Shown piece by piece: positions 1-32,658 of a DNA stretch of 32,658 nt. Position 1 is the stretch's first letter; each line of letters begins with the position of its first letter. The stretch covers positions 1 to 32,658 of the forward strand of contig JAFZWG010000073.1 in assembly GCA_017617395.1 (NCBI GenBank), read 5' to 3'. This stretch comes from Lachnospiraceae bacterium. Lineage in GTDB: Bacteria > Bacillota > Clostridia > Lachnospirales > Lachnospiraceae. A program made the translations under genes and the position numbers. A model generated the notes under the pieces. The model was not told the origin of the DNA and searched no databases. It was given only the letters and a program-made list of their open reading frames with translations.

Positions 1-1158
1 ACGCTTTCGTGCCTTGCGGCGATGGGCGCGCGCGTGGAGCGGGACGCGGACGGCATCGCGGGCAACGTCGCGATCGGCGGCCTGTCGCTTGACCGGGTGC
101 CGGACGGCGTGACGCTTGACTGCCACGAGAGCGGCAGCACGCTTCGCTTTTTGATCCCGATGGCGATGCTTTCCGGGAGGACGGTGCATTTTACGGGGAG
201 CGAGCGGCTGATGCAGCGGCCCCTCGGCGTCTACGAGGAGCTGTCCGCGAAAAATGGAGGCGTCTTCCGCCTCGAAGGTCGGACCCTGACGGTCCGCGGC
301 GGTCTTTCCGCGGGCGAGATCAGCGTGCCGGGCAACATTTCGAGTCAGTTTATCACGGGCCTTTTGCTGGCGCTGTCGTCGGCATCCGCTCCAAGCCGGA
401 TTCTTGTCACGGACCGCTTCGAGAGCAGCTCGTACACGGATATTACGGTTCGCGTCCTGCGCGATTTCGGCAGGGACGTGACGCGCAGCGACCGCGAGTT
501 CACGGTGACGCCGGATGCGGGAGCGCTTGTCCGCGGCAGCATCGCGGCGGGGATTTCCGCGGTGAAGGAGTGCGGTGAGGCTGCAGGTTTGACAGCGGAC
601 CGACAATACAGACAATACGCCGTCGAGGGCGACTGCTCGAACGCGGCGTTTCTGGAGGCGCTTGCGATCCTTGCGGGCGACGGGGCGCTGACGGTTGCCG
701 GCGTGCCGGAGGACACGGCGCAGGGCGACCGCGTGTACCGTGAGATGCTTCGCGGCCTTGCGGACGGCTCGATGCGGGAGTTTGACCTCTCGGACTGCCC
801 CGATCTGGCGCCGTGCATGTTTGCGATGGCTGCATTTTTCGGCGGGGCGCATTTTACGGGGACTGCGCGGCTCGCGATCAAGGAGAGCGACCGGGCGCGC
901 GCGTGCGCGGAGGAGCTCGCCAAATTCGGCGCTTCCCTCACGGTCGGCCCCAACGACGTGACCGTCTCGTGCGAGGCGCTGCATGCGCCGGCGGAGGTGC
1001 TCTCGGGGCACAACGATCACCGCATCGTCATGGCGATGGCGCTTCTTTGCACGGTGACCGGCGGAACGATCGACGGCGCGGAGGCCGTCGCGAAGAGCTA
1101 CCCCGACTTTTTCACGGTGATCGCGGGCGCGGGCATCCGGCTCGCCACGGAGGAATGA
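1..1158 (+). CDS. aroA: 3-phosphoshikimate 1-carboxyvinyltransferase (EPSP synthase), 5' partial
   Basis: EPSP synthase transfers the enolpyruvyl group of PEP to shikimate-3-phosphate, the sixth step of the shikimate pathway, in the cytoplasm. The reading frame is open from base 1, so the N-terminus lies outside the window; about 385 codons are present of the usual 420-430. Visible family motifs are the substrate-binding block CHESGSTLRFL, the GNISSQFITGLLLAL stretch, KESDRA, and the C-terminal GHNDHRIVMAMAL motif. The stop is one base before the GNAT start, and tyrA and DAHP synthase follow, so this is an aromatic amino acid operon. The first in-frame ATG (22) is internal to the family alignment and is not the true start. 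Confidence 0.95.
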   Translation, partial: TLSCLAAMGARVERDADGIAGNVAIGGLSLDRVPDGVTLDCHESGSTLRFLIPMAMLSGRTVHFTGSERLMQRPLGVYEELSAKNGGVFRLEGRTLTVRGGLSAGEISVPGNISSQFITGLLLALSSASAPSRILVTDRFESSSYTDITVRVLRDFGRDVTRSDREFTVTPDAGALVRGSIAAGISAVKECGEAAGLTADRQYRQYAVEGDCSNAAFLEALAILAGDGALTVAGVPEDTAQGDRVYREMLRGLADGSMREFDLSDCPDLAPCMFAMAAFFGGAHFTGTARLAIKESDRARACAEELAKFGASLTVGPNDVTVSCEALHAPAEVLSGHNDHRIVMAMALLCTVTGGTIDGAEAVAKSYPDFFTVIAGAGIRLATEE

Positions 1159-1159
1159 T

Positions 1160-1633
1160 ATGAATCGGATTCGCAGAGCGGAGCTTCGGGACATCCCGGG
1201 CATCATGAAGCTTTTAGTGCAGGTGGACATGGTCCATCACGTCGGCCGGCCCGACCTCTTCAAGGGGCCCGCGACCAAGTACAACGAGGACGAACTCGCC
1301 GCGATCCTCGCGGACGATAACCGCCCCGTGTTCGTCTGTCTCTCGGAAAATGAGACAGTTGTCGGGCACGCGTTCTGCGCCAAAAAGCAGATTGTCGGCG
1401 ACTCGGTTCTGACCGACATTCGAACGCTTTACATCGACGATATCTGCGTCGACGAGGCCGCCCGCGGGCAGGGCGTCGGGCGCGCGATGTATGAGTATGT
1501 GAAGGATTTTGCGACGCGCGAGGGCTTCTACAACCTCACGCTGAACGTGTGGACGTGCAACCCCGGCGCGATGAAATTTTACGAGGCGATGGGGATGAAG
1601 CCGCAGAAGGTAGGAATGGAAACGATACTTTGA
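1160..1633 (+). CDS. GNAT family N-acetyltransferase
   Basis: A 157-residue GCN5-related acetyltransferase that would move the acetyl group of acetyl-CoA to an amine; the substrate cannot be read from sequence. The acetyl-CoA pyrophosphate loop is ARGQGVGRAM (about residues 101-110), preceded by the beta-4 strand YIDDICVDE and followed by the C-terminal NLTLNVW...AMKFYEAMGM segment typical of the fold. The start codon lies one base after the aroA stop, inside the aggaatgat junction, so translation is probably coupled. Its place between aroA and tyrA is transcriptional; a role in aromatic metabolism is not implied by the protein itself. Confidence 0.9.
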   Translation: MNRIRRAELRDIPGIMKLLVQVDMVHHVGRPDLFKGPATKYNEDELAAILADDNRPVFVCLSENETVVGHAFCAKKQIVGDSVLTDIRTLYIDDICVDEAARGQGVGRAMYEYVKDFATREGFYNLTLNVWTCNPGAMKFYEAMGMKPQKVGMETIL

Positions 1634-1700
1634 TGACAAGGGGACAGTCCCCAATTGTCACCAATGTGTCAGATGACAACTGGGGACTGTCCCTTTGTCA
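1634..1700. repeat. REP-like palindrome, two 27-bp arms
   Basis: Two 27-bp arms (1634-1660 and 1674-1700) are inverted copies with 25 of 27 matches around a 13-bp spacer. Each arm is itself near-palindromic: TGACAA, then GGGGACAGTCCCC, then TTGTCA. The element begins directly after the GNAT stop codon and ends shortly before the tyrA ribosome binding site; a short extra TCCCTTTGTCATC follows. The layout resembles REP/BIME-type intergenic repeats. A related fragment lies at 23476-23503. It could act as an mRNA stabiliser or partial terminator inside the operon. Confidence 0.8.
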
Positions 1701-1726
1701 TCCCTTTGTCATCTGAAGGAGGATAT

Positions 1727-2587
1727 ATGCTGCTTGATAAGAACACCAGAGTTTTGATTGTCGGTCTCGGCCTGTTGGGCGGAAGTTACGCGACGGCGCT
1801 GTCGCGGCAGGGGTATCGGGTGACCGGTATCGCCAGGAGACAGGAGAGCGTCGACTATGCGATCGCGCACGGGATGATCGAGAAGGGAAGCGCATTTGTC
1901 GACGCGGAGCTGCTCGCGGAGGCGGATCTGATCGTATTTTCGCTGTATCCGCACGTGTTCCTCACGTGGATCCGCGAGAACGGCGACAAGCTTCGTCCGG
2001 GGACGGTCATCACGGACGTGACGGGCGTGAAGGGCTGCGTGGTAAGGCAGATTCAGGAAATGCTGCCGGCGGGCGTTGAATTCATCGCGGCGCACCCGAT
2101 GGCCGGACGCGAGTCGAGCGGTATCGAGTACAGCGATGACAGAATTTTCCGAGGGGCGAACTACATTGTGGTGCCCACGGAGGCCAATTCGGAGCGCGCA
2201 ATCACGATGTGCAAGGCGCTCGGAGAGACGCTCGGCTGCAAGGACATCTCGGTGCTCGACGTGGAGAGCCACGACCGCATGATTGCATTCCTGTCGCAGC
2301 TGACGCACTGTATCGCGGTTTCCCTGATGTGCGCGTGCGATGCGCCCGACCTGGAGCGCTACACGGGAGACTCGTTCCGCGACCTGACCCGCATCGCGAA
2401 CATCAACGACGAGATGTGGAGCGAGCTGTTCCTGGCGAACAAGGACGCTCTTTTGAAGGAGATGGATGCGTACCGTGCGTGCTTCGACGAGCTGCGCGAC
2501 ACGATCGCGAACGGCGACCGCGAGAAGATGCGCGAGATGATGCGGCTCTCGACCGCGCGCCGCAAGCGCTTTGACAAGAAGAATTAG
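1727..2587 (+). CDS. tyrA: Prephenate dehydrogenase
   Basis: Oxidatively decarboxylates prephenate to 4-hydroxyphenylpyruvate in tyrosine synthesis, with NAD(P)+. The Rossmann motif GLGLLGGSYA begins at residue 13. Further family motifs are the catalytic-region AAHPMAGRESSGIEYSD, the RGANYIVVPT strand, and the helical C-terminal domain with HDRMIAFLSQLTHCIA. At 286 residues it has the two core domains and no C-terminal ACT regulatory domain. The ATG at 1727 is chosen because AAGGAGG sits just upstream (1716-1722) and the NAD motif follows at the usual distance; an upstream in-frame ATG (1655) would translate the REP-like repeat. Confidence 0.94.
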   Translation: MLLDKNTRVLIVGLGLLGGSYATALSRQGYRVTGIARRQESVDYAIAHGMIEKGSAFVDAELLAEADLIVFSLYPHVFLTWIRENGDKLRPGTVITDVTGVKGCVVRQIQEMLPAGVEFIAAHPMAGRESSGIEYSDDRIFRGANYIVVPTEANSERAITMCKALGETLGCKDISVLDVESHDRMIAFLSQLTHCIAVSLMCACDAPDLERYTGDSFRDLTRIANINDEMWSELFLANKDALLKEMDAYRACFDELRDTIANGDREKMREMMRLSTARRKRFDKKN

Positions 2588-2641
2588 GCTTCGGCCGATT
2601 TTGTAATATTCGAAAAATGGCTTCGGCCGGAGGTTATCGTT

Positions 2642-3670
2642 ATGAACATGCAATTTTTCCGCAAACTCCCGATCCCGCAGGAGGTGAAGGAGGAGTACCC
2701 CATCTCGGACGAGATGGCGCAGATCAAGCGCGAGCGCGACGAGGAGATCAAGGCGATCTTCAACGGCGAGAGCGATCGCTTTCTTTTGGTGATCGGACCG
2801 TGCTCGGCCGACCATCGCGACCCGGTGCTTGCGTACATCGAGAAGCTTCGTGAGGTGCAGAACAAGGTGGCGGACAAGATCCTCATCATCCCCCGCATCT
2901 ACACGAACAAGCCGCGCACCACGGGCGACGGCTACAAGGGAATGCTTCACCAGCCCGACCCGGAGGCGAAGCCCGATCTCTACAAGGGCATCGTCGCCAT
3001 CCGCGAGCTGCACCGCGCGGCCCTGTCGGACTACGGTTTCACGTGCGCGGACGAGATGCTGTACCCGGAGAACCACCGCTACCTGTCCGACCTTCTCGCA
3101 TACGTTGCGGTCGGCGCGCGCTCGGTGGAAAATCAGCAGCACCGTCTGACGGCGAGCGGCCTCAACATCCCCGTCGGCATGAAAAATCCTACCGGCGGCG
3201 ACATCGGCGTCATGATCAACGCGATCCACGCCGCGCAGCACGGGCACACCTTCATCTACCGCGGCTGGGAGGTCCAGAGCAAGGGCAACCCTTACGCGCA
3301 CGCCATCCTCCGCGGATATCTGGATTTTGCGGGCAAGAGCGTGTCGAACTACCACTACGAGGACGTGCTTCGCCTTAGCGACGCGTACGCCGGTGCCGGG
3401 CTCATCAACCCCGCCGTCATCATCGACACGAACCACAACAACTCCGGAAAGCGCTACCTCGAGCAGATCCGTATCGCGAACGAGGTTGTCGACAACCGCA
3501 ACTTAAACCCCGACATCAAGCGCCTCGTCAAGGGCCTGATGATCGAGAGCTACCTGGTGGACGGCCGCCAGGAGGTCGGCGGCAACGTGTTCGGCCAGTC
3601 GATCACCGACCCGTGCCTCGGCTGGGAGAAGACCGAGCAGCTGATCCTGCAGCTCGCGGAGAAGCTGTAA
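2642..3670 (+). CDS. aroF: 3-deoxy-7-phosphoheptulonate synthase, class I (AroFGH type)
   Basis: Condenses PEP and erythrose-4-phosphate to DAHP, the committed step of the shikimate pathway. At 342 residues it is the usual length for the type I-alpha family. Visible motifs are VIGPCSADHRDPVLAYIEKL (about residues 44-63), the PRIYTNKPRTTGDGYKG substrate loop, GARSVENQQHR, KNPTGGDIGVM, and the metal-binding IDTNHNNSGKR region. GGAGG lies 8 bases before the ATG. It closes the aroA-GNAT-tyrA-aroF operon before the terminator at 3723. Which amino acid inhibits it cannot be told; pairing with tyrA makes tyrosine plausible. An 11-bp direct repeat GGCTTCGGCCG (2587-2597, 2619-2629) lies in the gap after tyrA. 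Confidence 0.94.
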   Translation: MNMQFFRKLPIPQEVKEEYPISDEMAQIKRERDEEIKAIFNGESDRFLLVIGPCSADHRDPVLAYIEKLREVQNKVADKILIIPRIYTNKPRTTGDGYKGMLHQPDPEAKPDLYKGIVAIRELHRAALSDYGFTCADEMLYPENHRYLSDLLAYVAVGARSVENQQHRLTASGLNIPVGMKNPTGGDIGVMINAIHAAQHGHTFIYRGWEVQSKGNPYAHAILRGYLDFAGKSVSNYHYEDVLRLSDAYAGAGLINPAVIIDTNHNNSGKRYLEQIRIANEVVDNRNLNPDIKRLVKGLMIESYLVDGRQEVGGNVFGQSITDPCLGWEKTEQLILQLAEKL

Positions 3671-3690
3671 AGCTTGCCGAGAAGCTGTAA
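3651..3690 (+). repeat. 20-bp tandem duplication over the DAHP synthase stop codon
   Basis: Bases 3651-3670, encoding the last residues and TAA stop, are followed directly by a second copy at 3671-3690 with 18 of 20 identical. The first stop ends translation, so the second copy is untranslated. It looks like a slippage duplication that has since diverged at two positions. Confidence 0.85.
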
Positions 3691-3722
3691 AAAACAGCGA
3701 AAAATGCACCATAACAAACAAC

Positions 3723-3755
3723 GCCCCCGCCGGCATGTCCGGCAGGGGCATTTTT
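3723..3755 (+). terminator. Rho-independent terminator after the aro operon
   Basis: GCCCC and GCCGG (3723-3733) pair with CCGGC and GGGGC (3739-3749) around the loop CATGT with one C/A mismatch, followed by ATTTTTG. It lies between convergent genes; on the minus strand the bases after the hairpin are only moderately T-rich, so it mainly serves the plus-strand operon. Confidence 0.88.
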
Positions 3756-3783
3756 GTTTCGGGGTGTTCATTTTCCGAAGAGA

Positions 3784-4788
3784 TTACTTCTTGAAAACGA
3801 TTTGCGCGAAGTTGTAAAAACCGAGATTCCAGATTGCGAAATCGTGGCCGCCGGGGCACTCCATCCAGCGGAAGTTGACGCCGTCCGTGAGCTTCTCCGT
3901 GTAGGTCGGCAGATTCTTGGCCGCCATGGAGGCGCTCATGTAGGCGATGTTGTCGTTCGTGCCGCAGAGGTTGTACATGTAGTTCACCGGGTACGAGGCG
4001 AGCGGCTCGGCGTCGATGATCGAGGCGACCTTCTTGGCCTCATAGGACGTCGGCGCCGCGGAAAATGCACCGAACCAGCTGATGACGTCCAGGCACTCGC
4101 ACATGCCGATGTTGATCGTCTGCATGCCGCCCATCGAGAGGCCGGCCATCGCGCGGTGGTCGCGCACCGCGGTCGCGTCGGCGTCGGTGTAGACCGCGTA
4201 GTGGCTCTCCATGTAAGGCATCAGGTCGTTGCGCAGCTCCTTGCCGAAGACGTAGAAAGAGTTGCTGTCGCCGCTTGTGTTCGCAAAATCAGGGTACGAG
4301 CGGCCGTTCGGCGTGACCACGATGAACGGCTCGATGTCGCCGTAGTGGATCAGGTTGTCCATGATGGCCTTGACGGTTGAGGTCAGGCCGGTCATGCCCC
4401 ATTCGCGCTCGTTGCCGCCGATGCCGTGCATGAGGTAGAGAATGTTGTACTTCTGCGACGGGTCATAGTTCGGCGGGAGGTAGACAAATGCAGTCTTCGT
4501 ATACGTCGTGCCGTCTCCGCTTAAGTAGTCCTGCGTCTCGTAGGAAATCTCCTCGATGGTACCGCCGTCCTTCACGCGGTAGCGCTGGTAGACGGACGGA
4601 AGCTTCGTGTCGATGGAGGCGTGCACCGGCGTGGGCGTCGGTGTCGCGGGTTCGGGGGTCGGCGTCTCGGTCGCCGGGACCGCGGTCGGTGAAGGCGCCA
4701 CAGCGTCCTCGGCTTTTTTCTTGCCGCCGCACGCGGCGAGAACCGCTCCGAACACAAGTAATGTCAATAAAAGAGTCAATCGTCTCAT
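3784..4788 (-). CDS. Secreted lipoprotein esterase (esterase D / feruloyl esterase-like alpha/beta hydrolase)
   Basis: A 334-residue lipoprotein. The signal peptide ends in the lipobox VLAAC with the lipidated cysteine at residue 20, followed by a Pro/Thr/Glu linker (about residues 32-55) that would hold the enzyme off the membrane. The hydrolase domain carries GLSMGG with the nucleophile Ser218, a likely acid near CGTNDN (Asp279) and GGHDF with His315. The family includes feruloyl and acetyl-xylan esterases and esterase D; the substrate is not certain, but plant-polysaccharide deacylation is plausible for a tethered enzyme. The ATG overlaps the upstream MarR stop as ATGA (4785-4788), indicating coupled translation. 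Longer in-frame starts run through the MarR gene and are rejected. Confidence 0.88.
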   Translation of the reverse strand: MRRLTLLLTLLVFGAVLAACGGKKKAEDAVAPSPTAVPATETPTPEPATPTPTPVHASIDTKLPSVYQRYRVKDGGTIEEISYETQDYLSGDGTTYTKTAFVYLPPNYDPSQKYNILYLMHGIGGNEREWGMTGLTSTVKAIMDNLIHYGDIEPFIVVTPNGRSYPDFANTSGDSNSFYVFGKELRNDLMPYMESHYAVYTDADATAVRDHRAMAGLSMGGMQTINIGMCECLDVISWFGAFSAAPTSYEAKKVASIIDAEPLASYPVNYMYNLCGTNDNIAYMSASMAAKNLPTYTEKLTDGVNFRWMECPGGHDFAIWNLGFYNFAQIVFKK

Positions 4789-5252
4789 ACGCTTTTCCAA
4801 GCTCCTTCCCAGGTTCCGTCGAGCTGCTCCTCGATGTTGTTGCAGGCGCGCCGCATCAGGGACAGCAGAGAATTTTTCTCGTCCTCGGTCATGCCCGAAA
4901 GCGCAATCCGGTCGGCCTGCGCGGCCTTGTCGGACACCTGGCGCGCCAGCTTGCGGCCGTGGTCCGTGAGGTAGATCGCGTACGCGCGCTTCCCGCCGGA
5001 GACGTAAACCGTCTCCTTCTTGATCATGTCCTGCTTCTCCATCTTCGCTAAAAGCGAGGTCATCGTCGCCGGCTCCACGCGGCATCTCGCCGCGAGGTCC
5101 TTCTGCAGATACCCCTCCTCGTCGAAGAGGACATTCAAAACCTTGGGCTGCCCGGAGGTCAGTCCGAGCGACGCGTAGTAGCGGATGTTGTATGCGCGGT
5201 GCGCGTAGTAAAGAGAGAGCATCTCCCGGAAAAATCGTTCGTTGTCAGTCAT
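4785..5252 (-). CDS. MarR family transcriptional regulator
   Basis: A 155-residue winged-helix regulator. The recognition region is LTSGQPKVLNVLFDEEGYLQ followed by KDLAARCRVEPATMTSLLAKMEKQDMI, then the wing KRAYAIYLTDHGRKL, and helical dimerisation segments at both ends. Proteins of this family bind palindromes as dimers and usually control their own operon. It is translated first and overlaps the esterase by 4 nt, so it probably regulates that enzyme. A 14-bp palindrome upstream (5269-5282) is the likely operator. AGGGG lies 9 bases before the ATG. The ligand is unknown; phenolic compounds are common for the family. Confidence 0.92.
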   Translation of the reverse strand: MTDNERFFREMLSLYYAHRAYNIRYYASLGLTSGQPKVLNVLFDEEGYLQKDLAARCRVEPATMTSLLAKMEKQDMIKKETVYVSGGKRAYAIYLTDHGRKLARQVSDKAAQADRIALSGMTEDEKNSLLSLMRRACNNIEEQLDGTWEGAWKSV

Positions 5253-5268
5253 AGTCGTAAACCCCTAG

Positions 5269-5282
5269 ATTAGAATTCTAAT
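5269..5282 (-). promoter_or_regulatory. Perfect palindrome, likely MarR operator over the promoter
   Basis: ATTAGAATTCTAAT is a perfect 14-bp palindrome 17 bases before the marR start, in an A+T-rich patch that contrasts with the G+C-rich surroundings. It contains a -10-like TAGAAT on the minus strand, so a bound dimer would block the promoter. No clear -35 is seen. Confidence 0.65.
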
Positions 5283-5339
5283 TAGACTACTTAAAACTTA
5301 ACACAACCGGGCGCGCTCTGTCAAGCGGTAAAGGCAACG

Positions 5340-5379
5340 AAAAATGCCCGCGGCTGCATCTTTCGTGCGCGTCGCGGGC
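5340..5379 (-). terminator. Terminator downstream of the O-acetylhomoserine sulfhydrylase gene
   Basis: On the minus strand GCCCGCG (5379-5373) pairs with CGCGGGC (5352-5346) around a roughly 20-base loop that can pair further, followed by ATTTTTCG. It lies about 45 bases after the stop of the gene at 5425. Confidence 0.75.
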
Positions 5380-5424
5380 AATTTGTGACATGTATTATTA
5401 CATCCGTTTTGAAAAAACTTTGGA

Positions 5425-6696
5425 TCACTCTCCGAACGCCTGCTTGAGGTCGGCGAGAATGTCATCGATGTTCTCGGTGCCGACGGAGAGACGGATGAGG
5501 TCGGGAGCAACGCCCGCCTCGATGAGCTGCTCATCGGTGAGCTGACGGTGCGTGTGGCTTGCCGGATGAAGCAGGCAGGTCTTCGCATCCGCAACGTGCG
5601 TTACGATTGTGATGAACTTCAGGCTGTCCATGAAGTCGATGGAAGCCTGACGGCCACCCTTGATACCGAAGGCGATAACGCCGCACGTGCCCTTCGGGCA
5701 GTACTTCTTCGCAAGCTCGTAGTTTTTGTCGCCCTCAAGGCCTGCGTAGTGAACCCATGCAACCTTGTCGTTGCCCTGCAGGTACTTTGCAACCGCCAGA
5801 GCGTTGCTGCAGTGGCGCTCCATGCGAAGCGGAAGGCTCTCAAGGCCGAGGTTGAGGTAGAAAGCATTTTGCGGCGACTGGATGGAACCGAAGTCGCGCA
5901 TCAGCTGGCTCGTCGCCTTGGTGATGTAAGCGGCCTTGCCGAACTTCTTCGTGTAGGTGAGGCCGTGGTAGGACTCGTCGGGCGTCGTGAGGCCCGGGAA
6001 ACGCTCCGCGTTGGCATCCCAGTCGAAGTTTCCGCTGTCCACGATGGCGCCGCCGACGCAAACCGCGTGGCCGTCCATGTACTTCGTCGTCGAGTGCGTC
6101 ACGATGTCGCAGCCCCACTCGATCGGGCGGCAGTTCACGGGCGTCGCGAACGTGTTGTCAATGATGAGCGGCATGCCGTGCTTGTGCGCAAGCTTCGCAA
6201 AACGCTCGATGTCGAAGATCGTGACGGTCGGGTTCGTGATCGTCTCACCGAAGATACACTTGGTGTTGGGCTTGATCAGCGCCTCAATCTCCTCGTCGGT
6301 GCTGTCCTGATCGAAGAAAATGCACTCGATGCCCATCTTCTTCATCGTCACGCCGAACAGATTGTAGGTACCGCCGTAAATCGCCGTCGAAGCGAGGAAG
6401 CTGTCGCCGCACTCGCAGATGTTGAACACCGCGTAGAAATTTGCCGCCTGGCCCGAGGATGTCAGCATACCTGCGTAGCCGCCCTCCATCGCCGTAATCT
6501 TCGCTGCCACCGCGTCGTTCGTCGGATTCTGCAGGCGGGTGTAGAAATACCCCGAAGCCTCCAGATCGAACAGAGCGCCCATGGCGTCGCTCGTATCATA
6601 TTTGAAAGTCGTGCTCTGGTAAATCGGTAACTGTCTCGGTTCTCCCTGCGAAGGCTTCCAGCCCTCGTGGATACATTTTGTCTCAATCTTGGACAT
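5425..6696 (-). CDS. metY: O-acetylhomoserine aminocarboxypropyltransferase (sulfhydrylase)
   Basis: A PLP enzyme of the Cys/Met metabolism family that makes homocysteine (or methionine) from O-acetylhomoserine and sulfide (or methanethiol). At 423 residues it has the usual length. The N-terminus TKCIHEGW...PIYQSTTF is family-typical; YFYTRLQNPTND binds phosphate from the neighbouring subunit; the PLP lysine is Lys205 in HSTTKYMDGHA; the C-terminal HPASHTHRQL and IRLSVGTENIDDI motifs are present. AGGAGG lies 6 bases before the ATG. It is monocistronic between its own promoter (6793-6821) and terminator (5340-5379). Cystathionine gamma-synthase is less likely, given the length and the MetY-type N-terminus. 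Confidence 0.93.
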   Translation of the reverse strand: MSKIETKCIHEGWKPSQGEPRQLPIYQSTTFKYDTSDAMGALFDLEASGYFYTRLQNPTNDAVAAKITAMEGGYAGMLTSSGQAANFYAVFNICECGDSFLASTAIYGGTYNLFGVTMKKMGIECIFFDQDSTDEEIEALIKPNTKCIFGETITNPTVTIFDIERFAKLAHKHGMPLIIDNTFATPVNCRPIEWGCDIVTHSTTKYMDGHAVCVGGAIVDSGNFDWDANAERFPGLTTPDESYHGLTYTKKFGKAAYITKATSQLMRDFGSIQSPQNAFYLNLGLESLPLRMERHCSNALAVAKYLQGNDKVAWVHYAGLEGDKNYELAKKYCPKGTCGVIAFGIKGGRQASIDFMDSLKFITIVTHVADAKTCLLHPASHTHRQLTDEQLIEAGVAPDLIRLSVGTENIDDILADLKQAFGE

Positions 6697-6792
6697 ATTA
6701 ACCTCCTGTGGCCGCCCCGGCGCGGCAAAGTTGAAAATGCAATCCGCATCAACGCTTCTTCACAGCTTTCGCGCGAATTCGCTTTGGAAAAT

Positions 6793-6821
6793 AAAATACC
6801 ACAGCCACGGGGATTTGACAA
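6793..6821 (-). promoter_or_regulatory. Promoter of metY and ~90-nt leader
   Basis: On the minus strand TTGTCA (6821-6816), a 17-base spacer and TATTTT (6798-6793) make a good sigma-A-type promoter. The leader to the ATG is about 90 nt. I see no SAM-I, SAM-II or SAM-III riboswitch core in it, only a small possible hairpin (GTTGA paired with TCAAC). Confidence 0.75.
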
Positions 6822-6937
6822 CTGTTTTTGATTGCCGCGCGATTGCTTTTTCGTTGTGCTTGCCATAGATTTTGCCTATTAACGGTTCGGAAAATGAGGC
6901 TGTAATCTATCCCGATGCATTTGCCGAACCCGCGGAA

Positions 6938-6973
6938 GAAACAAAAAGAAGGCTGCCGCGATGTGCGACAGCC
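6938..6973 (-). terminator. Terminator of the flotillin gene
   Basis: On the minus strand GGCTGTCGC (6973-6965) pairs with GCGGCAGCC (6959-6951) with one G-T pair, followed by TTCTTTTTGTTTC. It lies about 40 bases after the flotillin stop. Beyond it a 7-bp inverted repeat (GGTTCGG 6884-6890, CCGAACC 6924-6930) is seen, with no gene in 6697-7011. Confidence 0.8.
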
Positions 6974-7011
6974 CTCTGTGGTTCGTTTATTGCTGTTTGG
7001 AACCGTTCGGA

Positions 7012-8574
7012 TTACTCCGTTGCCGGAACAATCGGCTCTGCGTTGTCCGCAGCGTTCGTGATGGTCTTGCCGTCCGTAACGATGGTCGTTGCGTTCTCGA
7101 GGCCGGTCACGTTGATGTTGCGGTTGACCTTTGCGTCGTAGGACTCGGCGTTGATGATGTTGGCGAGGTCGATGCCGGTTGCCTGCTTCATGGACTCGAA
7201 GACTTTTGCCATGACTACGGGCACGTTGCCGGCCACCTGATCAACACCGTTGCCGCCTTCGCCGCCGCCGATGATCGTGATCTTGTCAATCTGCTGAAGA
7301 GGTGCAGCAACCTGAGCGGCGATCTCGGGAAGTACGCGGATCATCATCTCGGCAACTGCGGCCTTGTTGTACTTCGCGTACGCCTCGGCCTTCTTCTCCA
7401 TCGCCTGAGCTTCGGCAAGACCCTTGGCCTCGATGGCCTTAGCCTCTGCCTCACCTACGGCGCGGATACCTTCTGCCTCCTGCTCCTTTGCGAAGCGATC
7501 GGCAGCTGCCTGAGCCTTGCGAGCCTCAGCTTCACGCTGTGCCTCAAACTGCTTTGCCTCGGCGTCCTTCTGACGCTGATAGAGGATGGCGTCGGCCTTC
7601 TGCTGTGCAGCATACTTGTCGGCCTCGGCCTGCTTCTTGATCTCTGCTTCGAGGGCGCGCTCCTTAACGGCTACGGCCTTCTCCTGCAATTCGATCTCGC
7701 GCTCCTGACGAGCGATGTTAGCGTTAGCGGTCGTAATCTCGATCGTCTTACGCTGCTCTTCCTTCTGGATCTCGTATGCCGCGTCGGCCATAGCCTTCTT
7801 GGTGTCGGCATCGAGCTGCAGCTCGGATTTCTTGATTGCGAGTTCGTTCTGCTTCTTTGCGATCTCGGTCTGCGCCAATACAGCTGCATCGTTGGATTCC
7901 TTGTCCGCAGCAGCCTGTGCAACCTTGATATCGCGCTCGGACTCGGCGCGTGCGATTGCGGCAGCCTTCTTGATCTTTACGATGTTGTCGATACCGAGGT
8001 TCTCAATGACTTCATTGCCGTCCACGAAGTTCTGAACGTTGAAGGAGATGATGTCGAGACCCATGGCCGCAAGGTCGGGCTCTGCATTTTCCTTAACGAG
8101 GTTTGCGAACTTCTGGCGGTCGGAAACCATTTCCTCGAGCTTCATCTTACCTACGATCTCACGAACGTTACCTTCGAGCACCTCGCGCGCTACGGCTGCG
8201 ACGTAATCGGTGGGCTTGTTCAGGAAGTTCTCGGCTGCGAGACGAAGCTTGTCGGGCTCGTTACTGATCTTTACGTTGACCGTTGCATCAACGTTGATGT
8301 TGATGTAGTCGGCGGTCGGTACGGCGTTGCTGGTCTTTACGTCGATCGGGATCAAACGGAGATTCAGCTTATCCATACGCTCGAAGAACGGGAAGCGGAA
8401 GGATGCGCGGCCGATGACGACCTTGGACTTGTGCTTCATACCGGAAATGATATATGCCATATCCGGCGGAGCCTTGACGTAGCCGGCGACAAAGATCAAT
8501 ACGGCGACGATTGCGACGATGACCAGAACCAGCACAAGCGGGCCGTAATCATCGAGTAATAAGAATGGAAACAT
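7012..8574 (-). CDS. floT: Flotillin family (SPFH domain) membrane scaffold protein
   Basis: A 520-residue flotillin, a scaffold of functional membrane microdomains. An N-terminal hydrophobic segment (about residues 12-31) anchors it, the SPFH/band-7 domain covers about 35-215, and a long Glu/Ala/Lys/Gln-rich coiled coil (about 215-400) drives oligomerisation, followed by the flotillin C-terminal region with PLQQIDKITIIGGG. AAGGGGG lies 7 bases before the ATG. Codon choice here (GCT, GTA and CGT appear often) is less G+C-biased than in neighbours, as in the hup gene, suggesting strong expression. It has its own promoter and terminator; no NfeD partner lies beside it. The long open frame on the opposite strand (6961-8559) is a shadow. 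Confidence 0.94.
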   Translation of the reverse strand: MFPFLLLDDYGPLVLVLVIVAIVAVLIFVAGYVKAPPDMAYIISGMKHKSKVVIGRASFRFPFFERMDKLNLRLIPIDVKTSNAVPTADYININVDATVNVKISNEPDKLRLAAENFLNKPTDYVAAVAREVLEGNVREIVGKMKLEEMVSDRQKFANLVKENAEPDLAAMGLDIISFNVQNFVDGNEVIENLGIDNIVKIKKAAAIARAESERDIKVAQAAADKESNDAAVLAQTEIAKKQNELAIKKSELQLDADTKKAMADAAYEIQKEEQRKTIEITTANANIARQEREIELQEKAVAVKERALEAEIKKQAEADKYAAQQKADAILYQRQKDAEAKQFEAQREAEARKAQAAADRFAKEQEAEGIRAVGEAEAKAIEAKGLAEAQAMEKKAEAYAKYNKAAVAEMMIRVLPEIAAQVAAPLQQIDKITIIGGGEGGNGVDQVAGNVPVVMAKVFESMKQATGIDLANIINAESYDAKVNRNINVTGLENATTIVTDGKTITNAADNAEPIVPATE

Positions 8575-8597
8575 GGAGTATCCCCCTTTCGTGGTGT

Positions 8598-8639
8598 CGA
8601 GCGAAACACCCCGTTCGCTCGGTTGTTAGTACAATTATA
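8598..8639 (-). promoter_or_regulatory. Flotillin promoter -10 and 5' leader hairpin
   Basis: On the minus strand TATAAT (8639-8634) is a perfect -10; no good -35 is seen (TTTTCT at about 17 bases). Just downstream CGAGCGAA pairs with TTCGCTCG (8614-8621 with 8598-8605), an 8-bp hairpin near the predicted 5' end of the mRNA and before the ribosome binding site. Confidence 0.6.
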
Positions 8640-8672
8640 TACTACCGAAAGAGGAAAGAAAAGAAGAAAATT

Positions 8673-8735
8673 GTTAAATATTATTTAACATTTGTAAATG
8701 ATGTTTCCGCAAGCACGGGGATGATGTTGCGGAAA
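8673..8735 (-). terminator. Two hairpins after the bactofilin-like operon
   Basis: Downstream of the stop at 8741, TTTCCGCAA and TTGCGGAAA (8704-8712, 8727-8735) form a 9-bp stem, and GTTAAAT/ATTTAAC (8673-8689) forms an A+T-rich hairpin followed on the minus strand by AATTTTCTTC. Together they probably end transcription before the flotillin promoter; neither alone is a classical terminator. Confidence 0.45.
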
Positions 8736-8740
8736 ATGCC

Positions 8741-9619
8741 TCACAACAGCTTTCGATACTTATACCCGCGGCCGACCGCGGGCACGCGCGCGAGCACCCC
8801 GAGCGCCGTGAGTACACGCACGCATGTCTGTGCGAGGTCGCGCGGAATTGCGCAGGCAGCGGCGTAGTCCGCGGAGGTGAACTCCCCCGGGAGCGTCTCG
8901 GGCAGAAAATACGTATAGTCCTCCGGCGTGCGCAGCTCAACCTCCGCGACGAGCTCCTGCGGGAAACCGTCGCTTCGCGAGGCGCGGATCTTGCGGTCGG
9001 GGCCGTAGCCGTCCAGAAGCTTGTACTCCTCGACGTCGAGCAGCGCGAGGCGCACCGAGAGGCCCTCGTGCGGGAAGAGGTCGCCCAGGCTGTAGAGCTC
9101 CGCGAGCACGCGATGGCCGAACGTGAGCTTTCCGGTGCGGCGCGGCGCGGAGACGGTCCCGTCCTCGGGGTCGACCCAGCGGAGCGTCTTCTTATAAACC
9201 ACGGGATAGACGATTGTCACGGGCGACACCATAAGAAATGCCGTGAGTTTACGTTTCATAAGATAGAAGTGCCTCGTCTGCACTTCAAAAATGCCGTCCG
9301 GCCGTGCGACGTCCGCGACAAATCCGGACCCTCGCCCCGCGGGCGGCAAAACGCGGCGCTCCTCGTACTCGGGAACGCCGGCGTAAAAATGTTTCAATAC
9401 GGAATGGATGGTTTTCTCGGCGAGAGTGCCGATTCCGCCCGCTGCGGTCAGTTCGCTCTCCGTGCGGTCGCAAACCTCGGAAAATGCTTCCCTTCTCGCC
9501 TCGTCGCACAGATGCGGCGCGAGAAGATCCAGAAGCGGCTGCTTCGAAGAGGGCTTTTTTGCGGGCTTCGCGGCTTTGCCGGAAGATTTTGCGGATGTTT
9601 TCTTCTTCGCGGGACTCAT
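8741..9619 (-). CDS. Uncharacterised protein: Lys/Ala-rich tail, nuclease-like core, C-terminal winged-helix-like domain
   Basis: 292 residues, no function assigned. Residues 1-27 are a histone-H1-like Lys/Ala/Ser/Pro tail. Residues about 60-130 contain GTLAEKTIHSVLKHFY, then FVADVARPDGIFEVQTR, a Glu...Asp...Glu-x-Gln arrangement reminiscent of the PD-(D/E)XK endonuclease fold with Gln for Lys, then a long basic helix and VTIVYPV. Residues about 245-285 (FTSADYAAACAIPRDLAQTC...LGVLARV) read as a helix-turn-helix with a wing. It looks like a DNA-binding protein. Its ATG overlaps the stop of the upstream bactofilin-like gene by 4 nt, so it is the third gene of that operon. The nuclease reading is inference from pattern only. 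Confidence 0.8.
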   Translation of the reverse strand: MSPAKKKTSAKSSGKAAKPAKKPSSKQPLLDLLAPHLCDEARREAFSEVCDRTESELTAAGGIGTLAEKTIHSVLKHFYAGVPEYEERRVLPPAGRGSGFVADVARPDGIFEVQTRHFYLMKRKLTAFLMVSPVTIVYPVVYKKTLRWVDPEDGTVSAPRRTGKLTFGHRVLAELYSLGDLFPHEGLSVRLALLDVEEYKLLDGYGPDRKIRASRSDGFPQELVAEVELRTPEDYTYFLPETLPGEFTSADYAAACAIPRDLAQTCVRVLTALGVLARVPAVGRGYKYRKLL

Positions 9620-10818
9620 GGAGCGACCGGTCCTTTCGGGCCGTCGTTTGAACCGTTATCGTCGGAACCGTTCGCCTCGTCGTCAACGGTGTTCTCGACG
9701 CGGGGCTGGTAGGTCGGTCCAAGGGATGCGAGCTTGTCCGCATCGTCCTCGATGGGCTCGTCATCGTCGCCGGCGAACAGCGCGGGATCGGTGGCGTCCT
9801 TGACAATCGAAGCGTCGGCAAATGCATCCATGTGCACCGCCGGTGCGGACGGATCCTCGGGAACCGGGGACGGCGGAAGCGGGCCGTCGAGATACGGGCC
9901 GCGGTATTCGTCGGAATCGTCGGGTTCGACGGGAGCGGGCACTTCGGGCTCGGGCTCATTTTCCGAGAGGTCGGGCACATAGGTGTCGTTGGTCACGAGA
10001 AATGCTGCGCCGGAGCCGACGTTGATGCCGGTGCTGCGCGGGTCGTAGGTACCGGAGTTGGACTCGGTTGCCGGACCGTCGATCGGCGCGTACCAGCCGA
10101 CCCAGGCGGAATTATCGATGTAGAGGTGGTTTTTGTAGCGCACGCACTCGATCGTGCAGCCGGGGCCGATGTTGATGTCGTCACCGATGACGTTGGCGGC
10201 CGAGACGTGCTCGATGTCGATGAATTTGCCGCGGATGTCGCCCGAGGTGCGGAATTCCGTGTAGGAGCTGTCCCAGCTCGCGAGAAGCGCCTTGCCGATA
10301 AGGCTGCGGTTCACCGGCTGGATCAGGATGTTCACGGCCTCGACGGAGCGGCAGCTGCTGATGTTCTCGAACTGGATGCGCACGCCGTTGGCGACCAGGT
10401 TGCCGAGGACGATGAAGCCCTTGGCGGTCAGGCGGCGGCATGAGACGGAGCCCGAAAACTGGACCTTGCCGGTCAGCTTGATCTCGGGTGCGCGCATGGC
10501 GCCGCGGCCGGTGAAGTCGCGCTGGATCGTGATCGTGCGGGACGCGTGCAATCCGCCGCGGAACGAGGAGTTCGGGTAGAAGAGAGCCTCGTTGCAGACG
10601 GCGCGGGGCACGTTGAATTCACCGCAGACGTAGAGCTCGTGGCAGGTCAGGAAGGGCGCCTTGGAGGCTTCTTCGGTCTCGAACGCGTGGAACAGACCCG
10701 TGGTGCTGAGCACACGACATTGAACACGGCCGTGAAGAAATGTCTGGCCGTGGCAGCGCAGGTGGTCGTATTCGCCGGGAACGAGATGTCCCGAGAAGTA
10801 TTTGTCCCAAAAGCTCAT
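9616..10818 (-). CDS. Bactofilin-like polymer-forming protein, paralogue 2
   Basis: 400 residues. About residues 15-255 show the short alternating hydrophobic repeats of a right-handed beta-helix, as in bactofilins (polymer-forming cytoskeletal proteins). The end of this domain, DINIGPGCTIECVRYKNH and LYIDNSAWVGWY, closely matches the neighbouring gene at 10866, so the two are paralogues. The remaining 145 residues are a disordered Pro/Asp/Glu-rich tail. There is no signal peptide or membrane segment, so a cytoplasmic or membrane-associated filament is expected. AAGG lies about 10 bases before the ATG. The stop overlaps the next gene by 4 nt. Bactofilins are usually 100-200 residues, so the length and tail are unusual. 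Confidence 0.8.
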   Translation of the reverse strand: MSFWDKYFSGHLVPGEYDHLRCHGQTFLHGRVQCRVLSTTGLFHAFETEEASKAPFLTCHELYVCGEFNVPRAVCNEALFYPNSSFRGGLHASRTITIQRDFTGRGAMRAPEIKLTGKVQFSGSVSCRRLTAKGFIVLGNLVANGVRIQFENISSCRSVEAVNILIQPVNRSLIGKALLASWDSSYTEFRTSGDIRGKFIDIEHVSAANVIGDDINIGPGCTIECVRYKNHLYIDNSAWVGWYAPIDGPATESNSGTYDPRSTGINVGSGAAFLVTNDTYVPDLSENEPEPEVPAPVEPDDSDEYRGPYLDGPLPPSPVPEDPSAPAVHMDAFADASIVKDATDPALFAGDDDEPIEDDADKLASLGPTYQPRVENTVDDEANGSDDNGSNDGPKGPVAP

Positions 10819-10865
10819 GATGCGTTACCTTCCGAAAATGTATTGGAAATCCGGTGTTGCCGGAA

Positions 10866-11819
10866 TCAGTAGTCGTCGTCCGTGTCGAACAGTCCGGGGT
10901 AGCCGGAGTCCTTAAAGCCCGGATTCATCGGCACCTCGTCCGTCCGGTTCTGCCGAAGCGGTTTGATCGGCGCGGCCGGAGCGGCCGGCTTGGTCGGCTC
11001 CGCAGGCCTGGCCGGGGAACCCGGTGCAGCCGGTGCGTTCGGTGCAGCCGGCGGGTTTGGTGTGTTCGGTGCAGCCGGCGGATTCGGATCGTTGTCTGCG
11101 GGCGGGACCGGGTCGTCGTACGGCTCATAGTGGCCGACCCAGGCGCGCTCGTCGATATACAGATGGTCCCGATAGTACACGGTCGTGATCTTGCAGCCGG
11201 GGCCGATGTTGACGTCGACGCCCCTGACGACCGGAACTGTCACATGCTCGAGGCTGATATAGTCGCCGGTGATGCGCTGCTTCACGATCATGAAGTTGTT
11301 GCGGTCGAGCTCGCGGCCGTTTAAGGCACGGTCGAGGAAGCCGAAGTGCGCTCGCTCGATCGAGACGTTGCAGCCGCGGATGCAGTCGGCGGTGCTGATG
11401 GTCTTGAAGACGATGGTAACATTTTCCGCGTCGACCTGGTCGAGGTGGATCGAACCGTTTGCCTGCAGCCAGGAGGCCGTGAGGTTTCCCTCCATGCGGA
11501 TGGTGTCCTCGATGGTGACGGTCGTCGCGATGATGGTTCCGCGGAATGTGAGGTTGCCGCGCGACTGGAACGCGGATGACGCCTCGAGCCTGCTGCGCAC
11601 GACGGAAAAGCCGTGAAACGCGGCACTGTAGCAGCGTACACGGCGGATCTGTACCGTGCCTGTGGCGATGAACAGCTTGGTGTTGACGGTCTTCTCACCG
11701 TAGACACGGCCCGATGAGGCAAATGTCTCGCAGGTGAAATCGCCGATGAGGTTGGTGTTCCCGTCGCAGGTGAGCAGTTTGTAGTTGCCGCCGGAGATTC
11801 GTCTCGGGCGGGAGCCCAT
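10866..11819 (-). CDS. Bactofilin-like polymer-forming protein, paralogue 1
   Basis: 317 residues, first gene of a three-gene operon. Residues about 8-235 have beta-helix repeats (for example GDFTCETFASSGRVYG, GNLTFRGTIIATTVTI), ending in VNIGPGCKITTVYYRDH and LYIDERAWVGHY, shared with the downstream paralogue. The tail after about residue 240 is Pro/Ala-rich with PNPPAAPN repeats and ends with an acidic DTDDDY. The ATG at 11819 is chosen because AAGGA lies 9 bases upstream; the ATG at 11828 would have no spacing, and longer frames start upstream of the promoter. Function by family: cytoskeletal scaffold for cell shape or protein positioning; the client is unknown. Confidence 0.8.
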   Translation of the reverse strand: MGSRPRRISGGNYKLLTCDGNTNLIGDFTCETFASSGRVYGEKTVNTKLFIATGTVQIRRVRCYSAAFHGFSVVRSRLEASSAFQSRGNLTFRGTIIATTVTIEDTIRMEGNLTASWLQANGSIHLDQVDAENVTIVFKTISTADCIRGCNVSIERAHFGFLDRALNGRELDRNNFMIVKQRITGDYISLEHVTVPVVRGVDVNIGPGCKITTVYYRDHLYIDERAWVGHYEPYDDPVPPADNDPNPPAAPNTPNPPAAPNAPAAPGSPARPAEPTKPAAPAAPIKPLRQNRTDEVPMNPGFKDSGYPGLFDTDDDY

Positions 11820-11871
11820 GGTCGTCATTCCTTCGAAAGCCCTTTCGTTTGCGCATTTTGCGCGTGAGAAT

Positions 11872-11900
11872 ATTATATACTGCGGGCGGGGCGTTTGCAA
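11872..11900 (-). promoter_or_regulatory. Promoter of the bactofilin-like operon
   Basis: On the minus strand TTGCAA (11900-11895), a 17-base spacer and a perfect TATAAT (11877-11872). It is back to back with the lipoprotein promoter at 11919. Confidence 0.82.
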
Positions 11901-11918
11901 GGGAGCACGCGGTTTTTC

Positions 11919-11946
11919 TTGACTGCGTGCGCAGATATGGTATGAT
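11919..11946 (+). promoter_or_regulatory. Promoter of the lipoprotein gene at 12056
   Basis: TTGACT (11919-11924), a 16-base spacer and TATGAT (11941-11946). The two divergent -35 boxes are only 18 bases apart, so a single regulator could touch both promoters. Confidence 0.75.
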
Positions 11947-12055
11947 GTATATTGTAACTGCGTTACGGAAGCGGTGCGGCGCATGCTGCTGCGTCGGGCG
12001 CTCCGGAGTGCGAGGAAAAGGAAGAATGTTTCTGAGAATTAAGGGGGAAACGAAA

Positions 12056-13636
12056 ATGAAACTGAAAAAGGCATTGGCTGTTCTTCTGATGCTCTGCATG
12101 GCGGCGGGTCTGCTTGCCGGCTGCGGAGACAAGGATGACGACAGCAGGAAAAAGAAGGACAAGACACCTTCGATCGTCAAGGGAAGCATGGAGGAAATGC
12201 TCGAGGCGATCGGGAAGGTAAAGGCCGGCACGCTCCGTGTGGAGCAGACGATTGCCGACACGATCGGCGGCACGTCGGTGACCGACATCTCGTTTGACCG
12301 CGAGGCCGGTGAGTACTCCGTGCATGTGAACGTGGTGACGAAGATCGACGGCGAGACCAAGGTCGAGTCGGATGCGGATTATTTTGTGATCAAGGACAAC
12401 AAGCTCTATTTCAACATGGGAGCAATGGGGTCGATTGCGTCGACGCTGATGAGAACGGCGATGACGGGCGAGAGCGTGGAAGATATTCAGAGATTTATCG
12501 ACGAATATCTGAAGGGCTGGTTCGTATTCCCGCTGCCGAACGGCTGGGAGAAGGCAATCGAGAACTTCGTCGACGAGTCGCTCCGCACCGAGCTGCAGAA
12601 GACGCTTGTCTCGAGCGTTACGCCGCAGGGCGAGGACGGCGATTACACCGTCAAATTCACAACCAAGGACGATTACAAGGCGCTCCTTACGAAGACGAAA
12701 GAATTTTCCGATAAGAACGCGAAGACGCTGGTCACGGGAGTGCTGAAGAATGTGGAGACGCTCGGCGGAATCGACATCAACGCGTATGTCTCCGAGCTGA
12801 TCGACTTCTACCAGGGCGACGTGAAGGATATCGTGAAGGAATACGGCAGCGAGTTCGGCATCGAAGAGTCGCAGCTGAACGAGATTCTCAAGGAAGTGAA
12901 GAAGCAGGATGTTGCGGCACTGTGGAAGCAGCTGCTGGGCAATTCTGACCTTGACCTGACCAGCGAATCTACGGCGAGCTTGCTTACCGGCAAGATCACC
13001 GAGATGTTTACAAGGACGCTGGAGCAGTTCGATACTGTGGAGGGCGAGATGCCGGCCATTTCGGTTCGCGTGGCTGCGGACGACACGGCATACACCGTTG
13101 CGGTGAAGATGGACGAGGCTGAGGGCACGAACGTTGATCTTTCGTATCGCCTGGTTCCCTGCGAGGTCAAGGTGAAGGCTCCGGATGAGACCGTTGGTCT
13201 CAAGAGCATTTGCGCTCTGCTTGCGCCGAGCTTCCTCAAATACGTATACAAGAGCCGCGCAGCGAGCGACGCGATGAGCCTTTCGGAGATCATGACCGCG
13301 GCCACGATCGTTGCAGCGGATCCGGAGTTCAATCTCCCGGCCGGTTCGACGTTCCTGATTGACTTCGACAACGGAAATGTTGCCCTTTTGATTCGCGGAG
13401 ACGGCAGCAACGGCGCGGATTTTGAGGCTGCCCAGAAGGAATGGGCGACCATGTGCAATTTGGACAACTATTTCACCATCCAGGACAAGAACCTCAAGCA
13501 GGCGGAAGGCGCTTTTGTCGGAACGATTCAGGAAAAAGGAAATATCACCTGGGAACTTCAGGACGCGAACAGCGCGATGAAACTGTTCCTCGATACCGCG
13601 GGCGGAACGCTTTCCGGCTTTGAGATCAAGCAGTAA
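12056..13636 (+). CDS. Large lipoprotein of unknown function
   Basis: 526 residues with a clear lipoprotein signal peptide: MKLKK, a hydrophobic core, then LLAGC with the lipidated cysteine at about residue 22. A charged KDDDSRKKKDK linker follows. The rest alternates strand-like and helical segments with no catalytic motif that I recognise; residues 40-130 (repeated Val/Thr/Asp strands, DADYFVIKDNKLYFNMG) suggest an LppX/LolA-like open beta-sheet, but only weakly. It would sit on the outer face of the membrane. AAGGGGG lies 8 bases before the ATG at 12056; the frame stays open upstream but that part overlaps the promoter. It is expressed alone, divergently from the bactofilin-like operon. 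No terminator is obvious after the stop. Confidence 0.85.
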   Translation: MKLKKALAVLLMLCMAAGLLAGCGDKDDDSRKKKDKTPSIVKGSMEEMLEAIGKVKAGTLRVEQTIADTIGGTSVTDISFDREAGEYSVHVNVVTKIDGETKVESDADYFVIKDNKLYFNMGAMGSIASTLMRTAMTGESVEDIQRFIDEYLKGWFVFPLPNGWEKAIENFVDESLRTELQKTLVSSVTPQGEDGDYTVKFTTKDDYKALLTKTKEFSDKNAKTLVTGVLKNVETLGGIDINAYVSELIDFYQGDVKDIVKEYGSEFGIEESQLNEILKEVKKQDVAALWKQLLGNSDLDLTSESTASLLTGKITEMFTRTLEQFDTVEGEMPAISVRVAADDTAYTVAVKMDEAEGTNVDLSYRLVPCEVKVKAPDETVGLKSICALLAPSFLKYVYKSRAASDAMSLSEIMTAATIVAADPEFNLPAGSTFLIDFDNGNVALLIRGDGSNGADFEAAQKEWATMCNLDNYFTIQDKNLKQAEGAFVGTIQEKGNITWELQDANSAMKLFLDTAGGTLSGFEIKQ

Positions 13637-13667
13637 TCCATCCGGCTGCCCCGCGCGAAAATCAATA

Positions 13668-13697
13668 TTGACAACGCCGCGGCAGGTGGTGTATAGT
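13668..13697 (+). promoter_or_regulatory. Promoter of the metG T-box leader
   Basis: TTGACA (13668-13673), an 18-base spacer and TATAGT (13692-13697). Transcription would start near 13704, at the beginning of the T-box leader. Confidence 0.8.
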
Positions 13698-13703
13698 TTT
13701 AGC

Positions 13704-14008
13704 AATTCCATATGGTCGGCGATGAAGGGAAGAGTACCGATGCGAATCCGATACAGAGAATCCGGTGGCTGAGAACGGATACGGGGAACGACGTCGGGAA
13801 CATGGTCCCGGAGCCGCGGGGGCGAGGCGCCTTGAGGCGCTTAGGTTCCGCCGGGTGCGCCCGTTAAAGCGCGGGGCTGTCGAGGATTACGCCGGTGCAT
13901 TTTCCGGAGAGATATCTTTCCGCAGCCGCTGAGGCATAGCAATATGCGAAATAAAGTGGTACCACGAAGTTTACGGACTCTCGTCTTTATACAAAGGCGG
14001 GAGTCCTT
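13704..14008 (+). promoter_or_regulatory. Methionine T-box riboswitch with terminator/antiterminator
   Basis: The leader has the Stem I features of a T-box: GATGAAGGGAAGAGTACC with the AGTA motif (13733-13736), the distal-loop type GTGGCTGAGAACGG (13764-13777), and a 3' specifier region GGGAACATGGTCCC in which ATG (13802-13804) is the expected methionine codon. The T-box sequence AAAGTGGTACCACG (13953-13966) is followed by the terminator hairpin GGACTCTCGTCTTT / AAAGGCGGGAGTCC (13975-14006). Uncharged tRNA-Met would pair with the specifier and the T-box bulge and allow read-through into metG. The U tract after the terminator is short (TTGT). A copy of GCATTTTCCG lies inside the leader (13897-13906). 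Confidence 0.92.
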
Positions 14009-14123
14009 GTGCGTTCTAAGAGAAGTGCTCGCAGAGGCAGGAGGCAAACAGGGACGCTCCTGCGTCATCAACTGCCATACGGAACATACAGGGTAAAAAT
14101 TCGAAACAGGAGGACTGAAGTTT

Positions 14124-16220
14124 ATGGCAGAGAAAAAGCCGTATTACATCACAACCGCGATCGCGTACGCATCGGGCACGCCGCACATCGGCAACACGTA
14201 CGAGGCGATCATGGCGGACGCGATTGCGCGGTTCAAGCGCTACCAGGGCTACGACGTATTCTTCCAGACCGGAACGGACGAGCACGGTCAGAAGATCGAG
14301 GAGAAGGCGTTTGAGGCGGAGATCACGCCGAAGGAATTTGTCGACCGGACCGCGGGCAGAATCCGCCGCATCTGGGACTGCGTGAATACGTCGTACGACA
14401 AATTCATCCGCACGACGGACGATTATCACGAGAAGCAGATTCAGAAGATTTTCCGCAAAATGTACGACAAGGGCGACATTTACAAGAGCAGCTACGAGGG
14501 AATGTACTGCACGCCCTGCGAGTCGTTCTGGACCGAGTCGCAGCTGAAGGACGGCTGCTGCCCGGACTGCGGACGGCCGGTCAAGCCGGCGAAGGAGGAG
14601 GCATACTTCTTCAGAATGAGCAAGTATGCGGACCGCCTGATCGAGTACATCAACACGCATCCCGGTTTTATCCAGCCCGAGAGCCGCAAGAACGAGATGA
14701 TGAACAACTTCCTGCTGCCCGGTCTGCAGGATCTGTGCGTGTCGAGAACGTCCTTTAAGTGGGGCATTCCGGTTGATTTTGACCCCAAGCACGTCGTGTA
14801 CGTATGGCTCGACGCATTGTCGAACTATATCACCGGCATCGGCTACGACGCGGACGGCAATCCGACGGAGCAGTTCGGCAAATTCTGGCCGGCGGACCTC
14901 CATCTGATCGGCAAGGACATCATCCGCTTCCATACGATCTATTGGCCCATTTTCCTCATGTCTTTGGATGTGCCGCTCCCGAAGAAGGTGTTCGGACACC
15001 CGTGGCTTCTGCAGGGCGGCGAGAAGATGAGCAAGTCCAAGGGCAACGTGATCTACGCGGAGGACCTGGTGAAGATCTTCGGCGTCGACGCGGTGAGATA
15101 TTTCGTGCTTCATGAGATGCCGTACGACAATGACGGTGTGATCACGTGGGAGCTTGTGACGGAGCGCACGAACTCCGACCTTGCGAACACGCTCGGAAAC
15201 CTCGTAAACCGCACGATCTCCATGAGCAACAAGTACTTCGGCGGCGTTGTGAAGCGCACCGGAGCGACCGAGGCGGTCGACGATGACCTCAAGGCGGTTG
15301 TGACGGGCACGGCGGCGCGCGTGGCAGCGAAGATGGACGACCTTCGCGTGGCGGACGCAATCACCGAGATTTTCACGCTCTTCAAGCGTTGCAACAAGTA
15401 CATCGACGAGACGACGCCGTGGGCTCTTGCGAAGGACGAGGCGAAAGCGGACCGTCTGTCGGAGGTTCTGTACAACCTGACCGAGTCCATCATGATCGGC
15501 GCATCGATCCTTGCAAGCTTCCTGCCCGAGACGGCGGACCGCATCGCGGCACAGCTTAGGGGCAAGCTTCGCGATTACGAGGATCTCGAGAAGTTCGGTC
15601 TGTATGAGGACGGCACGAAGGTGACGGAGACGCCCGAGATTCTCTTCGCCCGCATCGACTGGAAGGAGATCGCGCCGCAGATCGACGAGATCCGCGCGAA
15701 CCAGAAGGCCGAGTACGAGGCGGAGCAGGCGCGCGTGGCAGCGGTCTACGCAAAGCACGGCCTGACGCCGCAGGGAGCGCCGCTCGCAAAGGATGCGGCT
15801 GCGGACGCGAAAGCAGCGGCAAATGCGACATCCGCCGCAGATGCTTCCGCGCAGCCCGCAGCGACCGACGCAGTCATCGATGTGGAGCCGAAGGACGAGA
15901 TTACGTACGAGGATTTTGCGAAGATGCAGTTCCGCGTCGGCGTGATCCTCGAGTGCGAGGAGGTTCCGAAGTCGAAGAAGCTTCTGTGCTCGAAGGTGCA
16001 GGTCGGCAGCAAGGTATATCAGATCGTGTCCGGCATCAAGCAGCACTACAGCGCGGCGGAGATGGTCGGCAAGCGCGTGATGGTGCTTGCGAACCTCAAG
16101 CCCGCGAAGCTTGCGGGAATCGAGTCCGAGGGTATGCTTCTGTGCGCGGAGGATGCGGACGGCAACCTTTCGCTGATGACGCCCGAGAAGGCGATGCCTG
16201 CCGGTGCGGAGATTCTGTAA
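14124..16220 (+). CDS. metG: Methionyl-tRNA synthetase with C-terminal tRNA-binding domain
   Basis: 698 residues; attaches methionine to tRNA-Met. The class I HIGH motif is HIGN at residues 21-24 (PHIGNTYEA); the zinc knuckle is C129-x2-C132 and C146-x2-C149; the KMSKS loop is at 301-305. An anticodon-binding helical domain follows, then an Ala-rich linker (about 550-585) and a C-terminal EMAP/Trbp111-like OB-fold domain (YEDFAKMQFRVGVILECE...). AGGAGG lies upstream of the ATG. The T-box leader with an ATG specifier shows control by charging of tRNA-Met. The large open frame on the opposite strand is a shadow. Confidence 0.97.
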   Translation: MAEKKPYYITTAIAYASGTPHIGNTYEAIMADAIARFKRYQGYDVFFQTGTDEHGQKIEEKAFEAEITPKEFVDRTAGRIRRIWDCVNTSYDKFIRTTDDYHEKQIQKIFRKMYDKGDIYKSSYEGMYCTPCESFWTESQLKDGCCPDCGRPVKPAKEEAYFFRMSKYADRLIEYINTHPGFIQPESRKNEMMNNFLLPGLQDLCVSRTSFKWGIPVDFDPKHVVYVWLDALSNYITGIGYDADGNPTEQFGKFWPADLHLIGKDIIRFHTIYWPIFLMSLDVPLPKKVFGHPWLLQGGEKMSKSKGNVIYAEDLVKIFGVDAVRYFVLHEMPYDNDGVITWELVTERTNSDLANTLGNLVNRTISMSNKYFGGVVKRTGATEAVDDDLKAVVTGTAARVAAKMDDLRVADAITEIFTLFKRCNKYIDETTPWALAKDEAKADRLSEVLYNLTESIMIGASILASFLPETADRIAAQLRGKLRDYEDLEKFGLYEDGTKVTETPEILFARIDWKEIAPQIDEIRANQKAEYEAEQARVAAVYAKHGLTPQGAPLAKDAAADAKAAANATSAADASAQPAATDAVIDVEPKDEITYEDFAKMQFRVGVILECEEVPKSKKLLCSKVQVGSKVYQIVSGIKQHYSAAEMVGKRVMVLANLKPAKLAGIESEGMLLCAEDADGNLSLMTPEKAMPAGAEIL

Positions 16221-16292
16221 GAACCCGCTCGGGAAGCTCGAAGACGGCCCGGAAGCGGCCCTGAAGACAGTCTGAAAACAACCGAAAAACAA

Positions 16293-16335
16293 GGCGCCAT
16301 CGCTGCGGGAACGTCTGCGGCGACGGCGCTTTTTT
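16293..16335 (+). terminator. Terminator of metG
   Basis: GCGCCATCGCTGC pairs with GCGGCGACGGCGC (one mismatch, one G-U) around a short loop, followed by a run of six T (16330-16335). Confidence 0.88.
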
Positions 16336-16366
16336 GTTACGTTTGTGTTACGTTTCAAAGTGTGAA

Positions 16367-16395
16367 TTGATTTTTCGACTGTTTTGCGGTATGAT
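16367..16395 (+). promoter_or_regulatory. Promoter of the permease-ATPase-malQ operon
   Basis: TTGATT (16367-16372), a 17-base spacer and TATGAT (16390-16395), just after the metG terminator. The leader of about 95 nt contains G+C-rich stretches but no riboswitch that I recognise. Confidence 0.75.
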
Positions 16396-16498
16396 TTACT
16401 GCGGTGAACCCTCTGCGGGGGGAAGTGCGCCATGAGGGCTGCGGGGGCAGCCGGATCACCGGGAAACGGCGCAAGACGTTAGACGGAAGAGGTACATC

Positions 16499-18367
16499 AT
16501 GTTTAGGTTTTTGAAAGAAGTAAAATACTCGATGAAGATGCGCAGACACATCTTCTTCATCCTGCTCATTCTCATGGGTCTGGTCTCGTCGGTATATTTG
16601 TTCCGCGAGAGTCTCGAGAGCACGTTGAAGAAGGCGTTCCCGAGCGACTACGGCGTAGCCGAGGCGGAGAAGCCGAGCAAGTACCGCATCGACGGAAAGT
16701 ACGAGCAGACGGCGACGGCGAAGGATGTCGACATCCAGGCCGAGCTGATGCTTAACTCTGCGCTTCGCAATGCGGACTGGATGACGTACGAGGAAGCATT
16801 TTTGTACGATAACTTGTACGTGAAGAACTACAGCGGCACCGACAAGGCGCTCGTAGGGTACGGCACGGAGAAGGTGACGGGCAGCAAGGATGTCGAGATC
16901 GAGCGAGGCAAGTACTCCCGCCTCCAGTCGGCATGGCTCTCCGAGGAAGTGCTGAAGGCCGAGGGCTTCGGCGGCGCGGCGGACCGCATGTTTGCCGTAG
17001 ATAACAGCTATCTCGACACGATGTACGTGGTGCTCGGCGCCGGCATCGAGTCCGACAAATACACGACGGGCAGCAAGCTCACGCTCCGCGTCGAGAACCT
17101 TCAGATGAACGCTGTTGTCATCGGCTTTTTGAAGCCGGGCGCGACGATGAAGGTCGGCGACACGGTTGTGTGCCTTGACTACTATGTGATCTGCCCGCTC
17201 CTTGATCTCTCGGGTCTGTACGACGAGGACCGCGAGGCGAAGAAGCTTCCGACGAACACCGATCCGATCTATCTTCCGGAGGGCTGGTTCAAGGAAGGCG
17301 TGAACATCCGCGATACCGAAGCGGAAAATGAAACCGTGGAAAATTCCGGCAAGAAGTACAGCGCAGCCAAGTGCCTGTGGATTGCCGAGGACGATATCAA
17401 GGCGATGGAGGAGGTTCCGGGCTGGCTCAACACGCTCATGGAGGCGAAGTCCACGGAGGACGGAACCTACAGCATCTACGCCGGTGCAAGCTACGCCAAG
17501 AACAAGCTGATCTCGAGCGGCGCGAACGCGACCGTTATGACGCTCTACAACGGAGCGAAGAAGATTGTATGCTACGGCTTCTGCCCGGAAGGCGAGAAGA
17601 TTACGCTGGGCGGCAAGGAATATGCGCTGGATGATATGATCGTGATCATCCTGCACAACAAGACGAACACCAAGACGACAACGACAACGACGCAGACGAC
17701 CGAGGGCAACACGACCGGCAACGGCGAGACGACGAACACGACCGATACCGCGAAGAACGAGTCCGAGGGCAAGACGTTCGAGACGAGCGAGCGCATGCGC
17801 CTGTTCCGAATCCTGGTGTTGAAGAACAGCTGCTTTGTAAACACGAAGCTTTCCCCGGACGAGGCGGAGCGCAAGCTCGAGCAGATTCTCGAGTCGTCCT
17901 GGGAGAATTACCAGAAGGACAACCCGAACCTGAAGCGTACGTCCACGTACCGCATCCACGAGGCGGATCCGGAGGGCAGCGTTGTCTACCGCGACAACAT
18001 CCGCGAGATCCCCGGCAAGCTCAAGAAGTTTGACAAGCCCGGTTATTACATTTGCATCCTTCTGCTGGCATTGTTCTTCATCTACAAGTTCTTCCGCGGA
18101 ATGGACTACTACACAACGATATACATGACCGGCGACACGAAAGTGGAGATCATCCTTCTGTTCGTGTTCGAGGCGGCGGTTCTGTATGCGGCAGCCTGCG
18201 GCGTCGGAATCCTCTTCGCCTGGGTTGTCAGCAAGATGCTGAGCCTCGGTTCGGTATCGACCGCTCCGGTATTTGCCAAGAACCTTCGCATCGTATTGTT
18301 CCCGCTGATCGCACTGGCGACGGTGGTCATCGTCAAGGACTTCGGCAAATTGTTCCGCAGACGGTAA
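16499..18367 (+). CDS. ABC transporter permease-like membrane protein (MacB/FtsX topology)
   Basis: 622 residues. One membrane segment near the N-terminus (about 18-36) is followed by a large external region (about 37-520) and three C-terminal segments (CILLLALFFIYKFF, EIILLFVFEAAVLYAAACGVGILFAWVV, RIVLFPLIALATVVIV). This 1+3 layout is that of MacB/FtsX-type permeases, which transmit mechanical work across the membrane rather than forming a channel. The external region includes a low-complexity Thr/Asn linker (about 385-425). The ABC ATPase follows 25 bases after the stop. GGAAGAGG lies before the ATG. It probably drives export or extracellular signalling; the partner is not visible. The external domain is not one I recognise. 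Confidence 0.8.
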   Translation: MFRFLKEVKYSMKMRRHIFFILLILMGLVSSVYLFRESLESTLKKAFPSDYGVAEAEKPSKYRIDGKYEQTATAKDVDIQAELMLNSALRNADWMTYEEAFLYDNLYVKNYSGTDKALVGYGTEKVTGSKDVEIERGKYSRLQSAWLSEEVLKAEGFGGAADRMFAVDNSYLDTMYVVLGAGIESDKYTTGSKLTLRVENLQMNAVVIGFLKPGATMKVGDTVVCLDYYVICPLLDLSGLYDEDREAKKLPTNTDPIYLPEGWFKEGVNIRDTEAENETVENSGKKYSAAKCLWIAEDDIKAMEEVPGWLNTLMEAKSTEDGTYSIYAGASYAKNKLISSGANATVMTLYNGAKKIVCYGFCPEGEKITLGGKEYALDDMIVIILHNKTNTKTTTTTTQTTEGNTTGNGETTNTTDTAKNESEGKTFETSERMRLFRILVLKNSCFVNTKLSPDEAERKLEQILESSWENYQKDNPNLKRTSTYRIHEADPEGSVVYRDNIREIPGKLKKFDKPGYYICILLLALFFIYKFFRGMDYYTTIYMTGDTKVEIILLFVFEAAVLYAAACGVGILFAWVVSKMLSLGSVSTAPVFAKNLRIVLFPLIALATVVIVKDFGKLFRRR

Positions 18368-18392
18368 TTGTGGGGATGGAGGATTTTAAGAC

Positions 18393-19199
18393 ATGGCATT
18401 TGAAGTAAAAAAGATAAGCAAATCGTTCGGTTTGCAGAACAATCGCCGCCGTCGCGTGCTTCGCAACTTCAGCATGCAGGTAGCGGACGGCGAGATGGTT
18501 GCGATCGTCGGCAAGAAGAGCAGCGGCAAGAGCACGCTCATGAATATCCTGACGGGCATGCTTCGTCCGGACAGCGGTACGATGATCGTGGACGGCCACA
18601 AGATCAACTTCTGGAACCCTTTCCAGACGGGCATTCTCCGCTCGAAGAGAGTCGGTTTTGTGACGCGCGACGCTCTTCTGGTGCAGGACCTCACGATCTA
18701 TGAGAACCTGCTGATCCCGATGGGCCACAAGTTCATGACCGGCAAGAAGAAGCTTCGCCGCGCGAAGGAAGCGCTGCGCGCAGTCGGCCTCAAGGGCGTC
18801 GGCAAATACTACCCCGCGGACCTCGAGGACCTCGAGATCCAGAAGGTATGCCTCGCGCGCGCCATCATGACGCATCCGAAGTACCTGATTCTGGATGAGC
18901 CGACCGGTATGCTGCAGTCGGCGGACGTCGATCGTTACATGGATCTCGTAGAACTTTTGAATAATTCGGGCTACACGGTCATCGTGCTGACACACTCCCG
19001 CCGTGTTGCCAACCATTGCCAGAGGCTGATTCCGATCGCCGCCCAGACCGAGGCGCGCGAGGAGCGAGAGAAGCCCGTGAGCGAGCCGGACGAGAAGGCG
19101 GAGCCGATGCCGGAGGCACCGGAGGAAGAGCCTTTGGATGACGCGGCAAAGCGCTACGAGGAAGATTCCGCGAACGAGGAAGAAGAGGAATATGAGTAA
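18393..19199 (+). CDS. Degenerate ABC transporter ATPase with acidic C-terminal tail
   Basis: 268 residues. The nucleotide-binding domain has an intact Walker A (G-KKSS-GKST, residues 40-48), Walker B with catalytic Glu (YLILDEPTG, 164-172) and switch His201 (LTHS). Two motifs are lost: the signature LSGGQ is replaced by LEDLE (144-148, in LEDLEIQKVCLARAI), and the Q-loop Gln is replaced in FVTRDALL (Arg92). After residue 215 comes an acidic, disordered Glu/Pro tail. ATP binding is likely, but the usual dimer sandwich with its own copy is doubtful; it may act as a regulator or pair with another ATPase. GGAGG lies 10 bases before the ATG. The end overlaps malQ by 8 nt. Confidence 0.88.
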   Translation: MAFEVKKISKSFGLQNNRRRRVLRNFSMQVADGEMVAIVGKKSSGKSTLMNILTGMLRPDSGTMIVDGHKINFWNPFQTGILRSKRVGFVTRDALLVQDLTIYENLLIPMGHKFMTGKKKLRRAKEALRAVGLKGVGKYYPADLEDLEIQKVCLARAIMTHPKYLILDEPTGMLQSADVDRYMDLVELLNNSGYTVIVLTHSRRVANHCQRLIPIAAQTEAREEREKPVSEPDEKAEPMPEAPEEEPLDDAAKRYEEDSANEEEEEYE

Positions 19200-20733
19200 G
19201 CAGACAAACGCTTTCGACAATGAAAAACGTGTGAGAAGTGCCGGCATTTTAATGCCGGTATTTTCACTCCCGAGCCCTTACGGCATCGGCACCCTCGGGA
19301 AGGCGGCAAGAGAATTTGTCGACTTCCTTCGGAAAATGAAGCACCGCTACTGGCAGGTGCTCCCGGTCGGACCGACCGGCTACGGCGACAGCCCGTACCA
19401 GTCGTACTCCGCCTTTGCCGGCAACCCGTACTTTATCGACCTGGAGACGCTGGTTGAGCAGGGCCTGTTGACGGTCGACGAGATCCGCGAGGGATACTTC
19501 GGCACGGAGCCGCGCTACGTCGACTACGGCGCGCAGTTCGGCAGCCGCTACAAGGTGCTCCGCAAGGCCTTTGCGAGAAGTAAGTTCCGCGAGACCGAGG
19601 AGTTCGCCGCCTTTGCGAAGAAGGCGTCGTTCTGGCTTCGCGACTACGCGCTTTTCATGGCAATCAAGGAGAGCGAGGGCTTCAAGCCCTGGCAGGAGTG
19701 GAGCGACCATGACGTAAAGCTCCACAAAAAGGCCGCGCTGGCGGCAGCGGAGGAGCGCCTCGCGGAGGAGGTGGCCTTCCAGGAATTTTTGCAGTTTACA
19801 TTTTTCACGCAGTGGCACGCGCTCCGCGCATACGCTGCGGAGAATGGGGTTGAGATTATCGGGGACATCCCGCTTTATGTCGCGATGGACAGCGCCGACA
19901 CGTGGGCGCACAGCGAGCTCTTCGAGCTCGACATCGACCGCAACGCGACGAACATCGCGGGAGTGCCGCCGGATGCATTTTCCGATGACGGCCAGCGCTG
20001 GGGCAACCCGCTGTACCGCTGGGATGTCATGGAGGCGAAGAATTTCAAGTGGTGGCGCGAGCGCATGAAGGCGAACGCGGAGCTCTTCGACGTGATCCGC
20101 ATCGACCACTTCATCGGCATCGTCAACTACTGGTCGATCCCCGCCAAATGCAAGAGCGCCAAGGGCGGCAAATGGATGAAAGGCCCGGGCAAAAAGCTCA
20201 CCGACGTAATCGCCGAGTCCGCGAAGGGCGCGAAGATCATCGCCGAGGACCTCGGCGTCCTCACGAAGCCCGTCAAGGATCTGATCGCCGCGTGCGGCTA
20301 TCCGGGCATGAAAGTCATCGAATTCGGCGTGGGCGGCGACGTTACGAACCCGTACCTGCCGCACAACTACACGACACCGAACTGCGTCGCCTATATCGGC
20401 ACGCACGACAACGAGACGCTCGCGGGCTTCCTCTCCGGCTGCCCCGACTGGCAGATCAACTGGATGATGGGCTACTTCGGCATCCTCAAGCGCGACGAGC
20501 TCCACGACCAGATGATCCGTCGCCTCTACGAGAGCGTCGCGGACACGGTCATCATCCAGATTCAGGACCTCCTGCACCTGGACAACTCGGCCCGCATCAA
20601 CCATCCGTCCACGCTCGGCTCGAACTGGCAGTGGCGCCTTTTGCCGGGCGAACTTGCCAAGATCGACACCGGGTATCGGGCATGGCTGTGTGATATGTTC
20701 GGAAGATCTCCGGAAGAGAAAGAAGAAAAATAA
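19192..20733 (+). CDS. malQ: 4-alpha-glucanotransferase (amylomaltase)
   Basis: 513 residues, GH77. Transfers alpha-1,4-glucan segments between maltodextrins, for starch or glycogen use in the cytoplasm. Visible motifs: RSAGILMPVFSLPSPYGIG at the N-terminus, YWQVLPVGPTGYGDSPYQS, the nucleophile Asp in FDVIRIDHF, the acid/base Glu in IIAEDLG, and the transition-state Asp in GTHDNETLAG. The ATG at 19192 overlaps the end of the ABC ATPase gene (TATGAGTAA), and the Glu-rich codons before it give AGAGGAA as the ribosome binding site. The pairing with an ABC-like module is unusual. A terminator-like hairpin lies in the first codons (19241-19258). No clear terminator follows the stop. Confidence 0.95.
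   Translation: MSKQTNAFDNEKRVRSAGILMPVFSLPSPYGIGTLGKAAREFVDFLRKMKHRYWQVLPVGPTGYGDSPYQSYSAFAGNPYFIDLETLVEQGLLTVDEIREGYFGTEPRYVDYGAQFGSRYKVLRKAFARSKFRETEEFAAFAKKASFWLRDYALFMAIKESEGFKPWQEWSDHDVKLHKKAALAAAEERLAEEVAFQEFLQFTFFTQWHALRAYAAENGVEIIGDIPLYVAMDSADTWAHSELFELDIDRNATNIAGVPPDAFSDDGQRWGNPLYRWDVMEAKNFKWWRERMKANAELFDVIRIDHFIGIVNYWSIPAKCKSAKGGKWMKGPGKKLTDVIAESAKGAKIIAEDLGVLTKPVKDLIAACGYPGMKVIEFGVGGDVTNPYLPHNYTTPNCVAYIGTHDNETLAGFLSGCPDWQINWMMGYFGILKRDELHDQMIRRLYESVADTVIIQIQDLLHLDNSARINHPSTLGSNWQWRLLPGELAKIDTGYRAWLCDMFGRSPEEKEEK
19241..19258 (+). promoter_or_regulatory. Terminator-like hairpin inside the start of malQ
   Basis: CCGGCATTTTAATGCCGG has perfect 8-bp arms and is followed by TATTTTC, about 50 bases into malQ. 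The codons across it (ATT TTA ATG CCG GTA TTT TCA) are A+T-rich choices that are rare in the rest of the gene, so the structure may be selected and could attenuate malQ. Confidence 0.4.
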
Positions 20734-20923
20734 TCTTGCGTTTCCGTTTCATCGGAAAGCAATCATATTCACCGTTGCAATTATGTAACCTCCGCGGCGA
20801 AAAGCCTTTCCGGCAACGACGCGGCGGGAGACAAATGCGGATAACGACGCGACGGGAAACGCGCACAAAAGACAGAGCGAGCATTTTCCTGCGAGCGATG
20901 TCTTTTCGTACGCGGTAGCACGT

Positions 20924-20975
20924 CGCGGACCTATGTGGCCCCCGCCGCGGACCGTCTTGGCCCCGCCGCGGACCG
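20924..20975. repeat. Short tandem repeat before the oxidoreductase gene
   Basis: CGCGGACC occurs at 20924, 20946 and 20967, a period of 22 then 21 bases; the last two units are nearly identical over about 19 bases (GGCCCCGCCGCGGACCGTC). It lies 25-75 bases before the ATG at 20999, in the 265-base gap after malQ, which otherwise shows no gene and no convincing promoter. Confidence 0.65.
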
Positions 20976-20998
20976 TCACGAAATGAAATGGGGTTTTT

Positions 20999-22384
20999 AT
21001 GAAGTATGATGTAGTAATAGTCGGCGCAGGGCCGGCGGGAATCTTCACTGCGTACGAGATGATCAAGCGCGGCTCGAAGAAAAAGATATTGATGATCGAA
21101 AAGGGGCAGCCCATCGAAAAGCGCAGCTGCCCGAAGGCGAAGACCGGCCACTGTGTCGGCTGCAAGCCTTGCAATATAACGACCGGCTTCTCGGGAGCGG
21201 GTGCATTTTCCGACGGAAAATTATCCCTCAGCTACGAGGTCGGCGGCGATTTTCCGGAGCTGATCGGCGCGGACGCTGCGCAGGCGCTCATCGACTACAC
21301 GGACTCCGTGTACCTTGAGTTCGGCGCCGACACGCACGTCGAGGGTGTCAGCGAGCCCGACAAGGTCAAGGATATCCGCAGACGCGCCATCGCGGCGGGC
21401 CTGAAGCTTGTCGACTGCCCGATCCGCCACCTCGGCACGGAGAAGGCGCAGGAGCTGTACCAAAAGCTCGAGCATTTTCTGCAGGACCACGGGGTCGAGA
21501 TGATCTTCGGCTGCAGCTGCGAGGACCTCATCATCACGGATGGAGTTTGCAAGGGCGTTGTCATCAACCTGCCCGGCGGCCGCACCGAATACGAGGCCGA
21601 CAGCGTCGTCGTTGCGACCGGTCGCCGCGGCGCCGAGTGGCTTGAGAAGCTCTGCGCGCGCTATGACATTGCGCACAAGCCCGGCACCGTCGACATCGGC
21701 GTTCGCGTCGAGGTTCGCAACGAGATTATGGAGGAGGTCAATTCTGTCCTCTACGAGTCCAAGCTCGTCGGCTATCCCGCGCCCTTCAAAAACAAGGTGC
21801 GCACCTTCTGCCAGAACCCGGGCGGCTTTGTCTCGCAGGAAAATTACGACAACAACCTCGCGGTCGTCAACGGCCACTCCTACAAGGAGCTCAAGAGCAA
21901 CAACACGAATCTCTCGATTTTGTGCTCCCACAACTTCTCGGTGCCGTTCAACAAACCGATCGAGTACGCGCAAAAGGTCGGTGAGCTCACCAACATGCTC
22001 GCCAACGGCCAAATCCTCGTCCAGCGCTACGGCGACATCCTCTCCGGCAAGCGCACCTGGGCCAAGGAACTCGCCCAGTCCAACGTCCGTCCGACCCTTC
22101 CCGACGCCGTTGCCGGCGACATCACGGCCGCCATGCCCTACCGCGCGATGACCAACATCATCAACTTCATCCAGGCTGTCGACATGGTCGTTCCCGGCTT
22201 CGCCAGCTACGAGACTCTCCTCTACTCGCCCGAGCTCAAATTCTACAGCAACAAGGTGAAAATGGAGCCCGACCTCACGACAAATGTAGCCGGCCTCTAC
22301 TGCCTCGGCGACTCCTCCGGCTGGACCCGCGGATTGATGATGGCATCCTCTATGGGCGTCCTGATGGGCCGCAAGCTTGTCTGA
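20999..22384 (+). CDS. FAD-dependent oxidoreductase with a four-cysteine motif (COG2509-like)
   Basis: 461 residues. The N-terminal dinucleotide-binding motif VVIVGAGPAGIFTAYE (5-20) binds FAD, and a second signature GLYCLGDSSGWTRGLMMASSMG near the C-terminus completes the FAD site. Between them is a Cys cluster C44-x7-C52-x2-C55-x2-C58 followed by TTGFSGAGAFSDGK, a mark of this family, possibly binding an Fe-S cluster or zinc. The reaction is unknown. The ribosome binding site is weak (GGGG before TTTTT ATG). The gene stands alone; the hairpin of the repeat at 22534-22585 may end its transcript. Confidence 0.88.
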   Translation: MKYDVVIVGAGPAGIFTAYEMIKRGSKKKILMIEKGQPIEKRSCPKAKTGHCVGCKPCNITTGFSGAGAFSDGKLSLSYEVGGDFPELIGADAAQALIDYTDSVYLEFGADTHVEGVSEPDKVKDIRRRAIAAGLKLVDCPIRHLGTEKAQELYQKLEHFLQDHGVEMIFGCSCEDLIITDGVCKGVVINLPGGRTEYEADSVVVATGRRGAEWLEKLCARYDIAHKPGTVDIGVRVEVRNEIMEEVNSVLYESKLVGYPAPFKNKVRTFCQNPGGFVSQENYDNNLAVVNGHSYKELKSNNTNLSILCSHNFSVPFNKPIEYAQKVGELTNMLANGQILVQRYGDILSGKRTWAKELAQSNVRPTLPDAVAGDITAAMPYRAMTNIINFIQAVDMVVPGFASYETLLYSPELKFYSNKVKMEPDLTTNVAGLYCLGDSSGWTRGLMMASSMGVLMGRKLV

Positions 22385-22464
22385 CGGGGGGCTTCCCATC
22401 GGCGAAGCGCCTTCACAATTGTACAAAAACGGGCGGTGCGGCGCGGATCATTACGCTTGCTATC

Positions 22465-22676
22465 GCAGAATTACACATAGTTCTGTTCGTCAACTGCACG
22501 GGGCATCTAAGCGCCCGCTTCAAACGCATATCAAAAGGCCGCATCTGCGAAACTCGCTTCGCTCAGACATCTTGATGCGGCCTTTATGCATTTTCCCGCG
22601 CGCTAAGATGAGCCTTCTCGCAAGCAAAGCTTGCTCGAGTAGCAATGTTTCCTCACAGAACTATGTGTACTTCTGC
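22465..22676. repeat. 22-bp inverted repeat enclosing element A
   Basis: Bases 22465-22486 and 22655-22676 are inverted copies with 21 of 22 matches (core ACACATAGTTCTGT). They enclose the 103-bp element at 22506. They may be terminal repeats of a small non-autonomous element or a long hairpin. No open frame of note lies inside, and I see no gene in 22385-23036. Confidence 0.75.
22506..22608 (+). repeat. 103-bp structured repeat element, copy A
   Basis: The ends are TCTAAGCGCCCGC and CGCGCGCTAAGA (imperfect inverted repeats). At the centre is a 12-bp perfect stem AAAGGCCGCATC / GATGCGGCCTTT (22534-22545, 22574-22585) around a 28-base loop containing CTCGCTTCGCTCAGACATCT. Copy B at 23626-23728 is the same length, in the opposite orientation, with about 25 of 28 loop bases conserved but a different stem. 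It could also act as the terminator of the gene ending at 22384. Confidence 0.85.
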
Positions 22677-22825
22677 TGCTGCGAGAGAAGGAATCCGCGC
22701 TGCCCCGCCCTTTTGTGCTCCTGAGGCGCTTCGCCGGGCGGGGGCAGCCGTCAGACCGGCTTGCGGGCATTGATGGGAGCGGAAACGAACGGAATGGTTT
22801 GATTGATAAAGGGCGGGGGAATCGA

Positions 22826-22878
22826 CCTCGGCGCTGCCCGCAAAGGGGCGCGCCTCGGCCGGATTGCCTCGTGCGCGG
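22826..22878 (+). repeat. Shared G+C-rich block, copy A
   Basis: CCTCGGCGCTGCCC through GCCTCGTGCGCGG. It matches, inverted, the block at 23384-23432, with both ends identical and a small length difference in the middle. With the 103-bp elements it gives two inverted blocks in the same internal order. Confidence 0.75.
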
Positions 22879-22971
22879 GCATTCACGGCTCGCCACAGGC
22901 CGAATTTCCCAAACGCGCCCTCGGCCATGGGGCGATATGATTGAACGAAACAAAAGAAAGAAAAACATACG

Positions 22972-23001
22972 AAAAACGCCCGCAATTTGCGGGCGTTTTT
23001 T
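22972..23001. terminator. Bidirectional terminator beside the 63-aa membrane protein gene
   Basis: AAAAACGCCCGCAA pairs with TTGCGGGCGTTTTTT: a strong G+C stem with A tract on one side and T tract on the other, so it works in both directions. It lies about 35 bases after the minus-strand stop at 23037. Confidence 0.88.
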
Positions 23002-23036
23002 CGGTTTAGGACTTTATTGATTATGCGCTTTGCAGA

Positions 23037-23228
23037 CTAGATGTTTTCTTCGCGGTCGTCGGCTTTTGCCATAACTAAAAGCAACAGACAACCAAGGCAT
23101 CCCACGCCGATGATCGCCGACGGGGCTGCGATTTTGGTGAAAACGGAAGTGCCGGTAATAAACAAAACAATCTCCACAAGGATAGCAAGGACGAGCGCAG
23201 CGGCTACAAACAGTTTCGCTTTCTTCAT
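23037..23228 (-). CDS. Small membrane protein, 63 aa, unknown function
   Basis: 63 residues with two hydrophobic segments (about 6-26 and 36-53) joined by a short TGTSVFTKIAAPS loop, and a charged C-terminus KADDREENI. The ATG at 23228 is chosen because TAGGAGGT lies just upstream and a good promoter (23249-23278) allows only a very short leader; longer frames to 23600 pass through the promoter and repeats. It has its own terminator. It lies between two inverted repeat blocks. No family is recognised; small two-helix proteins can be toxins, transporter subunits or immunity proteins, but nothing here decides. Confidence 0.75.
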   Translation of the reverse strand: MKKAKLFVAAALVLAILVEIVLFITGTSVFTKIAAPSAIIGVGCLGCLLLLVMAKADDREENI

Positions 23229-23248
23229 AATCCACCTCCTATGGAGGT

Positions 23249-23278
23249 ATTGTAGATAACCACGTCCATGAAAGTCAA
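23249..23278 (-). promoter_or_regulatory. Promoter of the 63-aa membrane protein gene
   Basis: On the minus strand TTGACT (23278-23273), an 18-base spacer and TACAAT (23254-23249). The -10 is only about 20 bases from the ATG, so the leader is very short. ACCTCC just after the -10 can pair with the GGAGGT of the ribosome binding site. Confidence 0.75.
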
Positions 23279-23285
23279 ACACTTG

Positions 23286-23325
23286 TGGATGAACGACACT
23301 ATTTCTTGATGAACAACACCATTTG
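23286..23325. repeat. Two 20-bp direct repeats upstream of the small-protein promoter
   Basis: Units 23286-23305 and 23306-23325 match at 16 of 20 positions (core GATGAAC-ACAC-ATTT). They sit directly upstream of the -35 box, where an activator would bind. Confidence 0.6.
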
Positions 23326-23383
23326 GAAGCAAAAGGAGGCCGCGGGCGCGGATGTAGCCCTTCCCATCCGCGGCGTGGCGGCT

Positions 23384-23432
23384 CCGCGCACGAGGCAACC
23401 GGCCGAGAAGCGCCCCCGGGGCAGCGCCGAGG
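23384..23432 (-). repeat. Shared G+C-rich block, copy B (inverted)
   Basis: Inverted copy of 22826-22878: on the minus strand it reads CCTCGGCGCTGCCC... to GCCTCGTGCGCGG. Together with 23626-23728 it mirrors the arrangement at 22506-22878. Confidence 0.75.
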
Positions 23433-23475
23433 CCGGTTAAAAGTAAAAGAATAACAGCCCCTTTTGCCATCCAAT

Positions 23476-23503
23476 GAGACAAAAGAACTGTCCCCCTTGT
23501 CAC
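23476..23503 (-). repeat. REP-like fragment
   Basis: On the minus strand GTGACAAGGGGGACAGT followed by TCTTTTGTCTC, related to one arm of the palindrome at 1634-1700. Only one arm is present, so it is a remnant. Apart from the repeats listed, 23229-23789 shows no gene. Confidence 0.65.
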
Positions 23504-23595
23504 CCCCGCCGCCAACTGCGCCAACAAAGCGGCTGTAGCCGTGGCATACTTTTGCACGGCGGAAGGCACGAAGGAAATGGCGAAGAAGCATGTGA

Positions 23596-23620
23596 CTCAC
23601 GAAGGCATCGCCTTCGTGAG
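23596..23620. repeat. Perfect 11-bp hairpin next to element B
   Basis: CTCACGAAGGC and GCCTTCGTGAG around ATC. Near element A a different hairpin (CAAGC-AAA-GCTTG, 22621-22633) occupies the matching position, so the flanking hairpin may also keep its structure while changing sequence. Confidence 0.6.
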
Positions 23621-23625
23621 GGCTA

Positions 23626-23728
23626 TCTTAGCGCGCGCAAGAATGAATAAAGGCCGTTCCTAGATGTCTGAGCGAAGCGAGTTTCGACGGAACGGCCTTT
23701 CGATATTCGTTTGAAGCGCGCGCTTAGA
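23626..23728 (-). repeat. 103-bp structured repeat element, copy B
   Basis: Same length and architecture as 22506-22608, inverted. The ends are TCTTAGCGCGCGC and GCGCGCGCTTAGA. The stem is AAAGGCCGTTCC / GGAACGGCCTTT (23649-23660, 23689-23700); compared with copy A the inner four bases differ on both sides while pairing is kept. The loop carries AGATGTCTGAGCGAAGCGAG (20 of its 28 bases). It lies downstream of dacF and may end that transcript. Confidence 0.85.
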
Positions 23729-23789
23729 TTCCCTGAACCTGCGCCTGAGCCATTTCCTTCGAGACTTCCGCCGAGGATGGGTGGGGCGG

Positions 23790-25424
23790 CTACAGCCGCT
23801 TTGTGACCCGGTTCTTGCGGCGGGCGCGGCGGGGCAGGAATACGAAGATCACCAGGATGCAGGGCACGAAGGTTACGAGGAAGATGGCGCCCCCGAGCAG
23901 CCAGGCTTTGGTGCGGACCGGAACCGAGGGAAGGAAGCCGGAAGTTTCGGGCTTTTTCTCGATGACGAGGTCGGAGGCGGGCGTCGGGGTGGGCGGAATC
24001 GGGGACGGCGAAGCGTTGGCCGGATCCGCGGTAGGAATCGGAGAGAGGTTGGCGGAGAGGAGCGAGTTGTCGATCACAACACCGGAACCGCCCTGCGAGG
24101 GAAGCATGTTCGGCAGAATCAGGAAGCGGGGCCAGACGGCCTCAAATTCAGCCTGGGACATGGGAAATTCGGGATTGTTGAAGATGATGGCAGCGTTTCC
24201 TACGCAGCGGTCGTTGTAGAAGTAGGAGACGTGGCCGATCACATTTTCCCCGTGGACGTACTCGGAGGGGATGGAGTAGGAAATGGTCTTCGAGAGGACC
24301 TCGGGCGTGGTGCCGTGAGGGAGGACAGCGTAGGCGGCGGGGTCGATGTAGACGAGGTCGCCGGAGCCGTCATCGAACATGGGGCAGGCTTCGAAGAGGC
24401 CCGTGTAGGAAGCATTTACCGAGCTCTCGACGTTGCGGATGGAGTAGACCTTGTAGTTTTCGAAGACGTAGTTGAGGGCCGTGACGGTGTCGTCGTAGCA
24501 GCTGTCGCCGTTTTTGCAGCCGAGGACGATGGCGACGACGGTCATGCCTTCCTTCTCGGCATAAGTGCAAAGGGCGTAGCCCTCGGACGAGGAGACGCCG
24601 CCGGTCTTGCCGGCGATGGCGTACTCGTAGTTTTTGGTCTTGCGAATGAAGGCGTGCGTCTGCGCGAGCATGCGCGCCTCCTTCAGGTTTGTGGCCGGAA
24701 CCTCGTACCATTTGGAGCTCGCGATCTTGAAGAAGAGCGGGTACTTCATGAGCTCACACGCGAGCAGGCCGAGGTCGTAGGCACAGGAGGACTGTTTCGT
24801 GCCTCCGGTGCCGGTGGCGCTGCGGAATTCGGTGTTGATGCCGCCGAGCTGCTTCATGCGCTCGTTCATCATCGGCAGGAATTTGTCGACCTTGCCGCCG
24901 CCCATCTTCTCACCGAGCGCGTACGCGGTCTCGTCCGCCGAAGCGACGAGCATGGCGTAGAGCGTGTCGAGAACCGAGAGCGTCTCATCCTCGACCAGAC
25001 CGATGCGGGTGACCGAGGAGCCGATGCTGTGGATCGATTTCTTGGAAAATTTGACGGTGTCCGTCATGTCCAGCTTTTCGAGCGCGAGAAGCGCGGTCAT
25101 CAGCTTCGTGAGGCTCATGGGGGCGTAGGAGTCGGCTGCATTTTTCGCATACAAAACCGCGCCGGAGCCGACCTCCATGACGATGGCGGCTTTCGCGCCG
25201 ATGGACGGGCCGCCGCCCAGGATGGACGTCGCGACGCTCGTGTCGGGCTTTTCGTCACCGGTCTCGCCGGCGTTGCCGCTGCCGTCAGTCTCGTCCGCGC
25301 GGAAAATGAGTTCCTTTCCAATGTCGGCGCGAGCAATCCCGGGCATGCCGAACAAGGCGGTCCCCAGAAGAAGGACCGCCAAGGCCGCTACTGTGCGAAT
25401 TCGTTTGCCAAGGAAAAATCTCAC
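23790..25424 (-). CDS. dacF: D-alanyl-D-alanine carboxypeptidase, PBP5/DacF family
   Basis: 544 residues; trims the terminal D-Ala of peptidoglycan stem peptides on the outer side of the membrane. A signal peptide (about 1-33) is followed by the S11 peptidase domain: SLTK with active-site Ser104 and Lys107, KTGG at 273-276, and at the SxN position SAD (162-164, in SADETAYA) where SxN is usual. A beta-rich C-terminal domain, a Pro/Thr linker (about 475-490), one membrane anchor near 515-535 and a basic tail RRARRKNRVTKRL complete it. The start is GTG at 25424, with AGGGAG 6 bases upstream. It is third in an operon after the ABC ATPase and AraD-like genes, 25 bases downstream of the latter. Confidence 0.92.
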   Translation of the reverse strand: MRFFLGKRIRTVAALAVLLLGTALFGMPGIARADIGKELIFRADETDGSGNAGETGDEKPDTSVATSILGGGPSIGAKAAIVMEVGSGAVLYAKNAADSYAPMSLTKLMTALLALEKLDMTDTVKFSKKSIHSIGSSVTRIGLVEDETLSVLDTLYAMLVASADETAYALGEKMGGGKVDKFLPMMNERMKQLGGINTEFRSATGTGGTKQSSCAYDLGLLACELMKYPLFFKIASSKWYEVPATNLKEARMLAQTHAFIRKTKNYEYAIAGKTGGVSSSEGYALCTYAEKEGMTVVAIVLGCKNGDSCYDDTVTALNYVFENYKVYSIRNVESSVNASYTGLFEACPMFDDGSGDLVYIDPAAYAVLPHGTTPEVLSKTISYSIPSEYVHGENVIGHVSYFYNDRCVGNAAIIFNNPEFPMSQAEFEAVWPRFLILPNMLPSQGGSGVVIDNSLLSANLSPIPTADPANASPSPIPPTPTPASDLVIEKKPETSGFLPSVPVRTKAWLLGGAIFLVTFVPCILVIFVFLPRRARRKNRVTKRL

Positions 25425-25449
25425 GTCTGCTCCCTGCGCGATGCGCGAT

Positions 25450-26148
25450 TTATTTCTGCCCGTAGTAAGCGTTCGGGCCGTGCTTTCTTAAGAAATGCTT
25501 GTCGAGAAGCTCCTGCTGCATGCACGGAACATCGCCCTGAAGAAGCATCTGACTGTGCATCGCCATGTAGGCGAGCTCCTCCAAAACGACGGCGTTGTGA
25601 ACCGCCTCCGAGGGCGAGGTGCCCCACGTGAACGGGCCGTGCGAGCGGACTAAAACCGCGGGAATGTCCAAAGGTGCGATCTCGCGCTTTGCGAACGTCT
25701 CGATGATCACGTTGCCGGTCTCGAGCTCGTACTCGCCTGCGATCTCCTCGGGCGTCATGTAGCGTGTGCACGGGATGTCGCCGTAGAAGTAATCGCCGTG
25801 CGTCGTGCCGCCCGCGACGATGTCAAGGCCTGCCTGCGCGTACGTGGTCGCGTTGCGGCTGTGCGTGTGCACGATGCCGAGAACGCCGGGCCAAGCGCGG
25901 TACAGAGCGAGGTGCGTGGGCGTGTCCGAGGACGGCTTCTTCGTGCCCTCGACGATGTTGCCCTGCAGGTCCACGACAACCATGTCGTCCGCGGTCATGC
26001 CCTCGTACGAAACGCCCGACGGCTTGATGACAACGAGACCCGACTCGGGGTCGTAACCGGAGACATTGCCCCAGGTAAAAGTTATCAGACCGTACTTCGG
26101 AAGCGCAAGGTTGGCCTCCAGAACGTCTTTCTTCAATTGTTCAAGCAT
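25450..26148 (-). CDS. araD: L-ribulose-5-phosphate 4-epimerase / class II aldolase family
   Basis: 232 residues. The class II aldolase/epimerase fold interconverts L-ribulose-5-phosphate and D-xylulose-5-phosphate. Visible: [11 protein letters not shown] (phosphate site), [10 protein letters not shown], the zinc ligands in [15 protein letters not shown], the [15 protein letters not shown] segment and [10 protein letters not shown] with a third zinc His. The length and these motifs match AraD/UlaF/SgbE; these differ in sugar context, and no arabinose or ascorbate genes lie nearby, so the physiological substrate is open. GGAGGG precedes the ATG at 26148. It lies between the ABC ATPase and dacF, 38 and 25 bases away. 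Confidence 0.9.
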
Positions 26149-26186
26149 AAATATTCCCTCCGAAAAATGAAAATCAACCGTAAAAA

Positions 26187-26918
26187 CTACTCCGCCGGCG
26201 TGAAGTCCGACGTTGTGAAACCCTCCTGCGCAAAATCCTCCGGCGCCCCGAAGTATGCCTCGCCGCCCTCGATCATGAGGACCTTCGTGGAGTTGGCGAG
26301 CGCGCTGCCCACGTCGTGCGTGACCATGAGGATCGTCAGACCGTCCTCGCGGTTTAAAGAGCGGAGCGTCTCGTAGAGCTCCGCGGCCGACGCCGCATCC
26401 AGGCCGGTGACGGGCTCGTCGAGGAGAAGCACCTCGTCCGCCGACAGAAGCGTCCGCGCCAGCATGACGCGCTGCTGCTGACCGCCCGAGAGCTCGCGGT
26501 AGGGGCGGTTCGCAAGGTCCGTCAGGAGAAGGCGCTCGATCACGTCCGCGGCTTTCTGTTTGTCCTTCCTGGTGAAGAACGGCCACAGGCCCTTGCGGCT
26601 CAAAAGGCCGGTCAGGACAACGTCGCGCACCTTCGCGGGAAGGTCGCGGCTCACATCGCTCATCTGCGGAAGAAAGCCGATGCCGCGGTTGCCGCCCCGG
26701 ATGTTCACCGAAAGCGTTCCGCGCAGCGGGCAGAGAATGCCCAGGATTGTCTTCATCAGGGTGGAGCGGCCGGAGCCGTTCTCGCCGACGATGCTCACGA
26801 AATCGCCCGGGTACACGAGGAACGAAAGGTCCTCGATGAACGTGCGGTTGTCGAAGCCGATGGAAGCGTGGTCGCACTCGATGACGGGCGCGACAGAATT
26901 GTCCGTGGAAGCCTGCAT
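26187..26918 (-). CDS. Metal-type ABC transporter ATPase (ZnuC/MntB-like) with altered Walker A
   Basis: 243 residues. The domain resembles zinc/manganese ABC ATPases: signature LSGGQQQRV (143-151), [11 protein letters not shown] (Walker B and D-loop) and the switch His in VTHD are intact, with Gln85 in the Q-loop (FLPQMSD). The Walker A is GENGSGRST (45-53), with Arg51 in place of the invariant Lys; the codon is CGC on the coding strand. This normally cripples ATP hydrolysis. No permease or binding protein lies beside it in the window. It leads the operon with araD and dacF, and GGAGGT precedes the ATG. It may be a non-hydrolysing paralogue, or a single-base error at that codon is possible. 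Confidence 0.88.
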
Positions 26919-26965
26919 AATACCTCCGATCGCAGCCTCGCAAAAGGCGCTAACAAACTATTTTC

Positions 26966-26994
26966 ATCATACTCATTTGCCGCGGGAAAGTCAA
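26966..26994 (-). promoter_or_regulatory. Promoter of the ABC-araD-dacF operon
   Basis: On the minus strand TTGACT (26994-26989), a 17-base spacer and TATGAT (26971-26966). The leader is about 45 nt. I see no clear Zur or MntR box. Confidence 0.8.
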
Positions 26995-27071
26995 TATCAC
27001 AGAAATCTCGGGAAAAAGCTCCGAAAGTGCGAAAAAGCGCGAAAAAACGGCATTTTCCGAATAAATAATGG

Positions 27072-27100
27072 TTGCAAACGGTCGAAAAATGCGGTATAGT
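27072..27100 (+). promoter_or_regulatory. Promoter of the zinc-ribbon protein gene
   Basis: TTGCAA (27072-27077), a 17-base spacer and TATAGT (27095-27100). The leader of about 95 nt is rich in short inverted GCGC-type repeats. Divergent from the operon promoter at 26966. Confidence 0.78.
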
Positions 27101-27201
27101 GAACTCGTATAGGCGGGCAATCGCGGAAGTGCGATGCGTTGATGCGCGTAACAACGCGAGGTCCGAACTTCGAAATATGATATGAGAAAGGAAGAAATGT
27201 T

Positions 27202-27945
27202 ATGTTCTGTGCAAAATGTGGAAAACAGATTCCTGACGGTTCCGCTGTATGCCCGTTCTGCGGCGCACCTACGGGAGTAGCACCTCAGGCAGCACCCCAG
27301 GCAGCTCCTCAGGCAGCACCTGCGGCAGCTCCCCAGGCAGCTCCTTTTGCAGCACCTCCGGTAGCTCCGGTTTATGCTCCGGCAGCAGCTCCGAAGGCTA
27401 AGAAGCCGATCAACAAGCTTACGCTTATCATCGCATGTGTAGCGGCAGCTCTCGTTCTCGGTATCGTTCTCTACCTCATCCTTCATGACGGCGCTAAGGC
27501 TGTTGTTAAGGATTACCTGAACTATCAGGAGAAGGCAGAGGAGCAGGAAAGCAAGTTCCTTGTTAAGTCCAGCGAGAAGGCTCTGAAGGCTCTCGATCTG
27601 TTGGACGATGACGATGACGAAGATGTTGAAGTATCCTGGTCGATCAAGGGCAGCAAGTCCTACAGCGGCAAGGATGATCCGTTCGAAGGCCTTTGCACCT
27701 ACATCGAGAAGAACATGAAGGGTGAGACCAAGAAGGTTTCCAAGATGTCCATCGTTGAGGTTAAGGTTAAGGGCGGCAGCGGCAAGAATAAGGAAAGCTA
27801 CAGCATGTTCTTTACCTGCGTAAAGATTGCAGGCAACTGGTACATTCTTGACTACACGACCTCCGGCGACAACATCAAGGACGTTGCGAACAAGTGGGAG
27901 AAGTACAACTCCTCCAGCAAGAAGAGCGACGACGATGATGATTGA
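27202..27945 (+). CDS. Zinc-ribbon membrane protein with Ala/Pro repeats
   Basis: 247 residues. An N-terminal zinc ribbon C3-x2-C6...C17-x2-C20 (FCAKCGKQIPDG) is followed by Ala-Pro-Gln-Ala repeats (about 26-65), one membrane segment (about 73-95) and an external domain (about 100-240) with an acidic DDDDDED stretch and a terminal KKSDDDDD. The 12-base repeats encoding APQA are visible in the DNA. Codon use (GCA, GCT, CTT) is lower in G+C than in neighbours and like hup, suggesting high expression or recent arrival. Function unknown; the outer domain could be NTF2-like (NWYILDYTTSG). Its ATG follows GAAAGGAAG. Confidence 0.85.
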   Translation: MFCAKCGKQIPDGSAVCPFCGAPTGVAPQAAPQAAPQAAPAAAPQAAPFAAPPVAPVYAPAAAPKAKKPINKLTLIIACVAAALVLGIVLYLILHDGAKAVVKDYLNYQEKAEEQESKFLVKSSEKALKALDLLDDDDDEDVEVSWSIKGSKSYSGKDDPFEGLCTYIEKNMKGETKKVSKMSIVEVKVKGGSGKNKESYSMFFTCVKIAGNWYILDYTTSGDNIKDVANKWEKYNSSSKKSDDDDD

Positions 27946-27979
27946 TCCATCGGATCGTAACATTTGACTGACTTTTGAG

Positions 27980-28013
27980 TTCCCCGGACCGCACCGCGGC
28001 CCGGGGAATTTTT
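27980..28013 (+). terminator. Terminator of the zinc-ribbon protein gene
   Basis: TTCCCCGG and CCGC pair with GCGG and CCGGGGAA (one mismatch) around a short loop, followed by TTTTT. Confidence 0.9.
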
Positions 28014-28064
28014 CGAGGCGGAAGACTCCGCCGGAAGGCTCACCGAAGGTGAGGAAGGAATCCC

Positions 28065-28637
28065 ATGAAGAAACTCTCCAAGAAGAATCAGAAAATCATC
28101 ATCGCGGCCGTGGTCGCGGTTGTCGTTGCAGCGGCGGTCATCGCCCTGATCGTGCGGCTTACGCACGGGACGAACGCGACGGCCAAAACCGCGGCAAATG
28201 CTGCCTTCGATGCGATCTACTCCGGCGACTACGAGCATTTTGTGACGGCGACTGTGTACAACAGCGACTGCCAGGATGCACTCGGACTCGACCAGACCGG
28301 CTTTCTGCTAAACGAGATCAAGCCCGAGTTTGAGACCATGGCGGCGGAGATGAAAGAGGCCGATATGCGGTACCGCAGAAAGGCTTCGAGAGCCACGGAG
28401 TACGAGCCCGGTTCGGACGGCTTCGCGCGGGGCTGCACCATGATGCTGACGGCCTATCCCGAGACCGCGACGGACAGGATCGAGCGCTTCGCCAGCGTCG
28501 ACATCGCGTTCCGCTGGAGCTACAAGGATGAGGACGGCAAATCCGTGAGCGGAGAGGATTCCGACACCATGTGGTGCGTGCGCATCGACGGTAAATGGTA
28601 CGCCGTTCCCACATTGACTCTCTCGGACGAGGAGTAA
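28065..28637 (+). CDS. Membrane-anchored protein of unknown function
   Basis: 190 residues. A basic N-terminus MKKLSKKNQK and one membrane segment (11-30) suggest an outward-facing domain. Residues 40-75 (TAANAAFDAIYSGDYEHFVTATV) and the C-terminal strands ending in MWCVRIDGKWYAVPTL resemble the small cone-shaped NTF2-like domains often found on Bacillota surfaces, and the layout is similar to the protein before it; this is a fold-level guess. GAGGAAGGA precedes the ATG. It lies after the terminator at 27980 and has no obvious promoter of its own. Confidence 0.8.
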   Translation: MKKLSKKNQKIIIAAVVAVVVAAAVIALIVRLTHGTNATAKTAANAAFDAIYSGDYEHFVTATVYNSDCQDALGLDQTGFLLNEIKPEFETMAAEMKEADMRYRRKASRATEYEPGSDGFARGCTMMLTAYPETATDRIERFASVDIAFRWSYKDEDGKSVSGEDSDTMWCVRIDGKWYAVPTLTLSDEE

Positions 28638-28724
28638 TCGGCGGGATTTGACGGGCAGATTCGCGAAAACCTTGAAAAATCGGGCATTTCCCGCGATTTT
28701 CTTGCGTTTTCGGTACATTTTCAC

Positions 28725-28753
28725 TTGACTTTGCCCGTTGTTTTGTTTATAAC
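28725..28753 (+). promoter_or_regulatory. Promoter of hup
   Basis: TTGACT (28725-28730), a 17-base spacer and TATAAC (28748-28753), with a T-rich spacer. The leader is about 82 nt. Confidence 0.82.
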
Positions 28754-28841
28754 TGAAATGTGAGTACAATCCGTGCTGCGCCACAGCGGTGCAGGGTTCG
28801 CGGATTGCAGAGAAAATCACCATATTAGGAGGAAAGTCATA

Positions 28842-29117
28842 ATGAATAAGACTGAATTGGTTGCTGCAATCGCTGCAAAGGCTGACGTTAAGAAGGAAGA
28901 TGCAAAGAAGATGGTTGATGCGTTCATCGGAACCGTTACCGATACGCTTGCTGCTGACGGCAAGGTAGTTCTTGTTGGTTTCGGTACGTTCGAAGTTAAC
29001 AAGAGACCTGCTCGCAAGGGCCGCAACCCGCTTACGAAGCAGACGATCACCATCAAGGCTTCCAAGCAGCCTAAGTTCAAGGCCGGCAGCGCTTTGAAGG
29101 ATGCCGTTAACAAGTAA
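28842..29117 (+). CDS. hup: DNA-binding protein HU
   Basis: 91 residues, the standard HU length. HU dimers bend and compact DNA throughout the nucleoid. The helical dimer core MNKTELVAAIAAKADVKKED, the VGFGTFEVNKR strand, the DNA-arm sequence RPARKGRNP and the closing KASKQPKFKAGSALKDAV are all present. The ATG at 28842 follows AGGAGG; an upstream in-frame ATG would add non-family sequence. Codon choice is strongly biased to GCT, GTT, AAG and CGT, as expected for a very highly expressed gene. Confidence 0.98.
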   Translation: MNKTELVAAIAAKADVKKEDAKKMVDAFIGTVTDTLAADGKVVLVGFGTFEVNKRPARKGRNPLTKQTITIKASKQPKFKAGSALKDAVNK

Positions 29118-29157
29118 TTGTTACCCGGTACGCGTTAGGTATAGAGAAAGACATATT

Positions 29158-29186
29158 GGGCCGGTCGCGATGACCGGCCCATTGTT
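29158..29186 (+). terminator. Probable terminator of hup
   Basis: GGGCCGGTC pairs perfectly with GACCGGCCC around GCGAT, followed by ATTGTT. The T tract is poor, so partial read-through into rqcP is likely. Confidence 0.6.
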
Positions 29187-29201
29187 CATAAGTGAGGCAG
29201 T

Positions 29202-29441
29202 ATGAGGTTAGACAAATACCTGAAGGTATCCCGGTTGATCAAGCGCCGCACCGTGGCAAATGAAGCCTGCGATGCGGGCCGCGTGAACATCAACGGCCGC
29301 CCCGCGAAGGCTTCCGCGGAGGTCAAGGTCGGCGACGTCATCGAGATCGGGTTCGGAAACAAGCAGGTGAAGGTAGAAGTGTTGGATGTGGCGGAAACCG
29401 TCCGCAAGGACGATGCGAAGGAGCTGTTCCGCTATCTGTAG
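29202..29441 (+). CDS. rqcP: RqcP-like S4-domain RNA-binding protein
   Basis: 79 residues, a single S4 domain (MRLDKYLKVSRLIKRRTVANEACDAG then VNINGRPAKAS...VGDVIEI). RqcP (YabO) binds the stalled 50S subunit with tRNA and RqcH and helps add alanine tails in bacterial ribosome quality control; Hsp15 of proteobacteria is the longer relative. The short length and the place before divIC match RqcP. The divIC start lies 9 bases after the stop. The ribosome binding site is weak (GTGAGG). Confidence 0.92.
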   Translation: MRLDKYLKVSRLIKRRTVANEACDAGRVNINGRPAKASAEVKVGDVIEIGFGNKQVKVEVLDVAETVRKDDAKELFRYL

Positions 29442-29450
29442 GGGCGAAGC

Positions 29451-29807
29451 ATGAAGAACAAACTTGTTCGAAAGAATCACAAGCTGGAGTACGGCATCGT
29501 ATCGCTGCTGCTCCTGATTGCGGTCACGCTGTTGATCACGGGCGTGTTCATCTATCTGCGGCGAACCGCGGAGGACCGCTACCAGCAGCGCCTGGAGGAG
29601 AAGGAGCGCCTGATCCGCCTCAAGGCGGAGGAGGAGCTGCGCGCAAAAACCATCGAGGAGCGCAAGGCCTACGTGCAGACGAGAAGCTACATGGAGGACG
29701 TTGCGCGCGAGGTGCTCGGTCTTGTCTACAAGGACGAGATCATCTTCCGGCCGAACGCAACACCCACGCCCACGCCGACACCGACACCCGAGGCCGGCGG
29801 AAAATAA
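29451..29807 (+). CDS. divIC: Septum formation initiator, DivIC/FtsB family
   Basis: 118 residues. A basic N-terminus, one membrane segment (about 15-36), a charged coiled coil (38-72) and the family C-terminal motif YMEDVAREVLGLVYKDEIIF. Such proteins join FtsL and DivIB in the division complex, with the coiled coil outside. The tail NATPTPTPTPTPEAGGK is an unusual Thr/Pro extension. It lies between rqcP and tilS; yabP and yabQ, which separate rqcP and divIC in Bacillus and many spore formers, are missing. Confidence 0.9.
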   Translation: MKNKLVRKNHKLEYGIVSLLLLIAVTLLITGVFIYLRRTAEDRYQQRLEEKERLIRLKAEEELRAKTIEERKAYVQTRSYMEDVAREVLGLVYKDEIIFRPNATPTPTPTPTPEAGGK

Positions 29808-29821
29808 GCGCGAGGTGAATC

Positions 29822-31246
29822 ATGGAGACAACGGTTTTGCGCAAGGTGCGGGATCAGCTTGCAAAGCGGAAAATGTTGGCACGAGGGTCGCATGTGATCG
29901 TCGGTTTTTCCGGCGGGAGCGATTCTTTGTGCCTTCTTTTGCTGTTGCGGGAGCTCGCGAAGGAGCGTTCGCTGACGCTCACGGCGGTTCATGTAAACCA
30001 CGGTATCCGCGGTGAGGAGGCCGACCGCGACGAGGCGTTCTGCCGCCGGACGTGCGAGCGGCTCGAGGTGCCGTTCCGCTGCGAGAGAATCGATATTCCC
30101 GCTCTGGCGAAGGAGCGCGGGACCGGTCTGGAGGAGACCGGCCGGACGGAGCGCTACCGCATCTTTGCGGAGATTGCCGCGGAGGTCGGCGCGAGCTGCG
30201 TCGCCGTCGCGCACCACGCGGATGACAACGCGGAGACGATCCTGTTCCACCTTGTGCGCGGCAGCGGTCTTCGGGGCTTAACCGGAATCCCCGCGGACAG
30301 CACGCCGTTTGCGGATCCGAAGCTTCATCTGATCCGCCCGCTCCTCACGCTCTCGAAGAGCGACATCGTGGAGGAGCTTGCGCGCCGTGGGGAGACATTT
30401 TGCGAGGACGCGACGAACTACGAGTCGGACGGCGACCGCAATACGCTTCGCAACCGCATCATGCCGCTGTTGACGGAACTCAATCCCCGCGCAGGCGAGC
30501 ACATCGCGGCCGCGGGCGAGCATCTGACGTCGGTGTGGCACCTTTTCGACGACCTGGCGGAGGAGGAATTCCGAAGCCTCGCTGACGGCGATTCGCTCGA
30601 TGCGGAAGGTTTTCTGGCACTTCCTATGGCGCTTCGCGGCGAGGTGGCGATGCGGTATCTCGCTTCGGTCTGCGGACACCGCAAGGACCTGACGGATGAG
30701 CATGCGGACATGGTCGCAAGGCTCTGCGAGGGCGGCGTCTCGGCCGAGGCGACGTTCCCGTACGGGGTGACGCTGGTGCGCGGGTACCGGCACGTGCGCA
30801 AGAAGGGGGAGACGGAGACATTTTTCGGGCGGCACGAGATTGCGAGGCGCGAGCTTGAGCGCGGCGTGAAAGTCACATTTTTCGGCGAGCGGCCGCGCGT
30901 GCTGTCGTTTGCGGTCGGCAATCATGAAGAATGCGTTAATTTTCCGGACAATCCCTATACGAAACGATTTGATTATGATACAATAGGCAAGGCCTGTGTG
31001 GTTCGCACAAGGCGGTCCGGCGACCGGATCACCGTGACGGCGGACGGCCACACGCAGTCGGTGCAGGACGTCTTCGTCAACCGCAAGGTTCCGCGTGCAG
31101 AGCGCGACGCGCTGCCGATCGTCCTGACGGCCGACGAGAGCGCCGTCATCTGGATTCCCGGCGTGCGCGCCAGCGAAGCCTACCGCGTGACCGATCAGAC
31201 GAAGCGCGTCTTGACAATCACGATGGAGGAGAAGACCGAAGATTGA
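29822..31246 (+). CDS. tilS: tRNA(Ile)-lysidine synthase
   Basis: 474 residues. Uses ATP to attach lysine to C34 of tRNA-Ile2 (CAU anticodon), changing it to read AUA. The PP-loop SGGSDS is at 30-35, HVNHGIRGEEADRDEAFC follows, then HHADDNAETILFHLVRGSGLRGLTGI, the RPLL segment and NTLRNRIMPLL. The C-terminal part (about 370-470) has the TilS C-terminal fold. AGGTG precedes the ATG, 14 bases after divIC. Essential in most bacteria. Confidence 0.95.
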   Translation: METTVLRKVRDQLAKRKMLARGSHVIVGFSGGSDSLCLLLLLRELAKERSLTLTAVHVNHGIRGEEADRDEAFCRRTCERLEVPFRCERIDIPALAKERGTGLEETGRTERYRIFAEIAAEVGASCVAVAHHADDNAETILFHLVRGSGLRGLTGIPADSTPFADPKLHLIRPLLTLSKSDIVEELARRGETFCEDATNYESDGDRNTLRNRIMPLLTELNPRAGEHIAAAGEHLTSVWHLFDDLAEEEFRSLADGDSLDAEGFLALPMALRGEVAMRYLASVCGHRKDLTDEHADMVARLCEGGVSAEATFPYGVTLVRGYRHVRKKGETETFFGRHEIARRELERGVKVTFFGERPRVLSFAVGNHEECVNFPDNPYTKRFDYDTIGKACVVRTRRSGDRITVTADGHTQSVQDVFVNRKVPRAERDALPIVLTADESAVIWIPGVRASEAYRVTDQTKRVLTITMEEKTED

Positions 31247-31315
31247 GAGTTTGACCTGACCGGCAGCTGGCCGGCGGTAACGATATTGATTCTTGGATTC
31301 TTGGAGGAAACGTTG

Positions 31316-31858
31316 ATGGAAACCGTAAGCGTAATGATTCCGGAAGAGGAGTTGCTGTCGCGTGTGCGTGCGATGGCGCTGCAGATCACGAAGGACTATG
31401 CGGGCAAGGAATTGAAGCTTGTCTGCATCTTAAAGGGAAGTGTATTTTTCACGACCGAGCTGGCGAAGCGCATCAACCTGCCGATCAAGCTCGATTTCAT
31501 GTCGGTTTCGAGCTACGGCGACGATACCGAGAGCTCGGGCCGCGTGCGCATCGTGAAGGACCTTGACGAGAGCATCCGCGGGCAGAACGTCATCGTGGTC
31601 GAGGACATCGTCGATTCGGGCCGCACGCTCGCATTTTTGCTGGAGATGCTCAAGAGCCGTCAGCCTGAGTCGCTCAAGCTCTGCACGCTTCTCGACAAGC
31701 CGTCGCGGCGTGTGACGGACGTGAAGGTGGATTACACGGGATTTGAGATCCCGGATGAATTTGTCGTGGGATTCGGGCTCGACTATGCCCAGAAGTACCG
31801 CGCCTTGCCGTTCATCGGCAGGCTCAGCATAACGAAAGAAGAATCGGAGGCACAGTAA
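31316..31858 (+). CDS. hpt: Hypoxanthine phosphoribosyltransferase
   Basis: 180 residues. Salvages hypoxanthine and guanine to IMP and GMP with PRPP. The PRPP motif is VVEDIVDSGRT (94-104), with the early LKGSVFF loop and the C-terminal VGFGLDYAQKYRALPFIG segment. The ATG at 31316 is chosen because GGAGG lies 8 bases upstream and the protein then has the usual length; the in-frame ATG at 31286 lacks a good site. The order tilS-hpt-ftsH is conserved in Bacillota, and in Bacillus Hpt and TilS also influence ftsH. Confidence 0.96.
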   Translation: METVSVMIPEEELLSRVRAMALQITKDYAGKELKLVCILKGSVFFTTELAKRINLPIKLDFMSVSSYGDDTESSGRVRIVKDLDESIRGQNVIVVEDIVDSGRTLAFLLEMLKSRQPESLKLCTLLDKPSRRVTDVKVDYTGFEIPDEFVVGFGLDYAQKYRALPFIGRLSITKEESEAQ

Positions 31859-31863
31859 CGTAA

Positions 31864-32658
31864 GTGAAACGAAACAGATCCGTCCGGGGAATGGTGTTCT
31901 ATTTCATGCTCCTCGGAATTTTCCTGATCGCGATGATCTACTCCGGCCTGGCGGACCGCAATTCGGAAGTGTATACGCATGCGGACTTCGTCAAATGGCT
32001 GGATCAGGACCAGGTCCAGACCGTCGTGGTCACGCCCAATGAGGAGGTGCCGACCGGCCATGTCAAGGTCGCCCTCAAAAACGGCGAGGTTCGCGAGTTC
32101 AACTTCTCGGACATCAACCAGATCGTGCAGGAGTCGGAGGCCAAGGGCGTTCAGACCGTGGTGACGAAGATTGACAAGCCGGGCTGGTTCTGGACCGCGG
32201 TGTTCCCGTATCTGGTCATCCTGATCGCGGTCATTTTAGTGTTCTTTGTGCTCGGGCATTCGCTCGGCGGAGGCGGCGGCAACTCGCAGGTTCTCAGCTT
32301 CGGCCGCAGCCGCGCGCAGATGACCGACGGCAAGGACAACCCGACGACGTTTAAGGACGTTGCCGGTCTGCAGGAGGAGAAGGAAGAGCTTCAGGAGGTT
32401 GTCGACTTCCTGGCCAATCCGAAGCAGTTCATCCGCGTCGGTGCGCACATTCCGAAGGGCATCCTGATGGAGGGCCCGCCCGGAACCGGTAAGACGCTCC
32501 TCGCAAAGGCCGTGGCCGGCGAGGCAGGCGTTCCGTTCTTCTCGATCTCCGGTTCGGATTTCGTGGAAATGTTCGTCGGTGTCGGTGCGTCGCGTGTCCG
32601 CGACCTCTTCGCGACCGCGAAGAAAAATGCACCCTGCATCGTCTTCATCGATGAGATC
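31864..32658 (+). CDS. ftsH: ATP-dependent zinc metalloprotease FtsH, 3' partial
   Basis: The first 265 residues are present; the frame runs off the window. FtsH is a membrane-bound AAA+ hexamer that degrades misfolded membrane proteins and short-lived regulators. The first membrane segment (about 10-28), a small external domain (about 30-107), the second segment (about 110-132), a Gly-rich linker and the AAA domain (from about 163) are seen, with Walker A GPPGTGKT at 204-211 and the Walker B FIDEI at the window edge. No ATG fits well: GTG at 31864 is proposed, with GGAGG 13 bases upstream inside the end of hpt; an ATG at 31891 would remove the basic N-terminus. Confidence 0.95.

Follow-up and report, generated by a model that had tools for sequence, protein, structure and literature searches.

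Inverted hairpins with a conserved apex in a Lachnospiraceae genome, putative copies of a REP/BIME-like repeat

Results

Two nested hairpins between convergent genes

The window analysed here, 32,658 nt of contig JAFZWG010000073.1 from a Lachnospiraceae bacterium (the host), contains two inverted elements, A (22506-22608) and B (23626-23728), which share a conserved loop on differing but fully paired stems. With moderate confidence we propose that A and B are copies of an undescribed REP/BIME-like, non-autonomous hairpin repeat that is kept for its folded apex strand and is served in trans by a putative factor. The pair had been noticed in a sequence-only reading of the window, an observation that was right, and understated.

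The loop of each element (28 nt in A, 22546-22573; 23661-23688 in B) is enclosed by the arms of the inner stem listed below. Read on the minus strand, the A loop is identical to the B loop at 25 of 28 positions, and the stem arms AAAGGCCGCATC and AAAGGCCGTTCC are each matched fully by the opposite arm; the conserved loop and compensated stem described in the sequence-only reading are thus real. The 103 bp which that reading assigned to each element correspond to the core; the element itself is bigger, A and B each being the core of a larger nested hairpin with a side hairpin beside it. In a repeat search of the window, A and B together appear as inverted 109-nt arms with 84% complementarity. 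The features are as follows (covariance model R1 is described in the next section).

22498..22625, minus strand: core hairpin of element A (covariance model R1, 138.9 bits; fold)
22553..22569, minus strand: apex of A, TGTCTGAGCGAAGCGAG (exact pattern match)
22534..22585, minus strand: inner stem of A, arms 22534-22545 and 22574-22585 (sequence)
22617..22639, minus strand: side hairpin of A (sequence and fold)
22424..22717, no strand assigned: outer arms around A, 22424-22486 with 22655-22717 (inverted repeat I2, 76% complementary)
23610..23736, plus strand: core hairpin of element B (covariance model R1, 139.0 bits; fold)
23665..23681, plus strand: apex of B, TGTCTGAGCGAAGCGAG (exact pattern match)
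23649..23700, plus strand: inner stem of B, arms 23649-23660 and 23689-23700 (sequence)
23596..23620, plus strand: side hairpin of B (sequence and fold)
23557..23773, no strand assigned: outer arms around B, 23557-23593 with 23737-23773 (inverted repeat I3, 81% complementary)

Folding beats shuffled sequences in all four strands of A and B. For B on the plus strand the DNA fold has a z value of -6.06, with 0 of 200 shuffles as good, and A on the plus strand, the weakest of the four, is equalled by 1 of 200. The apex strand is predicted to be more stable than its complement both as DNA (A, -34.2 vs -28.2; B, -35.0 vs -32.4 kcal/mol) and as RNA (A, -55.7 vs -47.3; B, -62.2 vs -50.8 kcal/mol). 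The genes that converge on the pair encode a 461-aa FAD protein (end at 22384, plus strand) and a D-Ala-D-Ala carboxypeptidase (end at 23790, minus strand). The apex-bearing, better-folding strand of A and B is antisense to both, which speaks against the earlier suggestion that the elements act at the 3' ends of the two flanking mRNAs.

The interval between A and B also holds a 63-aa hydrophobic ORF (23038-23229, minus strand) with a Shine-Dalgarno-like stretch and no Pfam match, which is partly absent from the sister genome G003. A second repeat (GCACGAGGCAACCGGCC-like / CGCCTCGGCCGGATTGCCTCGTGC, recognised by eye) lies there as inverted copies at about 22818-22900 and at 23335-23442. A copy of this GCACGAGGCAACCGGCC-like repeat was also seen by eye within the hairpin pair of another host contig (C22, locus L321), and because of this recurrence the A/B pair may be composite. 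Inverted repeats of the GGGGACAGTCCCC type occur in the window (1632-1702 and 23478-23512) and in L321, and are similar to the GGGG[AT][CG]A[CG] flanking repeats reported for TIRYT transposases in the accessible text of PMC6006769.

Further copies in the host and its genus

At up to two mismatches the apex is found seven times in the host: five times in a hairpin, once as a half copy and once where there is no hairpin. Covariance model R1 was built from eight copies, of which four come from host contigs C33, C46 and C74, one from host contig C76 and three from relatives. It recovers at least 10 copies in the host, where A and B standing alone would have spoken against the sequence-only reading, and it matches in 13 of 22 genus genomes, the richest with at least 17 copies; these model counts are lower bounds, 150 candidates having been scored in several genomes, the host included. 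The exact apex pattern is present in 5 of 61 relatives (counting the host), and within the genus the apex is more variable (e.g. TGTTCGAAGCGAAGCGAG). In 6 of the 53 distinct genus members a longer hairpin takes the place of the cap. In one of these, the copy on host contig C30 (L322, 1016-1207), two copies of GCGGAGCG enclose about 60 nt of another hairpin, and this insert between the apex halves has no second occurrence in the host.

Covariation of the stem and preference for the apex strand

In the MAFFT alignment A1, which was not fitted to structure, both partners have changed in 16 of 40 pairs, and 93.4% of cells are paired, against 7.3 pairs and 84.0% of cells in shuffles, none of 500 reaching the observed values. 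Compensation of this kind below a conserved loop is unlike a simple terminator, as had been argued from the sequence of A and B. The one unexceptional measure of the five is the number of further pair types (27 vs 24.4 in shuffles, 70 of 500 being as high). Among the 66 model-aligned matches (53 distinct genus members), 35 of 40 pairs have changed on both sides and 89.7% of cells are paired, in an alignment that leans to the covariance model; the corresponding shuffles give 23.5 pairs and 71.7% of cells, and slid structures 31-50% of cells. The pairing expected to persist across copies is thus found with the model, and some stem pairs are frequently broken (columns 42-183 of the genus alignment in 24 of 52 sequences).

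In a rank test among all 75 non-redundant loci, the best partner of the left arm was its own right arm in 61, the 14 failures including L115, L084 and L055. A swapped-arm control, past the 1st percentile of which 37 of 72 loci lie, is weak because families share arm types. Pairing at matched offsets reaches up to 71%, with background columns near 25%, and at orthologous Marinobacter sites the stems are altered and the pairing kept.

When the apex was masked in hairpins with arms less than 80% identical, the apex strand was the more stable in DNA in 111 of 135 cases (two ties). After removal of repeated contexts, stem mismatches favour the apex strand by 106 to 69 (p 0.006), while G-T vs A-C alone gives a weak 60 to 42 (p 0.09); in the G073/G076 group the latter comparison shows no difference (31 to 29), even before that removal. 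The conserved purine-rich internal loops may contribute to the strand difference. It is well supported that the folded apex strand is under selection.

Such data can also be read as those of a structured RNA: transcription of the apex strand would yield a small RNA of its own or an element of a UTR, with the apex and the internal loops serving as a protein-binding site or forming a functional domain. Structured RNAs typically show covariation together with conserved loops, the apex strand has many G-T pairs (103 vs 39 A-C in the fitted alignment) and RNA folding too favours this strand (92 of 137 under the same masking and arm limit). We nevertheless regard an RNA as rather unlikely. No Rfam 15 family matches at gathering score in the window and 17 further loci, and the region 22300-23900 has a single promoter-like site, on the minus strand at 23278-23249, vs 0.6 expected; the gene context considered below bears on the same question.

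An apex shared across phyla

A scan of GTDB genomes for TGTYTGAGCGNAGCGAG followed by TT returned at least 117 stretches, about 2 being expected by chance (2 x 257 Gb / 4^19). Carriers among the matches listed are Marinobacter, Variovorax, Ralstonia, Noviherbaspirillum, Nitrospira, Sphingobacterium, Parabacteroides, Bacteroides, Lachnospiraceae and others, and in Proteobacteria, Bacteroidetes, Nitrospira and Firmicutes the apex tips hairpins with unrelated stems. In 20 carrier genomes, picked for holding a copy, it occurs 2 to 133 times each; the reversed pattern, taken as control, occurs 0 times in 19 of them and five times in one. Model R1 matches 17 of 20 picked loci of other genomes at E 0.001 or better (not L052, L062 and L057), aided by the fixed apex.

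On the apex strand the sequence is organised as T-GA-GC-GNA-GC-GA-G, that is, a GNA triloop on a stem of two pairs, with tandem GA on either side. The oligonucleotide d(GCGNAGC) is an unusually stable mini-hairpin. Single-mismatch apices of genome G073 deviate at N in 33 of 44 cases, at position 4 in five, at position 10 in four and at positions 9 and 13 in one each, as counted in the first 100 of 149 places, the copies being non-independent.

The absence of any functional selection would offer another account: palindromes amplified with other repeats would be kept paired by template switching, one arm being copied onto the other. Quasi-palindrome correction is a known mutational process, and some of the hairpins (L137, L009) are very long and almost perfect. 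Template switching would, however, wipe out unpaired internal loops, which are conserved here, and it leaves unexplained a 17-nt tip common to several phyla and the freedom of N alone, so that we consider this account improbable.

One 17-nt tip is common to loci of Marinobacter, Nitrospira, Bacteroides and Lachnospiraceae, while the stems of the different groups have no sequence in common. Such a tip on unrelated stems, reaching 133 copies in one of the 20 carriers, suggests that a single recognition rule and a partner are at work. We tentatively suggest a cross-phylum class of hairpins that would be read by the structure of the tip, not by the stem, the GNA-triloop cap (GCGNAGC between tandem GA) possibly being recognised by one putative and widespread enzyme for single-strand hairpins. 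Such a cap could top hairpins of unrelated kinds, among them the attC-like sites of Vibrio.

A scan of IMG/VR for the apex gave eight stretches, not all of them hairpins as judged by eye; a 34-mer containing the apex had no match in GenBank phages and matched 12 weak plasmid records. A full-text literature search, with subscription papers mostly outside its reach, found no publication that prints the apex, and the three papers matched by the 12-mer GAGCGAAGCGAG had unrelated titles, by which alone they were judged.

Some carriers show additional structures. In L137 and L009 the apex caps nearly perfect palindromes (with arms of about 45-50 bp in L137 and of more than 100 in L009), which look as if flanking DNA had been duplicated, inverted, around the cap. 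By eye, nine loci from Proteobacteria and Nitrospira (L033, L104, L097, L113, L114, L039, L102, L049 and L077) have a second hairpin of the CTTTCTTTTGGCGAAGCAAAAGAAAG type 3' of the main one on the apex strand, often with a matching pyrimidine run before it; a small third hairpin also lies 3' of the main one. The pyrimidine run and the CTTTCTTTTGGCGAAGCAAAAGAAAG-type hairpin could possibly form an intrastrand triplex.

Arrangement, gene context and turnover

A and B form a close divergent (-/+) pair, the common order. Among the loci of the apex + TT scan, which were not selected for pairs, 13 of 18 close opposite-strand pairs are -/+, the five +/- pairs lying in L052, L072, L097, L117 and L126. 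The -/+ order is found in 15 of 15 pairs in G073 and 4 of 4 in G076 (both among the matches listed), in 9 of 9 in G081-G085, and in 9 of 9 close opposite-strand pairs detected in the genus by the covariance model, together with one same-strand pair; an earlier count of 37 vs 4 came from a set that included stretches picked for holding pairs. Flanking gene directions around the pairs show no preference (9, 9, 8, 7); the genes around 33 pairs are convergent in 8, divergent in 7 and tandem in 18.

Single copies were counted with those without a neighbour on both sides left out. Of 131, 52 lie inside crude ORFs taken as spurious, six are far from genes and 73 were used. The right-hand gene points to the element in 50 of the 73 (p 0.002) and the left-hand gene in 36; single copies thus tend to have a gene ending beside them on one side (50 of 73), and their apex lies antisense to this gene.

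This adjacency, and the position of A and B just past gene 3' ends, would fit a role as ordinary bidirectional terminators for the two converging genes, a role which we nonetheless consider very improbable. A terminator requires no fixed 17-nt loop, the T runs after the arms of A and B are three bases long, and the 33 pairs occur between convergent, divergent and tandem genes alike. A terminator scan called no site at A or B and two on the minus strand elsewhere (23000-22972 and 23108-23096), the scan admitting loops of 3-8 only, so that a 28-nt loop is uncallable. For a structured RNA, the 36 of 73 left-hand genes that read into the apex strand give no sign of co-transcription, and the divergent pairs have no obvious reason. 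We tentatively favour DNA over RNA, given the divergent pairs, a spread like that of REPs and this lack of a co-transcription sign. In G082, whose ori and ter were located roughly from 20 sampled stretches, the apex strand has no leading/lagging bias (7 of 13, one copy ambiguous).

At the window site, 18 of the 20 genus genomes having the carboxypeptidase gene lack an apex in the 1,500 nt downstream of it when up to three mismatches are allowed, a comparison that a diverged apex may escape and in which some alignments ended within that gene. In the sister genome G003, B is present, whereas at A nothing remains but the outermost hairpin around a short interior; at another site the host has 67 bp and G003 352 bp with an extra hairpin. 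Elements are gained or lost between the sister genomes.

Search for a partner gene

Proteins encoded near the at least 117 apex loci were grouped by single linkage, and no shared neighbour gene emerged: the largest cluster comprises 14 loci, its longest member being an ABC transporter ATPase, the next seven, and no other neighbour is recurrent. An autonomous unit between the hairpins was likewise rejected, nine G073/G076 stretches holding ordinary-looking chromosomal ORFs by eye. The Y1 transposase (PF01797) is present in 11 of 21 carrier genomes and absent from the host (85% complete) and nine others. Its linkage to the apex is not general, since only 3 of 23 Y1 loci (L200-L222), read over 2.2-3.4 kb, contain it: L211, where Y1 lies between a pair, L215 and L216. 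The integron integrase (TIGR02249) is above cut-off in 5 of 21 carriers, and not in the host nor in 15 others.

Discussion

The REP/BIME-like repeat that we propose would be a long hairpin built from stacked stems together with conserved internal loops, with TGTYTGAGCGNAGCGAG as its cap. It would act as a folded single strand, most likely of single-stranded DNA, its GCGNAGC cap forming a stable mini-hairpin recognised by a putative trans-acting hairpin-binding or -processing protein. Recognition by that protein may spread or keep the repeats, by analogy with the RAYT transposase for REP/REPIN. The proposal is weakened by the failure of the searches to turn up a partner, by the even spread of the apex over leading and lagging strands in G082, by the lack of an established target duplication, by the weak G-T vs A-C difference and by the 14 of 75 loci that fail the rank test. 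The stem would need only to pair, and its sequence could drift, whereas the cap and the internal loops would be read and would stay.

As far as the accessible text of PMC4666352 goes, the TM-ECO intrastrand triplex repeats of Escherichia coli and relatives are widespread, non-autonomous and intergenic, sometimes occur as inverted pairs and lack a gene, traits shared by the present elements. On the same text they differ in being a short triplex motif of fixed purine/pyrimidine sequence, lacking a long covarying stem; the E. coli triplex motif was considered and dropped. With MITEs the elements share repetition and lack of autonomy. They differ in that the stem sequence is not conserved; no cognate transposase or target duplication was identified, at filled and empty sites that are not clean. 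Pairs in G073 are, by eye, bounded by inverted GGTACGC.

Integron attC sites are long imperfect hairpins in which structure is more important than sequence and the tip is the variable part. The apex elements are also long imperfect hairpins, with the difference that their tip is near-fixed and that the integron integrase search cited above was negative in the host and 15 other carriers. In two Vibrio loci (L076, L132) the apex was seen by eye in the variable tip of attC-looking sites.

REPs are described, in the accessible text of PMC6006769, as 20-40 bp long with a GT[AG]G tetranucleotide at the foot, and on that text and the accessible part of PMC12306157 the present elements are far longer. 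The feet of A and B, ATCTTAGCG and its partner, have no GT[AG]G by eye. Here the tip is conserved rather than the stem, and the Y1 transposase is missing in the host and the nine other carriers mentioned. The likeness to REP, BIME and REPIN lies in elements that are intergenic, multicopy hairpins, occur as inverted pairs and carry no gene of their own.
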